Source of the DNA: Neisseria sicca
GTDB taxonomy: Bacteria; Pseudomonadota; Gammaproteobacteria; Burkholderiales; Neisseriaceae
Reading direction: 5' to 3'
Length of the DNA: 64,000 bases
NCBI RefSeq assembly: GCF_003044565.1
Contig: NZ_POXG01000002.1
Location: 1 to 64,000, forward strand
Shown: positions 1-64,000 of the stretch, piece by piece
How positions within the stretch are numbered: the first letter of the stretch is position 1
Layout: each line of letters begins with the position of its first letter
Position numbers and translations under genes: made by a program
The notes under the pieces: model-generated
The model's input: only the letters and a program-made list of their open reading frames with translations
The model's database searches: none
Told to the model about the DNA's origin: nothing

Positions 1-48
1 TGCCTTACAAGCAGAATGTCGGCGGTTCGACTCCGTCATCACCCACCA
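1..48 (+). tRNA. tRNA-Val (TAC), 3' part only
   Basis: The window starts inside the anticodon arm. The remaining anticodon region, T-arm, acceptor 3' strand and encoded CCA are identical to the complete tRNA-Val at 197-272, so this is the same gene copy truncated by the window edge. Confidence 0.93.
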
Positions 49-80
49 AGTTTCCTTTCATTGTTGCAAAACAATGATGC

Positions 81-157
81 GCGGTGGTAGCTCAGTTGGT
101 TAGAGTACCGGCCTGTCACGCCGGGGGTCGCGGGTTCGAGCCCCGTCCGCCGCGCCA
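81..157 (+). tRNA. tRNA-Asp (GTC)
   Basis: A 77-base cloverleaf. The acceptor strand GCGGTGG pairs with CCGCCGC (one G-U), the anticodon loop carries GTC, the T-arm has GGTTCGAGCCC, and CCA is encoded. It follows tRNA-Val by 32 bases and was probably cut from a common precursor. Confidence 0.95.
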
Positions 158-165
158 AATTTCAA

Positions 166-195
166 AATACTGACATTGTCGGTATTTTTTATTTT
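166..195 (+). terminator. Hairpin with T-run between the two tRNA pairs
   Basis: AATACTGAC and GTCGGTATT form a 9-bp stem (one G-T) with a 3-base loop followed by a T-rich run. It resembles an intrinsic terminator at the end of the first Val-Asp unit, so the two units may be separate or partly read-through transcripts. Confidence 0.6.
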
Positions 196-196
196 C

Positions 197-272
197 GGGT
201 GATTAGCTCAGTTGGTAGAGCGTCTGCCTTACAAGCAGAATGTCGGCGGTTCGACTCCGTCATCACCCACCA
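197..272 (+). tRNA. tRNA-Val (TAC)
   Basis: A complete 76-base cloverleaf. Acceptor GGGTGAT pairs with ATCACCC, the D-arm is AGCTCAGTTGGTAGAGC, the anticodon is TAC, the T-arm contains GGTTCGACTCC, and CCA is encoded. It is the second copy in a duplicated Val-Asp pair. Confidence 0.97.
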
Positions 273-304
273 AGTTTCCTTTCATTGTTGCAAAACAATG
301 ATGC

Positions 305-381
305 GCGGTGGTAGCTCAGTTGGTTAGAGTACCGGCCTGTCACGCCGGGGGTCGCGGGTTCGAGCCCCGTCCGCCGCGCCA
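305..381 (+). tRNA. tRNA-Asp (GTC), second copy
   Basis: Identical in sequence to the tRNA-Asp at 81-157, including the 32-base spacer before it. It ends the tandem tRNA array and is followed directly by a strong terminator. Confidence 0.96.
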
Positions 382-389
382 AATTTAAA

Positions 390-417
390 AAATACCGGCT
401 TTTGCCGGTATTTTTTT
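390..417 (+). terminator. Intrinsic terminator of the tRNA array
   Basis: AAATACCGGC and GCCGGTATTT form a 10-bp stem with a TTTT loop, followed by a run of T. Confidence 0.85.
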
Positions 418-455
418 GCGCGTAAGAAACGAACGCAGAAAAGAGCGGTATTCAG

Positions 456-494
456 TTTTTCAGACGACGTGCATTAGGAAGGTCGTCTGAAAAG
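456..494 (-). terminator. Inverted DUS pair, terminator
   Basis: TTTTCAGACGAC and GTCGTCTGAAAA face each other about 12 bases apart just past the stop of the 80-aa membrane-protein gene. Confidence 0.7.
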
Positions 495-496
495 CT

Positions 497-739
497 TCAA
501 TCAGCGTTCTCATCGCGTTCATCATACTTTCTCAGAAAAATCACTGTCCAAATTAAGCTGATTAAAATACTGCCAAAAAAGGCAATCTCAAAAAAAACAA
601 CCAAAGCCCCGAGACACCCGACCCCGCAATTTCCGCTATTGCTGCTCAGAAAAGCATTAATATAAGCGACGACATAAAGAATTGCCACAAACTCAGGAAT
701 AGCCATCAACCAAATACCTAAAACACTCAACCATTTCAT
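497..739 (-). CDS. Small membrane protein, unknown family (copy A)
   Basis: I do not recognise this 80-aa protein. It has two hydrophobic segments (about residues 4-27 and 42-68) around a short loop with two cysteines (NCGVGC), and a charged tail KYDERDENAD. Its ATG overlaps the TGA of the upstream 165-aa gene, so the two are translationally coupled. A close paralogue lies at 1341-1589 and shares the IPEFVAILY and IAFFGS stretches. The pair of genes looks like a duplicated unit. The neighbourhood is AT-rich compared with the rest of the window, which fits accessory DNA. Confidence 0.7.
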   Translation of the reverse strand: MKWLSVLGIWLMAIPEFVAILYVVAYINAFLSSNSGNCGVGCLGALVVFFEIAFFGSILISLIWTVIFLRKYDERDENAD

Positions 740-1236
740 CAGCGTTTTTCAACCTCGTTTTTTTCCATTTTAGGCAGCATGGTGGATGGTCCAGCGGAAG
801 ATATCATCCCTGCGGCAGCCACATATAGGCTGAACAGACCGGATGCTGAAAAAGGAACGTTTTTCCAATTCACCAACCCCATTATCTGAAGAAGGAAGGA
901 GGAAAAAATCCAATAATAAAATGCCGTCAAACCTGCCGCCTTCATCCTGTCTTTACTATTACATTTCAAATTCATCTTCTTGGCGGTATAACCGACAAAA
1001 TAACTAGGAATACAATAAAGTAGCAACAAAAGTCCCAAAATCAATAGAGAAAATGGAAAAGCAAATTTCAAAAAGAAAAACACATCTGTCAGCAGGCTGG
1101 AAATATTTATTCCCTGAATAGGAAAAAGAAAAAAAATCAGCAATAACTGAATAATAAAAATCGGCAATCCCAATATTAAATTAGAGCGCGTGTAATTTCG
1201 ATAAGGATTGAAATCTTTTTCTAGTGAATGTTCCAT
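739..1236 (-). CDS. Membrane protein, unknown family
   Basis: A 165-aa hydrophobic protein with about four transmembrane segments (roughly residues 20-40, 55-82, 103-122 and 132-148) and a basic loop TAKKMNLKCNSKDRMK. I cannot assign a family. It overlaps the start of the 80-aa gene downstream. A degraded copy of its C-terminal 50 or so residues survives at 1606-1783, in the same position relative to the 82-aa paralogue. Its upstream region (1237-1335) is duplicated at about 2187-2390. One possibility is a membrane immunity or accessory protein, but nothing in the sequence proves that. Confidence 0.65.
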   Translation of the reverse strand: MEHSLEKDFNPYRNYTRSNLILGLPIFIIQLLLIFFLFPIQGINISSLLTDVFFFLKFAFPFSLLILGLLLLLYCIPSYFVGYTAKKMNLKCNSKDRMKAAGLTAFYYWIFSSFLLQIMGLVNWKNVPFSASGLFSLYVAAAGMISSAGPSTMLPKMEKNEVEKR

Positions 1237-1340
1237 AATCTTTCTTCGTAAACTCTGCGAATAGCATTTACGCTAAACACTTATCCTTCTCTCTACAAGA
1301 TTCGTATCCCTTTTCTTTTTAAAAGGTCGTCTGAAAATAT

Positions 1341-1589
1341 TTAAGTAATATTCTTGTGACGTTTATTATCCTTTATTAGGAAAACTACCGTCCAAATTAA
1401 GCTAATCAACAAACTGCCAAAAAATGCAATCTGCAAAAAAGTATACAAATTTTCAAAGCAATTGACTTCACAATGTCTGCTATTGCTTTCCAAAAAAGGA
1501 GAAATCCAGCTGATAATATAAAGAATTGCCACAAACTCAGGAATAGCCATCAACCAAATACCTAAAATTTTCAATAATTTTATCAGCAC
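1341..1589 (-). CDS. Small membrane protein, unknown family (copy B)
   Basis: An 82-aa paralogue of the protein at 497-739, with the same two hydrophobic segments and two loop cysteines (HCEVNC). The ATG used by copy A is ATA here; the open frame begins at a GTG two codons upstream with a weak GAGG before it, so translation may be reduced. It follows the remnant of a 165-aa-type gene. Expression is uncertain, and it may be on its way to becoming a pseudogene. Confidence 0.55.
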   Translation of the reverse strand: MLIKLLKILGIWLMAIPEFVAILYIISWISPFLESNSRHCEVNCFENLYTFLQIAFFGSLLISLIWTVVFLIKDNKRHKNIT

Positions 1590-1605
1590 TTTACAACCTC
1601 ATTTT

Positions 1606-1783
1606 TTAGCATTTAGACAGTATATATGACGTTACGGTAAAAAACAACGCTCCTGCAATGACCACATACAGACTGAACAACCTGAATACTGAAAAAGAAA
1701 AATCCTGCAACAACATCTGAACGAGAATGAACGGGAAAACTAATAATAAAATGCCCCAAAACCTGCCGCTTTCAGACGACCTT
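1606..1783 (-). pseudogene. 3' remnant of a 165-aa-type membrane protein gene
   Basis: Read on the minus strand, this stretch aligns base by base with the 3' third of the gene at 739-1236. The AAAGCGGCAGGTTTTG start, the LFSLYV codons and a terminal ATGAGGTTG are all shared. The matching frame hits TAG after about 10 codons, while another frame stays open to a TAA. Homology stops abruptly at a DUS (1771-1782), so the 5' part is absent and was probably replaced by recombination there. Confidence 0.7.
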
Positions 1784-1852
1784 ATCAGACTGTTGAGACT
1801 TAACCCAATCTGCAGTTACTGCTTCGATAACTACATGAAGGCAGGTCTCAAA

Positions 1853-2155
1853 TTACTGATTTTTTTCTTGAAGGAATTGATTAAAGTTTAAAAAAAAGCT
1901 ATTCAATGCCATTTCTTCATCGTAATAGAGGGAAAATAGCAATTTATCCCATGAAACGCTATATCGATCAATGTTGAACTTTGCTTGAATCCAGTCTGTA
2001 AATTCTATCAGTATTTCTGAATTATCTGTTTGTTTAGGATTTCTAAAATGCCAACCATCTAGAAAGGCTTTTAAGCAAAAAATACTATTGCGTCCAATAT
2101 ACATTGCCGGCCTTTTTTCTATTTCTAAAATAAGCTTTACAATGTTATTTTGCAT
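1853..2155 (-). CDS. Hypothetical small soluble protein
   Basis: A 100-aa protein without signal peptide or membrane segment. Its N-terminal block EIEKRPAMYIGRNSI followed by LKAFLDGW resembles small proteins that often accompany polymorphic toxins as possible immunity proteins, but I cannot name the family with confidence. It is AT-rich and sits where the 165-aa gene sits in the neighbouring duplicate unit, behind a copy of the same upstream region. No toxin gene is visible nearby. Confidence 0.6.
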   Translation of the reverse strand: MQNNIVKLILEIEKRPAMYIGRNSIFCLKAFLDGWHFRNPKQTDNSEILIEFTDWIQAKFNIDRYSVSWDKLLFSLYYDEEMALNSFFLNFNQFLQEKNQ

Positions 2156-2186
2156 TTTTAGTCTTTCTTAAAAAAACACCGAATGT

Positions 2187-2390
2187 TTCATAATCTTTCT
2201 TCGTAAACTCTGAGAACAGCATTTAGAGTGGATTAAATTTAAACCAGTACGGCGTTGCCTCGCCTTGCCGTACTATTTGTACTGTCTGCGGCTTCGTCGC
2301 CTTGTCCTGATTTAAATTTAATCCACTATACTCTGCCCCGCTACACTACAAGATTCACATTCCGTTTCTTTTTTAAAAGGTCGTCTGAAA
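2187..2390. repeat. Second copy of the 1231-1335 upstream region, interrupted by a CREE
   Basis: The segment CATAATCTTTCTTCGTAAAC and the following bases to AGCATTTA match 1235-1272. After the CREE, the CTACAAGATTC to AAAAGGTCGTCTGAAAA stretch matches 1296-1335. The 1231-1335 copy has no insertion and thus shows the empty site. Confidence 0.75.
2225..2330. repeat. Correia element (short form, about 106 bp)
   Basis: Terminal inverted repeats GTGGATTAAATTTAAA... and ...TTTAAATTTAATCCACTATA bracket an interior that lacks the central segment found in full-length copies. Orientation: CCAGTACGG end first. It is inserted in a duplicated upstream region. Confidence 0.9.
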
Positions 2391-2422
2391 ACGAAATTCA
2401 CGAAGTAAATTACCGTTTACTC

Positions 2423-3049
2423 CTACAAAAAACCCTCTTCCCGCAAAAACTTCTCCAGCCTCTCCGCAAATACCTTATAGCCCGCCGCGTTGGCGTGTAT
2501 TTGATCGGATTTCAACTTCTCATCACTCAAAATTTCAGACCATGCGCCTTCAAACAAAGGGATTTTGTATTGTTCGGCAAGTTCCTGATAAAGCGGGTGA
2601 TCGCTCAAATGACCGAACAATGCGCCGACACTCAAGTGCGGTACGCCCACTAAGACGGCGGGGATATTTTCCTTCTGCACGCTTTCGATGATTTCGACAA
2701 TATTGGCGCGGGTTTCGGCTTCGGTTAATTTGCGCAGGAAATCGTTGCCGCCTATGCTGATAATCACAAGCTTGGGTTGGCGTTGCAACAGCGCAGGCAG
2801 ACGCGACAGGGCTTGTGCGGAGGTATCGCCGGAAATGCCGCCATTGATAATGTCCCAACCGGTCAGCTTTTGCAATTGCGCAGGATAGGATTCGGCAGGA
2901 CTCGCGCCGTAGCCGTAGGTCAACGAGTCACCCAAAGCAAGTACGGTATTGCCTGCGGCAATTTTCGTCTGCTTCTTGCCGGATTTACTGCCGCAAGCTG
3001 CAAGCAGCAAAACGCTTGTGTAAGCAAGGAATGTTCTTCGTGTGAGCAT
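2423..3049 (-). CDS. GDSL/SGNH-family esterase lipoprotein (TesA-like)
   Basis: A 208-aa secreted hydrolase of the SGNH family, which cleaves ester or thioester bonds of lipids or small esters. All four blocks are visible: GDSLTYGYG with the nucleophilic serine (about residue 41), GGISGDT, GGNDF and the C-terminal DQIHAN with Asp and His. The N-terminus has a lipobox ending LLAAC, and TRRTFLAYTS resembles a twin-arginine signal, so export by Tat as a lipoprotein is possible. The length matches TesA-type enzymes. The natural substrate cannot be read from the sequence. Confidence 0.9.
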   Translation of the reverse strand: MLTRRTFLAYTSVLLLAACGSKSGKKQTKIAAGNTVLALGDSLTYGYGASPAESYPAQLQKLTGWDIINGGISGDTSAQALSRLPALLQRQPKLVIISIGGNDFLRKLTEAETRANIVEIIESVQKENIPAVLVGVPHLSVGALFGHLSDHPLYQELAEQYKIPLFEGAWSEILSDEKLKSDQIHANAAGYKVFAERLEKFLREEGFL

Positions 3050-3091
3050 ATTTTGTTTCTGATTCTCTAAAGTATCACGGAAGCTGCTGCG

Positions 3092-3790
3092 TTAATTTTG
3101 TACATCTTGATCTTGAAGATGGAAAGTGATAGGCATACTAAATTTCGTCCATACAGGTTTGCCATTTTTAACGTTAGGTAAAAAGATGCCTCCCATTGCC
3201 CCTTTCCTTGCCGCATTATCCAACCAGCTAGAACCTGAGCGTTCTATCACCTTGATGCTCTCCAATTTACCCTCCGGCGAAACTACGCCCTCCAATATAA
3301 CCTTACCCTCATCCCCATTTTCCTGTGCTGCAGGAGGATAAGGAATGTTCACCCGTCGATATAAACCGCCTTTATAGTTGTCGTTCTCCCCATAGAGCAA
3401 GTAAATATGTTCCGCATAAGACGGAACGTTTTGACACACGCTCTGCACCTCGCCGTTTGCATTGGTTTGATCAGAGCAAGTTTGAGCAGGTTCATATCGC
3501 TTCGGACGCTTCTGCGCCAATGCAGCTTTGCACAATGCCGCTCCTGTCGACTGATCTCGGCACACTACGCCATCAACCCTGCCTTTTTTATTAATGACGG
3601 ACAACACTGACAACACGCCGCCCTTACGTCCGTCAGGCATCGAAACAACCACCACTTGTGGGTTCGCTGCCTGCGGACGTTTTAAGATTTTTTCAACAGG
3701 CGGCAGTTTTTTGCCCGGCATGGTGGAACCTGCGGTCAGAGGAGTGGACAGCATCAAGAGTGTTAAAACGGATGGTTTGAACATGTTCAT
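3092..3790 (-). CDS. Periplasmic protein with TonB C-terminal-like domain
   Basis: A 232-aa protein with a signal peptide (cleavage after about LTAGS). Its C-terminal 90 residues have the TonB-C pattern: VNIPYPPAAQENGDEGKVILEGVV, followed by IKVIERSG-S-LDNAA. It lacks the membrane anchor and long Pro-rich spacer of a true TonB, so it is unlikely to be the energy transducer of outer-membrane receptors. It may be a free periplasmic domain with another partner. No exbB or exbD is nearby. A four-cysteine central part may hold disulphides. Confidence 0.7.
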   Translation of the reverse strand: MNMFKPSVLTLLMLSTPLTAGSTMPGKKLPPVEKILKRPQAANPQVVVVSMPDGRKGGVLSVLSVINKKGRVDGVVCRDQSTGAALCKAALAQKRPKRYEPAQTCSDQTNANGEVQSVCQNVPSYAEHIYLLYGENDNYKGGLYRRVNIPYPPAAQENGDEGKVILEGVVSPEGKLESIKVIERSGSSWLDNAARKGAMGGIFLPNVKNGKPVWTKFSMPITFHLQDQDVQN

Positions 3791-3913
3791 TTTTTGTTTT
3801 CTTTATGTTTAATGATTTATCTTGCGGAGTGATTAAAAAGATTATGACATAGAAAATATGAAAAAGCTGAATTTCAAAGGACAAAGTTTGCCTCAAGGTC
3901 GTCTGAAAACAGT

Positions 3914-4069
3914 TATAGTGGATTAACTTTAAACCAGTACGGCGTTGCCTTGCCTTAGCTCAAAGAGAACGATTCTCTAAGGTGCTGAAGCACCAAGTGA
4001 ATCGGTTCCGTACTATCTGTACTGTCTGCGGCTTCGTCGCCTTGTCCTGATTTTTGTTAATCCACTATA
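3914..4069. repeat. Correia element (full, 156 bp)
   Basis: TATAGTGGATTA and TAATCCACTATA ends. The central segment with the GAACGATTCTCT and GGTGCTGAAGCACC hairpins is present. One terminus uses the TTTTTGTTAATCC variant. Confidence 0.93.
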
Positions 4070-4109
4070 TTTCTGAAACCGGCAAAGCAAGTTGCCTCGA
4101 AACCCGTTT

Positions 4110-4661
4110 TCAGACGACCTCTGTCCATTTCGGATGGCATTCTAAAACTTCTTGATAAACCGGACAGCTTTCAATATGCGCGCCGGGCAGGTAGCTGGTA
4201 CTCATTAAAAATTCGCCGACGATTTCGCCTCCGACAAATTTGAAATGTTTTTTAAAGAGCCTCACCCACTCAGCTTTATCGAGCGGATGGTTCGTATCGA
4301 GCCAGTGTTTGAACGAACCGTATTCCTGTTGCAACTTTTTGATTTGTCTAGCATTGTAAATAGCGGCATTGATTTTCAGGCGGTTGCGGACGATGCCTGC
4401 GTCGGCAAGCAGGCGTTCGATATCGGCTTCGTCGAATACGGCGACAGTGTCAATGTCGAAATCTTTAAATGCAGCCCGAAACGCCTGTTGTTTCTTCAAC
4501 ATCAACGTCCAGCTCAAACCCGCCTGATTGATTTCCAACACCAGCCGCCCGAACAACTCATTGTCGTCTGAAATCGGAAAACCGTATTGCGTATCGTGGT
4601 AATGTTTGTTCGGATTGTCCGTATCGTTTGGGAGAGCGGCAACAAATTCGCAGTAATTCAT
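4110..4661 (-). CDS. tag: DNA-3-methyladenine glycosylase I
   Basis: A 183-aa base-excision repair enzyme that removes 3-methyladenine from alkylated DNA. The family pattern is complete: a Cys close to the start (MNYCEF), the YHDTQYG motif, the LEINQAGLSW active-site block containing the conserved Glu, and the C-terminal H-ESCPVYQEV zinc-snap residues. The length is typical of Tag. It stands downstream of gcvH on the same strand but is separated from it by a DUS terminator. Confidence 0.95.
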   Translation of the reverse strand: MNYCEFVAALPNDTDNPNKHYHDTQYGFPISDDNELFGRLVLEINQAGLSWTLMLKKQQAFRAAFKDFDIDTVAVFDEADIERLLADAGIVRNRLKINAAIYNARQIKKLQQEYGSFKHWLDTNHPLDKAEWVRLFKKHFKFVGGEIVGEFLMSTSYLPGAHIESCPVYQEVLECHPKWTEVV

Positions 4662-4682
4662 GTTTTATCAACCAAGCAAAAC

Positions 4683-4725
4683 AAAGGTCGTCTGAAAACC
4701 TAAAACGGGGTTTCAGACGACCTTT
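4683..4725 (-). terminator. Inverted DUS pair after gcvH
   Basis: AAAGGTCGTCTGAAA and TTTCAGACGACCTTT form a 15-bp stem downstream of gcvH and just upstream of tag. Confidence 0.8.
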
Positions 4726-4767
4726 CAAAATCGAAACGCGGCAAAATGCCTGCCGCGCAAGTTTAAA

Positions 4768-5154
4768 TCAATCCACTTCGCCCGCGTATTGCTCGGCGGT
4801 CAGCAAGCCGTCGTAGTCGGCAGGATTGGCAGGTTTGATTTTGAAGAACCAGCCTGCGCCGTAAGGGTCGCTGTTGGCGGTTTCCGGCGCGCTGGGCAAA
4901 TCTTCGTTGACGGCAACGACTTCGCCCGCAATCGGCGCGTACACGTCGGACGCGGCTTTCACAGACTCAACCACACCGGCTTGTTCTTCAGCGGCAAGGT
5001 TCGCGCCGACTTCGGGCAGCTCGACGAACACGATGTCGCCCAATAACTCTTGCGCGTGGTGGGTAATGCCGACGGTGATGGTACCGTCTTCTTCAAGGCG
5101 CAGCCATTCGTGGCTGGCAACGTATTTCAGTTCGGCTGGGATGTTGTTGCTCAT
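4768..5154 (-). CDS. gcvH: Glycine cleavage system H protein
   Basis: A 128-aa lipoyl carrier that shuttles the aminomethyl group between the P, T and L proteins of glycine cleavage. The lipoylation site is Lys66 in [15 protein letters not shown], in the usual position. The C-terminal [12 protein letters not shown] block is conserved. It belongs with gcvT upstream on the same strand, but a lysozyme-inhibitor-like gene lies between them. No gcvP is in the window. Confidence 0.97.
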
Positions 5155-5220
5155 GGTTAATTCTCCATTGGTTTTTTGGTTTGAAGGTCGTCTGAATCAT
5201 GCTGTCTCAGGCAGATTGTT

Positions 5221-5670
5221 TCACGGTTTTTCCAACATTGCTTCTAATTTTTGCTGATCTCGTTTATACCAATTTATTAAATAATTTTCTTCTATTCGGC
5301 TACGCGAGCCATAACGTATCACGTTTAAATATCCATTATCATTATGTTTAAACTGAATTCCCACCAACTTTCTAGAATTAATTAAAAAATAAATGATATT
5401 GTCTGAACAATTATGTGGTTCACATACTGTTGCTCGTTGGTATTTCTGTGAACCAATTATTACAGGTTCTAATGGTGTAGCAACACCCCCCGCCCCTTTC
5501 AACCAATCATCATTTTTATCTCTGACTTCTCGCCATACTTCTTGTCCCCAAATTGCTTTATACGGCTGTTTTTTCACCAAATCAAAAGGATAAATCTCTT
5601 TAGCAGAAGCAAACCCCGTAACTAGTACCCAAAATGTAGCTGCAATTGTTATAACCTTACTTTTTCTCAT
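5221..5670 (-). CDS. Ivy-family lysozyme inhibitor-like secreted protein
   Basis: A 149-aa protein with a signal peptide (cleavage after about FASA). The loop CEPHNC (about residues 85-90) matches the CKPHDC loop of Ivy, the inhibitor of vertebrate C-type lysozyme, which inserts this loop into the lysozyme active site. The following hydrophobic strand and the GxQF segment also fit the family. It is distinctly AT-rich compared with gcvT and gcvH around it, which suggests acquisition. It may share the gcvT transcript. Lysozyme resistance is an inference from the motif. Confidence 0.7.
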   Translation of the reverse strand: MRKSKVITIAATFWVLVTGFASAKEIYPFDLVKKQPYKAIWGQEVWREVRDKNDDWLKGAGGVATPLEPVIIGSQKYQRATVCEPHNCSDNIIYFLINSRKLVGIQFKHNDNGYLNVIRYGSRSRIEENYLINWYKRDQQKLEAMLEKP

Positions 5671-5753
5671 AAAAGTTACCTATTTCATTTTGAATTCATA
5701 ATTTTCGAAGAGGACAGTAAATTACGTCCTCGTTACGAAAACTAATCTAACGT

Positions 5754-6851
5754 TTAAAACTGTTTCTGCCCATTACGCACAAACGGCAGCTTCAATACGC
5801 GCACGTCCACTTCCTTACCGCGCATCAGCACTTTGGCGGTATCGCCGTCAAAATCTTTCGGTACGCAGGCGATAGCGATGGATTGTTTCAGGCTGGGTGA
5901 GAATACGCCGCTGGTGGTTTCGCCTTTGCCTTTGTCGGTCAACACTTCCATATGCGCCCGCAGGATGCCGCCTTTGTCGAGCAGCAAACCGACTTGTTTG
6001 ACGGCAACGCCTTTTTCTTTCAATGCCAACAAGGCGGCTTTGCCGACGAAATCGCGGTTTTCGTCTTTCAAATCAACGGTCCAGCCCATGCCTGCTTCGA
6101 GCGGGCTGGTGTCGTCGTCCATATCGTTGCCGTAAAGATTCATACCGGCTTCCATGCGCAGGGTGTCGCGCGCGCCGAGGCCGCAGGGCTGTACGCCGGC
6201 TTGTTGCAGGGCTTTGAAAAATGCGACGGCTTCGGTGCCGGGCAGGATGACTTCGACGCCGTCTTCGCCGGTGTAGCCGGTGCGGGCGACAAACCAGTCA
6301 TTACCCAAATCCGCGCCTTGGAACGGTTTGAGGTTGTGGACGACATCCGCCCATTCAGGTTTGACGGTCAGGAGTTTTTCGATGGCTTTCGGGCCTTGTA
6401 CGGCAAGCATACCGAGATCGTAGCGCGGGTTGAAGGCGACGCCGAATTCTTGTCCGATTTTGTGGAACTGGGCGGTGTCTTTTTCGCGGGTCGCGCCGTT
6501 GGACACGATACGGTATTGGGTTTCGGCTTCGTTGGTGCGGTAAACGATCAAGTCGTCAATCACGCCGCCGTTGTCGTTGAGCAGCGCGGAATAAAGGGCT
6601 TTGCCGACAAAGGAAAGTTTGGCAACATCGTTGGCAATCAGTTTGCGGAAAAAGGCTTTGGCGTTCGCTCCGGCGACGTCGGTAACGAGCATATGGGATA
6701 CGTCGAACATGCCTGCGTCGGTGCGTACGGCTTCGTGTTCGGCGATTTGTGAACCATAATGGATGGGCAGCTCCCAGCCGGCAAAATCGACCAGCTTCGC
6801 GCCTGCATCTTGATGGGCTTGGTGAAACGGGGTGGTTTTCAGGGCAGTCAT
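5754..6851 (-). CDS. gcvT: Glycine cleavage T protein, aminomethyltransferase
   Basis: A 365-aa tetrahydrofolate-dependent aminomethyltransferase that releases ammonia and forms methylene-THF from H-protein-bound aminomethyl. It shows the family's [26 protein letters not shown] start, MFDVSHM, the GYTGEDGVE segment and the [20 protein letters not shown] block with the conserved Asp. Full family length. The ATG follows GGAGAA by 8 bases, downstream of a two-aptamer glycine riboswitch. Confidence 0.97.
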
Positions 6852-6909
6852 TCTCAGCTTCTCCGGATTTATTGTTCAGATGCCGTCCGCACATAAGCGC
6901 GGAAGACCC
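6852..6909 (-). promoter_or_regulatory. Expression platform between glycine riboswitch and gcvT
   Basis: Minus-strand CCGCGC-TTAT-GTGCGG forms a 6-bp hairpin right after the second aptamer, and the gcvT Shine-Dalgarno GGAGAA lies about 25 bases later. No T-run is present, so control would be at translation or through another fold. Confidence 0.45.
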
Positions 6910-7050
6910 TATCTGTCCTTGAACCTGAGATTTTCGGCCGTATCCGCTTGATGACAAACCAGTCTGCTCACTGCTTTGCGCGGTTGTCTGAATGGTGGTT
7001 CAGACGACCTTCTCCCCTTCGGTGGGTGCGATCGCACCGCTCTCCAGATG
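6910..7050 (-). promoter_or_regulatory. Glycine riboswitch, aptamer 2
   Basis: On the minus strand the conserved blocks appear in order: CATCTGGAGAGCGG, a short P3 hairpin TGCGATCGCA, CACCGAAGGGGAG, a long variable stem region, then GGCCGAAAATCTCAGG, TTCAA and GGACAGAT. ATCT and AGAT close P1. The variable stem holds a complete DUS (AAGGTCGTCTGAA) paired with a near copy TTCAGACAACC. Confidence 0.82.
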
Positions 7051-7061
7051 TTTTATTTCAA

Positions 7062-7146
7062 TGTGCAGTCCCTGTTGCCTGAGCGATTTAAGGGCATCTG
7101 CGCCTTCGGCGGCTACGCGTAACCTGATGTAGCTCTCTCCTGCACA
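7062..7146 (-). promoter_or_regulatory. Glycine riboswitch, aptamer 1
   Basis: The minus strand reads TGTGCAG, GGAGAG, GCTAC...GTAGC hairpin, CGCCGAAGGCGCA, then CGCTCAGGCAACAGGGA and CTGCACA. TGTGCAG and CTGCACA give a perfect 7-bp P1. An 11-base AT-rich linker joins it to aptamer 2, as in cooperative tandem glycine switches. Confidence 0.85.
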
Positions 7147-7445
7147 TGGCGCGATTATGGCTTGAAAAGACAGTTTGGGCAAGCCGTGTTTTATATGACG
7201 GACATTCGTTTTGCCAAAATTGGCTAAAGCCTGTTTGCGGGGATGGAAATTAAATCAATTTGTTTGCATCCATACTTTTTAACACAGATTATTTTCAAAA
7301 ATACTTTTTCATTGGTTGATTGTATGTTAAGTAAATGTTATTTGTTATATACTCTGCCTGACTGGTCAATTTAAGTGGTCAATTTGAGCGTTCAAACGAA
7401 CGCAATCCGACTGATTTTCAACCTATACAACAGGGAGCAAACTAA

Positions 7446-7928
7446 ATGATACCGATAACCTTGGATAAAACCGACCTTAAAATCTTACAAGTCCTGCAAG
7501 AAAACGGCAGATTGACCAATGTCGAATTATCCGAGCGAATCGCGCTTTCACCCTCTCCCTGCCTGCGCCGCCTGAAACAATTGGAAGACGCGGGTATCAT
7601 TCGCCAATATGCCGCCCTGCTCTCCCCCGCAGCCGTCCATCTGGGCTTGCAGGCATTTATCCGCGTTTCCATCAGCAAGGCAAAAGATGCGCGCAAAGAC
7701 TTTGCGAAATCGGTGCAAGAATGGCCCGAAGTATTGAGCTGCTTCGCCCTGACCGGCGAAACCGATTACCTGCTCCACGCATTTTTTACCGATATGAACT
7801 CGTTTTCCCATTTCGTTTTGGACACGCTCCTGTCTCACCACGGCGTACAAGACGCGCAGTCCAGCTTCGTGTTGAAAGAAATCAAAAACACAACCGCCCT
7901 GCCGCTAGGACACCTCATCCCCGATTAA
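7446..7928 (+). CDS. Lrp/AsnC-family transcriptional regulator
   Basis: A 160-aa feast/famine regulator. An N-terminal winged helix-turn-helix (LDKTDLKILQVLQENGRLTN...LSERIALSPSPCLRRLKQLE, residues 5-48) is followed by a RAM ligand-binding domain with the VLSCFALTGETDYLLHAF segment. The ATG sits 8 bases after GGGAGC. It is divergent from the glycine riboswitch/gcvT unit, and a role in glycine or other amino acid control is plausible but not shown. It ends at a DUS terminator. Confidence 0.93.
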   Translation: MIPITLDKTDLKILQVLQENGRLTNVELSERIALSPSPCLRRLKQLEDAGIIRQYAALLSPAAVHLGLQAFIRVSISKAKDARKDFAKSVQEWPEVLSCFALTGETDYLLHAFFTDMNSFSHFVLDTLLSHHGVQDAQSSFVLKEIKNTTALPLGHLIPD

Positions 7929-7939
7929 GGGCAAAACAT

Positions 7940-8001
7940 AAAGGTCGTCTGAAAACGAAAACCCTGTATTTTCAGCGTTTTCATTTTCAGACGACCTTTT
8001 T
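7940..8001 (+). terminator. Inverted DUS pair after the Lrp gene
   Basis: AAGGTCGTCTGAAAA and TTTTCAGACGACCTT face each other across about 30 bases, followed by five T. Confidence 0.75.
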
Positions 8002-8087
8002 CCGTCCTCATGGCGGTATCCTGAAAACAGAAAGTTTTATGCTATACTTGAGAATTATTTTTAATTAAAGCCAATCCGAATTCCCGC

Positions 8088-8675
8088 ATGACTACCCCCG
8101 ACTCCGCCACCGTAACCGACCACACCCGCCAATGGCTCGAAAAAGCCGTCATCGGACTCAACCTCTGCCCTTTCGCCAAAGCGCCGCACGTCAAAAACCT
8201 CGTACGCATCAGCGTCAGCCAAGCCCGTCATCTGGACGGTTTCCTCGAAGACCTAGACCGTGAATTGCAGCTTTTGGGCGACACGCCCGCCGACGAGCTG
8301 GAAACCACCCTTCTTGTCCACCCGACCCTTTTCCCCGACTTCGACACTTTCAACCAAATGCTCGACATTGCCGACGCCGCCGTTGTCGACAACGGTTTGG
8401 AAGGCATTGTCCAAATCGCCCCGTTTCATCCCGATTTCCAATTTGAAGGCACGGATTCAGACGACATCAGCAACTACACCAACCGCTCGCCCTACCCCAC
8501 CCTGCACCTCATCCGCGAAGACAGCATCGCCAAAGCCGCACAAGCCTTCCCCGATGCCTCCGCCATTTTCGAGCGCAACATCGCCCTACTCGAAGAAATG
8601 GGACACGAAGGCTGGGACAAGCTCGATATTCCCCGCTGCCCGTTTGATCACGGCAAATCCAAAGAATCCGAATAA
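8088..8675 (+). CDS. DUF1415 family protein
   Basis: A 195-aa soluble protein of the DUF1415 family, whose function is unknown to me. The N-terminal HTRQWLEKAVIGLNLCPFAKAP block with its LCPFA motif is characteristic, as is IAPFHPDFQFEG in the middle. The ending RCPFDHGK contains a second Cys. The YbaN-type gene starts 22 bases downstream, so the two probably share a transcript. Confidence 0.85.
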   Translation: MTTPDSATVTDHTRQWLEKAVIGLNLCPFAKAPHVKNLVRISVSQARHLDGFLEDLDRELQLLGDTPADELETTLLVHPTLFPDFDTFNQMLDIADAAVVDNGLEGIVQIAPFHPDFQFEGTDSDDISNYTNRSPYPTLHLIREDSIAKAAQAFPDASAIFERNIALLEEMGHEGWDKLDIPRCPFDHGKSKESE

Positions 8676-8696
8676 AACCTTCAACAAAACAACAAT

Positions 8697-9056
8697 ATGA
8701 TTCGTTACTTACTCATCTTTTGCGGCGCAGTTTCCTTACTTTTAGGTATCATCGGCATTTTCCTGCCATTGCTGCCAACCACGCCTTTCGTCTTGCTCGC
8801 CGCCGCCTGCTGGGCGAAAGCCTCGCCCCGCTTCCACCGCTGGCTGCACCAACACCGCTATTTCGGCCCCATGGTGCAAAACTGGGAAAACAACGGCGCC
8901 GTCCCGCGCAAAGCCAAAATCTTCGCCATCAGCATGATGGGCCTATCCTGCATCTTCATGTTTTGGCGCTTCCCCGAACAATGGTGGATAGGCGCAGTAT
9001 CCACATTGGGCTGCGGCTGCGTCGCCGTCTGGATGTGGCTGCGTCCCGAACCCTGA
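8697..9056 (+). CDS. YbaN/DUF454 inner membrane protein
   Basis: A 119-aa protein with a first hydrophobic hairpin (about residues 5-38, containing GIFLPLLPTTPFVLLAA, the DUF454 hallmark) and two more segments near residues 75-112. The middle carries the HRWLHQHRYFGPMVQNWENNGAV loop also typical of YbaN. Function unknown. It ends at a DUS terminator. Confidence 0.88.
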   Translation: MIRYLLIFCGAVSLLLGIIGIFLPLLPTTPFVLLAAACWAKASPRFHRWLHQHRYFGPMVQNWENNGAVPRKAKIFAISMMGLSCIFMFWRFPEQWWIGAVSTLGCGCVAVWMWLRPEP

Positions 9057-9071
9057 TTCGTGTTCAAAACC

Positions 9072-9127
9072 AAGGTCGTCTGAAAACGCGGCTTCCGTTC
9101 CGAAACCGTATTTTCAGACGACCTTTT
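9072..9127 (+). terminator. Inverted DUS pair after the YbaN gene
   Basis: AAGGTCGTCTGAAAA and TTTTCAGACGACCTTTT with an intervening 25-base loop. Confidence 0.75.
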
Positions 9128-9188
9128 GTCATTTCAAAGTATCGGTTTTAAAATATCGGCAACACAAACCATCAAAAGGAAAGCCGTC

Positions 9189-9809
9189 ATGGCACAATTC
9201 TTCGCCATTCACCCCGACAACCCGCAGGAACGCCTGATCAAACAAGCCGCCGACATCGTCCGCAGCGGCGGGGTTGTCGTGTATCCCACCGACTCCTGCT
9301 ACGCGCTCGGCTGTAAACTCGGCGACAAAGCCGCGATGGAACGCATCCTCGCCATCCGCAAAATCGACTTGAAACACCACCTGACTCTGATGTGCGCCGA
9401 TTTGAGCGAATTGGGCACTTACGCCAAAGTCGACAACGCCCAATTCCGCCAACTCAAAGCCGCCACTCCCGGCAGCTACACCTTCATCCTGCAGGCCACC
9501 AAAGAAGTCCCCAACCGCACGCTGCACCCGAAACGCAAAACCATCGGTCTGCGCGTTCCCGACAACAACATCGCCTTGAGCCTGTTGCAGGAATTGGGCG
9601 AGCCGCTGCTCAGTTGCACCCTGATGCTGCCTGAAGACGACGAGCCGCTGACCGATCCTTACGAAATCCGCGACCGCCTCGAGCACAGCGTCGATTTGGT
9701 CATTGACGGCGGCTGGTGCGGCACCGAGCCGACCACCGTCATCGACATGACCGATGGCACAGAACTCATCCGCCAAGGCAAAGGCGACATCGCCCTATTC
9801 GGTCTGTAA
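9189..9809 (+). CDS. YciO/YrdC-type threonylcarbamoyladenylate synthase family protein
   Basis: A 206-aa Sua5/YciO/YrdC-fold protein. Members related to TsaC make threonylcarbamoyl-AMP for tRNA t6A37, while YciO itself has a less certain role. Motifs: [17 protein letters not shown], the KR-type [14 protein letters not shown] (YciO variant), PGSYTFIL and LRVPDN. The start at this ATG ([16 protein letters not shown]) follows AAAGGAAAG and matches YciO; the frame is open further upstream but has no signal there. The final segment [13 protein letters not shown] is conserved. Confidence 0.88.
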
Positions 9810-9820
9810 ACCCCGAAAAC

Positions 9821-9977
9821 TATAGTGGATTAAATTTAAATCAGGACAAGGCGACGAAGCCGCAGACAGTACAGATAGTACGGAACCGATTCACTTGGTG
9901 CTTCAGCACCTTAGAGAATCGTTCTCTTTGAGCTAAGGCGAGGCAACGCCGTACTGGTTTAAAGTTAATCCACTATA
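9821..9977. repeat. Correia element (full, 157 bp)
   Basis: TATAGTGGATTAAATTTAAA and TTTAAAGTTAATCCACTATA ends with the full central segment. Orientation: ATCAGGACAAGG end first. It lies between two convergent genes. Confidence 0.95.
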
Positions 9978-10020
9978 AAAGGTCGTCTGAAAACCCGAAT
10001 CGGTTTTCAGACGACCTTTT
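9978..10020. terminator. Inverted DUS pair, bidirectional
   Basis: AAAAGGTCGTCTGAAAACC and GGTTTTCAGACGACCTTTT give a 19-bp stem with a short loop between the YciO-type gene and the convergent ABC permease. Confidence 0.85.
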
Positions 10021-10059
10021 GACATTGCCCTAGCCGAAAACAATCGACTTATTCGAAAA

Positions 10060-10806
10060 TCAACGATGCTGCGGGTTGTAACGGCTTTCCAAACGCAGGA
10101 ACACCCAGCCCAAGAAAGTCGTCATCAAGAGATAAATCATCGCGACGGTATAAAGCGGTTCTTCATAAACAGAATAGCGGCCGCTAATCGTACTTTGTAC
10201 ATAAGCCAGCTCAGCCACAGCGATGACAGACAAGAGCGAACTGTCTTTCAAAAGAGTAATAAATTCGCTGGCAAGCGGCGGCAGCATACGGCGCAGCGCC
10301 TGCGGAAGAATCACATAGCGCATCGCCTGCGGATAACTCAAACCCAGCGAACGCGCCGCCTCCATCTGACCGCGGTCGATGGACTGGATGCCCGCACGAA
10401 AAATCTCGCAGATATACGCGCCGGAGTTGGCAATCAGGGCAAGCGAACCGGCAATCAGCGCGCCGTAAGAACGTCGGATTTCTACCGCCTCGTCGCCGTT
10501 GATCAGCAAACCGTCGGTAGGATGGACGAAAAACGGGAACCAGACGTAAGACCAAATCACAATCTGTACAAACAGCGGCGTACCACGGAACAGCGTTACA
10601 TACAGCAACGAAACCTTACGCAAAACCCAAGCCAGCGCACGCATGGGCGCACCCGCCTTTTCCAGATGAATCAAGCGCGCCAGCGCGAGCAGCAGACCCA
10701 ATACGGAGCCGCCCGCCGTCGCCACTACGGTCAAACCCAGCGTCGTCAGCGCGCCGTAGAAAAACATCCAGCGGTATTCGTAAATAATGTCAAACCGAAA
10801 ATCCAT
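10060..10806 (-). CDS. Polar amino acid ABC transporter permease (HisM/GlnP type)
   Basis: A 248-aa inner membrane permease with about five transmembrane segments. The cytoplasmic EAA loop reads QMEAARSLGLSYPQAMRYVILPQALRRMLPP, the contact to the ATPase. The His/Glu/Gln permease signature GAYICEIFRAGIQSIDRGQ is present. It stands alone: no ATPase or binding protein gene adjoins it, so the partners must be encoded elsewhere. The substrate cannot be decided from this gene. Confidence 0.92.
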   Translation of the reverse strand: MDFRFDIIYEYRWMFFYGALTTLGLTVVATAGGSVLGLLLALARLIHLEKAGAPMRALAWVLRKVSLLYVTLFRGTPLFVQIVIWSYVWFPFFVHPTDGLLINGDEAVEIRRSYGALIAGSLALIANSGAYICEIFRAGIQSIDRGQMEAARSLGLSYPQAMRYVILPQALRRMLPPLASEFITLLKDSSLLSVIAVAELAYVQSTISGRYSVYEEPLYTVAMIYLLMTTFLGWVFLRLESRYNPQHR

Positions 10807-11165
10807 ACTCGTCCGCCTGTCTAAAACTCTGGGAAACGGTTTGCGGCAGCTGCCCGATTCCCGAACATTGGAAAAATGAAACTCGATATTTTACAAGAAA
10901 ATACATTTTTTGAATGCCTTTTTGTTAAATTAATCGGGTTACATCCGTTTTTTTACATTTCCCCATCCGTCGCGCCTATCCGCCAATCGTCGCACTCGAA
11001 TCCGTTTTCCTCTGAAAAAACAACGCAAAACAATCCCGATATGCCGCCGCAAAATTGACCGTCCCGACAAAAAGGCGGATAATCCGCCCATCCTTAAAAC
11101 ACCGTTTCAGACGACCTTTTCCCGTGATTTAAAAGGTCGTCTGAAACCTTTTATAAAGCACGAAC
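10807..11165. other. Intergenic region between divergent permease and yegQ
   Basis: An AT-rich first half (about 10875-10965) probably contains the divergent promoters. The only structured element is the inverted DUS pair at 11104-11147. I see no gene. Confidence 0.5.
11104..11147. repeat. Inverted DUS pair upstream of yegQ
   Basis: GTTTCAGACGACCTTTT and AAAAGGTCGTCTGAAAC form a 17-bp perfect stem with a 10-base loop. It sits 19 bases before the ATG, in the likely 5' leader. Confidence 0.8.
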
Positions 11166-12518
11166 ATGAAAGCACCCGAACTCCTCCTTCCCGCCGGCGG
11201 CCTCGAACGTATGCGCGCCGCCTACGACTACGGCGCAGACGCCGTTTATGCCGGCAGCCCGCGTTATTCCCTGCGCGCCCGCAACAACGAATTTGCGAAA
11301 CTCGACGTCCTCGAGCAAGGCATTAAAGAAGCGCACGAACGCAACAAAAAATTCTTTTTGACCGTCAACACCCTGCCGCACAATTCCAAACTCAAAACCT
11401 TCGTCACCGACATGGAGCCGCTGATTGCCATGAAACCCGACGCGCTGATTATGGCGGATCCGGGTTTGATTATGACCGTGCGCGAAAAATGGCCGGAAAT
11501 GCCGATCCACCTGTCCGTACAGGCGAACACCACCAACTACTGGGGCGTGAAATTCTGGCAGAACATCGGCGTTGAACGCATCATCCTGTCACGCGAATTG
11601 AGCATGGAAGAAATCGCCGAAATCCGCCAAGAATGCCCCGACATCGAACTCGAAGTCTTCATCCACGGCGCATTGTGCATCGCTTATTCAGGTCGTTGCC
11701 TGTTGTCAGGCTATTTCAACCACCGCGACCCCAACCAAGGTACCTGCACTAACTCCTGCCGCTGGGATTACAAAGTCCACAACGCCACTGAAAGCGATGC
11801 GGGCGACGCCCAGCTTCTGCAAGGCTTCAACTTTGAAAAAGCCCAAGAAGAAGCCAACCAAAACTTCGAAGGCATCAACGGTCAGAAACGCCACCCCTAC
11901 GCCGACAAAGTCTTCCTGATTGAAGAGTCCAACCGCCCAGGCGAAATGATGCCGATTATGGAAGACGAACACGGCACCTACATCATGAATTCCAAAGACC
12001 TGCGCGGCATTGAAGTGGTTGAGAAACTCGCCAAAATCGGCGTAGACAGCCTCAAAGTCGAAGGTCGCACCAAGTCGCTCTACTACGTCGCCCGCGTCGC
12101 CCAGTCCTACCGCAAAGCGATTGACGATGCCGTCGCAGGCCGTCCGTTCGACTACGGCTTATTGAGCGAACTCGAAGGCCTCGCCAACCGCGGTTACACT
12201 AGTGGCTTCCTCGAACGCCACCAAACCCAAGACTATCAAAACTACCTCAGCGGCCATTCCACCGCCAAACAAAGCCAATACGTCGGCCACGTTACTGAAA
12301 TCGACGCCGAAGGCTGGGCAACAGTGGAAGTCAAAAACCGCTTTGCCGTCGGCGACACCTTGGAAATCATCCATCCCGAAGGCAACCAAACCATTACGCT
12401 GGAACAAATGACCCGCAAAGGCGCAGCCGTCGAAGTCGCCCCGGGCAACGGCATCCAAGTCAAAATCCCGAATATGCAGGGCAAAGAAAAAGCCTTGTTG
12501 GCGCGGGTTATCAAATAA
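11166..12518 (+). CDS. yegQ: U32-family protein YegQ (TrhP), tRNA U34 hydroxylation
   Basis: A 450-aa U32 peptidase-family protein. The E. coli orthologue YegQ/TrhP takes part in prephenate-dependent 5-hydroxyuridine formation at tRNA position 34. The start ELLLPAGGLERMRAAYDYGADAVY and the central FIHGALCIAYSGRCLLSGYFNHRDPNQGTC with its cysteine cluster (continuing TNSCRWDY) are diagnostic. Length equals YegQ. A beta-barrel-like C-terminal domain (about residues 365-450) follows. An inverted DUS pair precedes the ATG and another terminates the gene. Confidence 0.93.
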   Translation: MKAPELLLPAGGLERMRAAYDYGADAVYAGSPRYSLRARNNEFAKLDVLEQGIKEAHERNKKFFLTVNTLPHNSKLKTFVTDMEPLIAMKPDALIMADPGLIMTVREKWPEMPIHLSVQANTTNYWGVKFWQNIGVERIILSRELSMEEIAEIRQECPDIELEVFIHGALCIAYSGRCLLSGYFNHRDPNQGTCTNSCRWDYKVHNATESDAGDAQLLQGFNFEKAQEEANQNFEGINGQKRHPYADKVFLIEESNRPGEMMPIMEDEHGTYIMNSKDLRGIEVVEKLAKIGVDSLKVEGRTKSLYYVARVAQSYRKAIDDAVAGRPFDYGLLSELEGLANRGYTSGFLERHQTQDYQNYLSGHSTAKQSQYVGHVTEIDAEGWATVEVKNRFAVGDTLEIIHPEGNQTITLEQMTRKGAAVEVAPGNGIQVKIPNMQGKEKALLARVIK

Positions 12519-12520
12519 TC

Positions 12521-12554
12521 AAAAGGTCGTCTGAAAATTTCCAGACGACCTTTT
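12521..12554 (+). terminator. Inverted DUS pair after yegQ
   Basis: AAAAGGTCGTCTG and CAGACGACCTTTT, a 13-bp stem with an 8-base loop, followed by T-rich sequence. Confidence 0.8.
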
Positions 12555-12574
12555 GTCTTTTGTTAAGGAATTGT

Positions 12575-12775
12575 ATGAACGAAGAAACCAAACAGGCGGC
12601 TCAGACCATAGGTCGTCTGAAACGTAAAGCCAGCGACGAAGAACGGCTGCAAGGCTGGCGCGAAACCTGCGCCGAACAAGTGTTAAGCGGCGAATTTATC
12701 CTGACCGCCAAGCTCAACGGCGCGGCTTATACCGAGGAAGAAGCCCATATGGTGGCGGAGCTTTTCGGCAAATAA
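12575..12775 (+). CDS. Small hypothetical protein
   Basis: A 66-aa acidic, probably helical protein without known family. The ATG follows TTAAGGAATTGT; a TTG further upstream lacks a suitable site. A DUS lies inside the gene and is read as GRLK. The TEEEAHMVAELFGK ending is a likely amphipathic helix. It stands between yegQ and the metN promoter. Confidence 0.6.
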   Translation: MNEETKQAAQTIGRLKRKASDEERLQGWRETCAEQVLSGEFILTAKLNGAAYTEEEAHMVAELFGK

Positions 12776-12817
12776 ACCGACAATCTGTTACTTTAAAATT
12801 ACAAATCATATCAAAAC

Positions 12818-12846
12818 TTGACAAAATTACCGATTTTGATTATAGT
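12818..12846 (+). promoter_or_regulatory. Sigma-70 promoter of the metN transcript
   Basis: TTGACA at 12818-12823, a 17-base spacer, and TATAGT at 12841-12846. The expected start is near 12853, about 10 bases before the candidate aptamer. Confidence 0.85.
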
Positions 12847-12859
12847 CGTATCTGAGTTA

Positions 12860-12982
12860 ACATTGCCGATTTGACACAGCTTGCGGGCATAAACAGCTAA
12901 AGCGTATTTTCATTTTCTGCTGTTTTTATTCCTTTCTTTATATCCAAGCCCGTTGTGTACAGCATCGGGCTTCTTTTTTTCC
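12860..12982 (+). promoter_or_regulatory. Candidate SAM-II-like riboswitch leader with terminator in front of metN
   Basis: The landmarks occur in the order expected for the SAM-II pseudoknot class: TTGCC (12863), GATTTG (12868), CTTGC (12880), GGGCA (12885) closing a stem with TGCC, TAAAC, then GCTAAAGCG (12896-12904). Loop GCTT can pair with the downstream AAGC. After it comes an intrinsic terminator: AAGCCCG (12946-12952), CGGGCTT (12966-12972) and seven T. AAACAGC can also pair with GCTGTTT (12919-12925), an alternative fold that uses the aptamer's 3' strand. The class assignment is from memory of the consensus. The terminator and the 150-base leader are plain. Confidence 0.55.
12946..12980 (+). 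terminator. Intrinsic terminator in the metN leader
   Basis: A 7-bp GC-rich stem AAGCCCG/CGGGCTT with a 13-base loop, then C and seven T. It ends 22 bases before the metN ATG and therefore acts as an attenuator for metN and metI. Confidence 0.8.
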
Positions 12983-13002
12983 GGAAGTATCAGGAAGTAT
13001 TT

Positions 13003-13740
13003 ATGATTATTTTGGACAACGTTTCCAAACATTACCAAACGCGCGACAAAACCCGTTTTGCCGCCGTCGAGCCGACCAGCCTCGAAATCCAAGACGGCGA
13101 AATCTTCGGTCTGATGGGCTATTCCGGCGCGGGCAAATCCACCCTGTTGCGCCTGATTAACCTGTTGGAACGTCCCGACAGCGGCAAGGTCAATGTGTGC
13201 GGACAAGAGCTGACCGCGCTCGATGCCGCTGCATTGCGTCAGGCGCGGCAGAATATCGGCATGGTGTTTCAGCAGTTCAATCTTTTGAGCAACCGCACCG
13301 TCGCCGACAATGTTGCCTTTCCTTTGGAAATCGCCGGATGGTCGTCTGAAAAAATCAAAGAACGTGTTAAAGAATGCCTTGAAATCGTCGGCTTGACCGA
13401 ACGCGCCGACCACTACCCCGCCCAGCTTTCCGGCGGACAAAAACAGCGCGTCGGCATCGCCCGCGCGCTCGCACCCAAACCCCAAGTCATCCTCGCCGAC
13501 GAACCCACTTCCGCCCTCGACCCCGCCACCACGCGCAGCGTCTTGGAATGTTTGGAAGACATCAACAAACGCTTCAACGTCACCATCGTCATCGTAACCC
13601 ACGAAATGAGCGTCATCCGTCGCCTGTGCGACCGCGCCGCCCTTTTGGATAAAGGAAAAGTGGTGGAAATCGTCGAAGTACACGGCAACCAAATCCACGC
13701 CCAATCCGAAATCGGGCGCGAACTGATTCGGGAGGACTGA
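13003..13740 (+). CDS. metN: Methionine ABC transporter ATP-binding protein
   Basis: A 245-aa ATPase of the MetNIQ importer. Walker A GYSGAGKST (residues 39-47), Q-loop VFQQFNLL, signature LSGGQKQR, Walker B VILADEPTSALD and the switch His in THEM are all intact. The E. coli protein is about 343 residues because of a C-terminal methionine-binding domain for trans-inhibition; here the protein stops after the nucleotide-binding domain, as known for meningococcal MetN. The ATG follows CAGGAAG. A DUS lies inside the gene, read as WSSEK. Confidence 0.95.
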   Translation: MIILDNVSKHYQTRDKTRFAAVEPTSLEIQDGEIFGLMGYSGAGKSTLLRLINLLERPDSGKVNVCGQELTALDAAALRQARQNIGMVFQQFNLLSNRTVADNVAFPLEIAGWSSEKIKERVKECLEIVGLTERADHYPAQLSGGQKQRVGIARALAPKPQVILADEPTSALDPATTRSVLECLEDINKRFNVTIVIVTHEMSVIRRLCDRAALLDKGKVVEIVEVHGNQIHAQSEIGRELIRED

Positions 13741-13741
13741 T

Positions 13742-14428
13742 ATGGCAGACTTAACATTCGAACAAGCCGTTTCTACCATCGTCGGTATGAAAGACGAAAT
13801 CATCCGCGCTTTGGGCGAAACCTTCGTCATGGTCGGGTTGTCCACCACGTTTGCCGTCATCTTCGGCACGCTGCTAGGCGTCTTGCTTTTCGTGACTTCC
13901 AGCCGCCAGCTTCATTACAACAAGCCGGTGAATTTCCTGCTCGACAACTTAGTCAACCTGATGCGCGCCTTCCCCTTCGTCATCCTGATGATTGCCATGA
14001 TACCCGCGACCCGCGCCATCGTCGGTAGCACCATCGGCCCGATTGCCGCCTCGCTGGTATTGAGCGTGTCCGGCCTGTTTTACTTCGCCCGACTGGTGGA
14101 ACAAAACCTGCGCGAAGTCCCCAAAGGCGTGATTGAAGCCGCCACCGCCATGGGCGCCTCGCCGCTTGCCATCGTCCGCAAAGTCCTCTTGAACGAAGCC
14201 CGCGCGGGCATGGTTTCCAGCATCACCGTCCTCGCCATCGGCCTGCTCTCATACAGCGCGGCGGCAGGCATGATAGGCGGCGGCGGCTTGGGCGACCTTG
14301 CCATCCGCTACGGCTACTACCGCTATCAAACCGAAGTCATCATCTTCATCGTCGCCCTCCTCGTGCTGCTCGTTATCCTGATTCAAAGCACCGGCAACGC
14401 ATTGGCGCGGAAATTGGACAAACGTTAA
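13742..14428 (+). CDS. metI: Methionine ABC transporter permease
   Basis: A 228-aa inner membrane permease, two bases after metN. It has five hydrophobic segments and the coupling loop EAATAMGASPLAIVRKVLLNEARAGM, typical of MetI. It pairs with MetN and receives methionine from the lipoprotein MetQ. An inverted DUS terminator follows, so the two genes downstream may be expressed separately or by read-through. Confidence 0.95.
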   Translation: MADLTFEQAVSTIVGMKDEIIRALGETFVMVGLSTTFAVIFGTLLGVLLFVTSSRQLHYNKPVNFLLDNLVNLMRAFPFVILMIAMIPATRAIVGSTIGPIAASLVLSVSGLFYFARLVEQNLREVPKGVIEAATAMGASPLAIVRKVLLNEARAGMVSSITVLAIGLLSYSAAAGMIGGGGLGDLAIRYGYYRYQTEVIIFIVALLVLLVILIQSTGNALARKLDKR

Positions 14429-14445
14429 ACCTCACAAACGTAAAC

Positions 14446-14490
14446 AAGGTCGTCTGAAAATACACCTGATGCATTTTCAGACGACCTTTT
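14446..14490 (+). terminator. Inverted DUS pair after metI
   Basis: AAGGTCGTCTGAAAAT and ATTTTCAGACGACCTT with a 13-base loop and a short T-run. Confidence 0.8.
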
Positions 14491-14506
14491 GAGTGAAAAA
14501 TACAAC

Positions 14507-15151
14507 ATGAAATCCGCCAAAAAAATTCTAATTGCCATTTATTTAGTCAATATCGGCAATATCCTTTGGTACTTTATTGGCCCCATGAACCATATGCCGA
14601 AAATATGGTACATAGGGCTGAGTATCGGCATCTTTCTTGCCCAACTCGTCATCTTGGAAAAATTAGAACACCCGCCCTCCGACGTCAACGCGCACAACAG
14701 CAAAATGCTGCGTAACGATATGGGTTTCTTCATTTTATTGTGTGTCGGGCTATTGGCTGTCTTTATGATATGGTCCCTTATCGCTTCCCCTGTCCCCATT
14801 TGGGGCATCCTTTCATTTGACGATATGGTTTCCATAGGGGAAATGAACGGATCAATTGGCACGATGGACATCGATGAAATGGGCGAAATCAGCGAGCCGG
14901 ATGAAAGTGCCATGATGGCTGAAGACTATGGTGATGAAATGGACGGACACGCCGTAATAGACGAAACAGATGAAATGTATGAAAGTCCCGATACCGCCTT
15001 TGATGTTTCTCCGTTCGCCACCTCGTTAGATTGGCTTAAAATCATCTCAGCCCTGACTTTTAAAGCAGGATTGATTTGGCTGTGTTACCGTTCCGTCAAA
15101 GGGCTGTACTTCACCATAAAAAACCGTCCCGTTTCCCATAAATGGATTTAA
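14507..15151 (+). CDS. Membrane protein with Met-rich acidic loop, inside the metNIQ locus
   Basis: A 214-aa protein with four predicted membrane segments (about residues 4-25, 33-50, 69-92 and 166-190). Between the third and fourth is a roughly 75-residue hydrophilic loop rich in Asp, Glu and Met (about nine Met), with pieces such as TMDIDEMGEISE and SAMMAEDYGDEMDG. I do not recognise a family. I chose the ATG, although an upstream TTG would add six residues; neither has a strong ribosome site. Its position between metI and metQ suggests a link to methionine uptake or Met-rich metal binding, which is only an inference. Confidence 0.75.
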   Translation: MKSAKKILIAIYLVNIGNILWYFIGPMNHMPKIWYIGLSIGIFLAQLVILEKLEHPPSDVNAHNSKMLRNDMGFFILLCVGLLAVFMIWSLIASPVPIWGILSFDDMVSIGEMNGSIGTMDIDEMGEISEPDESAMMAEDYGDEMDGHAVIDETDEMYESPDTAFDVSPFATSLDWLKIISALTFKAGLIWLCYRSVKGLYFTIKNRPVSHKWI

Positions 15152-15217
15152 AATCCCAACTGTCCCGACGGCAGAGGCCGTCTGAAAAATCGACTTAACA
15201 CTTACCAGGAGTAAAAC

Positions 15218-16174
15218 ATGCAGACAAACACCTTATTCAAAACCCTTTCCGCCGCCGCGCTCGCCGTAGTACTCGCAGCCTGCGGCGGCCAAAAAGACGG
15301 CACACCTGCAGCATCCGCCGCATCGCCTGCCGCCGACAATGGCGCGAAAAAAGAAATCGTCTTCGGCACGACCGTCGGCGACTTCGGCGACATGGTCAAA
15401 GACCAAATCAAACCTGCGCTGGAGAAAAAAGGTTATACCGTCAAATTGGTCGAATTCACCGACTACGTCCGCCCCAACCTCGCTTTGGCAGAAGGCGAGC
15501 TGGACATCAATATTTTCCAACACAAGCCTTATTTGGACGACTTCAAAAAAGAACACAAATTAGACATCACCGAAGTCTTCCAAGTGCCGACTGCGCCTTT
15601 AGGTCTGTATCCGGGCAAACTGAAATCGCTGGACGAAGTCAAAGACGGCAGCAGCGTTTCCGCGCCTAACGACCCGTCCAACTTCGCCCGCGCGCTGGTA
15701 ATGTTGAACGAATTGGGCTGGGTTAAGTTGAAAGACGGTGTGAATCCGCTGACCGCTTCCAAAGCCGACATCGCCGAAAACCTGAAAAACATCAAAATCG
15801 TAGAACTTGAAGCCGCACAACTGCCGCGCAGCCGCGCCGACGTCGATTTCGCCGTTGTTAACGGCAACTACGCCATGAGCAGCGGCATGAAGCTGACCGA
15901 ATCCCTGTTCCAAGAACCGAGCTTCGCCTACGTCAACTGGGCAGCCGTCAAAACCGCCGACAAAGACAGCCAATGGCTCAAAGACGTAACCGAAGCCTAC
16001 AACTCCGACGAGTTCAAAGCCTACGCGCGCCAACGCTTCGCAGGTTACAAATACCCTGCCGCCTGGGGTGAAAACGCAGCAGCCGGTGCGAAAGCCGAAG
16101 CCGCTTCTACCGCTTCGGCAGCAAGTGCCACAGCAGCCTCCGCAGCCAACTCCGGTGCTTCCGCAGCAAAATAA
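15218..16174 (+). CDS. metQ: Methionine-binding lipoprotein
   Basis: A 318-aa substrate-binding lipoprotein of the MetNIQ importer (NlpA family). Lipobox LAAC with Cys22, then the fold beginning EIVFGTTVGDFGDMVKDQIKPALEKKG, and the NIFQHKPYLD and SAPNDPSNFARAL ligand-site segments. The meningococcal homologue is the surface antigen GNA1946. After the domain ends (about residue 285) there is an Ala/Ser-rich tail of about 30 residues without fixed structure, longer than I expect for the family and possibly O-glycosylated. ATG after CAGGAG. Confidence 0.95.
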   Translation: MQTNTLFKTLSAAALAVVLAACGGQKDGTPAASAASPAADNGAKKEIVFGTTVGDFGDMVKDQIKPALEKKGYTVKLVEFTDYVRPNLALAEGELDINIFQHKPYLDDFKKEHKLDITEVFQVPTAPLGLYPGKLKSLDEVKDGSSVSAPNDPSNFARALVMLNELGWVKLKDGVNPLTASKADIAENLKNIKIVELEAAQLPRSRADVDFAVVNGNYAMSSGMKLTESLFQEPSFAYVNWAAVKTADKDSQWLKDVTEAYNSDEFKAYARQRFAGYKYPAAWGENAAAGAKAEAASTASAASATAASAANSGASAAK

Positions 16175-16191
16175 ACTGTAAGCCCTAAAGT

Positions 16192-16235
16192 AAAAGGTCG
16201 TCTGAAACCCCAAATCAGGTTTCAGACGACCTTTT
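16192..16235 (+). terminator. Inverted DUS pair after metQ
   Basis: AAAAGGTCGTCTGAAAC and GTTTCAGACGACCTTTT (with small loop), followed by T. Confidence 0.85.
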
Positions 16236-16255
16236 TGCCGTATATGGCGGTCAAA

Positions 16256-16412
16256 TATAGTGGATTAAATTTAAATCAGGACAAGGCGACAAAGCCGCAG
16301 ACAGTACAGATAGTACGGAACCGATTCACTTGGTGCTTCAGCACCTTAGAGAATCGTTCTCTTTGAGCTAAGGCGAGGTAACGCCGTCCTGGTTTAAAGT
16401 TAATCCACTATA
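16256..16412. repeat. Correia element (full, 157 bp)
   Basis: Intact ends and central segment. Orientation: ATCAGGACAAGG end first. Together with the element at 17243-17399, which points the other way, it brackets one gene. Confidence 0.95.
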
Positions 16413-16453
16413 CATTCAACGCAAAGCAACGTGCCCCAATCTTACGATGACGG

Positions 16454-17173
16454 TTATTCGTCTTTTATTTTGCCGCGCAAACTCAAGGTTTGCCTTACCG
16501 GATGCGAATAGGTGTCTTTTTCCGCCGTCAGTTCCAACTCCAGCTCCGTCAGTTTTTGCAAATACTCGGAAGCTTTAACCATCGGCTCTTTTGTCAATTC
16601 TTCAAACTGCTTTTTCGCCTCATCAAACCGGCTCAGTTTGCGCAACATTTCTCCGCGCACAAGCTTGGTATTCACACGTTTTTCAGCCGGCAGGCTGTCA
16701 TCTTTCAAAGTCAAATCGGCGTAATGCAGGACTTTCTCCAGATCTTGCTGATGACCGCCCAGCCAGCTGGCATGCAAAAATATCGACATCATTTGTTCTG
16801 CGTTTTGATTTTCGCCTGCCAACTCCAACATCACCCCCGCCAACCTTTGCGCGGAAGCCTTTTCAGCCACCTGCTTGAGATAAGCCTCGCTTCGGATAAC
16901 TTTTTCATACTTATCCAATTCTTGTTGCGTAAAGTCGTCCTTAAACATGACAAACTTATTGCTCGGACAAACCGGAATGGGGGCTGGCGCCATAACCATA
17001 CCTACCGGCTCCAAATCAGTCTTCATATCGATCGAAAAGCCCGACATTACCATAACCGATGTGAATTTTTCGCCGCCTATCGGGCAAGTATGCTCGACCG
17101 GACGCGTAGTCAGCGCATGGGCATGCGTACAAACGGCAAGTGACAAGACGAATGCTGAAAGTTTGATTTTCAT
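16454..17173 (-). CDS. Secreted helical-repeat protein with DUF2225-like N-terminus
   Basis: A 239-aa protein with a signal peptide (cleavage after about THAHA). Residues 28-75 carry a CPIGGEKFTS start and a later PVCPSNKF, a Cys-Pro pattern like DUF2225 proteins with a rubredoxin-like knuckle but here with fewer cysteines. The remainder is alpha-helical and looks like tetratricopeptide-type pairs (SRFDEAKKQFEELTKEP). Function unknown. It is flanked on both sides by inverted Correia elements. Confidence 0.7.
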   Translation of the reverse strand: MKIKLSAFVLSLAVCTHAHALTTRPVEHTCPIGGEKFTSVMVMSGFSIDMKTDLEPVGMVMAPAPIPVCPSNKFVMFKDDFTQQELDKYEKVIRSEAYLKQVAEKASAQRLAGVMLELAGENQNAEQMMSIFLHASWLGGHQQDLEKVLHYADLTLKDDSLPAEKRVNTKLVRGEMLRKLSRFDEAKKQFEELTKEPMVKASEYLQKLTELELELTAEKDTYSHPVRQTLSLRGKIKDE

Positions 17174-17242
17174 TGGGAATTCCTTAATATTTGCGTATTT
17201 AAAGCGGCATAAATCTTGTTTTGCCTGCCCAAAATTTGAATT

Positions 17243-17399
17243 TATAGTGGATTAACTTTAAACCAGTACAGCGTTGCCTCGCCTTAGCTCAAAGAGAACG
17301 ATTCTCTAAGGTGCTGAAGCACCAAGTGAATCGGTTCCGTACTATCTGTACTGTCTGCGGCTTCGTCGCCTTGTCCTGATTTAAATTTAATCCACTATA
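17243..17399. repeat. Correia element (full, 157 bp)
   Basis: Intact ends and centre. Orientation: CCAGTACAGCG end first, opposite to the element at 16256. It lies about 70 bases upstream of the 239-aa gene, where its end may serve as a promoter. Confidence 0.95.
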
Positions 17400-17444
17400 T
17401 CGTCAAAAAAGGGAATTCTAATCACAAAGAACCCATATCCGCAA

Positions 17445-17486
17445 ACAATAAAGGCTTGCACCAGACTTTAAGCCTGACCGCAAGCC
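17445..17486 (-). terminator. Terminator of the glycosyltransferase gene
   Basis: Minus-strand GGCTTGC and GCAAGCC pair around an inner CAGGC/GTCTG stem, followed by TTTATTG. No DUS is involved. Confidence 0.55.
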
Positions 17487-17511
17487 CCTTCTTTCACATA
17501 CCGTGATTGAT

Positions 17512-18690
17512 TCACGCTTCCGCCGATTTGCCGGTCACTTTTTCAAACGCTTGAATCAGCCTTCCAACCACGGCATCTTCGCCAAACTCGTTCAAACAAT
17601 CCGCACGCAATTTTTCCGCCGAAAATTTCTCGCGTTCTTCATACATCCGAATCAGTGCCTCGCTCAATGCTTCTATATTTTCAGTCGGAATCAGATAACC
17701 ATTATTTTCATTAACTATCGACTGAGGTCCGCCGCACATTGTCGCAATGACCGGCAAGCCTTGTGACAGTGCTTCGATAAACACCACGCCGAACGTTTCC
17801 ACACGGCTGGCGAGTACAAAAGCATTGCTATGGCGCATCAAATCCAAGACCTCTTCCGTTTTCAAAGCACCCAAAAAGGTGACGGCATGACCGATGCCCA
17901 ACTCATCAACCAAACGGCGCAGATTCGCTGCTTCCACGCCATTGCCGCCGATTTTGAGTTTAAGGAAGGGGTATTTCTCCAAAGCTTTGGCAAAGGCAGG
18001 GAGCAATAAATCATGCCCTTTCAGATGACGCAGATGGGAGACGGAACAAAACGTGAAATCCTGATGGGACTTATCGAAAGGCTCGAACGGACGCGCAAAG
18101 TTATCGCCCAAAATATTTGGCAGATATTCCCAGTCCAATCCGTATTTCTCGCGCAGCAACGCACAAAAATCCTTGCTGACCGCAAAGCGTTCCTGACAAT
18201 GCTGTGCGGATTCTTTCATGATCGGCCATTGGTTTGGGCGGACGAGATTGCGGGCGATTGCGCTGCTGTGTTCGGTAATCACATAAGGAATACCGTATTT
18301 TTTTGAGATTTCATACGCCAAAACGCCGCCAAAATTCATCGTATGCGCATGGAGGACATCAGGCTTGCCGTTTTCCGCCACATACCGCTTAAAAGCCTTC
18401 ATGCCCGCCCTTACCCAACGGATACGGTCGATATCGACGACGGGGCAATGCGGGAAAAAATACATGCTGTCGTAAACATAAGTATTCAAACCGCCCTGAT
18501 TGTGATGGCGCATTCCGTAAGGTCCGGTCAGAATACTTTTCCATTCGGTCCGCAAAGAACGGAACAAAGGCGCAATGACCCCTACTTTCAAACCCTTGCG
18601 CTGCAAAGCCTGCGCCTGCAAACGGAAGAAAATCCCGTCCACATCGGTTTCAGATTTCGGATACCACGATGGAAGAACGACAACATGCAT
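17512..18690 (-). CDS. Glycosyltransferase, GT4-type (GT-B fold)
   Basis: A 392-aa retaining glycosyltransferase. The N-terminal domain begins MHVVVLPSWYPKSETDVDGIFF with an acceptor-side glycine-rich loop. The C-terminal domain shows the nucleotide-sugar motif SRVETFGVVFIEALSQGLPVIAT with the EX7E pair, as well as NNGYLIPTEN. It is probably soluble and membrane-associated, and is likely to work in polysaccharide, lipooligosaccharide or glycoprotein synthesis. No other sugar genes are adjacent, so the acceptor is unknown. Confidence 0.9.
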   Translation of the reverse strand: MHVVVLPSWYPKSETDVDGIFFRLQAQALQRKGLKVGVIAPLFRSLRTEWKSILTGPYGMRHHNQGGLNTYVYDSMYFFPHCPVVDIDRIRWVRAGMKAFKRYVAENGKPDVLHAHTMNFGGVLAYEISKKYGIPYVITEHSSAIARNLVRPNQWPIMKESAQHCQERFAVSKDFCALLREKYGLDWEYLPNILGDNFARPFEPFDKSHQDFTFCSVSHLRHLKGHDLLLPAFAKALEKYPFLKLKIGGNGVEAANLRRLVDELGIGHAVTFLGALKTEEVLDLMRHSNAFVLASRVETFGVVFIEALSQGLPVIATMCGGPQSIVNENNGYLIPTENIEALSEALIRMYEEREKFSAEKLRADCLNEFGEDAVVGRLIQAFEKVTGKSAEA

Positions 18691-19074
18691 TTTTTACTCC
18701 TTACACCAACCCTGCCAAAGACAATCTGCATCATTGCCCACAAAGTCAAAAAATATAAAAATCAATAATTTGGTTATATTATAAATAACAGTACATTTTC
18801 AAGTGATTATAAACAACAGCATTACAACTCAAAGCATGAATTAAACCATATATATGACAAAGTACTCAAACTGCAAGTTAAAAAAATCTCCCTATTTTTT
18901 CAAGCAACTGATTTAAATTGAAATAATATATGACATATAACAACACATTGAAAACTACGCATCGCCAAACCATTTCATCACGCGCATTGGCTTAATAAAT
19001 ACGGCTCTTCAAAAAGCCGACATTTTCCGTTTCAGACGACCCATAGGCTAAACAACGGCAAGACCATGATTGTT

Positions 19075-19231
19075 TATAGTGGATTAAATTTAAACCAGTA
19101 CGGCGTTGCCTCGCCTTAGCTCAAAGAGAACGATTCTCTAAGGTGCTGAAGCACCAAGTGAATCGGTTCCGTACTATTTGTACTGTCTGCGGCTTCGTCG
19201 CCTTGTCCTGATTTAAATTTAATCCATTATA
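19075..19231. repeat. Correia element (full, 157 bp)
   Basis: Complete central segment. Orientation: CCAGTACGG end first. One terminus carries a change (AATCCATTATA instead of AATCCACTATA). Confidence 0.94.
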
Positions 19232-19316
19232 GTTCCCCTCGCTCGATAATCCATTTTCATTCACAGCACAGAGCCGACTGGAATCACCAACCGTCTTTGC
19301 CTTGAAGCTAAACAAT

Positions 19317-19360
19317 AAAAAGGTCGTCTGAAATCTCGTATTTGATTTTTCAGACGACCT
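19317..19360 (-). terminator. Inverted DUS pair after the OYE gene
   Basis: AAAAAGGTCGTCTGAAAT and TTTTTCAGACGACCT about 12 bases apart. About 100 bases past the stop codon of the flavin oxidoreductase gene. Confidence 0.65.
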
Positions 19361-19463
19361 CTCAGTCATAGCGAAAAGGTTATGCGTATGACGAAACCTT
19401 TTCAGACGACCTCATCAAACAGCAAACATGAATTTTACCGTTTTAAGCTGTCGTTACAGTCCA

Positions 19464-20603
19464 TCAAGCATCCACCGGCTTCCAGTCCGCACCTTTTACC
19501 GGCGGCAACCAAGATTGCGTACCGCTGGCGGAAAATTCCCACAGGATGTCGGGCAAGCCGTAATGGTCGGCGCGCATCGGGTCGAGTTGCGTTTCGATTT
19601 CGGCTTCGCGGCCTTCGCTGATTTGTGTGGCGATGTGCGGATTGATCATGACGGTTTTGCCCAATGCGATAAATTCCGCCCAGCCGGTTTCAAACGCCGC
19701 CAGAATATCGTCGGCGGTAAACAGGTTGCCCACGCCGATAAGAGGCAGCTTGCCGTTGATGCGGTCGTGGATAAACTGCATACGGGTTTGCGCCGTATCG
19801 CCGCCGCGTCGGATTTTCTTGTCGAATTCCCACAAGGAAACGTGCAGGTATTGCAACGGCTTTTGCACCAAGGCGTCAATCAACGCGCCCGTTTCAGCCA
19901 TGGTCAGCCCATCTTCGCCTGCTTCTTCGGGCGAGAAACGGTAACCGATGATGAAATCGTTGCGCTGGTGTTTTTCACGGACGGCGGCAACGGCATCGAC
20001 GACGGCGAGCGGGAAGTGCATTCTGTTTTCCAAGCTGCCACCCCATTGGTCGTTGCGGCGGTTGCTTTGGGCGGAGTAAAACTGTTGGATTAAATAGCCG
20101 TTCGCGCCGTGGATTTCCACGCCGTCAAAGCCTGCGCGAAGTGCCAAATCGGCAGCTTGGGCGAAGGAGGCGATGAGTTCTTCCACTTCTGCAGCACTCG
20201 CTTCACGCGCTCCATCCTTTTCGCTGGCGGACGCACTGATTTTGTCGCGACGGTTGAGTTCTACCATCGCTTGGGAGCCGCCGTGATGGATTTGCAAAAT
20301 CGCTTTCGCGCCTTGTTTTTGAATGATTCGGGCGGTTTCTTTCAGGCTGTCGAGGCAGTTTTCGCCCGTAGCTTCGGGCTGTCCGCGAAAGGCTTTGCCG
20401 CCTTCTTGAACCAAAGTGGCGGCGGAGATAAAGAGCCCCATATCGCCTGCGCGGTTGCCGAGAAACGCGCGCTCTTGGTCGCTGATTAAACCGTCGGCGT
20501 GCGAGCCGAAATGGGTCATGGGCGCAACGGCGAGGCGGTTTTTGACGGTTACGCCATTGTTGAGTGTGAAAGATTGGAACAGCGGAGCGTATTTGGGATT
20601 CAT
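19464..20603 (-). CDS. NADH:flavin oxidoreductase, old yellow enzyme family
   Basis: A 379-aa FMN-dependent ene-reductase-type TIM barrel. Seen: KNRLAVAPMT near the start (FMN phosphate/isoalloxazine), QIHHGGSQA, the catalytic-site HGANGYLIQQFYS, NRRNDQWGGSLENRMHF (family signature) and the GVGNLFTADDILAAFETG phosphate loop. Single-domain length without the Fe-S extension of 2,4-dienoyl-CoA reductase. The substrate is probably an alpha,beta-unsaturated carbonyl or nitro compound. Confidence 0.92.
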   Translation of the reverse strand: MNPKYAPLFQSFTLNNGVTVKNRLAVAPMTHFGSHADGLISDQERAFLGNRAGDMGLFISAATLVQEGGKAFRGQPEATGENCLDSLKETARIIQKQGAKAILQIHHGGSQAMVELNRRDKISASASEKDGAREASAAEVEELIASFAQAADLALRAGFDGVEIHGANGYLIQQFYSAQSNRRNDQWGGSLENRMHFPLAVVDAVAAVREKHQRNDFIIGYRFSPEEAGEDGLTMAETGALIDALVQKPLQYLHVSLWEFDKKIRRGGDTAQTRMQFIHDRINGKLPLIGVGNLFTADDILAAFETGWAEFIALGKTVMINPHIATQISEGREAEIETQLDPMRADHYGLPDILWEFSASGTQSWLPPVKGADWKPVDA

Positions 20604-20666
20604 TTTGTTCTGTCGAAATTAATAACTTCGACATAATTGGGACAAATATGGAATTATCAAGAACGA

Positions 20667-20720
20667 GGTCGTCTGAAAAACACGATTTCGACGAAACGGA
20701 ATGTTTTCAGACGACCTTTT
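20667..20720 (-). terminator. Inverted DUS pair after the autotransporter gene
   Basis: AGGTCGTCTGAAAA and TTTTCAGACGACCT with a 25-base loop, just past the stop codon of the trimeric autotransporter. Confidence 0.75.
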
Positions 20721-20740
20721 GGCGATACGCCTAACAACGA

Positions 20741-22072
20741 TTACCAGAGGTAGGTTACGCTGGCGCCGCCGCCCGCACCGCCTTTCGCCGCGCCGACTGC
20801 CGAGCCTTTAACCAGCCATTTACCGCTGGCGGATACTTTGGAAATACCTACGGCGTAGCCGCTTTTACCTCGCCAGATACCGCTTGCGACGGAAACCGCG
20901 CCTTGTCCCGGCTGATATGCCTGTCCGAGGCTGCCGACCGCGATTGCAGCGGCGGAGCCTGAATCGGCGCGCTCTTCAAGTTTGTCCATACGGACTTTGG
21001 CTTCGTTGCGCAAAGTGGCGATTTGGGTTTGATGATTGCTCTCGGCTGCGGCAAAGCTGTTTTGGGTTTGGCGGGCAAGGCTCTTCACTTGGGCAACGTT
21101 GACCGCGTCCGTATCCTCCTTACCCGCAGCAACATTGGTAATCTGGCGGCTGTTTTGTTCGCTGCCGACAGATACCGCGCCTAAAGTCGATACCCATGTT
21201 TTGCCTGTTTCCGTACTTGCCGCGCCGGTAGCAAAATCATGACCTGCAACGCCTGCCGCAGTATCGGCAACGCTGTCCGTACCGAGTGCCACGGAGTTTT
21301 GCTGACGCGCTTCTGCTTTGTAGCCCAAAGCAGCGGATTTTTCCTCAAATGCGGAAGCACCTGCGCCCAAAGCCGTTCCGCCGGATTTCCGTACCCGTGC
21401 GCGCGTGCCTGCGGCAAGACCGTTGAGTGCGGTGGACGAAGATTCCACGCCCAATGCCACGCTGTTGGTTTCTTCGGCAACCGCGCGCGTACCGACTGCA
21501 ACCGCCTGATAACCGTTTGCCTCGGCAGCAGATGCCAGCGCAACCGCCTGCGTACCGTTGGCTTTTGCCCTATCCCCGACAGCAGTGGAACTGAGTGCAT
21601 TGGCTTCGCTGCCGCGTCCAAACGCAACCGCATCAATGTCGCCAGCCTTCGCGCTTTCGCCGACCGCGATAGAACGCAAACCCGTTGCCTGCGACATCAA
21701 ACCGACCGCCACCGACTGCCCACCGGAAGCCTTCGATGCGCCGCCGACGGCAATATCGTTGGTTCCTTTTGCATTCGCCCTGAAACCGACGGCAACCGTC
21801 CGCAATGCTTCCGCCTTAGCCTCGCTGCCAAATGCCGACGCGCTCAAACCCGAAGCGCTTGAATCATAGCCGGCAGCAACAGACTTATAACCCGCCGCAG
21901 CTGCTTTATCGCCCAACGCAGTCGCATTCTCCCCCGCCTTCGATTCTTTGCCCAATGCGGCAGAACCGTTTTTGTGCATCGCTCCTGTCGCAATACCTTC
22001 AGCAACACAAACATTTGCAAAAACAAGGGACAACACCAAACACAGCGGTTTGACGGATAAGTTTAGTTTCAT
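20741..22072 (-). CDS. Trimeric autotransporter adhesin (YadA/Hia type)
   Basis: A 443-aa surface adhesin, complete and compact. After a signal peptide (cleavage near NVCVA) come about 17 head repeats of 14 residues with the pattern SxAxGxxAxAxG, as in the left-handed beta-roll of YadA. The neck (VSVGSEQNSRQITNVAAG then TDAVNVAQVKSL), a short coiled-coil stalk and a C-terminal YadA anchor of about 70 residues ending SVTYLW follow. The ATG has GGAGA 10 bases upstream; the TTG start of the longer frame has no support. No phase-variable repeat is seen upstream. The receptor is unknown. Confidence 0.93.
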   Translation of the reverse strand: MKLNLSVKPLCLVLSLVFANVCVAEGIATGAMHKNGSAALGKESKAGENATALGDKAAAAGYKSVAAGYDSSASGLSASAFGSEAKAEALRTVAVGFRANAKGTNDIAVGGASKASGGQSVAVGLMSQATGLRSIAVGESAKAGDIDAVAFGRGSEANALSSTAVGDRAKANGTQAVALASAAEANGYQAVAVGTRAVAEETNSVALGVESSSTALNGLAAGTRARVRKSGGTALGAGASAFEEKSAALGYKAEARQQNSVALGTDSVADTAAGVAGHDFATGAASTETGKTWVSTLGAVSVGSEQNSRQITNVAAGKEDTDAVNVAQVKSLARQTQNSFAAAESNHQTQIATLRNEAKVRMDKLEERADSGSAAAIAVGSLGQAYQPGQGAVSVASGIWRGKSGYAVGISKVSASGKWLVKGSAVGAAKGGAGGGASVTYLW

Positions 22073-22238
22073 CTTTTCATTCTCCAAATTTGAATTTTTA
22101 ACAATACTAACTAATCCCAAATAGTTATATTTAATTACTTAGAATTAGTTATATTGTATAGTATTATTACAATATTATTAATTATATGTAATTAATATTT
22201 GATTTGAATCATCTGAAGAAAATGATAAGCAAGGTTTA

Positions 22239-22345
22239 TATAGTGGATTAAATTTAAATCAGGACAAGGCGACGAAGCCGCAGACAGTACAGATAGTACG
22301 GCAAGGCGAGGCAACGCCGTACTGGTTTAAAGTTAATCCACTATA
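22239..22345. repeat. Correia element (short form, 107 bp)
   Basis: Both ends are intact; the central segment is deleted between AGTACGG and CAAGGCGAGG. Orientation: ATCAGGACAAGG end first. Confidence 0.93.
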
Positions 22346-22388
22346 GAATGTACGCAACCCATTCAGATCAATAGAACCCAATCATCTA

Positions 22389-22445
22389 AAAAGGTCGTCT
22401 GAAAACACGGTTTCGGAGAAACGGAATGTTTTCAGACGACCTTTT
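22389..22445 (-). terminator. Inverted DUS pair after the SUMF-like gene
   Basis: AAAAGGTCGTCTGAAAAC and TTTTCAGACGACCTTTT with a long loop, past the stop codon of the sulfatase-modifying-factor-like gene. Confidence 0.7.
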
Positions 22446-22508
22446 ATATCGGCAAAAAAAAGGCGATACCTTTCAGTACCGCCAAAGCTGCTTTGGTGAT
22501 GAAACTGG

Positions 22509-23264
22509 TTATTTCGAGGCGCAGCGGAAGCCTAGGTTGTGCAGGACGTATTTGGATTGCAGGCTGGTGCGTATGCCGTAGCGCAGGAAGGCGGCGTAAT
22601 TCGATGGGTCGCTGGAGCCTACGGATGCGCCGCTGCAAAACATTTGCGTATCGGCATTGCCAGACGAGAGCAGGCTGCTGTTGAAGTCTTCCGTCCATTC
22701 CCAAATCAAGCCGTGCATATCGTAAATGCCCCAGTAGTTGGGTTTGCTTTTGCCGACATCGCGCAAGCCGTTTCTGCCGCCGTCTGCATACCAGTCAAGA
22801 ATGGTACGGTTGTAGCCCGGTTCGGCAGAACCGTTTTTCTGTGTGGCAGAGGCAAGTCCGGCAAATTCCCATTGGTCTATGGTCGGCAGGCGTTTGCCTT
22901 GCGCAGTACAGTAGGCATTGGCGGCAAACCAAGATACGTTGGTTACCGGATGTTTCAGTTCGTTGGGTTTGGGCGCGTAGCTGTTGCTGCCGGTTTTAAC
23001 CCAGTGTTTGAGGTAGGCAGGCTCGGCTTGTTTGGAGCTGACTTTGCCTTTTTGCCACTGCGGGTGTTTTTTGACAAACTCTGCAAATTCGGCATTGGTA
23101 ACGGGATATTTGTCGATTTGGAAGGGTTTGACTTTAATGAGGTTTGTTTCTTTCTTCAGATAGAGCGGGCGATAGCTGCCACCTTCAACTTTTGCCATTT
23201 CGGCTGCCGCTGCACTGCCGCTTGCGACAAGGGTAAAGAAGGCGAGGAGTGGTATGAGTTTCAT
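22509..23264 (-). CDS. Secreted sulfatase-modifying-factor (FGE-sulfatase) domain protein
   Basis: A 251-aa protein with a signal peptide (cleavage after about GSAAAA) and one formylglycine-generating-enzyme-like domain: VEGGSYRP, FQIDKYPVTNAEFAEFVKKHP, HPVTNVSWFAANAYC with RLPTIDQWEFA, GLIWEWTEDF and a final LGFRCA. The paired active-site cysteines of true FGEs are not evident, so it probably binds rather than modifies substrates. The ATG at MKLIPLL follows GAGAAAG and gives a clean signal peptide; an ATG 15 bases earlier lacks a ribosome site. It is next to aniA, as in other Neisseria. Confidence 0.85.
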   Translation of the reverse strand: MKLIPLLAFFTLVASGSAAAAEMAKVEGGSYRPLYLKKETNLIKVKPFQIDKYPVTNAEFAEFVKKHPQWQKGKVSSKQAEPAYLKHWVKTGSNSYAPKPNELKHPVTNVSWFAANAYCTAQGKRLPTIDQWEFAGLASATQKNGSAEPGYNRTILDWYADGGRNGLRDVGKSKPNYWGIYDMHGLIWEWTEDFNSSLLSSGNADTQMFCSGASVGSSDPSNYAAFLRYGIRTSLQSKYVLHNLGFRCASK

Positions 23265-23377
23265 AACGGGCTTTCTCATCTGAATACGGAGTATTAGGCT
23301 CTGATTATATAGCGAAACCGGATAAAAATCCTTAAAAGCCGTCTGATTATTGTGCTTTGGGCTTGTCGGTTCGTGCA

Positions 23378-23534
23378 TATAGTGGATTAACTTTAAACCA
23401 GTACGACGTTGCCTCGCCTTAGTTCAAAGAGAACGATTCTCTAAGGTGCTGAAGCACCAAGTGAATCGGTTCCGTACTATCTGTGCTGTCTGCGGCTTCG
23501 TCGCCTTGTCCTGATTTAAATTTAATCCACTATA
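23378..23534. repeat. Correia element (full, 157 bp)
   Basis: Intact ends and centre. Orientation: CCAGTACGACG end first. It lies about 114 bases upstream of the SUMF-like gene. Confidence 0.95.
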
Positions 23535-23545
23535 CTTGAAACTGG

Positions 23546-23587
23546 TTTTTCAGACGACCTTCGATACTTGATAGGTCGTCTGAAAAA
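23546..23587. repeat. Inverted DUS pair
   Basis: GGTTTTTCAGACGACCT and AGGTCGTCTGAAAAACC, a perfect 17-bp stem with a 9- to 12-base loop beside the aniA terminator. Confidence 0.8.
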
Positions 23588-23612
23588 CCAATCTTTCGAT
23601 TGGTTGTGGAAG

Positions 23613-23658
23613 AAAGCCACTGTTGTCCTTGCATCAGCCGGAACAGCAGTGGCTTTTT
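23613..23658 (-). terminator. Terminator of aniA
   Basis: AAGCCACTGTTG and CAGCAGTGGCTT pair, with T-rich sequence on both sides (TTTTTT on the plus strand, TTTCTT on the minus), so it can work both ways. No DUS. Confidence 0.75.
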
Positions 23659-23684
23659 TCTGTCTCTACGCCGAGATGACTGGA

Positions 23685-24893
23685 TTAGTAGCCGCCTTTA
23701 CCTGCAGATGCTGCGGAAGCAGGCGCTGCTGCGGAAGATGCAGGGGCAGCCGGAGCTGAAGCGGCAGGGGCTGAAGCCGCACCGCTACCTGCATAGGCTT
23801 TGTCTTCCAGTTTTTTGGTCATGATTTCAGGGTTCTCTGCGCCCTCTACTTTCAATTGACCCAAAGCACCTTTGTTGAACGCACGGAAGAGAGAGTGGTC
23901 AACCACAGTGTAGCTGCCCGGGATGTCGGCTTTAAATTCGATAATCGCTGCACCACCGGCAGGAATCAGGGTGCTTTGTACGTTTTCGTTGATCAGTTTG
24001 CCGCCTTCTACGTAAACTTTGTCGAAGATCTCACCGATAACGTGGAAGGAGGAAACGAGGTTCGGACCACCGTTACCAACGTACATACGGACGGTTTCGC
24101 CTGCTTTGGCTTTCAGGGCGTTGTCGCCGGCGATAGCGCCTACGTGACCGTTAAATACAACGTATTCAGGTTGTTCGGCGATGGCTTTGTCCATATCGAA
24201 CGGTTGCAGGCCTTGCGCACCTTTTTTACCTTTGGTGTAGAAGTCGCCTTGTACGATGTAGAACTCTTTGTCCACTTTAGGCAGACCTTCTTTAGGTTCA
24301 ACCAAGATCAGACCGTACATACCGTTGGCAATGTGCATACCGACAGGGGCAACGGCACAGTGGTAGATATACAGACCGGGTTGCAGGGCTTTGAAGCTGA
24401 ATGTAGAAGTACGGCCCGGAGCAGTGAAGCTGGCTTCTGCACCACCGCCTTGACCGGTAGCAGCGTGGAAGTCAACGTTGTGCGGTACGGTAGAAGACGG
24501 GTTGTTAGAGAATTCGACTTCTACGGTATCGCCTTCGCGTACGCGGATCATGCGGCCCGGAACGTCGCCGTTAAATGTCCAATAGTGGTATTCCACGCCA
24601 TCGTCCATTTTCATGGTTTTTTCGACGGTTTCCATTTTCACGCGGACACGTGCAGGATGGTCGCGGTCGATGGCAGGCGGAACTTCAGGAGCGTGGGTAG
24701 TTACCGCGTCGATAACAGGCAGCTCGGCAGCGGGGGTTTCGGCAGCAGCTTGAGCACCGGAAGCAGGAGCCTCGGAAGCTGCAGGAGCGGAAGCGGAAGC
24801 GGTTTGCTCGGCAGGTTTTTGGGCAGCTTGCTCACCACAGGCGGCTAAAGCAAAAACTGAAGCAATGATTGCAGCTAAAGCTTGGCGTTTCAT
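23685..24893 (-). CDS. aniA: Copper nitrite reductase, outer membrane lipoprotein
   Basis: A 402-aa enzyme that reduces nitrite to NO in anaerobic respiration, anchored to the outer membrane through lipobox LAAC (Cys19). Copper ligands are visible: [20 protein letters not shown] (type 1 His, Cys, His, Met) and SSFHVIGE. An Ala/Ser/Pro-rich linker follows the lipid anchor, and a second one forms the C-terminal 35 residues, the kind of low-complexity tail known to be O-glycosylated in gonococcal AniA. The ATG chosen (MKRQAL) has AAAGGA 12 bases upstream; the ATG nine bases earlier is too close to it. Divergent from norB. Confidence 0.97.
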
Positions 24894-25037
24894 AGTTGTC
24901 ATTTCCTTTAATAACTATTTTAAGAAGGTCAGGGTATATTTTTTCAACCTTTGTCGTCCGCGGCATACCGCTTTCGGCTCTTTCAAACCGCCTTATTCCG
25001 GGTCGTCTGAAAGGCATCTCTTGTGAACTTTTGTAGG

Positions 25038-25079
25038 ATTATGTAGGTGGTTTTACCGCTATATCTTGACTTAAATCAA
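25038..25079 (-). promoter_or_regulatory. FNR-dependent aniA promoter
   Basis: TTGACTTAAATCAA (25066-25079) is a near-perfect FNR box. The minus-strand -10 CATAAT is at 25043-25038, which puts the start near 25031 and the box centre at -41.5, the class II activation position. Confidence 0.85.
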
Positions 25080-25207
25080 TTAATTCATCAAAGATGAACT
25101 TTTACTACCTGTTTTACTACTTAATAACTAGATAAAACTACATCAAATCGTCTATTATTGTTCACATGTTTTATCCAATTCTTTACAAAAATGCCATCGT
25201 ATTTTTG

Positions 25208-25224
25208 ATAATAAGAATTATTAT
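25208..25224. promoter_or_regulatory. 17-bp palindrome in the aniA-norB spacer
   Basis: ATAATAA-GAA-TTATTAT is a perfect inverted repeat, with GATAAT on one side. It resembles a Fur-type operator. Between two respiratory genes known to be influenced by iron in Neisseria, that is plausible but unproven. Confidence 0.4.
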
Positions 25225-25289
25225 TGACTATATATCTGTTTTTTAAAGATTGTTGTTAAGAGAATATTTCTTTTGCCTGAAAAGAGTGC

Positions 25290-25319
25290 TACAATCTTTA
25301 ACATTCATATAGTATGAAT
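25290..25319 (+). promoter_or_regulatory. norB promoter -10 with NsrR-type operator
   Basis: TACAAT (25290-25295) is followed by the perfect palindrome ATTCATA-TAG-TATGAAT (25303-25319), covering the expected transcription start. Its AACATTCATAT arm resembles NsrR half-sites, and norB is an NsrR-repressed gene in Neisseria. Confidence 0.65.
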
Positions 25320-25359
25320 TTATAAGCAACCACTTTTTACCAAAATAAGGAGTTCTGAA

Positions 25360-27615
25360 ATGGGACAGTACAAGAAGCTATGGTACTTGCTGTTTGCCGT
25401 CCTGGCAGTCTGCTTTACCATTCTTGGTTACATGGGCAGCGAGGTTTATAAAAAAGCCCCGCCTTACCCTGAGAAAGTCGTTTCGGCATCAGGCACGCAG
25501 CTGATGACTAAAGACGATATTTTGGCAGGTCAATCAGCCTGGCAAACCACCGGCGGTATGGAAGTCGGTTCCGTATTGGGACACGGCGCATACCAAGCTC
25601 CCGACTGGACAGCCGACTGGCTGCACCGCGAGCTTGTCGCATGGTTGGATTTGACTGCGCAAGAGACTTACGGCAAAAAATTCAACGAAGTTTCTCCTGA
25701 AGAACAAGCCGTACTGAAAACCCGCCTTGCCGACGAATACCGCAACCAAAGCCGTATTAAAGAAGACGGCAGCGTCGTTATCAGCGATACCCGTGTCAAA
25801 GCCATTGAGAGCATCCTGCCTTACTACCACGGCGTATACAGCGACGATCCCGCCCTTCAGACGACCCGCGAACACTTCGCAATGAAAAACAACACATTGC
25901 CAAGTAAAGAAGCGCGTGAAAAACTGTTCAACTTCTTCTTCTGGACTTCATGGTCTGCCTCGACCAACCGTCCTGACGAAACTTTCACCTACACCAACAA
26001 CTGGCCGCACGAGCCTCTGATCAACAACGTACCGACTACTGAAAACTACATGTGGTCGTTCACCAGCGTTGTATTGCTCTTGATGGGTATCGGCTTGCTG
26101 ATGTGGGGTTACTCCTTCCTGACCAAACACGAAGAAGTAGAAGTTCCGACTGAAGACCCGATTTCCAAAGTACAGCTGACTCCTTCCCAAAAAGCATTGG
26201 GCAAATACGTCTTCCTGACAGTCGCCCTGTTTGTGGTACAAGTGTTGCTGGGCGGTCTGACTGCACACTACACCGTCGAAGGTCAAGGTTTCTACGGCAT
26301 CGACGAAGCACTGGGCTTCGAAATGTCCGACTGGTTCCCTTACGCATTGACCCGTACTTGGCACATCCAATCCGCCATCTTCTGGATTGCAACCGGCTTC
26401 CTGACAGCAGGTCTGTTCTTGGCTCCGATTGTTAACGGCGGCAAAGATCCCAAGTTCCAACGCGCCGGCGTAAACTTCCTCTATATCGCCCTGTTCATCG
26501 TAGTCGGCGGTTCTTATGCAGGTAACTTCTTCGCCCTGACCCACATCATTCGCCCCGATCTCAACTTCTGGTTCGGACACCAAGGTTACGAATACCTCGA
26601 TTTGGGCCGTTTCTGGCAACTCCTGCTGATGGTCGGTCTGCTGTTGTGGCTGTTCCTGATGTTGCGCTGCACCATCTCCGCCTTTAAAGAAAAAGGCGTG
26701 GACAAAAACCTGCTGGCAATCTTCGTTGCCTCCATGGTCGGTGTCGGCGTGTTCTACGCACCCGGTCTGTTCTACGGCGAAAAATCCCCGATTGCCGTTA
26801 TGGAATACTGGCGCTGGTGGGTAGTTCACCTGTGGGTAGAAGGCTTCTTCGAAGTATTCGCTACCGCAGCCTTTGCCTTCATCTTCTACAACATGGGCTT
26901 CGTCCGCCGCAGTACCGCTACCGCATCCACTCTGGCTGCCGCCGCCATCTTCATGTTGGGCGGTATCCCGGGCACACTGCACCACCTGTACTTCTCCGGC
27001 TCTACCTCCGCCTCTATGGCAATCGGTGCCTGCTTCTCCGCATTGGAAGTCGTACCGCTGGTATTGCTGGGTCGTGAAGCTTACGAACACTGGTCTTACC
27101 AACACCTGTCCGAATGGGCGAAACGCCTGCGTTGGCCGCTGATGTGCTTCGTAGCAGTTGCCTTCTGGAACATGATCGGTGCCGGCGTATTCGGCTTCCT
27201 GATTAACCCGCCGATTTCCCTGTTCTACATCCAAGGTCTGAACACTACCGCAGTTCACGCACACGCAGCCTTGTTCGGTGTGTACGGCTTCTTGGCACTG
27301 GGCTTCGTATTACTGGTTGCCCGCTACCTGAAACCAAACGCACATTTCGACGACAAACTCATGACTTGGGGCTTCTGGCTGCTCAACGGCGGCTTGGTCG
27401 GCATGATCGCCATCAGCCTGCTGCCTGTCGGCGCGATTCAAGCATACGCTTCCATCACTCATGGCCTGTGGTATGCCCGTAGCGAAGAATTCCTGCAAAT
27501 GGAAATCCTCGACACCCTGCGCTGGGTACGTACAGCAGCCGACTTGATCTTCATCGGCGGCGCAATCTGCGTAGCCATCCAAGCAACCAAAATCGTATTC
27601 AGCCGCGATAAATAA
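25360..27615 (+). CDS. norB: Quinol-dependent nitric oxide reductase (qNor)
   Basis: A 751-aa single-subunit NO reductase that turns NO made by AniA into N2O using quinol. The N-terminal extension with periplasmic domain (residues 30-220, starting YMGSEVYKKAPPYPEKV) marks the qNor type. About twelve membrane segments follow the first helix, with haem ligand histidines in RTWHIQSAIFWI, VVHLWVEGFFE and HHLYFSGS. Full length. The ATG follows AAGGAG. A DUS occurs inside the gene. Confidence 0.97.
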   Translation: MGQYKKLWYLLFAVLAVCFTILGYMGSEVYKKAPPYPEKVVSASGTQLMTKDDILAGQSAWQTTGGMEVGSVLGHGAYQAPDWTADWLHRELVAWLDLTAQETYGKKFNEVSPEEQAVLKTRLADEYRNQSRIKEDGSVVISDTRVKAIESILPYYHGVYSDDPALQTTREHFAMKNNTLPSKEAREKLFNFFFWTSWSASTNRPDETFTYTNNWPHEPLINNVPTTENYMWSFTSVVLLLMGIGLLMWGYSFLTKHEEVEVPTEDPISKVQLTPSQKALGKYVFLTVALFVVQVLLGGLTAHYTVEGQGFYGIDEALGFEMSDWFPYALTRTWHIQSAIFWIATGFLTAGLFLAPIVNGGKDPKFQRAGVNFLYIALFIVVGGSYAGNFFALTHIIRPDLNFWFGHQGYEYLDLGRFWQLLLMVGLLLWLFLMLRCTISAFKEKGVDKNLLAIFVASMVGVGVFYAPGLFYGEKSPIAVMEYWRWWVVHLWVEGFFEVFATAAFAFIFYNMGFVRRSTATASTLAAAAIFMLGGIPGTLHHLYFSGSTSASMAIGACFSALEVVPLVLLGREAYEHWSYQHLSEWAKRLRWPLMCFVAVAFWNMIGAGVFGFLINPPISLFYIQGLNTTAVHAHAALFGVYGFLALGFVLLVARYLKPNAHFDDKLMTWGFWLLNGGLVGMIAISLLPVGAIQAYASITHGLWYARSEEFLQMEILDTLRWVRTAADLIFIGGAICVAIQATKIVFSRDK

Positions 27616-27635
27616 ATCCTAGCTTGAATGCAATC

Positions 27636-27671
27636 AAAAGGTCGTCTGAAAATTTTCAGACGACCTTTTTT
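27636..27671 (+). terminator. Perfect DUS palindrome after norB
   Basis: AAAAGGTCGTCTGAAAA is followed directly by TTTTCAGACGACCTTTT with no loop bases, then more T. A 34-bp uninterrupted palindrome. Confidence 0.85.
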
Positions 27672-27971
27672 AATGCCTGCCTACTTTCATTTCAGCAACA
27701 CACCACCCCCGTTTAACCGCCATATGCACAGAATGTCCTTCTTTGCCCACCTATCCCTACCCTACTCCCCGCCCTCCTCCAACAACTTGAATTCCTTCCC
27801 TGCCCGCAGCATCCGCCCGCCCTGTTTTCCCTATTTTTCAGACGACCCCAATGCCGTTTAGAAAACAAGGTCGTCTGAAACCGAAAACAAACAGAACACA
27901 GACAACAAAAAACCGCCCATCAAAGCGCGGTCGGTTTTAAAAAGGTTTTTGTCGGAACGGGAAACGAAAGG

Positions 27972-28013
27972 CTTTTCAGACGACCTCTGAACATTTAGGG
28001 GTCGTCTGAAAAA
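27972..28013 (-). terminator. Inverted DUS pair after DUF4189 gene 5
   Basis: TTTTCAGACGACC and GGTCGTCTGAAAA separated by about 15 bases. Confidence 0.7.
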
Positions 28014-28022
28014 ACAAATCAA

Positions 28023-28544
28023 TCAGTAACGGTAATCAGGATGGCGGGAACAGCCTGAATAACGAATGACACATTCTTTAGAATATTTACTACATTTGGC
28101 TAACGCATTTTGTTCAGCTTTATCTACATAATCATTACCAGACCACCCTATACCACCTTTGCCTTCTTCCTTCCCGCCTACAGCAACAGCCGCACAAGTA
28201 TTAAGATATTCATGTGTCAACCGGCAACCTTTACCATCACGGGCAATCGGATTTTCACCGCCGCCAGCCCTGATACAACTTTCCAATGCTTCCTTATTAG
28301 CAGAGCGATAACCTCTAGTGTTATTTTCAGAATAACCAACAGCTCGATTTACTGGATTAAAATAAATCGCTCCCCAACGGTCCGGTACTCTATACACCCG
28401 TCGAGAAGACGAACTGCCGCCTCCCCAACCGCACGCGCTGCCATCGACAGTTTGGCAATAACCGTCAGTCGGATTCCCTCCCAAAGGGTTGCCCAAGGCG
28501 GTAAAACTATTCAATGCCATCAATATCAAAAAAATCTTCTTCAT
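28023..28544 (-). CDS. DUF4189 secreted protein, array member 5 (last transcribed)
   Basis: A 173-aa exported protein with a signal peptide (cleavage near ALG). The DUF4189 core starts at about residue 48 with VPDRWGAIYFNPVNRAVGYSENN and has the family's spaced cysteines. The central block GGKEEGKGGIGWS matches member 3. The C-terminus RYSGCSRHPDYRY is shared by the array. Its N-terminal 45 residues differ from the other members, with a WGGGSSSSRR linker. Function unknown. Confidence 0.8.
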   Translation of the reverse strand: MKKIFLILMALNSFTALGNPLGGNPTDGYCQTVDGSACGWGGGSSSSRRVYRVPDRWGAIYFNPVNRAVGYSENNTRGYRSANKEALESCIRAGGGENPIARDGKGCRLTHEYLNTCAAVAVGGKEEGKGGIGWSGNDYVDKAEQNALAKCSKYSKECVIRYSGCSRHPDYRY

Positions 28545-28638
28545 CTTTATACCTCTTAATCTTTCACGCTATTCGTTTCTCTCAAAACCTTACCACATAA
28601 CTCAGCATCGCTTTCGACCCTATCGCTGCAAAATAAGT

Positions 28639-28679
28639 TTTCAGACGACCTTTTAGCATTTAGAGGTCGTCTGAAAAAT
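28639..28679 (-). terminator. Inverted DUS pair between array members
   Basis: TTTTCAGACGACCT and AGGTCGTCTGAAAA around TTTAGCATTTAG. Part of the repeated intergenic unit. Confidence 0.75.
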
Positions 28680-28686
28680 AAATCAC

Positions 28687-29220
28687 TCAATAGCGGTAAT
28701 CAGGGTGGCGGGAACAGCCTGAATATTTAATGACACATTTATCAGAATATTCACTACATGCAGCTAAGGCTTTTTGTTCAGCTTTCTCTAAATTATCATC
28801 ACTTTTTACACCAGCCCCACCATTGCCAACAACGCCTCCAATGGCAACCGCGCTACAAGAATTACGGACTTCCGTCATCCTGCGACAACCTTTGCCATCG
28901 CTGGCAATAGGGTTCTTTCCTCCTCCCGCTTTAATGCAATTTGCCAAAGCTTCTTTATTGGCGGAACGATAGCCTTCAGTATTATTTTCAGAATAACCTA
29001 TTGCTGCATTTGCAGGATTTACGTAAATAGCCCCCCAACGGTTCGGCACTTTATATATCCGACGCGCCTGCCCTCCTGACTGACTATTACCACTACACCC
29101 CGCCAAGTCCGGTCTTTGAATACAAGGATTCATCACAGGATCGTTAATCGCATTCAATCCGTCGGCTAAAACAAAGGGGCTAACCTGCATTGCCAACAAC
29201 ATCAAAAATATCTTCTTCAT
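28687..29220 (-). CDS. DUF4189 secreted protein, array member 4
   Basis: A 177-aa exported protein with a signal peptide (cleavage after VLA). Residues 1-58 are nearly identical to members 2 and 3, including NPCIQRPDLAGCSG, which looks like a small disulphide loop. The core is VPNRWGAIYVNPANAAIGYSENN. The central block GGVVGNGGAG resembles member 1, not its immediate neighbours, and it ends with the common SGCSRHPDYRY. Ribosome site GAGGTATAAAG. Function unknown. Confidence 0.8.
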   Translation of the reverse strand: MKKIFLMLLAMQVSPFVLADGLNAINDPVMNPCIQRPDLAGCSGNSQSGGQARRIYKVPNRWGAIYVNPANAAIGYSENNTEGYRSANKEALANCIKAGGGKNPIASDGKGCRRMTEVRNSCSAVAIGGVVGNGGAGVKSDDNLEKAEQKALAACSEYSDKCVIKYSGCSRHPDYRY

Positions 29221-29310
29221 CTTTATACCTCTTAATCTTTTCCGCTATTCGTTTCTCTCAAAACCCTGCCGCATAACCCGGCATCGTTTTTGACCCTATC
29301 GCTGCAAAAT

Positions 29311-29354
29311 AAGTTTTCAGACGACCTTTGAACATTTGGGGTCGTCTGAAAAAT
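29311..29354 (-). terminator. Inverted DUS pair between array members
   Basis: TTTTCAGACGACC and GGTCGTCTGAAAA around TTTGAACATTTGG. Confidence 0.75.
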
Positions 29355-29362
29355 AAAATCAC

Positions 29363-29899
29363 TTAATAACGGTAATCAGGATGGCGCGAACAGCCTGAAT
29401 AACGGATAACACATTCATTGGAATGTTCTCTGCAATATTCAAGTGCTTCTGCTTCCGCTTTTTTTACATAAGCATTACTACTCCACCCTAGACCACCTTT
29501 ACCTTCTTCCTTACCACCCACTGCAAACGCTGAACAAGTATTACGAAACTCATTCATTACTCGACAGCCTTTACCATCACGAGCAATCGGATTTTGACCG
29601 CCACCGGCTTTAATACAACTTGCCAATGCCTCTCGACGGGCAGATCTTTCGCCTTCGGTATTATTTTCCGAATAACCCACCGCACGATTGACGGGATTAA
29701 AGTAAATCGCTCCCCAACGGTTCGGCACTTTATATATCCGACGTGCCTGCCCTCCTGACTGATTATTACCACTACACCCCGCCAAGTCCGGTCTTTGAAT
29801 ACAAGGATTCATTACAGGATCGTTAATCGCATTCAATCCGTCGGCTAAAACAAAGGGGCTAATCTGCATTGCCAACAACATCAAAAACATCTTCTTCAT
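29363..29899 (-). CDS. DUF4189 secreted protein, array member 3
   Basis: A 178-aa exported paralogue. N-terminal region as in members 2 and 4. The core FNPVNRAVGYSENNTEGERSARREAL and the block GGKEEGKGGLGWS match member 5. C-terminus SGCSRHPDYRY. Predicted periplasmic or secreted, with about eight conserved cysteines and no catalytic motif that I can recognise. Separated from its neighbours by equal-sized spacers. Confidence 0.8.
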   Translation of the reverse strand: MKKMFLMLLAMQISPFVLADGLNAINDPVMNPCIQRPDLAGCSGNNQSGGQARRIYKVPNRWGAIYFNPVNRAVGYSENNTEGERSARREALASCIKAGGGQNPIARDGKGCRVMNEFRNTCSAFAVGGKEEGKGGLGWSSNAYVKKAEAEALEYCREHSNECVIRYSGCSRHPDYRY

Positions 29900-29992
29900 C
29901 TTTATACCTCTTAATCTTTTCCGCTATTCGTTTCTCTCAAAACCCTGCCGCATAACTCAGCATCGCTTTCGACCCTATCGCTGCAAAATAAG

Positions 29993-30034
29993 TTTTCAGA
30001 CGACCTTTTAGCATTTAGAGGTCGTCTGAAAAAT
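29993..30034 (-). terminator. Inverted DUS pair between array members
   Basis: TTTTCAGACGACCT and AGGTCGTCTGAAAA around TTTAGCATTTAG, same as after member 4. Confidence 0.75.
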
Positions 30035-30042
30035 AAAATCAC

Positions 30043-30570
30043 TTAATAACGGTAATCAGGATGGCGGGAACAGCCTGAATAATAGATCGTGCATTTATAA
30101 GAACGACCTTTCTCACAAGCAGCAATAGCTTGTTGTTCCGCATCTTCCAATAAAACAGCACTCCGTGCAGCTCCTCGATTTTTTCCACCCAATGCAATCG
30201 CTCCACAGGCATTGCGATATTCGGTCATCAAACCACATCCTTCACCATTTTCATCTTTCGGGTCTTGACCTCCTCCAGCTTTAATACAGTTTTGCAAGGC
30301 TTCTTTATTAGCAGAACGGTAGCCTTTGGTATTGTTTTCAGAATGCCCTACTGCACGGTTTGCTGCATTGTAATAAATCGCCCCCCAACGATTAGGAATA
30401 TTGATAACCCGACGTGCCTGCCCTCCTGACTGGTTATTACCGCTACACCCCGCCAAGTCCGGTCTTTGAATACAAGGATTCATTACAGGATCGTTAATAG
30501 CATTCAATCCGTCGGCTAAAACAAAGTGGCTAACCTGCATTGCCAACAACATCAAAAATATCTTCTTCAT
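30043..30570 (-). CDS. DUF4189 secreted protein, array member 2
   Basis: A 175-aa exported paralogue with the shared N-terminal 58 residues. Its core reads IPNRWGAIYYNAANRAVGHSENN, and its centre (GGKNRGAARSAVLLEDAEQQ) is unlike all the others. The C-terminus is YYSGCSRHPDYRY. The VINIPNRW segment links it to member 1, which suggests recombination between copies. Function unknown. Confidence 0.8.
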   Translation of the reverse strand: MKKIFLMLLAMQVSHFVLADGLNAINDPVMNPCIQRPDLAGCSGNNQSGGQARRVINIPNRWGAIYYNAANRAVGHSENNTKGYRSANKEALQNCIKAGGGQDPKDENGEGCGLMTEYRNACGAIALGGKNRGAARSAVLLEDAEQQAIAACEKGRSYKCTIYYSGCSRHPDYRY

Positions 30571-30660
30571 CTTTATACCTCTTAATCTTTTCCACTATTC
30601 ATTTCTCTCAAAACCCTGCCGCATAACTCGGCATTGCTTTCGACCTTATCGCTGCAAAAT

Positions 30661-30703
30661 AAGTTTTCAGACGACCTTTGAATATTTGGGGTCGTCTGAA
30701 AAT
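30661..30703 (-). terminator. Inverted DUS pair between array members
   Basis: TTTTCAGACGACC and GGTCGTCTGAAAA around TTTGAATATTTGG. Confidence 0.75.
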
Positions 30704-30707
30704 TCAT

Positions 30708-31223
30708 TTAGTAACGAAGGTAGTCGGGATGGCGGGAACAGCCTGAATAGCGGATGGTACACTTATGCGTCGTGAAATTACTACATTTAGCGATAGCTTC
30801 TTCCTCTGCTCTTTTTAAAGAAGAATCACTATGTCCAGCAGCACCACCATCTCCAACTACACCTCCTATGGCAATAGCACTACAAGAATTACGATTTTGG
30901 GTCATCAGATCGCACCCTTTCCCGTTACGTCCAATTGGATTCTTACCCCCACCTGCCTTGATACAATTTGCTAAAGCCTCTTGTCTTGCAAATTCTTCAC
31001 CCTTGGTGTTATTTTCAGAATACCCGATAGCCAAATTAGCACTATTTAAATAAATAGCGCCCCAGCGATCAGGGATATTAATCACTTGCCTTGTTTGTCT
31101 CATAGGAGCATTACCTCCCGCGCAACCCGGCAAGTCGGGATGATAGACACAAGGATTGCTCATTTCGTTTGCGTTCGCGAAACTGCTTAAAATCATGGCA
31201 GCTATTAATAATATATGCTTCAT
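30708..31223 (-). CDS. DUF4189 secreted protein, array member 1 (nearest the RTX gene)
   Basis: A 171-aa exported protein, the most divergent N-terminus of the array (MKHILLIAAMILSSFANA signal) but still with the NPCVYHPDLPGCAG loop. Core VINIPDRWGAIYLNSANLAIGYSENN, centre GGVVGDGGAAG as in member 4, C-terminus SGCSRHPDYLRY. It starts 199 bases downstream of the RTX gene on the same strand, separated from it by an inverted DUS pair. ATG after AAGGAATAAACCG. Confidence 0.8.
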   Translation of the reverse strand: MKHILLIAAMILSSFANANEMSNPCVYHPDLPGCAGGNAPMRQTRQVINIPDRWGAIYLNSANLAIGYSENNTKGEEFARQEALANCIKAGGGKNPIGRNGKGCDLMTQNRNSCSAIAIGGVVGDGGAAGHSDSSLKRAEEEAIAKCSNFTTHKCTIRYSGCSRHPDYLRY

Positions 31224-31342
31224 CGGTTTATTCCTTATTTTTGAACATCAATCATATTCTTACTTTACCCTGTTCCCCAAACAACCCAGTCAAAATCAGA
31301 CGGGCTGTTCCCATTTTATAGTCTATCGTTACACAATAAAGC

Positions 31343-31382
31343 TTCAGACGACCCCTAAGCCTTCAAGGGTCGTCTGAAAAAA
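31343..31382 (-). terminator. Inverted DUS pair after the RTX gene
   Basis: CTTCAGACGACCC and GGGTCGTCTGAAAA around CTAAGCCTTCAA. Confidence 0.75.
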
Positions 31383-31421
31383 CAAATCAATCGACAATGC
31401 TGCCGTATTGCTTTGTGAAGC

Positions 31422-34190
31422 TTACAAAACGCCTTGATGGGCGGTATCGTGTCCCAAAGCGGTCAGGAATTGCGACATGTTGTATGTTTCGCCTGAAGCG
31501 GCAAACTTGAACGCGTCTACGGTATCGCCGCCATCTGAGGAGTGGACGGCATCCAAGACGGTCAGGGTGTCGTCGCTGCCTTTGAGTTTGAGCACCCAGT
31601 TCTCTTTGTTGTTTCCTGCTTTATTGATTTCCAAATCGATGTCTTTCAGCGTCAGATTGCCTGAGAACAATACGGTATTGTCCTCGCCACTTGCGTTCAG
31701 TGACAATTTGTCATGCCCGCTGCCTTTGCCGAAGGTAATCGTATTGGCATAGCTGCCGCCGGAAATGGTGTCATTGCCTGCGCCGGCATCAATGGTGCTG
31801 TCGTGTCCGACTTTGACGGTATCGTCGCCGCTGCCGCCGATAAAGGTGGTTTTGCCGCCGTAGTTGCCTGAAACGCTGACGGTATCGCCGTTGTCGGTGC
31901 CGTGAATAATGCGGTTGGAGCCTTCGTACAGCCGTTGTTCAAAGGTATCGGTGTCGTCATTCAGGTATTGAATAATCGTGCCGTCTTTGCGGACATGGGA
32001 TACTTTCAAACCGAAATGTTCGATGATTTGTTCCGTGCTGTATGTGCCGTTGTCGAATTGAAACTCGGATATGGCGCCTTGCGAACCCATTTGGTTTTTA
32101 ATCGTCAATACGTCGTTGCTGCCTTTGATAGAAACGGTCCATGTGTTGCCGTTCAGACGAGGCACAGTGACGAAGTCGTAGGGTTCGGGCATATAGTCGA
32201 TGCCGTTTTTATCGTAGCCCTGGGTAACGGAAATGCTTAAGTCATCCAGTGTCAAACCGCCGGTAAATTTTACGGCGTTGCTGATGGAGGTAGGATTGAA
32301 TTCTTCGTCGATATCGAAACCGAAGTCGAAAATGGTGTCGTGTCCGTATCCTTTGCCGAAGACATAGGTATCGCGCCCATCGCCGCCTTCCAGATAGTCG
32401 TCGCCTGCGCCGCCGTCTAGGTAATCGGCTCCGACCCGCGCATACAGTTTGTCATTACCGTTGCCGCCGTACAGTTTGTCGTCTGAAGACCATTCGTTGC
32501 CCCAGTAGCTGGTGCCTTCGTCTCGGATGATGTCGTCGCCGTCCATGCCGTAGATCACGTCCCTGCCGTCTGTGCCGGAGCTTAATTCGTCATTAAACTT
32601 GCTGCCGACAATCACATCGTCGTTCGGTGTGCCTTCATTTTTGATGCCTTGGTCGGCTTTTCCGGTGTTGACGGCTTTGAGCAGGGTTTCGGCTGTATAG
32701 TTTTCGCCGAGGAATTGGAATTGGTTGATGGAAATATGTCCTTGGGCGTCAACTTGGTTTTGAATGGTTGCCGAGCCGTTGGCGGATGTGATTTCCCAGT
32801 TTTTGCTGCCGTCGGCATTGTTGATGACGTTTACTTTGATGTCGCTGACACGGAGGTCGTCTGAAAACTTCAGGGTATTGTTGCCTTGATTGTCGATAAT
32901 CGTATCGTCGCTGCCGTAAATATAGGTGTCGTTGCCTGTTCCGCCTTTCAACATATCTTTGCCTGCTCCTCCGATTAAAGTGTCGTCGCCTGCGTCGCCG
33001 TTGATGGTGTCGTTGCCATCGCCGCCGTCCAAATAGTCATTGCCGTCGCCGCCGTTAATGTTGTCGTTGCCGCCCATGCCGTAAACGGTATCGTTGCCGC
33101 GGCCGCTGTTGAGTCGGTTGTGTCCGTCGTTGCCGGTCAGGGTGTTATTGCTGTTGTTGCCTGCCGCGTAGATATTGGCGTTGCCGGTCAGGGTAACGTT
33201 TTCAACGTGGGTTGAGGCGGTATAAGAAACGCTGCTGATCACGGTATCATTGCCTTCGCCGCTATTCTCAACGACAACATCTTTTGCGTTATCCACATAG
33301 TAAGTATCGTCTCCGATGCCGCCGCGCATCATGTCCGCGCCTGCTTTGCCGTCGATGACGTCGTTGCCGACGGTGCCGTTCAGCGCGTCGTTTCCATCCG
33401 TGCCTTCAATACGTTCGCCTGCATTGTCGCGTATTTCTACTTGCGCTTGGGTGGCTTTGATGAATTGGTTGAGGTTTAATGTGCCGTTTGCGAAAACAAA
33501 CCGTTGAACGGAAGGCATATTGCTGCCTTCTTGATATTGATTGGAAATGGTCAGGACGGATTGTGTGTGTTTCACGGCGATACGCCAGTCCTGTCCGCCT
33601 TCGGCATTGCGCACGGCGGTAACGGTCAAATCTTCTACACTGAGATCGTCCAAAAAGCGGATGCTGTTGCTGCCTTGGCGGTCGATTACCGTATCTTTGC
33701 CGCTTTTCTCGCCAAACAGATAGGTATCGTTGCCTTCCCCGCCTTGTAAAACATCGTTTCCTGCCGCGCCGTCTAGGATATCGTTACCCTCGTCACCGAA
33801 CAGTTGGTCATTACCTTCCCCGCCGTTGATGTTGTCGTTGCCTGCGCCTCCGTAAACGATATCATTGCCGCGTCCGCTATACAGGCGGTTGTTGCCGCGG
33901 TTGCCGACCAGCACATTATCTGAATTGTTGCCCGCGCCATAAATATTGTCCGAACCGGTCAAAACTAAATTTTCAACATTGTTCGGCAAGGTATAGCTGA
34001 CATTGCTGTAAACCGTATCCTGTCCTTCATTTACCTTTTCCGCAATACTGTCTGCGGTATGGGTAACATAATAGACATCATTGTTTTTTGTTCCTTGGGA
34101 AACCTTAGGTTCAGACGACCTTTCCAAAGACGCGGAGTGTGCGACAGATTCTTCAGAAACGATAGTGCGAAAGACTTGTTTTGCATCCAT
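31422..34190 (-). CDS. Large RTX (GGxGxDxLx) calcium-binding secreted protein
   Basis: A 922-aa protein with no N-terminal signal peptide, as expected for type I secretion. At least four blocks of nonapeptide repeats (for example YGGAGNDNINGGEGNDQLFG near residue 115) alternate with HCBP-related domains that contain sentences like DLSVEDLTV...LTISNQ. Two blocks, about residues 38-230 and 290-490, are clear internal duplicates (VENLVLTGSDNIYGAGNNS versus VENVTLTGNANIYAAGNNS). There is no toxin domain, so an adhesin or surface-layer role fits better than a cytolysin. No secretion genes are adjacent. An in-frame DUS encodes ERSSEPK at residues 24-30. Confidence 0.9.
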   Translation of the reverse strand: MDAKQVFRTIVSEESVAHSASLERSSEPKVSQGTKNNDVYYVTHTADSIAEKVNEGQDTVYSNVSYTLPNNVENLVLTGSDNIYGAGNNSDNVLVGNRGNNRLYSGRGNDIVYGGAGNDNINGGEGNDQLFGDEGNDILDGAAGNDVLQGGEGNDTYLFGEKSGKDTVIDRQGSNSIRFLDDLSVEDLTVTAVRNAEGGQDWRIAVKHTQSVLTISNQYQEGSNMPSVQRFVFANGTLNLNQFIKATQAQVEIRDNAGERIEGTDGNDALNGTVGNDVIDGKAGADMMRGGIGDDTYYVDNAKDVVVENSGEGNDTVISSVSYTASTHVENVTLTGNANIYAAGNNSNNTLTGNDGHNRLNSGRGNDTVYGMGGNDNINGGDGNDYLDGGDGNDTINGDAGDDTLIGGAGKDMLKGGTGNDTYIYGSDDTIIDNQGNNTLKFSDDLRVSDIKVNVINNADGSKNWEITSANGSATIQNQVDAQGHISINQFQFLGENYTAETLLKAVNTGKADQGIKNEGTPNDDVIVGSKFNDELSSGTDGRDVIYGMDGDDIIRDEGTSYWGNEWSSDDKLYGGNGNDKLYARVGADYLDGGAGDDYLEGGDGRDTYVFGKGYGHDTIFDFGFDIDEEFNPTSISNAVKFTGGLTLDDLSISVTQGYDKNGIDYMPEPYDFVTVPRLNGNTWTVSIKGSNDVLTIKNQMGSQGAISEFQFDNGTYSTEQIIEHFGLKVSHVRKDGTIIQYLNDDTDTFEQRLYEGSNRIIHGTDNGDTVSVSGNYGGKTTFIGGSGDDTVKVGHDSTIDAGAGNDTISGGSYANTITFGKGSGHDKLSLNASGEDNTVLFSGNLTLKDIDLEINKAGNNKENWVLKLKGSDDTLTVLDAVHSSDGGDTVDAFKFAASGETYNMSQFLTALGHDTAHQGVL

Positions 34191-34411
34191 GATATTATTT
34201 TTTCCGTGAGCTGACGGTTGCCTATCCGTGGAAATGGGATAAATAACCAGATTAAAGTATCGTAATTTATTAATTGAATCGTTATCCGCAGCCGAACTGC
34301 GCGATATTTTTAGACTGCTTTAATATCAACAAGTTCTAACCTTTTACCAAAAAATTATTCAATCGGAATTTATATTTCAATTGATTAACTTGTTTGCCGT
34401 CTATGATAAGT

Positions 34412-34518
34412 TATAGTGGATTAAATTTAAATCAGGACAAGTCGACGAAGCCGCAGACAGTACAAATAGTACGACAAGGCGAGGCAACGCCGTACTGGTT
34501 TAAAGTTAATCCACTATA
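34412..34518. repeat. Correia element (short form, 107 bp)
   Basis: Both ends are intact and the central segment is deleted, as in 22239-22345. Orientation: ATCAGGACAAG end first. Confidence 0.93.
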
Positions 34519-34571
34519 AGTTCAAACTAAGATAAAGCCAGGCAACTGTAAACTTATCCCGCTATAAAATT

Positions 34572-34620
34572 AAAAAAGGTCGTCTGAAAACCACTTTTCA
34601 TGGTTTTCAGACGACCTTTT
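34572..34620 (-). terminator. Inverted DUS pair after infB
   Basis: AAAAGGTCGTCTGAAAACCA and TGGTTTTCAGACGACCTTTT, a 20-bp stem with a short loop. Confidence 0.88.
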
Positions 34621-34636
34621 ATTTAAGAACAAAGAA

Positions 34637-37543
34637 TTACAGCGAGCGGGCAACTTCGACAATGTCGAAGCATTCCAATTGGTCGCCTTCCATAATTTCG
34701 TTGTAGCCTTTGATCATTAAGCCACATTCGAAGCCCATGCGGACTTCTTTGACGTCGTCTTTGTAGCGTTTCAAAGAAGACAGTTCGCCGGTATGGATGA
34801 CCACGTTGTTGCGGATAAGGCGGATATGGGAATCGCGTTTGACCACGCCGTCGGTAACCATACAGCCTGCGATGTTGCCGACTTTGGATACACTGATGAC
34901 CTGACGGATTTCGACCATACCGGTAATCTGCTCTTTCTCTTCCGGCGCCAGCATGCCGCTCATGGCTGCTTTAACGTCGTCAATGGCATCGTAAATGATG
35001 TTGTAGTAGCGGATTTCCACGTTTTCATTTTCGGCAAGTTTGCGCGAAGAAGCATCTGCACGCACGTTAAAGCCGATGATGAACGCGCCTGAAGCGATGG
35101 CAAGGTTGACATCCGATTCAGTAATGCCGCCCACGCCGCTGTGCAATACGTTCACTTTCACTTCGTCGGTGGACAGTTTTTTCAGGCTGCCCGCCAAAGC
35201 TTCGTAAGAACCTTGTACGTCTGCTTTGATGATGACTGACAAGGATTGAGCTTGGTTTTCGCCCATGTTGTTGAACATATTTTCCAGCTTCGCCGCCTGC
35301 TGTTTGGCAAGGCGAACGTCGCGGTATTTGCCTTGACGGAAGAGCGCGATTTCGCGTGCTTTTTTCTCGTCCGCCAACACCATCGCGTCCTCACCGGCGT
35401 TCGGCACGTCGGACAAGCCGAGGATTTCAACCGGAATAGACGGGCCTGCTTCGTTGACGGCTTTACCGTTTTCATCAACCATCGCACGGATTTTACCGAA
35501 CGCGGTACCGGCAAGCAGCATATCGCCTTTTTTCAGCGTACCGCTTTGCACCAAGAGGGTGGCGACCGCGCCGCGTCCTTTGTCCAGACGGGCTTCGACG
35601 ATGATGCCTTTCGCAGGCGCATCGACAGGGGCGGTCAGTTCCAATACCTCGGCTTCGAGCAATACGGCTTCGAGCAATGCGTCGATATTGATGCCTTTTT
35701 TGGCGGATACGTCGATAAATTGCACATCACCGCCCCATTCATCCGGCACGACTTCGTGCGCAGTCAACTCTTGGCGGATACGCTCAGGGTTGGCGGCTTC
35801 TTTATCGATTTTGTTCACGGCAACCACCATAGGCACGCCCGCTGCTTTAGCGTGGGCAATGGCTTCAATGGTTTGCGGCATCACGCCGTCGTCGGCGGCA
35901 ACCACGAGAATCACGATGTCGGTTGCTTTCGCACCGCGCGCGCGCATGGCGGTGAACGCTTCGTGACCCGGAGTATCCAAGAAGGTAATCACACCGCGCG
36001 GGGTTTCAACGTGATATGCACCGATGTGCTGGGTAATGCCGCCCGCTTCGCCTTGTACCACTTTGGCGCGGCGGATGTAGTCCAGCAGCGAGGTTTTACC
36101 GTGGTCGACGTGACCCATGACGGTAACCACCGGCGGACGCGGCAGAGCTTCAGCTTCCGCTGCTTCTGCGCCTTCATCCAAGAATGCTTCGGGATCGTCG
36201 GCGGCGGCAGGTTTGCCGATGTGGCCGAGTTCTTCCACCACAATCAGGGCGGTGTCTTGGTCGATGGATTGGTTGATGGTAACCATCATGCCCATTTTCA
36301 TCAGGGCTTTGACCACTTCCACGCCTTTGACTGCCATTTTGTGCGCCAAGTCGGCCACGGTAATGGTTTCGGGAACCAAGACTTCGTGTACGACAGGTTC
36401 GGTCGGCGCTTGGAAAGCATGTTGGTTCGGCTCGAGTTTCAGCTTTTTGCCTTTCTTGCCGCCGCGTACGCGCTCGTCGTCGCCGTTGCGGGCATTGCGG
36501 TCGCGTCCGCCTTTACCGCCTTTACCTTTGGCGTTGCGGCCTTGGGTGTCATCGTCGCGGTTGTGGCGGTCTTCTTTTTTCGCACGGGCAGGATTGGTGG
36601 CTTTGCCTTCTGCCGATGCGGTTTTGGCTTTTTCGGCAGGCTTGCGCTGCTCGGCAGCTTTGGCTTCGGCTGCGGGCTTGGCTTGCTGATCCGCCTGTTG
36701 TTTCATGGCTTCGCGGCGCGCCTGACGCTCTTGTTTTTCTTTCAACAATGCTTCTTGATGGGCGCGCAAAGCGGCGGCACGGCGCGCTTCTTCATCGCGT
36801 TGCGCTTGCTCTTCCGCGCTGACCACAGGTTGCGGAGCGGCAGGGGCAGCAGGTTTGGCTGCTTTTTTCGCGTCTTTGCCTTTATTACCTTTGTCTTGTT
36901 TAGGCTTGGCTTTGCCTTCGGCAGGTTTTTCAGACGACCTTTGGGCAGGTTTTTCTTCAGCCTGAACTGCTTGTGCAGCAGGTTCTGCCGGTTTGTCGTC
37001 GGCTTTGCTTTCAGCTGCTTTCACGTCGGCAGGTTTTTCAGCCGCTTCAACAGGTTTCGCTTCTTCCGCTTTGACTTTCGGCTCGGCTTTTGCTGCTTTG
37101 GCAGCCTTCAACTTCGCAGCTTCCGCTTCGGCTTTCGCGCGCGCTTCGGCACGGGCGGCGGCCTCAGCTTCGGCTTTCGCCTGTTCTGCGGCTTGGTCTT
37201 TCGCTTCTGCCTGCTCGGCTTTTTGCGCCTCAGCTACTGCTTTGGCTTTGGCTTCGGCGGCAAGCTCTTCCGGCGAAGGAATCGTTACGGCGCGGCCGCG
37301 TTTGCGTTCGACTTTGACGCCGCCGACGGTGCTGACTTCGGTTTTTTTGCGGCGGATGCTGATGGTTCCACCGTCATTGCCGTTTTTCTTTTTCAGATAG
37401 GCGTTCAGCAGTTGCTTGTCGTCCAGCGTCAGGGAATCGCTGCCGCTGTTTTTATTGACGCCGGCTTCTTTCAGTTGTTTCAACAAATCATCGACGGGGC
37501 GTTTCAGTTCGGCGGCAAATTGTTCTACGGTTGTGTTACTCAT
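34637..37543 (-). CDS. infB: Translation initiation factor IF-2
   Basis: A 968-aa GTPase that places initiator tRNA on the 30S subunit. A short N-terminal IF2-N domain ([22 protein letters not shown]) is followed by a long Ala/Lys/Glu-rich charged linker (residues about 70-380), the G domain with [17 protein letters not shown] and NKIDK, then domains II to IV ending [19 protein letters not shown]. The ATG at MSNTTVEQ has GGGGGT 5 bases upstream; an in-frame ATG 12 bases earlier overlaps the nusA stop. A DUS within the linker is read as QRSSEKPA. Confidence 0.97.
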
Positions 37544-37554
37544 CTGTACCCCCA

Positions 37555-39057
37555 TTAGTTCTCTTCGGTAAACCAGTGTTCGCGGGCGGCAAGAATCACT
37601 TTTTTCGCCGCTTCTTCATCTACACCGGTTATTTCAATCAGTTCGTCAACGGCCAGTTCCGCCAAATCGTCGCGGGTGGTTACGCCGGCCTCCGCCAGTT
37701 TGCGGAGCATGTCGGAATCTACGCCGTCCAAATTGCGCATGTCGTCTGAAACCTCTTCCAGCTTCTCTTCGGACGCAATAGCCATGGTCAGAATCGCATC
37801 GCGGGCGCGGTTGCGCAGGGTTTCGACGATCTCTTCGTCAAAGCCTTCGATGGCGAGCAATTCGGCAGCCGGAACGTAAGCGACTTCTTCCAGCGTGGCA
37901 AAACCTTCTTCAACCAAAATATCGGCGGTTTCGTCGTCGATATTCAGATGCGCGGTGAAGAGGTCGCGGATGGCTGCGTCTTCGGCGGCGGTGCGTTCGT
38001 CCGCTTCTTCGACAGTCATGATGTTCAACTGCCAACCTGTCAGGTCGGATGCCAAGCGCACGTTTTGACCACCGCGACCGATAGCAAGCGCAAGCTGGTC
38101 TTCGGCAACGATCACGTCAACCGCATGTTTGTCATCGTCAATCACAATGCGGCTGACTTCGGCAGGAGACAGCGCGTTCATCACGAACTCGGCAGTTTCA
38201 GACGACCACAACACCACATCAATGCGCTCGCCTGCCAATTCGTTGCTGACGGCATTCACACGAGAGCCGCGCACGCCGATACAAGTGCCTTGCGGGTCGA
38301 TGCGTTGGTCGTTGGCTTTGACCGCCACTTTCGCACGTTGGCCCGGGTCGCGTGCCACTTCGCGGATTTCCAACAAGCCGTCTGCAATTTCAGGTACTTC
38401 CATTTCGTACAGCTTCGCGAGGAAATCGCCCGAAGTACGGCTGAGGATAACTTGTTTGCGGCCGGTGTTGCCGATTTCGTCCACACGCAAAAACAGCGCG
38501 CGGATACGGTCGCCGCCGCGGAAGTTTTCGCGCGGAATCATTTGTTCGCGCGGAATCAGCGCGTCCAGTTTGCCCGGAACGACTTCGACGATGATGCCGT
38601 GACGTTCCACGCGTTTTACCGTACCGGAAACAATGTCTTCCTTAACGGCGAGAAACTCGTTCAGATTTTGCTCGCGCTCCGCATCGCGGATGCGTTGCAG
38701 GATGATTTGTTTGGCAGTTTGCGCGGCTTGGCGGCCAAAACCTTCGTTCGGCAGCGTTTCTTCGTAGTAGTCGCCGATTTGAATGTTGGTATCCGGAATT
38801 TCTTCTTGGATTTCTTCGATGGTCTTTTCCAGGTCGGGATAGGTGTAATCCTCGTCGGCAACAATCAGCCAGCGGCGGAAAGTATGGTATTCGCCGGTAT
38901 CGCGGTCGATTTCGACGCGCACGTCCATATGCTCGCGGTCGGCTTTTTTCTTGGCTGCGGTAGAAAGGGCGAATTCCAATGCTTGGAACACCACTTCCGC
39001 TTCAACGTTTTTCTCGCTTGCCAACGCTTCGGCAAGTTGCAACATTTCGCGACTCAT
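37555..39057 (-). CDS. nusA: Transcription termination/antitermination factor NusA
   Basis: A 500-aa RNA polymerase-associated factor. An N-terminal polymerase-binding domain (to about residue 130), S1 domain ([20 protein letters not shown]), two KH domains ([18 protein letters not shown] and [17 protein letters not shown]) and two C-terminal acidic helix-hairpin-helix repeats ending [16 protein letters not shown]. Full proteobacterial length. It lies between rimP and infB, with its TAA overlapping an ATG of infB. Confidence 0.97.
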
Positions 39058-39082
39058 TTTTTAGAATCTCCAATATCAAGTT

Positions 39083-39514
39083 TTAAAATTTAAATTCGGG
39101 GCGCAGGCGGGCTTTATCGATATTATCCAAGCCGATTTGCGCGGTTTTGCCGTCGAAAGAGAGCGTTACGGTATCATTTTCACAATCCTCGATGCAGCCG
39201 ATAAAGTTCTTTTGTCCGTCAACCGGCAGGCGGGTTTTGATTTTTGCCTGCTGTCCTGCAAAGCGCACGAAATCGGCGGCTTTTTTCAGCGGCCGGTCAA
39301 GGCCGGGGCTGGAAATTTCCAGATTTTTATAATCGATGTCTTCTACCATGAACACGCGGCTCAAATGATTGCTGACAGTCGCGCAGTCTTCGACGGTAAT
39401 ACCGCCTTCTTTATCGATAAAAACACGCAGCGTGCCTTGCGCGGTCAGCTCGAAATCGACCAGTTCGTAGCCCAAACCCGGCAGGGTTTTTTCGAGAATT
39501 GTTTGAATATCCAT
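39083..39514 (-). CDS. rimP: Ribosome maturation factor RimP
   Basis: A 143-aa factor for 30S subunit maturation. Conserved pieces: [34 protein letters not shown] and the central [24 protein letters not shown]. The ATG follows GGGAGATTC; the longer frame upstream includes the leader terminator and has no ribosome site. First gene of rimP-nusA-infB, spaced 25 bases from nusA. Confidence 0.95.
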
Positions 39515-39536
39515 GAATCTCCCTGAGTACATAAAC

Positions 39537-39562
39537 AAAAAAATGGCCCAGTGGCCATTTTT
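39537..39562 (-). terminator. Intrinsic terminator in the rimP-nusA-infB leader
   Basis: On the minus strand AAAAATGGCC-ACTG-GGCCATTTTTTT forms a strong hairpin followed by seven T. It lies 22 bases before the rimP ATG and downstream of the likely -10, so it is an attenuator rather than an end-of-gene signal. Confidence 0.75.
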
Positions 39563-39585
39563 CGTCGGAGTTGAAAAATTGGCTT

Positions 39586-39591
39586 ATTATA
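39586..39591 (-). promoter_or_regulatory. -10 element of the rimP operon
   Basis: The minus strand reads TATAAT here, within GCGGTTATAATAAGCC. The start would be near 39579. The -35 region is poor (TTTTCT at 17 bases). Confidence 0.6.
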
Positions 39592-39868
39592 ACCGCTTTC
39601 CACTCAAAAGAAAAGCGTTGATTTATCGCGGCTTTTTTCAGACGACCTCATAGAATGAATATGTCGGATTGCATAAATTAAAACTTAACATTGTTGACAA
39701 AAACAGTCGTCTGAAAAATAACTGCTCAAACTTACCCCTTGATAATCATCATATTATTTTCAACCTTTCTTTTTCAGACGACCCCATTTTCCTTCCGTAC
39801 GGCTTGCACGAAGCACGCCGTCATTCTAAAATCCAAAGCTGTTATCATCGAAACAAAAAGGCCTCGCC

Positions 39869-40975
39869 ATGTCCGCCCGCCCCATCTACAACTTTTCCGC
39901 AGGTCCCGCCGTCCTGCCTGAAGCCGTATTGCGTACCGCGCAGCAAGAAATGCTCGACTACAACGGCACAGGCTTCCCCGTCATGGCGATGAGTCACCGC
40001 TCGGAAATGTTCCTCAGTATCCTCCATCACGCCGAACAAGACCTGCGCACGCTGCTGAACATTCCTTCCAACTACAAAATCCTGTTCTTGCAAGGCGGCG
40101 CGACCACGCAATTCAACATGGTTGCGATGAATCTGGCGCATGGATTCCCGTCCGCCGACGCAGTGGTAACGGGCAACTGGAGCCGCATTGCTTACGAACA
40201 AATGAGCCGCCTTACCGATGCCGAAATCCGACTAGCGGCGCACGGCGGCGAACAATTCGACTATACCGCCCTGCCACCCGTCGAAACTTGGGACATAGAC
40301 AAAAACTCCGCCTTCGTCCACTTCGCCATCAACGAAACCGTCAACGGCCTGCAATACCAAACCGTTCCCAAACTTTCAAACGACCTGCCGCCGCTCGTTT
40401 GCGATATGTCCAGCGAAATCCTCTCGCGCGAATTTGACGTTTCCGACTACGGGCTGATTTACGCGGGCGCGCAAAAAAATATCGGTCCTGCCGGCGCAAC
40501 CGTCGTCATCATCCGAGAAGACCTGCTCGACCGCTGCCCCGACAGCATTCCCGACGTCTTCAACTACCGCTCGCACATCAACCGCGACGGCATGTACAAC
40601 ACCCCGTCAACCTACGCCATTTATATGTCAGGTTTAGTGTTCCGCTGGCTGCTGACACAAGGCGGCGTGAAGAAAATCGAAGCCGTCAACAACATCAAAG
40701 CCCAAACGCTTTACGATGCCATCGACGGCAGCGGCAGCTTCTACGTCAACCGAATCCGCCCCGATGCCCGATCGAAAATGAACGTCGTCTTCCAAACCGC
40801 CTCAACCGAACTCGACCGCCGCTTCGTCCTCGAAGCCGAACTGCAAGGCTTGTGCCTGCTTAAAGGCTACAAAACCGTCGGCGGTATGCGCGCCAGCATC
40901 TACAACGCCATGCCGCTCGAAGGCGTACAGGCTTTGGCGGACTTTATGAGCGATTTCCAGCGGCGTTACGGCTAA
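39869..40975 (+). CDS. serC: Phosphoserine aminotransferase
   Basis: A 368-aa PLP enzyme that makes phosphoserine from 3-phosphohydroxypyruvate (serine synthesis) and serves pyridoxine synthesis. Start YNFSAGPAVLPEAVL, cofactor-site FLQGGATTQF and the Schiff-base Lys203 in YAGAQKNIGPAG. Full length. ATG after AAAAAGG. A convergent DUS terminator separates it from the ETF-QO gene. Confidence 0.97.
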   Translation: MSARPIYNFSAGPAVLPEAVLRTAQQEMLDYNGTGFPVMAMSHRSEMFLSILHHAEQDLRTLLNIPSNYKILFLQGGATTQFNMVAMNLAHGFPSADAVVTGNWSRIAYEQMSRLTDAEIRLAAHGGEQFDYTALPPVETWDIDKNSAFVHFAINETVNGLQYQTVPKLSNDLPPLVCDMSSEILSREFDVSDYGLIYAGAQKNIGPAGATVVIIREDLLDRCPDSIPDVFNYRSHINRDGMYNTPSTYAIYMSGLVFRWLLTQGGVKKIEAVNNIKAQTLYDAIDGSGSFYVNRIRPDARSKMNVVFQTASTELDRRFVLEAELQGLCLLKGYKTVGGMRASIYNAMPLEGVQALADFMSDFQRRYG

Positions 40976-41036
40976 GACAAAATGCGCCTTTAAAAGCACA
41001 GCTGAATTCTGTTAACGCCCGTTCCCTGAAAAACCC

Positions 41037-41082
41037 AAAAGGTCGTCTGAAAACCTTAAACCAAGATTTTCAGACGACCTTT
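41037..41082. terminator. Inverted DUS pair, bidirectional
   Basis: AAAAGGTCGTCTGAAAA and TTTTCAGACGACCTTT between convergent serC and the ETF-QO gene. Confidence 0.82.
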
Positions 41083-41136
41083 CTTTATCCGACGTGGCAA
41101 ATGTTTGACCAACTTAGCCAAAGTTACCGCCGAAAA

Positions 41137-42798
41137 CTACATCCCAGCGTAATTCGGTCCACTCGCGCCTTCGGGGCAAATCCAAGTGATGTTTTGCGTC
41201 GGGTCTTTGATGTCGCACGTTTTGCAGTGGACGCAGTTGGCGGCGTTGATTTGCAGGTGCGGACTACCGTTTTCTTCAACGATTTCGTACACACCAGCCG
41301 GACAATACCGCGTTTCGGGCGAGGCGTATTCTTTGTAGTTCACGTCTATCATCGTTTGCGGATTTTTCAGCACCAAATGGTCGGGCTGGTTTTCTTCGTG
41401 CGCGAGATTGGCGAGGAAGACGCTGCTTAAGCGGTCGAAGGTCAATACACCGTCGGGTTTCGGATAATCAATCGGCTTGCACGCGGCGGCTTTTTTGAGC
41501 TGCTCGTTGTCTTTGCCGTGATGTTTCAAGGTCCACGGAGCTTTGCCTCTGAAAATCATCTGATCGATGCCGGTATAGATTGAGCCGAGGTAAACGCCCC
41601 ATTTGAATGACGGACGGACATTACGCGCGGCGTAAAGCTCTTGATACAGCCAGCTTTTTTCGAAACGTTGCTGATAATCCGCCGCTTCTTTGCCGCTGTC
41701 GAAACCCTCCGCTTCTTCAAGGTTTTCCAACAAGGGGAACACTGCTTCGGCGGCGAGCATGGCGGATTTCATCGCGGTATGAATGCCTTTGATGCGCGGC
41801 ATATTGAGGAAACCCGCCGCATCGCCGATTAAAACGCCACCCTTGAACGAGAGCTTCGGCAGGCTTTGCAGACCGCCTTCAATCAGCGAACGCGCGCCGT
41901 AAGCAATGCGGCGGCCGCCTTCGAAGGTTTTACGGATTTCGGGATGGGTTTTGAAACGTTGGAACTCTTCAAACGGCGACAGATAAGGATTTTGATAATC
42001 CAAACCGACCACAAAGCCGACGGCGACTTTGTTGTCGTCGAAATGGTAAACAAACGCGCCGCCGTAGGTTTGACTGTCGAGCGGCCAGCCCGCGCTGTGT
42101 ACCACCAAACCGGGCTGATGTTTTTCAGACGACACTTCCCAAATCTCTTTGATGCCCAAGCCGTAAGTTTGCGGCTGGCTGTTTTGGTCGAGTTGGAAAC
42201 GTTCGATGACTTGTTTGGAAAGCGAACCGCGGCAACCTTCGGCAAACAAGGTTTGCTGCGCCCAAAGCTCCATGCCGGGCTGGAAACTGTCGGTCGGCTC
42301 GCCGTCTTTGCCGATACCCATATTGCCGGTCGCAATGCCTTTGACCGAACCATCTTCGTGATACAGCACTTCGGCAGCGGCAAAGCCCGGATAGATTTCC
42401 ACGCCCATATTTTCCGCCTGCTCCGCCAACCAGCGCACGACTTCGCCCAAGCTGACGATGTAGTTGCCATGATTGTCGAAATTGGGAGTAACCGGCAGAT
42501 TGAACGCCTTTTTCTCCGTCAGGAACAACACTTTGTCCTGCGTTACCGCACGCGTCAGCGGCGCGCCTTTTTCTTTCCAGTCGGGAATCAGCTCATTCAG
42601 CGCAATCGGATCAATGACCGCCCCCGCCAGCGAATGCGCGCCCGCCTCCGAACCCTTCTCCACCACGCAAACGCTGATTTCGCGCCCGTTTTTTTCGGCA
42701 AGCTGCTTGAGTTTGATGGCGGCGGACAAACCCGACGGGCCTGCGCCGACAATCACGACATCGTATTGCATACTGTCGCGGGTGATGGATTCTGTCAT
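41137..42798 (-). CDS. Electron transfer flavoprotein-ubiquinone oxidoreductase
   Basis: A 553-aa membrane-associated FAD and 4Fe-4S protein that passes electrons from ETF to ubiquinone. FAD dinucleotide motif VVIVGAGPSGLSAAIKL near the start, GAHSLAGAVIDP, a quinone-site region, and the C-terminal ferredoxin part RYCPAGVYEIV...NAANCVHCKTCDIKDPTQNITW. The ATG chosen follows CAGGAACCGCC; the frame runs 32 codons further but without a start signal. No etfAB genes are in the window. A DUS inside the gene reads VSSEKH. Confidence 0.95.
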   Translation of the reverse strand: MTESITRDSMQYDVVIVGAGPSGLSAAIKLKQLAEKNGREISVCVVEKGSEAGAHSLAGAVIDPIALNELIPDWKEKGAPLTRAVTQDKVLFLTEKKAFNLPVTPNFDNHGNYIVSLGEVVRWLAEQAENMGVEIYPGFAAAEVLYHEDGSVKGIATGNMGIGKDGEPTDSFQPGMELWAQQTLFAEGCRGSLSKQVIERFQLDQNSQPQTYGLGIKEIWEVSSEKHQPGLVVHSAGWPLDSQTYGGAFVYHFDDNKVAVGFVVGLDYQNPYLSPFEEFQRFKTHPEIRKTFEGGRRIAYGARSLIEGGLQSLPKLSFKGGVLIGDAAGFLNMPRIKGIHTAMKSAMLAAEAVFPLLENLEEAEGFDSGKEAADYQQRFEKSWLYQELYAARNVRPSFKWGVYLGSIYTGIDQMIFRGKAPWTLKHHGKDNEQLKKAAACKPIDYPKPDGVLTFDRLSSVFLANLAHEENQPDHLVLKNPQTMIDVNYKEYASPETRYCPAGVYEIVEENGSPHLQINAANCVHCKTCDIKDPTQNITWICPEGASGPNYAGM

Positions 42799-42874
42799 GG
42801 CGGTTCCTGTATGTTTATTATTGAATTGCAAACCCGTGATTATACAACGGGAACATATAGTTACCAAATACAAC

Positions 42875-42919
42875 AAAGGTCGTCTGAAAACCATATTTTC
42901 GGTTTTCAGACGACCTTTT
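42875..42919 (-). terminator. Inverted DUS pair after dsbB
   Basis: AAAGGTCGTCTGAAAACC and GGTTTTCAGACGACCTTT with a 9-base loop. Confidence 0.85.
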
Positions 42920-42930
42920 CATCTTTACTG

Positions 42931-43416
42931 TTATTTGGTTTTAAACCAGGCGAACCACACCAATACAATTACAAAACCGAAATAGGCGATGCTCCAGTAC
43001 GGCAATGCAATGCCCAGCAGATAGTCCGGCACGGCACAATCGCCAAAGCCACGCACAATCGGTTCAAACCAGTCAAACAGCGGCCAGTCTTTTAAACGGA
43101 AAGTCCACGGCGCCCCGCAGGACGGCGCACTGCCGGGCGGCAGGCTTTGCAGCCACAATTGATAGGCAGCAACGCCCGCGCCATACACCGCTGGCACACT
43201 GACCAACAAGGCGCTAAACAGCCTGCTCAACTTAGAAGCCTGACGGGAAAAGGCTGCTGCCAAAGCCACCAACCCGACCGCCAAAACCGACAAACGCTGC
43301 AAAATACACAAAACGCAGGGATCCATCCCCAAAACATATTGCGAGACAAACGACCCGCAGGCAGCCAAGATCGATAAAACAACCAGAAAAAAGATAGTTT
43401 TTCTAAAAAAATTCAT
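42931..43416 (-). CDS. dsbB: Disulfide bond formation protein B
   Basis: A 161-aa inner membrane protein that reoxidises DsbA and hands electrons to quinone. Four membrane segments; first periplasmic Cys pair in PCVLC (Cys34, Cys37), the second pair in SAPSCGAPW and GFGDCAVPD. The QR following CVLC (CILQRLS) is the usual quinone-site Arg. Typical length. It lies between the ETF-QO gene and dnaN with no functional link. Confidence 0.95.
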   Translation of the reverse strand: MNFFRKTIFFLVVLSILAACGSFVSQYVLGMDPCVLCILQRLSVLAVGLVALAAAFSRQASKLSRLFSALLVSVPAVYGAGVAAYQLWLQSLPPGSAPSCGAPWTFRLKDWPLFDWFEPIVRGFGDCAVPDYLLGIALPYWSIAYFGFVIVLVWFAWFKTK

Positions 43417-43475
43417 AACCTTAAACTTTCCAATTATTCAGACGACCTTTTACCGATTTCAAAACAACTGCCGCA

Positions 43476-44579
43476 TCAGATGCGCATCGGCATGACGATG
43501 TATTTGAAGTTCGGATTATTCGGCACGGTAAACAAGGTCGAGCGGTTGGCATCGCCGAAGGCAAGCTGCATATCGTCGGAATGGATGTTGCGCAACACGT
43601 CCATCAGATAGCCGATGTTGAAACCGACTTCGAGTTCGCCGCCTTGGTAGGCGATCTCGAGTTCTTCGCGGGCTTCTTCCTGCTCGTTGTTGCTGCACAC
43701 GACACTCAAGAGGCCTGGTTGCAGGAACAGGCGCGCGCCGCGGAATTTTTCGTTGGCAAGGATGGCGGCACGTTCAAGCGCGCCCAAAAGTTGGGTACGG
43801 GAAACGAGGAAGATTTTGTCGTTGTCCAGCGGGATGACGCGGTTGAAATCGGGGAATTTACCGTCGATGACTTTGCTGACGATGGTCGTACCGTTGCATT
43901 GGAAGCGTACTTGGTTGTTGAGCAATTCGACGCTGATGGGTTCGGACGGGTTGTTCAGCAGTTTGAAGAGTTCCAAAACGGTTTTGCGCGGCAGGATGAC
44001 TTCGGTTTTTGGCAATTCGGCTTCGATTTGGCTGGCGGCGTAGGCAAGGCGGTGACCGTCGGTGGCAACGAGGCGCAGTTGGTTACCTTCAACCTGCATC
44101 AGCAAGCCGTTGAGGTAGTAGCGGATGTCTTGCACTGCCATGCTGTATTGGACTTGCGAAAGCATGGTTTTGAAGGTTTCTTGCGACAGGGAAAACGCGG
44201 CGCTGATGTCTTCGCCGACGCTCATCAGCGGGAAGTCTTCGGCAGGCAGAGTTTGCAGGGCGAAGCGTGATTTGCCTGCACGCAGGGTCAGGCGGTTGTC
44301 TGCCCAGTCTAGCGAAACGATGGCGCTGTCGGGCAAAGCGCGCAGGATGTCTTGGAATTTTTTGGCGTTGGTGGTGATGCGGAAATCGCCCGCCTGACTT
44401 TCCGGGCCGGCTGTGTTGATTTGGATTTCCAAGTCGGTCGCCAAAAGTTTGGTTTGACCGTCTTTGCTTTCGAGCAAGACGTTAGAAAGGATGGGCAGGG
44501 TATGGCGGCGTTCGACGATACCGGTAACGGCTTGCAGCGGCTTGAGCAGACTGTCGCGGTCGGCTTGTAAAATCAGCAT
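43476..44579 (-). CDS. dnaN: DNA polymerase III beta subunit (sliding clamp)
   Basis: A 367-aa ring-forming processivity factor with three similar clamp domains of about 120 residues. Start MLILQADRDSLLKPLQAVTGIVERRHTLPILSN is diagnostic, and the C-terminus ends in the conserved YIVMPMRI. The ATG follows AAGGAATTGACC; the TTG two codons earlier is not needed. It is downstream of dnaA on the same strand, as usual at bacterial origins. Confidence 0.97.
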   Translation of the reverse strand: MLILQADRDSLLKPLQAVTGIVERRHTLPILSNVLLESKDGQTKLLATDLEIQINTAGPESQAGDFRITTNAKKFQDILRALPDSAIVSLDWADNRLTLRAGKSRFALQTLPAEDFPLMSVGEDISAAFSLSQETFKTMLSQVQYSMAVQDIRYYLNGLLMQVEGNQLRLVATDGHRLAYAASQIEAELPKTEVILPRKTVLELFKLLNNPSEPISVELLNNQVRFQCNGTTIVSKVIDGKFPDFNRVIPLDNDKIFLVSRTQLLGALERAAILANEKFRGARLFLQPGLLSVVCSNNEQEEAREELEIAYQGGELEVGFNIGYLMDVLRNIHSDDMQLAFGDANRSTLFTVPNNPNFKYIVMPMRI

Positions 44580-44678
44580 GGTCAATTCCTTTTGAATCGG
44601 TTATTTCGGGTGTTTTTGAATCGGGTTCGGCGTGCGCGATGAATAATGCGTCGCCGTTAAAATCAAAGTGTATTTGCG

Positions 44679-44716
44679 TTTTCAGACGACCTTTTAAGAG
44701 AGGGGTCGTCTGAAAG
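44679..44716 (-). terminator. Inverted DUS pair after dnaA
   Basis: TTTTCAGACGACCT and GGGTCGTCTGAAAG around a TTAAGAGAG loop, between dnaA and dnaN, so dnaN may need its own promoter. Confidence 0.65.
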
Positions 44717-44727
44717 CCGGTTCTGAC

Positions 44728-46278
44728 TCAGTTTTGAATCAGAATCAGGAGTTTTTCGTAATCTTGCGCCAATTCGGGATCTTCTTCGCGCAGTTTTGCT
44801 ACGGCTTTCACGCCGTGCATGACGGTCGTGTGGTCGCGTCCGCCGAACGCATCGCCGATGGACGGCAGGCTGAGGGTGGTCAGCTCTTTGGTCAGGCTCA
44901 TGGCGACTTGACGCGGACGGGCAATGTTGCGCGTGCGCTTTTTACCAAGTATATCGCTGATTTTAATACGGTAATATTTGGCAGTCGCGTCGATGATGGT
45001 GTCGGCGGTAATGATTTTGTGTTTTTCGGCGATGATGTCCTGCAAAGCCGTGCGCGCCAAATCCATGTCGATAACGGGACGATTCATAAAACGGCTGCTT
45101 GCGCTGACGCGGTTGAACGCGCCTTCCAGTTCGCGCACGTTGGAACGAATCAGGTTGGCAACAAACAATGCGGCCTCGTCTTCAATGCTGATGCCTGCCG
45201 CTTCTGCCTTTTTCTGCAAAATCGCCACGCGCATTTCCAGCTCGGGCGGCTCAAGTTCCAAAGTCAAACCCCATGAAAAACGCGATTTGAGGCGATCATC
45301 CATGCCTTCAATTTTGGCAGGCAACACGTCGCAAGTGAGAATGAGCTGTTTTTTCTCGTTGTGGAAATGGTTGTACAGATAGAAGAATTCTTCCATCGTA
45401 CGGTCTTTGCCTTTGATGAACTGGATGTCGTCGATAATCAGCAGGTCGTATTGTTTGTATTGCTGCTTGAACACATCGTAAGTGTTGTTGCGCACCGCCT
45501 TCATAAAGCTGCGGATATAGTCGTCTGAATGCATATAGCGCACTTTGGCATCAGGACGGTTTTTCAGCAGTTCGTTGCCGATGGCCTGCACCAAGTGGGT
45601 TTTACCCAAACCCGTGCTGCCGTACAGGAAAAACGGGTTGTAACCCTGCCCCGGATTCTCCGCAATCGCTTGGGCGGCGGCTGCGGCAAGGCGGTTGCCT
45701 TTACCTTCGACCAAGGTATCGAATGTGTAGTCGCGCGACAGATTGGTTTGCTCGTAACGCGCTTCTTCCGCATCGCGCTGCGCTTCCGTTTTGGCTTTGG
45801 CAACAACTTTGGATTCTGCGGGCGCAGCGGCAGGATGCTTGTTTTCGTGCGGCAGATTTTTCATGCGCTGCGCCAAAATGTCCGCCGCTGTTTTCGCAAC
45901 GGAGGGCTTGTCTGCATTTTCAGACGACGTCTCGTCCGAAAAAGATTCTTGCGCGTCCGCTTTCGGCATTTCTTCCGTCAACGCGGTGTGTTCGGACGCA
46001 ACCGCCTCCGCATTTTCCGCCATTTCATAATGCTGCCCAGCACCCGCCTTAAACGCAAAAGCAGCTTGCAGCGGAGCCAATTCCGCACGCACCACTTCAA
46101 TTTTGGCGGCAAACTGGCTTTTGAGCATATTGCAGGCAAATTGGTTTTTACCGTAAACCACCCACACGCCGTTTTCCTCGCCCACCGTCAAGGGCGCAAT
46201 CCATTGCGCGAACTGCCCGGCAGGCAAAATATCGTGAAGTCGGCGGAGGCACTGCGGCCAAAATTCTGCTAGCGTCAT
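44728..46278 (-). CDS. dnaA: Chromosomal replication initiator DnaA
   Basis: A 516-aa AAA+ initiator that binds 9-bp DnaA boxes. Domain I (WPQCLRRLHDILPAGQFAQWIAPL), a long variable domain II (about residues 90-180), domain III with Walker A LYGSTGLGKTH and Walker B LLIIDDIQF, and domain IV with the signature ARPRQVAMSLTKELTTLSLPSIGDAFGGRDHTTVMH. The ATG at MTLAEFW is chosen by homology; the longer frame upstream runs into the origin. The Shine-Dalgarno is weak. Confidence 0.97.
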   Translation of the reverse strand: MTLAEFWPQCLRRLHDILPAGQFAQWIAPLTVGEENGVWVVYGKNQFACNMLKSQFAAKIEVVRAELAPLQAAFAFKAGAGQHYEMAENAEAVASEHTALTEEMPKADAQESFSDETSSENADKPSVAKTAADILAQRMKNLPHENKHPAAAPAESKVVAKAKTEAQRDAEEARYEQTNLSRDYTFDTLVEGKGNRLAAAAAQAIAENPGQGYNPFFLYGSTGLGKTHLVQAIGNELLKNRPDAKVRYMHSDDYIRSFMKAVRNNTYDVFKQQYKQYDLLIIDDIQFIKGKDRTMEEFFYLYNHFHNEKKQLILTCDVLPAKIEGMDDRLKSRFSWGLTLELEPPELEMRVAILQKKAEAAGISIEDEAALFVANLIRSNVRELEGAFNRVSASSRFMNRPVIDMDLARTALQDIIAEKHKIITADTIIDATAKYYRIKISDILGKKRTRNIARPRQVAMSLTKELTTLSLPSIGDAFGGRDHTTVMHGVKAVAKLREEDPELAQDYEKLLILIQN

Positions 46279-46703
46279 GAATAAGCTCGAGTCGTGGAAA
46301 TCGTTGGAAAGAAACGGAGAAAAACCGTCGGAAATTGCAGCCCTTGAAAATGCGGTTTCAGCCCGAGGGGAAAAGTGTCGCAAATACCGCACAAACCCTA
46401 TCCGCCAAACCGAACGTCGTCTGAAAATACAATTAAATTATTTTCGGAAAATCATCACGATAAATCCGTATCAACATTTTCAGACGACCTATCGCCCGGC
46501 AAAGGGACAGGAATTGCCGATTATACCCACTCCGACCAACTTTATCCACAACCCGCCGGAAATTTTATCCACAAAGTGCCGCGCAAATCCGCAAACCGAA
46601 TCACCCCGCGCGCCATATCCATTTACTCAACCGAGATTGACAAAAGATGAAAATTAGAGTGTAATTCACGGTTTATTTATCTACCGATTTTTTAGGAAAC
46701 ATC
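46279..46703. other. Candidate replication origin (oriC), dnaA-rpmH spacer
   Basis: Two perfect DnaA boxes TTATCCACA, at 46542-46550 and 46565-46573, lie in the same direction 23 bases apart. A one-mismatch site TTATACCCA is at 46521-46529. An AT-rich stretch with AATTAAATTATTTTCGG is at about 46431-46450. The place between divergent dnaA and rpmH is the usual origin site. Two DUS are also present. Confidence 0.7.
46637..46665 (+). promoter_or_regulatory. rpmH-rnpA promoter
   Basis: TTGACA at 46637-46642, exactly 17 bases, then TGTAAT at 46660-46665. It starts 64 bases downstream of the second DnaA box. Confidence 0.8.
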
Positions 46704-46838
46704 ATGAAACGCACTTATCAACCTTCCGTTACCAAACGCAAACGTACCCACGGCTTCCTGGTTCGCTCCAAAACTCGCGGTGGTCGCGCAGTATTGGCAG
46801 CCCGTCGCGCCAAAGGCCGCAAACGCTTGGCAGTGTAA
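46704..46838 (+). CDS. rpmH: Ribosomal protein bL34
   Basis: A 44-aa basic protein of the large ribosomal subunit: [18 protein letters not shown], then [20 protein letters not shown] and the tail RKRLAV, a full match to L34. ATG 8 bases after TTAGGAAACATC. The rnpA start lies two bases past its stop codon, an arrangement conserved in many bacteria. Confidence 0.98.
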
Positions 46839-46840
46839 TT

Positions 46841-47179
46841 TTGGACTACCGCTTCGGAAAGCAGTACCGCTTATTAAAAACGGATGATTTTTCATCCGTT
46901 TTTGCGTTCAAAAACCGGCGCAGCCGCGATTTGCTGCAAGTTTCCCAATCTGCCGACAACGGATTGAACCATCCGCGGCTCGGCTTGGTCGTCAGCAAAA
47001 AAACAGCGAAACGCGCGCATGACCGCAACTATATGAAGCGCGTCATCCGCGATTGGTTCAGACTGAACAAAAACAGCCTGCCGCCGCATGATTTCGTCGT
47101 ACGCGTCCGTTTGGCATTCAACCGGCAAAACGCGGTCGAAGCGCGACACCAATTGGCGCAACTCATGCGCAAACGCTGA
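46841..47179 (+). CDS. rnpA: Ribonuclease P protein component
   Basis: A 112-aa basic protein that with RNase P RNA trims tRNA 5' ends. The start [19 protein letters not shown] and the family signature [18 protein letters not shown] are present. The only start consistent with homology is the TTG two bases after rpmH, so translation is probably coupled. It ends soon after the LAQLMRKR helix, somewhat shorter than I remember for the meningococcal protein. The stop overlaps the ATG of yidD. Confidence 0.95.
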
Positions 47180-47400
47180 TGAATACCCTATTGTCCAAAT
47201 TCATCCTCGCGCTGATACGTTTTTACCAATACGCCATCAGCCCGCTGATACCGCCACGCTGCCGCTATACCCCGACCTGTTCGCAATATGCGGTCGAAGC
47301 CGTCAAAAAATACGGCGCATTTAAAGGCGGCTGGCTTGCTCTCAAACGCATCGCCCGCTGCCACCCCTTCGGCGGACACGGACACGACCCCGTCCCGTAA
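47179..47400 (+). CDS. yidD: Membrane protein insertion efficiency factor YidD
   Basis: A 73-aa protein with the DUF37/YidD pattern: [55 protein letters not shown], including three conserved cysteines. It overlaps rnpA and precedes yidC, the gene it functionally assists at the inner membrane. Confidence 0.96.
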
Positions 47401-47450
47401 TCCGAATCATTCGGATAACTTGATTTCCTTTAATTTCCCGTCGGTTTCTA

Positions 47451-47466
47451 TATAATGCCGTCTGAA
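47451..47466 (+). promoter_or_regulatory. TATAAT overlapping a meningococcal-dialect DUS, upstream of yidC
   Basis: TATAAT at 47451-47456 runs into ATGCCGTCTGAA at 47455-47466, the only ATG-type uptake sequence I see in the window. A good -35 is not evident. It is 47 bases before the yidC ATG. Confidence 0.55.
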
Positions 47467-47512
47467 GCAGTTTTCATCTCTATTACATACCCGTCAATTC
47501 CAGGAATCTCTT

Positions 47513-49156
47513 ATGGATTTTAAAAGACTAGTGGCATTTTTTGCCATCTCGCTGGCAATCTTTGCCGGCTGGGAACATTTCTTCCCCAGCCCAAAACCCA
47601 ATCCGGCACAACAAGCCGCGCAGCAACAGCAGCAAACCGCAGCAACCGCTGCCGCTGAAGCCGCACTCGCCCCCGCAACGCCGATTACCGTAACGACCGA
47701 CACCGTCAAAGCCGTCATCGACGAAAAAAGCGGCGACCTGCGTCAAATGACCCTGCTCAAATACAAAGCAAATGGCGACGAAAACAAAGCATTCACCCTG
47801 TTTAACGACAGCAAAGAATACACCTACGTCGCCCAATCCGAGCTTTTGGATGCACAAGGTAACAACATCCTGAAAGGCGTCAACTTTACCGCAGCGCAAA
47901 AAGAATACAGCCTCAACGGCGACAAAGTCGAAGTCCGCCTGAGCGCGCCTGAAACAAACGGACTGAAAATCGACAAAGTCTATACCTTTACCAAAGACAG
48001 CTACCTCGTCAACGTCCGTTTCGACATCACCAACACCAGCGGCAAGCCCGCCAACCTGAGCGCGGACTACCGCATCGTACGCGACCACAGCGAACCCGAA
48101 GGTCAAGGCTACTTTACCCGCTCTTTCGTCGGCCCCGTCGTTTACACTCCTGAAGACAAATTCCAAAAAGTCAGCTTCTCCGACTTGGACGACGATGCCA
48201 AATCAGGCAAAAACGAAGCCGAATACGCCCGCAAAACCCAAACCGGCTGGCTCGGCATGATTGAACACCACTTCATGTCCACCTGGATCCTCCAGCCTAA
48301 AGGCGGACAAAGCGTTTGCGCCGCAGGCGACTGCCGTATCGACATCAAACGCCGCAACGACAACCTCTACAGCGCCAGCGTCAGCGTTCCCCTTGCCGCC
48401 ATCCAAAATGGCGCGAAAGCCGAAGCCTCCATCAACCTCTACGCCGGCCCGCAGACCACATCCGTCATCGCAAACATCGCCGACAACCTGCAACTGGCAA
48501 AAGACTACGGCAAAGTACACTGGTTCGCATCGCCGCTCTTCTGGCTTCTGAACCAACTGCACAACATCATCGGCAACTGGGGCTGGGCAATCGTCGTTTT
48601 GACCATCATCGTCAAAGCCGTACTCTACCCGCTGACCAACGCGTCCTACCGCTCGATGGCAAAAATGCGCGCCGCCGCGCCCAAACTGCAAGCCATCAAA
48701 GAGAAATACGGCGACGACCGTATAGCGCAACAGCAAGCCATGATGCAGCTTTACAAAGACGAAAAAATCAACCCACTGGGCGGCTGTCTGCCTATGTTGT
48801 TGCAAATCCCCGTCTTCATCGGCTTGTACTGGGCATTGTTCGCCTCCGTAGAATTGCGTCAAGCTCCTTGGCTGGGCTGGATTACCGACCTTAGCCGCTC
48901 CGACCCCTACTACATCCTGCCCGTAATTATGGCGGTAACGATGTTTGCCCAAACATTCCTCAACCCGCCGCCGACCGACCCGATGCAGGCAAAAATGATG
49001 AAAGTCATGCCACTGGTTTTCTCAGCCATGTTCTTCTTCTTCCCTGCCGGTTTGGTACTTTACTGGGTAGTCAACAACCTCCTGACCATCGCCCAACAAT
49101 GGCACATCAACCGCAGCATCGACAAACAACGCGCCCAAGGCGAAGTGGTTTCCTAA
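47513..49156 (+). CDS. yidC: Membrane protein insertase YidC
   Basis: A 547-aa inner membrane insertase. An N-terminal membrane anchor (residues 4-20) leads into a large periplasmic beta domain (about 50-330), then five membrane segments with the conserved WFASPLFWLLNQLHNIIGNWGWAIVVLTIIVK, LGGCLPMLLQIPVFIGLYWAL and FFPAGLVLYWVVNN. Gram-negative length. ATG after GGAATCTCTT. It ends at a DUS terminator shared with the convergent DUF1963 gene. Confidence 0.97.
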   Translation: MDFKRLVAFFAISLAIFAGWEHFFPSPKPNPAQQAAQQQQQTAATAAAEAALAPATPITVTTDTVKAVIDEKSGDLRQMTLLKYKANGDENKAFTLFNDSKEYTYVAQSELLDAQGNNILKGVNFTAAQKEYSLNGDKVEVRLSAPETNGLKIDKVYTFTKDSYLVNVRFDITNTSGKPANLSADYRIVRDHSEPEGQGYFTRSFVGPVVYTPEDKFQKVSFSDLDDDAKSGKNEAEYARKTQTGWLGMIEHHFMSTWILQPKGGQSVCAAGDCRIDIKRRNDNLYSASVSVPLAAIQNGAKAEASINLYAGPQTTSVIANIADNLQLAKDYGKVHWFASPLFWLLNQLHNIIGNWGWAIVVLTIIVKAVLYPLTNASYRSMAKMRAAAPKLQAIKEKYGDDRIAQQQAMMQLYKDEKINPLGGCLPMLLQIPVFIGLYWALFASVELRQAPWLGWITDLSRSDPYYILPVIMAVTMFAQTFLNPPPTDPMQAKMMKVMPLVFSAMFFFFPAGLVLYWVVNNLLTIAQQWHINRSIDKQRAQGEVVS

Positions 49157-49173
49157 CAGCGGTTTGACACACT

Positions 49174-49212
49174 AAAAAGGTCGTCTGAAAACTTAATTTC
49201 AGACGACCTTTT
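49174..49212. terminator. Inverted DUS pair, bidirectional
   Basis: AAAAGGTCGTCTGAAA and TTTCAGACGACCTTTT with a 6-base loop between convergent yidC and the DUF1963 gene. Confidence 0.85.
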
Positions 49213-49249
49213 CGTTTGGGAACGTCACAAAACTTGATTGATTGGACAT

Positions 49250-49966
49250 TCAGCAACAATCAAACACAAATGCCAAACGGCTGAAATCACGTTTAGCCAA
49301 ATCTTCGGGCGTAATGAAGAAATTCGCTACGCCAGAATCGCCCCACATCAGTTTTCCGGTACGGTGGTCTTTTTCATTGATATCAGTGTCTAATTGCAGC
49401 AGCAGGATGTATTTGCGCCAGTCGGAATAAGTGATGGTAGCAGGATCGTCAAAATCGGCTTTTTCGTCATACTCAATAAACGGGTCGCCCTGAAGAAAAA
49501 TCGGAGAACCGCCAATTTTATGTCCTTGAAATTTATTGAAATCTTCATCCTCCTCTTCTTCACTTGCCGCTTGGAAAATCAGCGGAAATTCACCGGAAAA
49601 CGGCAGACATTCAGAATCGGTTGCCTGATAAGCGGAAAAATCGGTTTGCAATTCGCTCTCGGGCAACAGTTCGGGATAGTACATGATACGCCAACCGGTT
49701 TGTTCCGACAGGTTTTCAAAGTCGTAGCCTAAGCCGTAATCCAGCCCATCAACAAAAACTTGCAAGATGCCGCGTTCAGGGAAACCAGGCAACAGCGGCA
49801 CTTCGGCAAAGTTGATTTGCGCCACCAAGGTCAACGGATGATTTTTCTCTGCGTGATACGGGTATTCGGCGTTTTTTGGCAAGTAGGGCTTACCGCCGAC
49901 TTTGCTTTGATAAGGCGTGGTGGCGGCGGCTTCGCCCAATGTGAAGCGGACGGTAGGACGGTACAT
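49250..49966 (-). CDS. DUF1963 (YwqG-like) protein
   Basis: A 238-aa cytoplasmic acidic protein of the DUF1963 family. Pattern seen: SKVGGKPYLPKNAEYPY near the start, LVAQINFAEVPLLPGFPERGILQVFV, then KIGGSPIFLQGDP and the LLLQLDTDINEKD...MWGDSGVANFFI ending. The family has no established biochemical role that I know of and is sometimes found beside toxin-immunity genes, but nothing of that kind is adjacent here. Confidence 0.9.
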   Translation of the reverse strand: MYRPTVRFTLGEAAATTPYQSKVGGKPYLPKNAEYPYHAEKNHPLTLVAQINFAEVPLLPGFPERGILQVFVDGLDYGLGYDFENLSEQTGWRIMYYPELLPESELQTDFSAYQATDSECLPFSGEFPLIFQAASEEEEDEDFNKFQGHKIGGSPIFLQGDPFIEYDEKADFDDPATITYSDWRKYILLLQLDTDINEKDHRTGKLMWGDSGVANFFITPEDLAKRDFSRLAFVFDCC

Positions 49967-50117
49967 GAGTTTCTCCTATCGGATAGAAAGTATTGAATGG
50001 AATAAATTATATCGGATTAAATCAATGTTTACCTGAAATCTCCGAGAGGTCGTCTGAAAGCATAAACTTGCTCAACTAGAGTACGCTTTTGAAATACTCC
50101 GCCCTTCCTATCAATAT

Positions 50118-50157
50118 AAAAAGGTCGTCTGAAAACTTAATTTCCGACGACCTTTTA
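50118..50157 (-). terminator. Inverted DUS pair after sspB, one arm mutated
   Basis: AAAAGGTCGTCTGAAA faces TTTCCGACGACCTTTT; one base (A to C) departs from the uptake consensus while the stem stays almost intact. Confidence 0.75.
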
Positions 50158-50167
50158 CATTTCCAAC

Positions 50168-50578
50168 CTATTTCACAAACTTCAACACCTTGCCGGATTT
50201 TGCCGCCGCATCGGTTTCTTGTTTGCTTTCAGTTTCCTGTTCCGGTTGTTCTTTATCGGAAGGTTCATAAGGTTCGACTTCGAATCCCATGCCTTCGCCG
50301 CTTTCTCGGGCAAACAGGCTGATAACGTGTCCGACCGGAATCCAAATATCGTGCGCTACGCCACCAAACCGAGCCGAGAAGCTGATCCAATCGTTGTCGA
50401 TATTCAGATTATGGCTGGCAGTCGGTCCGATATTGAGGACAATCTCATTTTCACGAACATACTGCATGGGAACGCGGGTATGTTCGTTTACCCATGCGAC
50501 AATGTGCGGCGTTTCATTGTTGTCTGTACACCATTCGTACAAAGCTCGAATCAGATAAGGCTTGGTAGATGTCGTCAT
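50168..50578 (-). CDS. sspB: ClpXP adaptor, stringent starvation protein B
   Basis: A 136-aa adaptor that delivers ssrA-tagged proteins to ClpXP. The substrate-binding domain is clear: KPYLIRALYEWCTDNNETPHIVAW, NIGPTASHNLNIDNDWISFSARFGG and IWIPVGHVISLFARE. An acidic flexible linker (residues 100-125) and the short C-terminal GKVLKFVK, the ClpX-docking peptide, complete it. 18 bases downstream of sspA, in one operon. Confidence 0.95.
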   Translation of the reverse strand: MTTSTKPYLIRALYEWCTDNNETPHIVAWVNEHTRVPMQYVRENEIVLNIGPTASHNLNIDNDWISFSARFGGVAHDIWIPVGHVISLFARESGEGMGFEVEPYEPSDKEQPEQETESKQETDAAAKSGKVLKFVK

Positions 50579-50596
50579 GATGAATCCTTTCGGCCT

Positions 50597-51202
50597 TTAA
50601 CGGCGCATTGCCTTCTCAGCTGGGGTCATTGCCTCAATGAAGGCTTCGCGTTGGAAGATACGTTCGGCATATTTCAGCAACGGTGCGGCGGATTTGCCGA
50701 GTTTGATGTCGTAATGGTCGAGACGCCACAGCAACGGAGACAGCGCCACGTCAATCATTGAGAAATCATCGCCGAGAATGTATTTGTTTTTGGTGAACGC
50801 AGGCGCAAGCATGGTCAGACCGTTGCCGATGGCTTCGCGCGCTTTCGCCATTTCTTTATTGGTGGAATTTGGGTTTTCCAATACATGCACCAAGCTGAAC
50901 AGCTCTTTCTCCATACGGAACAAAACCAATCGTCCGCGACCGCGCATGACGGGGTCGCCGGGCATCAGCTGCGGATGTGGGAAACGTTCGTCTATGTATT
51001 CATTGATGATATTGGATTCATAGAGGATCAAATCACGTTCAACCAAAACGGGAACTTGGTTATACGGATTCATTACGGCAAGATCTTCGGGCTTATTGAA
51101 AATATCAACGTCTTTGATTTCAAAATCCATGCCTTTTTCGTATAGGACGAAGCGACAGCGTTGGCTGAACGGGCATGTAATGCCTGAATATAATATCATC
51201 AT
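50597..51202 (-). CDS. sspA: Stringent starvation protein A
   Basis: A 201-aa RNA polymerase-associated protein with a glutathione transferase fold but no such activity in known members. The thioredoxin-like N-terminal domain reads YSGITCPFSQRCRFVLYEKGMDFEIKDVDI, with NQVPVLVERDLILYESNIINEYIDERFPHP; the helical C-terminal domain contains FSMIDVALSPLLWRLDHY. ATG 9 bases after AGGAGC. First gene of sspA-sspB. Confidence 0.95.
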   Translation of the reverse strand: MMILYSGITCPFSQRCRFVLYEKGMDFEIKDVDIFNKPEDLAVMNPYNQVPVLVERDLILYESNIINEYIDERFPHPQLMPGDPVMRGRGRLVLFRMEKELFSLVHVLENPNSTNKEMAKAREAIGNGLTMLAPAFTKNKYILGDDFSMIDVALSPLLWRLDHYDIKLGKSAAPLLKYAERIFQREAFIEAMTPAEKAMRR

Positions 51203-51596
51203 GGTATTGGGCTCCTATAAGCATCCCAGACAATCCACTGCCTGAAATTGCAGAATAAAACAATCGCAAAATTATACTCGATTGTATCTAACAATTCCAC
51301 AAAAAGCGTATATCCTTTTGTTTATCAAAATATTTTTAGTAAAATTTAAAATCCTAAAAAATGATGGATAAACTCGGATTTTTTGCTTTTCTGATGTATC
51401 TCGATTTTTATAGCGGGTTTGAATGGAAGCAGGACAAAGCCGCCTCTCCTTCTGTTTAGAGGGAAAAAAATCAGCAGCTTTACCCCCCGCCAACTTACTC
51501 CCCAAAGACATAAAAAGGTCGTCTGAAAACGAGTTTGGCATGCTTCGTTACACTTGCCATATCGTTTTCAGACGACCTTTCATTTGTTTTGACTCT
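51203..51596. other. Intergenic region upstream of sspA
   Basis: AT-rich (51260-51410) with the likely sspA promoter, then the inverted DUS terminator of the acyltransferase gene. No gene or structured RNA that I can support. Confidence 0.5.
51512..51581 (-). terminator. Inverted DUS pair after the acyltransferase gene
   Basis: AAAAGGTCGTCTGAAAACGA and TCGTTTTCAGACGACCTTT across a 30-base loop. Confidence 0.7.
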
Positions 51597-52346
51597 TCAG
51601 TCCAATTCTTTCAATTTCCGGCTCAAGATGCCGTGTACTTCCTGCGCCGTTTCATAGCGGTCTTCTTTAGCGGGAACCGGCTCCAGGAAATGCAGCTCCA
51701 CTTTACTGGAAGGCTGGCTGATAATCATGCAGATGGATTGCCACAAGCTGGTATCGCCCACATAAGCCGCCTGAAGGTTCGGACTTGTGCCGTCGGGATT
51801 GGGGTAGCGGCAGAGCATGGGGATAATGGGAACGCCTGCATCGTAGGCAGTTTGGAAAAAGCTGGGTTTGAACGGGAGGATTTCGTAACCTTCCGTACTC
51901 GTTCCTTCAGGAAAAATAGTCACGGTATCGCCGTTTTTGAGGGCTTCGGTTACGGTAGCGATTTTGGCGGTATTGCCTTTGGTGCCTTTATTGCGTGAAA
52001 CGTAAACGGTTTGCGCCTGCGTGGCGAGATAGCCGACCACCGGCCATTTGGCGACATCGTCTTTTGCCACAAAGCGACCCGGAAATGCGCCGTTGACCGC
52101 CATGATGTCTAGCCAAGAGATATGGTTGCTGATTAACAACTGCGCCTGCCCTTCCTGAGGCAACGTACCGAAGGTTTCCAGCTTCATGCCGCATGAAGCG
52201 AGGACGCGCAGCGACCAGATTTGAATGGCACGCAGTTTGCGCCGTTTGCTGTAAAAAGGAAACAGGAAGAACATTTCCGCCATACCGTAAAGCAGGCAGA
52301 AGCCGATACAGAGCAGGCGGAAAGTAAAACGTAGTTTGGCAATCAT
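51597..52346 (-). CDS. 1-acyl-glycerol-3-phosphate acyltransferase family (PlsC/OlsA-like)
   Basis: A 249-aa membrane acyltransferase. N-terminal membrane segment (residues 8-28), the catalytic HISWLD (HX4D), the acceptor-site FVAKDDVAKWPVVG, FPEGTS and the P-motif VPIIPMLCRY. It could acylate lysophosphatidic acid, or, because an OlsB-like gene lies next to it in the same direction, lyso-ornithine lipid. The sequence alone does not decide between these. Confidence 0.88.
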   Translation of the reverse strand: MIAKLRFTFRLLCIGFCLLYGMAEMFFLFPFYSKRRKLRAIQIWSLRVLASCGMKLETFGTLPQEGQAQLLISNHISWLDIMAVNGAFPGRFVAKDDVAKWPVVGYLATQAQTVYVSRNKGTKGNTAKIATVTEALKNGDTVTIFPEGTSTEGYEILPFKPSFFQTAYDAGVPIIPMLCRYPNPDGTSPNLQAAYVGDTSLWQSICMIISQPSSKVELHFLEPVPAKEDRYETAQEVHGILSRKLKELD

Positions 52347-52412
52347 AAGGTTGTGGTGTGTGTATATTGGTATAGGGTGAAATTGCTAAAAATTGTTGAT
52401 TTCACAATAGTT

Positions 52413-52446
52413 GAGGTCGTCTGAAAAGGTTTTCAGACGACCTTTT
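52413..52446 (-). terminator. Inverted DUS pair after the OlsB-like gene
   Basis: AGGTCGTCTGAAAA and TTTTCAGACGACCT almost without loop, in the 105-base gap before the PlsC-like gene. Confidence 0.75.
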
Positions 52447-52451
52447 AGTCT

Positions 52452-53201
52452 TTATAGTCTGGGGGCAAAACGCTGAAGGTAACGGTCTGCCAGACGGGTA
52501 ATGTCCATCATGATAAGCACGTCGGCGCAGTTGAACGCTTCATCGACACAAGGCTCGCCGCAAAACCATGCGCCTGCGTTGAGGTAACCTTTAATCAGCG
52601 GCGGAACATCCGGTTTGTCCGACGGGGTGATTTTGTCCCACTTGAGTGGATTGAGCGGCTTGACGCACCATTTTTCAGGCGCGAGGTATTTGGATTTCAG
52701 GGCATGATACAGACCCGCCGCATCGCTGCCGCCGTCGTGCATATCAATGCTGCCGCAGCCTATCATGAAGCGCAGGTTTTCGTCTTTCATGAATTTGACC
52801 AAACCCGACCACAAAAGCATGACCAAACCGCCGTTGCGGTAGTCGGGATGGGTGCAGGCGCGACCTAGTTCGACGGTTTGCGGCAAAATGTCTTTCAAAG
52901 GGGACAAGTCAAATTCATGTTCGCTATACCAGCCGCCGACTTTTTTGGCGGTTTCTTCGGTAATCAGGCGGTAGCAGCCGATGACGTCTCCAGTTGCGTC
53001 GTCAAAAGCCAAAAGGTGGTGGCAATGTTCGTCGTAAGGATCGACATCGCGACCGTCGTCGCTTTCGATTTCTGCACCCAGCTCTTGGGCGAATACTTGA
53101 TAACGCAAGCGTTGTGCTGCTTCAATTTCCGCCTGCGTTTCCGCAAGGCGCACGCTCAGACCGATTTTGGGGCCGGTTTGGTTGAAACGGCTTTGGGACA
53201 T
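52452..53201 (-). CDS. OlsB-like GNAT N-acyltransferase
   Basis: A 249-aa protein of the acetyltransferase-5/OlsB family, which in known members joins a 3-hydroxy fatty acid from acyl carrier protein to ornithine. Pattern: RLRYQVFAQELGAE near residue 35, YDEHCHHLLAFDDATGDVIGCYRL, ELGRACTHPDYRNGGLVMLLWSGL (acyl-carrier-side loop) and MIGCGSIDMHD. The ATG at MSQSRFN follows CAGGAAAATTC; the frame upstream has no better start. Together with the downstream PlsC-like gene it forms an OlsB/OlsA-like pair. Confidence 0.8.
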   Translation of the reverse strand: MSQSRFNQTGPKIGLSVRLAETQAEIEAAQRLRYQVFAQELGAEIESDDGRDVDPYDEHCHHLLAFDDATGDVIGCYRLITEETAKKVGGWYSEHEFDLSPLKDILPQTVELGRACTHPDYRNGGLVMLLWSGLVKFMKDENLRFMIGCGSIDMHDGGSDAAGLYHALKSKYLAPEKWCVKPLNPLKWDKITPSDKPDVPPLIKGYLNAGAWFCGEPCVDEAFNCADVLIMMDITRLADRYLQRFAPRL

Positions 53202-53446
53202 GAATTTTCCTGTCTTATACATTGGATAATCGATTTTCGATTATAGCGGATATAGGACGGAATTTATATTGAGTTCGGACAAGTGCAGCAAATTAGGGAT
53301 GAAATGTCTATGCATAAAGAATTTTTTACAACAGAATGGGTATGGCTGTTTTCAGACGACCCCTCCCCTACTTTGAAAACGTCTTGCATCCCCTTTTCCC
53401 AAACTTACTCTAAAAGTCTAAGGTCATCTAAAAATCCTACCCACTC

Positions 53447-53481
53447 AAAAACAAACCGCCCTTTCAGGCGGTTTGTTTTCA
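53447..53481 (-). terminator. Terminator of the repeat lipoprotein gene
   Basis: AAAACAAACCGCC and GGCGGTTTGTTTT, a 13-bp stem with a 6-base loop. No DUS involved. Confidence 0.88.
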
Positions 53482-53495
53482 GCTTAAACAGACGG

Positions 53496-55466
53496 TTATT
53501 GTTTTTTACCGCCGAATACACCAAAGGCATTGTCACTCAAAGAACCGTTGTTGCCTGGTGTCTTATTGTAACTGTAACGCCCCGCCATTTCGGCTGCTTT
53601 GTCGCCATAGAATCCGCCGGATATAGAACCTTCGACACCGGAATTCCACTTGCCGTTAAAGCTGCTGCCTGAAATACCTGCGGTAAAGGCTTTTTCACCC
53701 ATATATCGGTTATCGCCACTATTGATTTTACCTGCGATGGTTTTTGCATCAAAATCAACATCGGCGGTAAATGAACCGGTGGTACGATAGGTGTTGCCGG
53801 CACCCACCCAGTTTTCCTTATCATCTAAGTTGCGGGCACGGAAATTCAACACATCGCCGGCATATTTGGCAGTACCGGACGGCAGAGAAGCACTCATTTC
53901 ACCCTGAACAAACAAGGAGTAAGCATTATCGGCAAGTTTTGCCGCACCGAAGACAACATTGCTCAAATTGCCTGAAGCAACAAACGACTTATAGTCTGAG
54001 CCCAATTCAGTTTGATGGAGCTTGTTGGTAACAGGTGCCAAAGCGATTGCCGTACCGTTGATAATGACTTTGGTCAAGTCCGCGATATTCGATAAGAAGT
54101 ATTGCTCGCCTGTTTCGCCTTTTTTCAATTCGGCTGCAGCGGCATCAACTTTAGGCTGAGTTACAGGCGCATCAGGTTTGGCAACCGGCGCATCAGGCTG
54201 TCCGCCTGCTTGAGCTGCTGCATCTCGGCGTTTTGCACCAAACACACCGCGCGCCACTACGTCTTCATCACGTTGGTTTTTGCCTGCCGCACTATATGTA
54301 CCGGCAAGTTGGTCTGCCTTCGCGCCAAAGAATCCGCCTTGCATCGTACCTTGCTTGTTGGAGAAGGTGTTGCCGTGCAAATCGCCATTGAAAGACAGAT
54401 TTTCCGCCATATCGCGCGCATTGGATTTGACGACACCTGCAATCCTGTTGCCACCGCTACCACCGCCAACCGTTTGATCGGAATAGCGGTTGATGCCGAC
54501 ATTGATGGTTTTTTGGTCGAAATTGACTTTTGCGGTAACATCGGTTGCTCTGGCGGCAGGATACAGGTTTTCCAATTTAGATGCAGAGCTTGTATCAGGA
54601 AGCTCGTTTAACAAGCTGGTATTGACCGGCAATCCGTTTGCAAAATGCAAACCGATACCTTTATAAGTAGCTTCGCCTTTTTGAGCGGCAACAGTATCGC
54701 TTCCGGTAGGAGTACCTTGTACAAATAAAGCTTGTTTGAAATCACGCAGGTTGGTTACATCGGCAACACCGCCGTAACGAACGTCAGGCAGCAGGTCGCC
54801 GCTGTGTACCGCATATTGTGCTGCATCGGCTTTACCGCCGTTCGTACTTCTTTCGCCCAACGTGAACTCACCTGCTTTAACGTCTTTGGTATTAATGGCG
54901 ACACCATCAAGTACGACGCTGTTTTTATCCGAGGCAGTCGGAGCTTCGGTTTTTGCATATTCCAAATCGCCGGTTTCACGTTTTTTCGCTACCAAGACAC
55001 CGCCATCCAAAGCCTTGCCCATTACTTTGCCTTCGCCGCCAAAACCTTGACCTGAATTGGCCTCATTGGCTTTCTTAGCTTCTTCGGCTTTCTTGGCTTC
55101 TTCAGCTTTCTTGGCTTCTTCAGCTTTCTTGGCTTCTTCAGCTTTCTTGGCTTCTTCAGCTTTCTTGGCTTCTTCAGCTTTCTTGGCTTCTTCAGCTTTC
55201 TTGGCTTCTTCAGCTTTCTTGGCTTCTTCAGCTTTCTTGGCTTCTTCAGCTTTCTTGGCTTCTTCAGCTTTCTTGGCTTCTTCAGCTTTCTTAGCGTCTT
55301 CAGTTTGTTTTGAATCACCTCCTCCGCCCGAGCCGGAATTATTGCCCGGCTGTTGCGGGGTCGGTGCAGGCTGTGCAGATGGCGTGCCACCACCGCTTGA
55401 ACCGCATGCACTCAATGCGATACTGCAGGCAATCGCCAACATACTTAATTTAAATGATTCCTTCAT
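53496..55466 (-). CDS. Surface lipoprotein with KKAEEA helix and two TbpB/NHBA-like barrels
   Basis: A 656-aa lipoprotein: lipobox LSAC (Cys21), a Pro/Gly-rich linker, then about 13 exact six-residue units KKAEEA (last one KKANEA), which should form a charged single alpha-helix standing off the surface. Two beta-barrel domains follow. The first ends with QGGFFGAKADQLAGTYS and GVFGAKRR, and the second with SGGFYGDKAAEMAGRYS and GVFGGKK, the ending typical of TbpB, HpuA and NHBA barrels, which are carried to the surface by Slam. It stands next to hemO, so haem or haemoprotein binding is a fair guess. ATG after CAGGAG. Confidence 0.85.
   Translation of the reverse strand: MKESFKLSMLAIACSIALSACGSSGGGTPSAQPAPTPQQPGNNSGSGGGGDSKQTEDAKKAEEAKKAEEAKKAEEAKKAEEAKKAEEAKKAEEAKKAEEAKKAEEAKKAEEAKKAEEAKKAEEAKKAEEAKKANEANSGQGFGGEGKVMGKALDGGVLVAKKRETGDLEYAKTEAPTASDKNSVVLDGVAINTKDVKAGEFTLGERSTNGGKADAAQYAVHSGDLLPDVRYGGVADVTNLRDFKQALFVQGTPTGSDTVAAQKGEATYKGIGLHFANGLPVNTSLLNELPDTSSASKLENLYPAARATDVTAKVNFDQKTINVGINRYSDQTVGGGSGGNRIAGVVKSNARDMAENLSFNGDLHGNTFSNKQGTMQGGFFGAKADQLAGTYSAAGKNQRDEDVVARGVFGAKRRDAAAQAGGQPDAPVAKPDAPVTQPKVDAAAAELKKGETGEQYFLSNIADLTKVIINGTAIALAPVTNKLHQTELGSDYKSFVASGNLSNVVFGAAKLADNAYSLFVQGEMSASLPSGTAKYAGDVLNFRARNLDDKENWVGAGNTYRTTGSFTADVDFDAKTIAGKINSGDNRYMGEKAFTAGISGSSFNGKWNSGVEGSISGGFYGDKAAEMAGRYSYNKTPGNNGSLSDNAFGVFGGKKQ
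55070..55305 (-). repeat. In-frame tandem 18-bp repeat (KKAEEA codons)
   Basis: The 18-base unit containing TTCTTCAGCTTTCTTGGC recurs 13 times with period 18. Inner copies are identical, and the outermost carry single changes (CTTAGC, TTCGGC). Slippage would change helix length without breaking the frame. Confidence 0.95.
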
Positions 55467-55598
55467 GGTCAAACTCCTGAATGTGACAATAGCATTTTGG
55501 AATGATGCTGATAAAATATTTGATAATTATTTACATCAAACCAATTAAAATATACCGCAAATGCGGATAACCAAACGGTACTAAACTTGCATCAGTAT

Positions 55599-55658
55599 GA
55601 AGGTCGTCTGAAAACAGAATTTATGAATCCGTGCATACAGATGTGTTTCAGACGACCT
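55599..55658 (-). terminator. Inverted DUS pair after hemO
   Basis: AAGGTCGTCTGAAAACA and TGTTTCAGACGACCT with a long loop, between hemO and the lipoprotein gene. Confidence 0.65.
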
Positions 55659-55678
55659 CTACTTATATCGTCAAACCA

Positions 55679-56302
55679 TTAATGACGATGCGGAACAAAG
55701 CCTTCCGGAGCTTCCGCACCTGCAGGCAGGTCAAATGTTTCGCGCAGAACGACTTTATAGAACGCAAATGCATCTTTTGCGCCTTGAATCGCTTCGGCTT
55801 CAGCTTCAGGGCTTAAACCCAAAGCATTCAGATGCTCGACAAAGGCACGCCAATGTTTGCCGCGGCCGTTCGGATGGGGAGCGAGGTGGCGCGCGCCGTG
55901 TTCGCCGGTGTAATCCAGCTTTTGCGCGTGTTTAAACAAAAATGCTGCGCCCAAATTGGAACCTTCGGCGCAATACAGCCAACCGATGGCTTTGTTGCCG
56001 GTTTCGTGCGGCAGCGGTTTGCCGTATTCGTAAGGTTTGTCGCCCAAATCCGCCAAGTCTTGCGTTACCGCGTCGTAACGCGCCATGTATTCCAGCTCGG
56101 GAATGGCTTTGTTCAACTCCGGGTCTTTATAGATATGATCGACCGCTTTGTGGAACACGGATTGCAGTTTCAAAAATTTGATGTAGTTCTCTTTGTTGGT
56201 AAACGGCTCGACAGACATAACCAAGTTGTCCACGCTGTCGTGAACGGTGGTGGTTTGCTCTTTCAGACGTTTGGCAAAAGTCAGCTCTTGTGTTTCGCTC
56301 AT
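55679..56302 (-). CDS. hemO: Heme oxygenase
   Basis: A 207-aa enzyme that opens haem to biliverdin, CO and iron, used for iron from host haem. N-terminal LTFAKRLKEQTTTVHDSVDNLVMS holds the likely proximal His21. The distal helix IGWLYCAEGSNLGAAFLFKHAQKL has the Gly-rich kink. The C-terminal PEGFVPHRH matches neisserial HemO. ATG after AAAGGATATTCAC. In meningococci the neighbour is hmbR; here it is the repeat lipoprotein instead. Confidence 0.96.
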   Translation of the reverse strand: MSETQELTFAKRLKEQTTTVHDSVDNLVMSVEPFTNKENYIKFLKLQSVFHKAVDHIYKDPELNKAIPELEYMARYDAVTQDLADLGDKPYEYGKPLPHETGNKAIGWLYCAEGSNLGAAFLFKHAQKLDYTGEHGARHLAPHPNGRGKHWRAFVEHLNALGLSPEAEAEAIQGAKDAFAFYKVVLRETFDLPAGAEAPEGFVPHRH

Positions 56303-56528
56303 GTGAATATCCTTTGATAATCTACAAAATTCAATGAATGTTTTAATAAAACCCGCACAGCGGGTTTTCAGACGACCTCAAATGAAGACCGCCCCGAATC
56401 AATAAAAAATTAACTGATGAAAAATCTGTATCTAGAAATGGAAATTAAGATACTTCGACATTGACTCGTTTACAAACGAAGATTGTCATATTACAAAACA
56501 ATTTAGGAATATATATCATTTCTATTAC

Positions 56529-56553
56529 AATAGCAAGAATTTAACTTGCTATT
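56529..56553. promoter_or_regulatory. Perfect 9-7-9 palindrome
   Basis: AATAGCAAG-AATTTAA-CTTGCTATT. Symmetry and AT-rich spacer suit a dimeric repressor site or a hairpin. It lies between hemO and pqiA. Confidence 0.45.
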
Positions 56554-56600
56554 ATTTACATAAACCTGTTGTTTCTACATATTTGCAACAAATATGACAA

Positions 56601-56631
56601 AGGGTCGTCTGAAAGCGTTTCAGACGACCTC
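56601..56631. terminator. Inverted DUS pair with short loop
   Basis: AGGGTCGTCTGAAAG and CGTTTCAGACGACCT. It lies between divergent genes, so it is not at the end of a known transcript. Confidence 0.5.
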
Positions 56632-56766
56632 AATTTGATTACAAACAATACTATTTATATAGTCATAATTCGTTTTCCAGACACTATCTCCCCCATATGT
56701 AAGCAATTTGGGCTATCCCTATGTTTTCCTTTATAATACCTGCCTCTTTGACCTCTTCCCTCCTCC

Positions 56767-58077
56767 ATGAAACCGATTCCTAGCTATACGCGCTGGTGGC
56801 GTTATAAATCCTACCTACCCGACGCATCGCTGCCGGCGCATACGGTGGATTGCCCGGACTGCGGCAACCGCATGGATATTCCGCGCCTGCGGCAGGGGCA
56901 GGAAGCGCATTGTCCGGTGTGCAATCATGAAGTGGTCGAGGTGGAAAACAATCCTTATGTTGCCCCGCTGGCTTACGCGACGACTTCGCTGATTTTGATG
57001 GCGTTTGCGTACAGCATGGTTTATATCCGCGTGGAACTCTTCGGCGTAACATCCGTCCTGTCGCTGCCGGAAATGATGCGGCTTTTGATTTATCAGGATT
57101 ACGGTTTTCTGGCGGAAGTGATGTTTGTCCTCACTTTTGGCGCGCCGGTATTGTTTTTGCTGCTCTGCCTCTATGTTTATACTGCGCTGGTGCGCGAGCG
57201 GGCGTATCCTGCACTGCGGTTTGCGACGCGGGTTTTGGTCAGGCTGCGCCATGCGATTATGGTGGATGTGTTTTTTATTTCCACTTTGGTGGCGTATATC
57301 AAGCTCTCGTCTGTGGCGGCGGTAGAATTCGGCTCGGCGTTTTATTTGATGTTTGCGCTGTCAGTCATGCTGATTCGGACTTCGGTCTCGATTCCGCAGC
57401 ATTGGGTTTATTATAAAATCCACAGACTGACGGGCGGGGATGCGGTGCAAACGGCATCTGACGACAAAACTTGTTGCAGCCGTTGCCTGTATTTCCGCGA
57501 TAAAGACGAGCAGCCTTGCGAGGTCTGCGGTGCGGATTTGTATTGCCGCCGTCCGAAAAGCCTGAGCATTTCGCTGGCGTTTTTGATTGCGGCGTTTATC
57601 CTGTATTTCCCTGCGAATATTCTGCCGATTATGATTTCGTCGAACCCTACCGCGCTGGAGGTCAATACGATTTTCAACGGCATTGTGTATATGTGGAACG
57701 ACGGCGACAGGCTGATTGCGGTGATTATTTTCAGCGCGAGTATTTTGGTGCCGGTATTGAAGATTATCGCGATGGCGGTTTTGATTGCATCCGCTTATTT
57801 CAAACCGCCGATGAGCGCACCAAAAATGTCGGTGCTTTACCGGATTACCGAATCCATCGGCCGCTGGTCGATGATTGATATTTTTGTGATTATTATTTTG
57901 ATGAGCTCGTTCCACACCAACATGGCGCGCGTCGTCCCCGGCGGGGCGGCGGTTTATTTCTGCCTGGTGGTGGTATTGACCATGCTGTCTGCCTATTATT
58001 TCGACCCCCGCCTGATTTGGGACAGACACCAGCAGCTTTCAGACGACCCCGATTCCGACGATAACCAGAAACAATGA
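56767..58077 (+). CDS. pqiA: PqiA, paraquat-inducible membrane protein A
   Basis: A 436-aa inner membrane protein of the PqiABC lipid-transport/envelope system. Two PqiA domains, each opened by a zinc-ribbon-like Cys pattern: CPDCGNRMDIPRLRQGQEAHCPVC (residue 24 on) and CCSRCLYF...QPCEVCG (about residue 235). About eight membrane segments. Its stop overlaps the pqiB start (ATGA). First gene of pqiABC. Confidence 0.94.
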   Translation: MKPIPSYTRWWRYKSYLPDASLPAHTVDCPDCGNRMDIPRLRQGQEAHCPVCNHEVVEVENNPYVAPLAYATTSLILMAFAYSMVYIRVELFGVTSVLSLPEMMRLLIYQDYGFLAEVMFVLTFGAPVLFLLLCLYVYTALVRERAYPALRFATRVLVRLRHAIMVDVFFISTLVAYIKLSSVAAVEFGSAFYLMFALSVMLIRTSVSIPQHWVYYKIHRLTGGDAVQTASDDKTCCSRCLYFRDKDEQPCEVCGADLYCRRPKSLSISLAFLIAAFILYFPANILPIMISSNPTALEVNTIFNGIVYMWNDGDRLIAVIIFSASILVPVLKIIAMAVLIASAYFKPPMSAPKMSVLYRITESIGRWSMIDIFVIIILMSSFHTNMARVVPGGAAVYFCLVVVLTMLSAYYFDPRLIWDRHQQLSDDPDSDDNQKQ

Positions 58078-59735
58078 AAAAACACGATTCTTCTCAAACA
58101 CATCGCGCACCTGCGCGTGTCAAAAAAACCAATGTCTTCACGTCTATCGTGTGGCTGATTCCGCTGATTGCGCTGATTGCAGGCGGCTGGCTGCTGGTGA
58201 AAGACATCCGCAACCGAGGTCCGGTCGTCACGCTTTTGATGGACAGCGCGGAAGGCATTGAGGTCAACAACACGGTGATTAAAGTATTGAACGTCGATGT
58301 CGGACACGTTACCCGCATCAAGCTGCGCGATGACCAAAAAGGCGTGGAAGTCACCGCCCAGCTTAACGCCGATGCGAAAGACCTCATCCGCAGCGATACG
58401 CAGTTTTGGGTGGTCAAGCCCCGTATCGACCAAAGCGGCGTAACGGGTTTGAGCACGCTCCTGTCTGGTTCGTATATCGCGTTTACGCCCGGCAAAAGCA
58501 ATGAAACGAAGGACGTATTTGAAGTTCAGGACATTCCGCCGATTGCCGCCATCGGACAAAGCGGCCTGCGCCTGAAGCTGGTCGGTCAAAACGACAAAAT
58601 CCTCAACGTCAGCAGCCCTGTGCTTTATGAAAACTTTATGGTTGGACAGGTCGAAAGCGCGTATTTCGAGCCTGCCGACCAAACCGTGCATTACACCATC
58701 TTCATCCAAAGCCCGAACGATAAATTGATTAATTCGGAAAGCCGCTTTTGGCTGGAGAGCGGCATCAATATCGAAACCACAGGCAGCGGCGTAAAACTCA
58801 ACTCTGCCCCTCTGCCCGCGTTGCTTTCCGGCGCGATTTCGTTTGATTCGCCGAAAACCAAAAACAACAAAAATGTGAAAAGCGAAGACAGTTTTACGCT
58901 TTACGACAGCCGCAGCGAAGTGGCAAATCTGCCCGACGACCGTTCGCTGTATTACACTGCGTTTTTCAAACAGTCCGTGCGCGGTCTTACCGCAGGCTCG
59001 CCCGTCGAATATAAAGGGCTTAATGTAGGTGTGGTTTCCGATGTTCCCTATTTCGACCGAAACGACAGCCTGCATCTGTTTGAAAACGGCTGGATTCCCG
59101 TGCGCATCCGCATCGAGCCGTCGCGCATGGAAATCAACGCTGACGAACAAAGCAAAGAGCATTGGAAACAACAATTCCAAGCGGCTTTGGGCAAAGGTCT
59201 GACCGCCACTATCTCCAGCAACAATCTGCTGACCGGCAGCAAAATGATTGAATTGAACGACCAGCCTTCTTCTTCGCCCAAGCTGCGACCGCACACCGTT
59301 TACGCAGGCGATACCGTCATTGCCACACAAGGCGGCGGTTTGGACGATTTGCAGGCGAAAGTGGCGGACTTGTTAGAGAAATTCAACAACTTGCCGTTGG
59401 ATAAAACCGTTGCCGGGTTGAACGGCTCGCTAGCCGAGCTCAAATCCACCCTAAAATCCGCCAATGCCGCCCTAAGCTCTATCGACAAACTGGTCGGCAA
59501 ACCGCAAACGCAAAACATCCCCAACGAGCTGAACCAAACCCTGAAAGAATTGCGCCAGACCCTGCAAGGCGTATCGCCGCAATCGCCCATCTACGGCGAC
59601 GTACAAAATACCCTGCAAAGCCTAGATAGAACCCTCAGAGACGTACAGCCCGTCATTAATACTTTGAAAGAAAAACCCAACGCGCTGATTTTTAACAGCA
59701 GCAGCAAAGACCCCATCCCGAAAGGAAGCCGATAA
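58074..59735 (+). CDS. pqiB: PqiB, MCE-domain protein
   Basis: A 553-aa inner-membrane-anchored periplasmic protein: one membrane segment (residues 21-40), three MCE domains (first starts at GPVVTLLMDSAEGIEVNNTVIKVLNVDVGHV; the third contains GSPVEYKGLNVGVV), and a C-terminal helical region (about 420-530) of heptad character that in E. coli builds a needle across the periplasm. Its TAA overlaps the pqiC start. Confidence 0.95.
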   Translation: MKKHDSSQTHRAPARVKKTNVFTSIVWLIPLIALIAGGWLLVKDIRNRGPVVTLLMDSAEGIEVNNTVIKVLNVDVGHVTRIKLRDDQKGVEVTAQLNADAKDLIRSDTQFWVVKPRIDQSGVTGLSTLLSGSYIAFTPGKSNETKDVFEVQDIPPIAAIGQSGLRLKLVGQNDKILNVSSPVLYENFMVGQVESAYFEPADQTVHYTIFIQSPNDKLINSESRFWLESGINIETTGSGVKLNSAPLPALLSGAISFDSPKTKNNKNVKSEDSFTLYDSRSEVANLPDDRSLYYTAFFKQSVRGLTAGSPVEYKGLNVGVVSDVPYFDRNDSLHLFENGWIPVRIRIEPSRMEINADEQSKEHWKQQFQAALGKGLTATISSNNLLTGSKMIELNDQPSSSPKLRPHTVYAGDTVIATQGGGLDDLQAKVADLLEKFNNLPLDKTVAGLNGSLAELKSTLKSANAALSSIDKLVGKPQTQNIPNELNQTLKELRQTLQGVSPQSPIYGDVQNTLQSLDRTLRDVQPVINTLKEKPNALIFNSSSKDPIPKGSR

Positions 59736-60253
59736 TGCGCCTCTTCCCGATTGCCGCCGCCCTGACGCTTGCCGCCTGCGGCACTACGCAAAGCCCGCAA
59801 TATTTCGTCCTGCCCGACAGCCAATACATCCGGCCGGCGGCGCAAGGCAGCGAAATCGCGGTCAAAGTCAACCTTACCGAACCGCTCGCCAACGGCGGCC
59901 TCGTTTACCAAACCGACGCATATCATATGAATTTGGCGAAGAACCACCTTTGGGCGGCACCGCTCGACGGCGCGCTGGCGGCGAACTTCAGCAACAAACT
60001 CAACCGCCTCAACCCGCGCCATACTTTTGTCCCCGCCGCACGCAGCCAAAGCGCCCAAACCCTGAAAATCTATGTTGAAGCCTTCCAAGGCAGCTACCAG
60101 GGACAGACTACCGTCAGCGGCTACGCCCTGTGGCCGGACGGACGCAACAAACCGTTTGACGTTACCACCCCGCAACAAGGCGACGGCTATACCGCCATGC
60201 TGGAATCTTTGGAAAACGGTTTGAACGAAGCGGCAAAAAGCATCGCCTATTGA
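59735..60253 (+). CDS. pqiC: PqiC, outer membrane lipoprotein
   Basis: A 172-aa lipoprotein of the DUF330/ABC-type transport auxiliary family. Lipobox TLAAC (Cys15), then PQYFVLPDSQYIRP and the conserved LANGGLVYQTDAYHMNLAKNHLWAAPLDGAL. It anchors the PqiB needle to the outer membrane in the E. coli model. Last gene of pqiABC; a single DUS follows the stop. Confidence 0.92.
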   Translation: MRLFPIAAALTLAACGTTQSPQYFVLPDSQYIRPAAQGSEIAVKVNLTEPLANGGLVYQTDAYHMNLAKNHLWAAPLDGALAANFSNKLNRLNPRHTFVPAARSQSAQTLKIYVEAFQGSYQGQTTVSGYALWPDGRNKPFDVTTPQQGDGYTAMLESLENGLNEAAKSIAY

Positions 60254-60319
60254 TGAGGTCGTCTGAAAACCAGCCGTATGGGTTTCGCCAAAACCATTCA
60301 TCGTGCAAAAGGAAAAGAC

Positions 60320-60961
60320 ATGCACAACATCACGCTCTATACCCATCCCTTTTCACGCGGCAGATACGTCGTATGGATGCTCAAAGAATGCGGCACGGAA
60401 TACACCGTCGTACCTATCCAGTTCGGCGCACAAATGAAATCCGCCGAATATCTCGCCATCAATCCACAAGGGCAAGTCCCCGCGCTCAAATTCGGTGATG
60501 CCGTACTGACTGAATCGACCGCTATCATTACCTTTTTGGCGGAACAATTCCCCGACAAACACCTCATCCCCGCAGCGGGTACGGTGGAACGCGGAGAATA
60601 CTACCGCTGGATGTGCATATTGATGCACCTCGAATACGCAGGCTTCAACAAACTGCACAACCTGCCTGTTGAAACGCCCGAGTGCCGCCGCCAAATCGGT
60701 TACGGCGATTTTGATACCGCATGGAACACATTGCGCGAACACTTGAAAAACCGCGACTACATCGTCGGCAACAGCTTTACCGCGATGGATTTGTACTGCT
60801 CCGCACTGATTCTGCACTTAACGCAAAATTGGAAAGTGTTGCCCGCCGATGAAACCGACGTATTGCAACGCTACGCCGCCAAACATCTCGCCCGCCCCGC
60901 TTTCGCTGAAACCACGGTATGGATGCAGGAAATCGCCGCCCAAATGCCGCCTGTGGCATAA
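60320..60961 (+). CDS. Glutathione S-transferase family protein
   Basis: A 213-aa GST-fold protein. N-terminal thioredoxin-like domain (ITLYTHPFSRGRYVVWMLKECG, NPQGQVPALKFGDAVLTESTAIITFLAEQF with the glutathione-binding ES), C-terminal helical domain with FTAMDLYCSALI. The active site looks like the Ser/Cys bacterial type (PFSRG). The ATG follows AAAAGGAAAAGAC; the upstream extension of the frame contains a DUS and no site. Substrate unknown. Confidence 0.9.
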   Translation: MHNITLYTHPFSRGRYVVWMLKECGTEYTVVPIQFGAQMKSAEYLAINPQGQVPALKFGDAVLTESTAIITFLAEQFPDKHLIPAAGTVERGEYYRWMCILMHLEYAGFNKLHNLPVETPECRRQIGYGDFDTAWNTLREHLKNRDYIVGNSFTAMDLYCSALILHLTQNWKVLPADETDVLQRYAAKHLARPAFAETTVWMQEIAAQMPPVA

Positions 60962-60978
60962 ATCATGGCTATTAAAAC

Positions 60979-61030
60979 AAAAAGGTCGTCTGAAAACCCG
61001 ATTGAGAAGGGTTTTTCAGACGACCTTTTT
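60979..61030. terminator. Inverted DUS pair, bidirectional
   Basis: AAAAAGGTCGTCTGAAAACCC and GGGTTTTTCAGACGACCTTTTT between the convergent GST gene and gloA. Confidence 0.85.
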
Positions 61031-61047
61031 ATCAGACGATTGGAAAA

Positions 61048-61455
61048 TCAGTATTTCACTGAATCATTGCCGCTGTTTTTTTGGATAAATTCGATTTTAT
61101 AACCGTCAGGATCTTCGACAAAAGCGATAACGGTTGTGCCGTGCATCATCGGTCCTGCCTCGCGCACGACTTTTCCGCCTTTTTGTCTGACCCGTTCGCA
61201 AGCCTCATACGCATCATCCACTTCTACCGCGATATGACCGTAAGCATTGCCGATATCGTAGCTTTCCGTATCCCAGTTGTGCGTCAATTCCAGTACGGTA
61301 TTTTCAGCCTCATTACCATAACCGACAAACGCCAGAGTAAAACGTCCTTCGGGATAATCGTGGCGGCGCAGCAAAGACATACCTAAAACATTTTGATAGA
61401 AGTCCAAAGATTTTTCGAGGTTGCCAACGCGCAACATCGTATGAAGCAGTCGCAT
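61048..61455 (-). CDS. gloA: Lactoylglutathione lyase (glyoxalase I)
   Basis: A 135-aa metal-dependent enzyme that turns the methylglyoxal-glutathione adduct into lactoylglutathione. All pieces are present: [24 protein letters not shown] with the first metal His5, VLELTHNWD with Glu, [11 protein letters not shown] with His, and [11 protein letters not shown] with Glu. Standard length. Confidence 0.96.
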
Positions 61456-61647
61456 AATGTATTCCTTTTATCTTGTTTTAAAAACGAATTCTATCATAGT
61501 TCGTCCTAAGCGCCGATTGTCTGCACCGAACGAAATAGTGACACATTTCATCCATAAGGAACAACTTTTTCAGCCGCCAAGCAGCCATCCTCGTTTTTCA
61601 GACGACCTTGCTTTATAATTATGCTTTATGTGTTTTTCAGAACTATC

Positions 61648-63060
61648 ATGAAGTTAAGACAAACAGCCGCTCTTTTATGGCTGTCCATCCTCTCTTTGCC
61701 GGCATTTGCCATCGATTTCGGCCGCATCCCTCAAGACGAAATTTCTGTGTATGTTCAAGAATTGGACAGCGGAAACGTCTTGGTCGACCACCGTTCGAAT
61801 GTGCCGGTCAACCCCGCATCGACCATGAAGCTGGTTACAGCGTTTGCCGCATTTAAAGCCTTGGGCGGCGATTATCGCTGGACGACACAATTCAAAAGCG
61901 ACGGCACGATTCAAGGCGATACCTTGCAAGGCGATATTTATTGGGTCGGCAGCGGAGACCCTGTTTTCGACCAAGAAGGCTTGGTCGGGATGCAGCAGCA
62001 ATTGCGCGATAAAGGCATACGCAAAATCACCGGCGGCTTGGTACTCGACCGCCATTTATGGGGAGATATTCAAAATCCGAGCGATTTCGAATCCGATATC
62101 GGCTCTCTATTCATGACGCCGCCCGACCCGAATATGCTGGCTTACAAAGTCGTATCGGTCAAACCAGAACGCAACGACATAGGCGGCGTAGATCTTGTGA
62201 CCAACCCGCCCCTCCCCGATATTAAAATCGACAACAAAATCAACGTCACGCCATCAAACACATCCTGCAAAGCCTTGCAAAACCATATGCGCGCAAACTA
62301 CAAAGGCGGCGTATTGCATGTTTCCGGCAAAGTTCCGGAATCGTGTTTGGGCAATGAAATGTACGTCAACATGCTGAACATGCGTGAATTTGTACAAAAA
62401 AGCTTTATCAACCAATGGCGTTACTCAGGCGGAGAAATTACCGACGGCATCAAGGTCGCATCCGTGCCGCCCCATGCCAAAACGCTGGCGGTACACCAAT
62501 CCAAACCCATGTCTGCCATTTTGACGGACATGAACAAATATTCAAATAATTTGATTGCGCGCTCCGTATTTTTGAAATTGGGCGGCGAACATTCCGGCAA
62601 CTCTGCTTTGCAGCAAGCCTCTTCAGCCGTAAAACGTGAATTGGCTACCGCGGGCGTGGATACGGAAAATTTGGTCTTGGAAAACGGCTCCGGTTTATCC
62701 CGCCGCGAACGCGTCAGCGCAAATATGCTCGCGCAAATGCTGGAAAAAGCCTATTTCAGCCCGTTCAAACAAGACTTCATCGACACCTTACCCATCGCCG
62801 GTCAAGATGGCACGCTGAAATACCGCCTCAAACAAGCAGGTCCTGCCCTGCGCCTGAAAACGGGAACGCTCAAAGACGTACGCGCTCTCGCAGGATACTG
62901 GTTAGGGGATAAGCCCATGATTGTAGTCGTCGTGATTAACAGTCCGAATGCAACCAACTATCTAAACGACTTGGATAAACTGGTTTCAAAAATCGTACAG
63001 CCGGGCGGCGATACTTGGATAGATGCAAGAATGAAGTGCGAAGAACGGATGGAAGCTTAA
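61648..63060 (+). CDS. dacB: D-alanyl-D-alanine carboxypeptidase/endopeptidase (PBP3, PBP4-type)
   Basis: A 470-aa low-molecular-mass penicillin-binding protein of class C type 4, which trims peptidoglycan peptides in the periplasm. Signal peptide (cleavage near LPAFA), SxxK motif S58TMK, SxN in KYSNNLIARS and KTG in RLKTGTLKD. A domain inserted after the SxxK motif (about residues 90-280) is typical. I chose the ATG that gives a clean signal peptide; the longer frame adds nine residues. No strong ribosome site is seen for either. Confidence 0.94.
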   Translation: MKLRQTAALLWLSILSLPAFAIDFGRIPQDEISVYVQELDSGNVLVDHRSNVPVNPASTMKLVTAFAAFKALGGDYRWTTQFKSDGTIQGDTLQGDIYWVGSGDPVFDQEGLVGMQQQLRDKGIRKITGGLVLDRHLWGDIQNPSDFESDIGSLFMTPPDPNMLAYKVVSVKPERNDIGGVDLVTNPPLPDIKIDNKINVTPSNTSCKALQNHMRANYKGGVLHVSGKVPESCLGNEMYVNMLNMREFVQKSFINQWRYSGGEITDGIKVASVPPHAKTLAVHQSKPMSAILTDMNKYSNNLIARSVFLKLGGEHSGNSALQQASSAVKRELATAGVDTENLVLENGSGLSRRERVSANMLAQMLEKAYFSPFKQDFIDTLPIAGQDGTLKYRLKQAGPALRLKTGTLKDVRALAGYWLGDKPMIVVVVINSPNATNYLNDLDKLVSKIVQPGGDTWIDARMKCEERMEA

Positions 63061-63065
63061 AACAT

Positions 63066-63118
63066 AAATACACTTCAGGCAGCCGAGAAATGAAATTCCG
63101 GCTGCCTGAAGTGTATTT
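63066..63118. terminator. 20-bp stem terminator made of foreign-dialect uptake sequences
   Basis: A perfect 20-bp stem (63066-63085 with 63099-63118) and a 13-base loop. Each arm contains CGGCTGCCTGAA, unlike the AGGTCGTCTGAA found elsewhere in the window. It lies between convergent dacB and the TerC gene. Confidence 0.8.
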
Positions 63119-63163
63119 CAGAGGTTGTAAATCCTACTGTTTCGTTTCCTTCCCCGAAGCAGA

Positions 63164-64000
63164 TCACGAATCGGCTTTACCTTTATTTTTCTTATCAGGA
63201 AAAATGAAGGAAGCGGCAATCCCGCAAGTCAGTACAACCAATACAACCAGCAAAGACGTATTGGGAGAAATGTCCCATCCGTGATGGAACATATGGTTAC
63301 TTGCCGACAAGCCCAGTTTGGCAGCGATGAAGAACAGCAACACAACCACAGCTTTTTCCAAATGAACCAAATAGCCCTTCAACGCTTCCAATACGAAATA
63401 AAGCGTACGCAAACCCAAAATGGCAAACATCATGGCGCTGTAAACAATCAACGGTTCTTTAGATACGGCAATCACCGCAGGTACGCTGTCAAACGCGAAC
63501 ATCACGTCCGACAACTCAATCACTGCCAAACATAAAAACAGCGGCGTTGCGACCAACTGCCCTTTACGCATTTTCTGAGGATGGTTATTTTCAGGATGCT
63601 TGAGGTCTTCACCCGCCGGTTCAAGCCGCACCTCGGGATATTGCTCATGCGCCTTTTTCAACTCCTCGCCATTCAAGAAGAAATGGCTGCCGTAAAGACG
63701 GGGGAACACGGGGAAGAAGCGATGGACGACACGATACGCCAAGTGTTCGGAATAATCGGCATCTTCTTCACCCTCTTCTTCATCCCGACGCAGCATCATA
63801 ACGGCGGTATAGCCGACAATGACGGCGAAAACCACTTCTACAATCGGTCCCAACGCCAACAGTCCGGCACCGATGGCGACAAAAATCATGCGGAAAATAA
63901 TCGCGCCGATAATCCCCCAGTACAAAACGCGGTGGCGCAGGCCTTCAGGCACTTTAAACCAAGCAAAAACCGCCATCATTAAAAACAGATTATCAACGGA
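63164..64000 (-). CDS. TerC-family integral membrane protein, 5' end outside the window
   Basis: At least 278 residues of a TerC/Alx-type protein, implicated in metal (manganese) homeostasis or tellurite resistance in other bacteria. The frame is open through the right edge, reading SVDNLFLMMAVFAWF, the conserved first Asp-containing motif. A second such motif is VIELSDVMFAFDSVPAV. At least seven membrane segments; an acidic insertion MLRRDEEEGEEDADYSEHLAYR lies in the middle loop. Confidence 0.93.
   Translation of the reverse strand, partial: SVDNLFLMMAVFAWFKVPEGLRHRVLYWGIIGAIIFRMIFVAIGAGLLALGPIVEVVFAVIVGYTAVMMLRRDEEEGEEDADYSEHLAYRVVHRFFPVFPRLYGSHFFLNGEELKKAHEQYPEVRLEPAGEDLKHPENNHPQKMRKGQLVATPLFLCLAVIELSDVMFAFDSVPAVIAVSKEPLIVYSAMMFAILGLRTLYFVLEALKGYLVHLEKAVVVLLFFIAAKLGLSASNHMFHHGWDISPNTSLLVVLVVLTCGIAASFIFPDKKNKGKADS

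Follow-up and report, generated by a model that had tools for sequence, protein, structure and literature searches.

A compact SAM-II-type leader with a predicted attenuator ahead of metN in Neisseria sicca

The metNIQ locus and its leader

The window analysed here, a stretch of 64,000 nucleotides from Neisseria sicca, carries genes for a methionine importer (metN, metI and metQ) behind a leader in which we found a promoter-like sequence, a compact aptamer core and a predicted intrinsic terminator. "Family" and "order" denote the window's own taxonomic groups throughout, the family sample comprising 83 genomes from 12 genera. Two covariance models were used to score cores: R1, built from 34 distinct family cores, and R2, built from 46 leaders of other families, none of which stands before metN. 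The features are:

12818..12846, + strand: promoter-like sequence, TTGACA (12818-12823) and TATAGT (12841-12846)
12862..12908, + strand: compact SAM-II-type aptamer core, 47 bases (R2 41.8 bits, E 7.5e-10; R1 70.1 bits, the R1 training set having included the window sequence)
12864..12867, + strand: P1 5' strand TGCC, partner 12886-12889 (covariation at pair 4)
12868..12879, + strand: L1 with GAUUU (from sequence; GATTTG at 12868-12873)
12880..12884, + strand: P2 5' strand CUUGC (CTTGC; inner pairs invariant, outer pair 12876:12905 covarying across relatives)
12886..12889, + strand: P1 3' strand GGCA (covariation at pair 4)
12890..12895, + strand: shortened L3, UAAACA (from loop-length comparison; TAAAC at 12890-12894)
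12896..12905, + strand: P2 3' strand GCUAAAGCGU (from P2 covariation; GCTAAAG at 12896-12902)
12872..12888, + strand: predicted antiterminator, 5' side (minimum-energy fold of 12853-12962; complementarity in relatives)
12948..12961, + strand: predicted antiterminator, 3' side, overlapping the terminator 5' arm (minimum-energy fold; complementarity in relatives)
12946..12980, + strand: predicted intrinsic terminator, stem 12946-12972, T-rich tail to 12980
13003..13740, + strand: metN, methionine ABC transporter ATPase, ATG at 13003 (best NCBIfam match TIGR02314 MetN, 297.4 bits)
13742..14428, + strand: metI, permease (best NCBIfam match NF008049, 182.7 bits, below the cut-off of 212)
15218..16174, + strand: metQ, binding lipoprotein (best NCBIfam match NF008285, 183.9 bits, below the cut-off of 374)

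The metN frame scored below the curated cut-off of TIGR02314 (499.7 bits) and matched positions 1-242 of the 343 in that profile; the window's MetN is 245 amino acids long and the C-terminal part of the profile is absent from it. In E. coli this C-terminal part is the methionine sensor. Between metI and metQ lies a 220-amino-acid frame (14489-15151) with an acidic, Met-rich stretch, for which no NCBIfam match was found.

The leader had at first been described as starting from a textbook promoter. Both hexamers are present, with 11 of 12 matches and a spacer of 17, but a single match of this kind is at chance level for the region (1 found in the region scan; shuffle mean 0.7, sd 0.8). Transcription would start near 12853.

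The sequence blocks that had been picked out as landmarks of SAM-II (GATTTG, CTTGC, TAAAC and GCTAAAG) were all found where they had been placed, and the TGCC/GGCA stem proposed with them is P1 (12864-12867 with 12886-12889), in which pair 4 covaries. GCTT (12879-12882) and AAGC (12900-12903), proposed as a possible pseudoknot, are both present. A pseudoknot, P2, does covary, but its register differs: UUGC pairs with the GC and AA of GCUAAA, with the U looped out, and the outer pairs are 12877:12904 and 12876:12905. This register fits the pocket described for SAM-V and SAM-II (PMC6061858). The outer P2 bases 12876-12877 are located inside L1; in solved relatives the GAUUU of this loop is reported to supply the third strand of the SAM pocket (PMC6061858). 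The pocket letters GAUUU, CUUGC and GCUAAA are all present in the window. CCGATTT and CAGCTTGCGGG were kept in 46 of the 47 loci found by BLAST, and GCTAAA was found in 33 of 36 parsed family aptamers, a conservation which is partly built in since the aptamer parse partly requires GATTT, TTGC and GCTAA. Four loci (L132, L134, L135 and L137) have GCTAAG where the others have GCTAAAG.

Conservation and class of the aptamer core

A DNA search with the leader found matches (E up to 0.01) in 47 of the 83 family genomes and 7 of the 12 genera. Where a match covered no more than approximately 45 bases of the core, identity was 87-100%. The match in G075, among these 47, lies elsewhere in its genome and is without the core. 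R1, which was built from these same loci, matched 46 of the 83 genomes at 37.6 bits or more, with the next match at 24.6 bits. A MetN-like start was found downstream of the core in 46 of 46 loci, 74-213 nt after CGGG, the distance from core to metN start being about 100 nt in the window. A comparison of metN leaders among relatives had been proposed as a check, and the core stands before metN in 46 of 83 family genomes. Eight genomes of the genus were without the core: in five of these metN appeared by eye to lie directly behind another reading frame, a leader being absent (L257-L261), one (L262, genome G012) had a metN leader with a terminator-like GCCCG hairpin from which the aptamer was absent, and in two the search for metN gave no match at E up to 1e-60.

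In the scan with Rfam SAM models both SAM-II (RF01726) and SAM_alpha (RF00521) sit on the core, but at 16.4 bits (cut-off 44, E 5.2) and 15.3 bits (cut-off 36, E 1.6) respectively, below cut-offs which are detection thresholds and not structural features. Of 7 scanned family loci, 6 had a SAM_alpha match on the core; these matches scored 19.1-22.9 bits, also below the cut-off. RF01726 had a match at E up to 10 in 80 of the 83 family genomes and was over its cut-off in none (0/83); these matches were dismissed as noise, as none of the ten returned loci lay at a metN core. Other Rfam matches in the region (suhB at 22.9 bits, RcsR1, VrrA, Trp_leader and others) were all below cut-off. The Rfam library contains a SAM-V model; the scan of 12300-13600 gave 12 matches at E 10 or lower, none of them to SAM-V.

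The independent model R2 found the core as its best match in the 64-kb window (41.8 bits, E 7.5e-10), the next match scoring 11.7 bits. It matched 51 of 51 chosen loci; 42 of these were metN leaders, and the other 9, taken from the 20 alpha loci, are over the Rfam cut-off. The weakest of the 51 was L137 at 18.9 bits, and the alpha loci scored 24.4-44.4 bits. The gap between the family core and Rfam SAM-II is closed because intermediate sequences of the order match both: for 10 of 10 returned order loci which Rfam accepts, R1 gave a match in the same place, with scores of 16.1-38.4 bits. R1 had a match at E up to 0.1 in 310 of 399 order genomes, chance matches included. The SAM_alpha cut-off was passed in 26 of 150 order genomes, and SAM-II in beta-proteobacteria had been noted in 2007 (PMC2258182), so SAM-II, which the preliminary description called best known from alphaproteobacteria, is not restricted to them. 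In the phylum sample SAM_alpha passed in 42 of 249 genomes and R1 matched in 36 of 249 at E up to 0.01, the two models coinciding at nine places (G125, G212, G249, G477, G485, G510, G515, G622 and G703); the Rfam cut-off is passed at two of these, G515 and G622. R1 alone found 2 of the 20 alpha loci in place (19.8 and 11.6 bits). In these model comparisons the metN type is distant from the alpha type and joined to it through beta leaders.

For covariation, positions were numbered such that CUUGC is 18-22 and GCUAAAG is 45-51. Once identical sequences had been collapsed, there remained 36 from the family, 86 others from the order and 14 alpha ones, the last drawn from 20 alpha loci. The counts use 31, 85 and 14 of these, the rest failing the rule on L3 length or GCTAAA. 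The parse omits L137 (P1 under 4 pairs by rule) and misreads L133 and L233 (second GCTAA). P1 pairs 1-4 were standard in 116/116 sequences, and pairs 4, 5 and 6 lay above all 1000 shuffles (116 sequences), in tests which leave shared ancestry in place. Pair 4 was C-G in 99 sequences, U-A in 15, U-G in 1 and G-C in 1 (0/1000 shuffles); for the family alone (n = 31) it was still above the shuffles (C-G 20, U-A 10, U-G 1), with pairs 5 and 6 at chance, and pair 4 covaried outside the family as well. The inner pairs of P2 are invariant, and constant by construction as the parse requires TTGC and GCTAA. The outer pair 14:54 (12876:12905) was A-U in 55 sequences, U-A in 20, U-G in 11 and C-G in 8, and was standard in 97 of 116 vs 55.8 by shuffle (0/1000), while the neighbouring registers 14:53, 13:54, 15:54 and 14:55 were at chance. 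Within the family it was A-U in 30 of 31; because the outer pair hardly varies there, the pseudoknot covariation, which had been named as a possible support, comes from relatives outside the window's family. Alignment A4 gave a covariation score of 0.122 vs 0.057, reached by 0/500 shuffles and exceeding every slid version; two of its five measures (pairs changed on both sides and further pair types) were not above shuffles. Here, too, shuffling leaves shared ancestry in place. Homology via intermediates, covariation of P1 and the outer P2 pair, and the methionine genes downstream together are strong evidence for the SAM-II class first suggested for this leader.

The window's aptamer has an L3 of 6 nt and a P1 of 4 pairs. 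Among the 36 parsed family aptamers, 34 have an L3 of 5-9 nt; the exceptions are L133, which was misparsed, and L136, which has a 113-nt insertion. In other families all 11 distinct metN aptamers, including that of Chromobacterium sphagni (L012), have an L3 of 3-7 nt. L3 was at least 10 nt in 73 of 75 order aptamers not before metN (exceptions: L233, misparsed, and L247, in which P1 was read as 8 pairs) and 11 or 12 nt in 14/14 parsed alpha aptamers. P1 was likewise short in the family, at 4 or 5 pairs in 34 of 36 aptamers vs 6 in 13 of 14 alpha ones. L137, which was not parsed, has a longer L3. Judged by sequence, the metN type is a structural subtype of SAM-II, with an L3 of 3-9 nt vs mostly 11-12 elsewhere. 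L3 would span P1 in this kind of pseudoknot, and because of this P1 and L3 are likely to have shrunk together. In L136 (2009-2163) the insertion in L3, approximately 110 bases with TATAG/CTATA ends, looks like a small mobile repeat.

Predicted attenuation and its alternatives

Ahead of metN, where a strong terminator had been reported, 12946-12972 is predicted to form a hairpin of -14.5 kcal/mol, an energy matched by 0 of 200 shuffles. This hairpin supports the proposal that an attenuator follows the aptamer, although a simple terminator scan did not list it. The best fold of 12853-12962, the leader before the hairpin 3' arm, pairs 12872-12888 with 12948-12961 at -21 kcal/mol, an energy not beyond chance (z -0.96, 31/200 shuffles as good). 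The best fold of the longer leader retains this pairing and adds CCGAU with AUCGG of the hairpin 3' arm. Across 49 distinct leaders the median energy was -16.0 kcal/mol for the antiterminator vs -15.1 for the terminator, the antiterminator being the stronger in 30 of the 49; in 10 of the 49 rows, 2 or fewer of 200 shuffles were as good. For L131 and L168 the hairpin chosen in this survey is an unlikely one.

A one-base mismatch above the GCCCG/CGGGC stem persists in 31 of 37 distinct family terminators. On its 5' side stands T or C, either of which is able to pair with an aptamer G, and on its 3' side T in 29 of 31. A mismatch retained in this way suggests that the terminator has another pairing partner. 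In five of the 37 (L115, L123, L125, L126 and L133) the stem is GCCCA without the mismatch, and the antiterminators are weaker. The one variable aptamer base of the antiterminator was compatible wherever it could be read (28 of 28 rows; the other 21 of the 49 were unreadable), with only one U-A (L116), too few for significance. The pairing of 12872-12888 with 12948-12961 is the most likely antiterminator predicted here. The preliminary description had instead named AAACAGC (12891-12897) and GCTGTTT (12919-12925). Both are present in the window, but their pairing is not conserved: at least 6 contiguous pairs were found in 18 of 37 distinct leaders, none of them with 10 or fewer of 200 shuffles as good, and it was rejected as the main switch. 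In the window's close kin, where it is part of the fold, this pairing may still contribute.

The antiterminator would draw on bases 12872-12888, and with them on some of the P2 5' strand and the greater part of the P1 3' strand, so that a closed aptamer and a read-through fold would be mutually exclusive. At low SAM the antiterminator would form, polymerase would read through and the methionine importer would be made; at high SAM, SAM as the presumed ligand would close P1 and P2, the hairpin would form and transcription in the cell would stop near 12980. Such OFF logic has been proposed for terminator-bearing SAM-II leaders (PMC1273637, PMC2258182), and a similar antiterminator role was guessed for the metXZ element by Leyn et al. 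2014 (PMC4239095). We have considerable confidence in the reading that the leader is a compact SAM-II relative with a terminator, in which SAM binding would close the aptamer and turn metN off and, without SAM, the aptamer strands would pair with the hairpin and allow read-through. The leader appears to be a new, compact, metN-linked variant of SAM-II, the evidence being strong for the class, good for the terminator and moderate for the exact antiterminator.

Other explanations were considered. An aptamer derived from SAM-II might sense a different ligand (SAH, methionine or another SAM relative) and control metN by attenuation. The shortening of P1 and L3 would be consistent with this, as would the GCTAAG of L132, L134, L135 and L137, which adjoins the base reported to contact the amino-acid end of SAM in SAM-V (PMC6061858), and a SAM aptamer variant which senses spermidine has been described (PMC10853860). 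However, the window and 33 of 36 parsed family aptamers retain the pocket letters GATTT, CTTGC and GCTAAA (GATTT, TTGC and GCTAA being partly required by the parse), and we consider a change of ligand improbable. Somewhat less probable again is that the aptamer acts on metN translation, with the hairpin constitutive or unrelated. This would agree with the best-studied SAM-II and SAM-V RNAs, which are thought to be translational (PMC9373788, PMC6061858), but the metN start lies about 100 nt past the core (74-213 nt after CGGG in 46 loci) with a terminator-like hairpin between them, and the minimum-energy fold joins aptamer and hairpin.

An attenuator driven by a leader peptide and the ribosome would also place a terminator-like hairpin ahead of the gene without calling on a ligand. 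A search of 12853-13002 with ATG, GTG and TTG starts gave frames of 3, 9, 3 and 17 codons without internal methionine codons, besides one frame in phase with metN, and the conserved core is RNA-like, with pairs which covary; we therefore regard a leader peptide as very unlikely. That the likeness to SAM-II is a chance match would suit the Rfam E values taken alone (5.2 for SAM-II, 1.6 for SAM_alpha), but scarcely the E value of 7.5e-10 from the independent R2, the recurrence in 46 of 83 genomes or the coincidence of R1 and Rfam in other families, and of these explanations it is the one we find hardest to credit; within the reach of computation, the R2 result refutes it.

Related leaders and known systems

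A SAM-I/IV match was found before metK in the window's own genome (L299:1200-1309, 41.9 bits, cut-off 41.1); the scores were 45.4 bits in L300 and 31.4 bits, below cut-off, in L302. A SAM riboswitch before metK was reported in a gonococcal study (PMC5399841). With a SAM-II-type core before metN and a SAM-I/IV match before metK, it is therefore likely that two SAM riboswitch classes exist in one genome. We lean, less firmly than for the switch itself, towards a joint picture: a metN-specific compact SAM-II subclass in which P1 and L3 shortened together and the ligand-binding strands double as antiterminator, a genus which runs the unrelated classes SAM-I/IV (metK) and SAM-II (metN), and a SAM-II lineage that also includes the metXZ element and RF02424. 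The leader is a candidate regulator for metNIQ, one which Leyn et al. 2014 (PMC4239095) report having sought in beta-proteobacteria without success. The shortened P1 and L3 also let the minimum size of the SAM-II fold be tested.

Six reference proteins were compared with 95 order loci, certain of which overlap. The best protein match anywhere in the locus was metZ in 39, metX in 20, metN in 17, a MATE transporter in 6, metH in 3 and metK in 3, with none in 7. NCBIfam names over cut-off support the metZ, metX, metK and MATE representatives; for metH the representative is a fragment. SAM-II-type matches stand before metK in L199 and L201 and before metH in L221, L227 and L234, all in other families of the order, and in L231 a threonine ammonia-lyase gene (228-1433) lies behind a SAM-II-type R1 match of 35.6 bits. 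Tandem R1 matches on one strand were seen in L198, L210, L213, L214, L215, L216 and L241, the second scoring 12.9-29.4 bits, with a MATE-family gene downstream in five of them (L198, L210 and L213-L215). A short frame, ADL(I/M)DNLRGA, runs over the second tandem copy in L198 and L241; this copy may be coding, or both coding and RNA.

Our literature search found no report of SAM-II before metN, most subscription papers being outside its coverage. The original description of SAM-II (Corbino 2005, PMC1273637) names Bordetella in its alignment legend and lists a small number of occurrences outside alpha-proteobacteria, and a scan with Rfam models by Leyn 2014 (PMC4239095) is reported to have placed SAM_alpha only in two alpha orders, describing metXZ as a new element. 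That element, a pseudoknot and terminator before metX and metZ in beta-proteobacteria for which six conserved sequence regions are described, was not identified as SAM-II by its authors. Compared here by description and gene context, it likely belongs to the same lineage as the SAM-II-type relatives we found, which stand mostly before metZ and metX; gene context agrees with this. RF02424 (Bp2_287, the Burkholderia sRNA Bp2_Cand287_SIPHT) is filed as an sRNA on the strand opposite to the metZ leader, although the suggestion of its authors was that it acts in cis in methionine metabolism (PMC3521395). A score of 203.9 bits was obtained for it in L232 (266-438, minus strand), where the metZ leader on the opposite strand has an R1 match of 39.5 bits (301-361, plus). 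RF02424 may thus represent a leader of SAM-II type that was assigned to the wrong strand. Weak matches to RF02424, antisense to the core, also occur in 5 of 7 scanned family loci.

SAM-V has a pocket closely similar to that of SAM-II and, according to Huang and Lilley 2018 (PMC6061858), acts on translation; its model was not among the Rfam matches of the window region. The SAM-II riboswitch before metZ in Sinorhizobium meliloti (PMC9373788) shares with the present leader a predicted termination upstream of a methionine gene, but is alpha-proteobacterial and was tested in cells, whereas the metN leader is known here from sequence alone. With SAM-II as first described (RF00521, RF01726; PMC1273637) the leader shares P1 and P2, the order GAUUU, CUUGC, GCUAAA, a predicted terminator downstream and an association with methionine genes. 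It differs from the alpha members in its L3 (3-9 nt vs 11-12 nt in 14/14), its P1 (mostly 4-5 pairs vs 6), its place before metN and its scores below the Rfam cut-offs.
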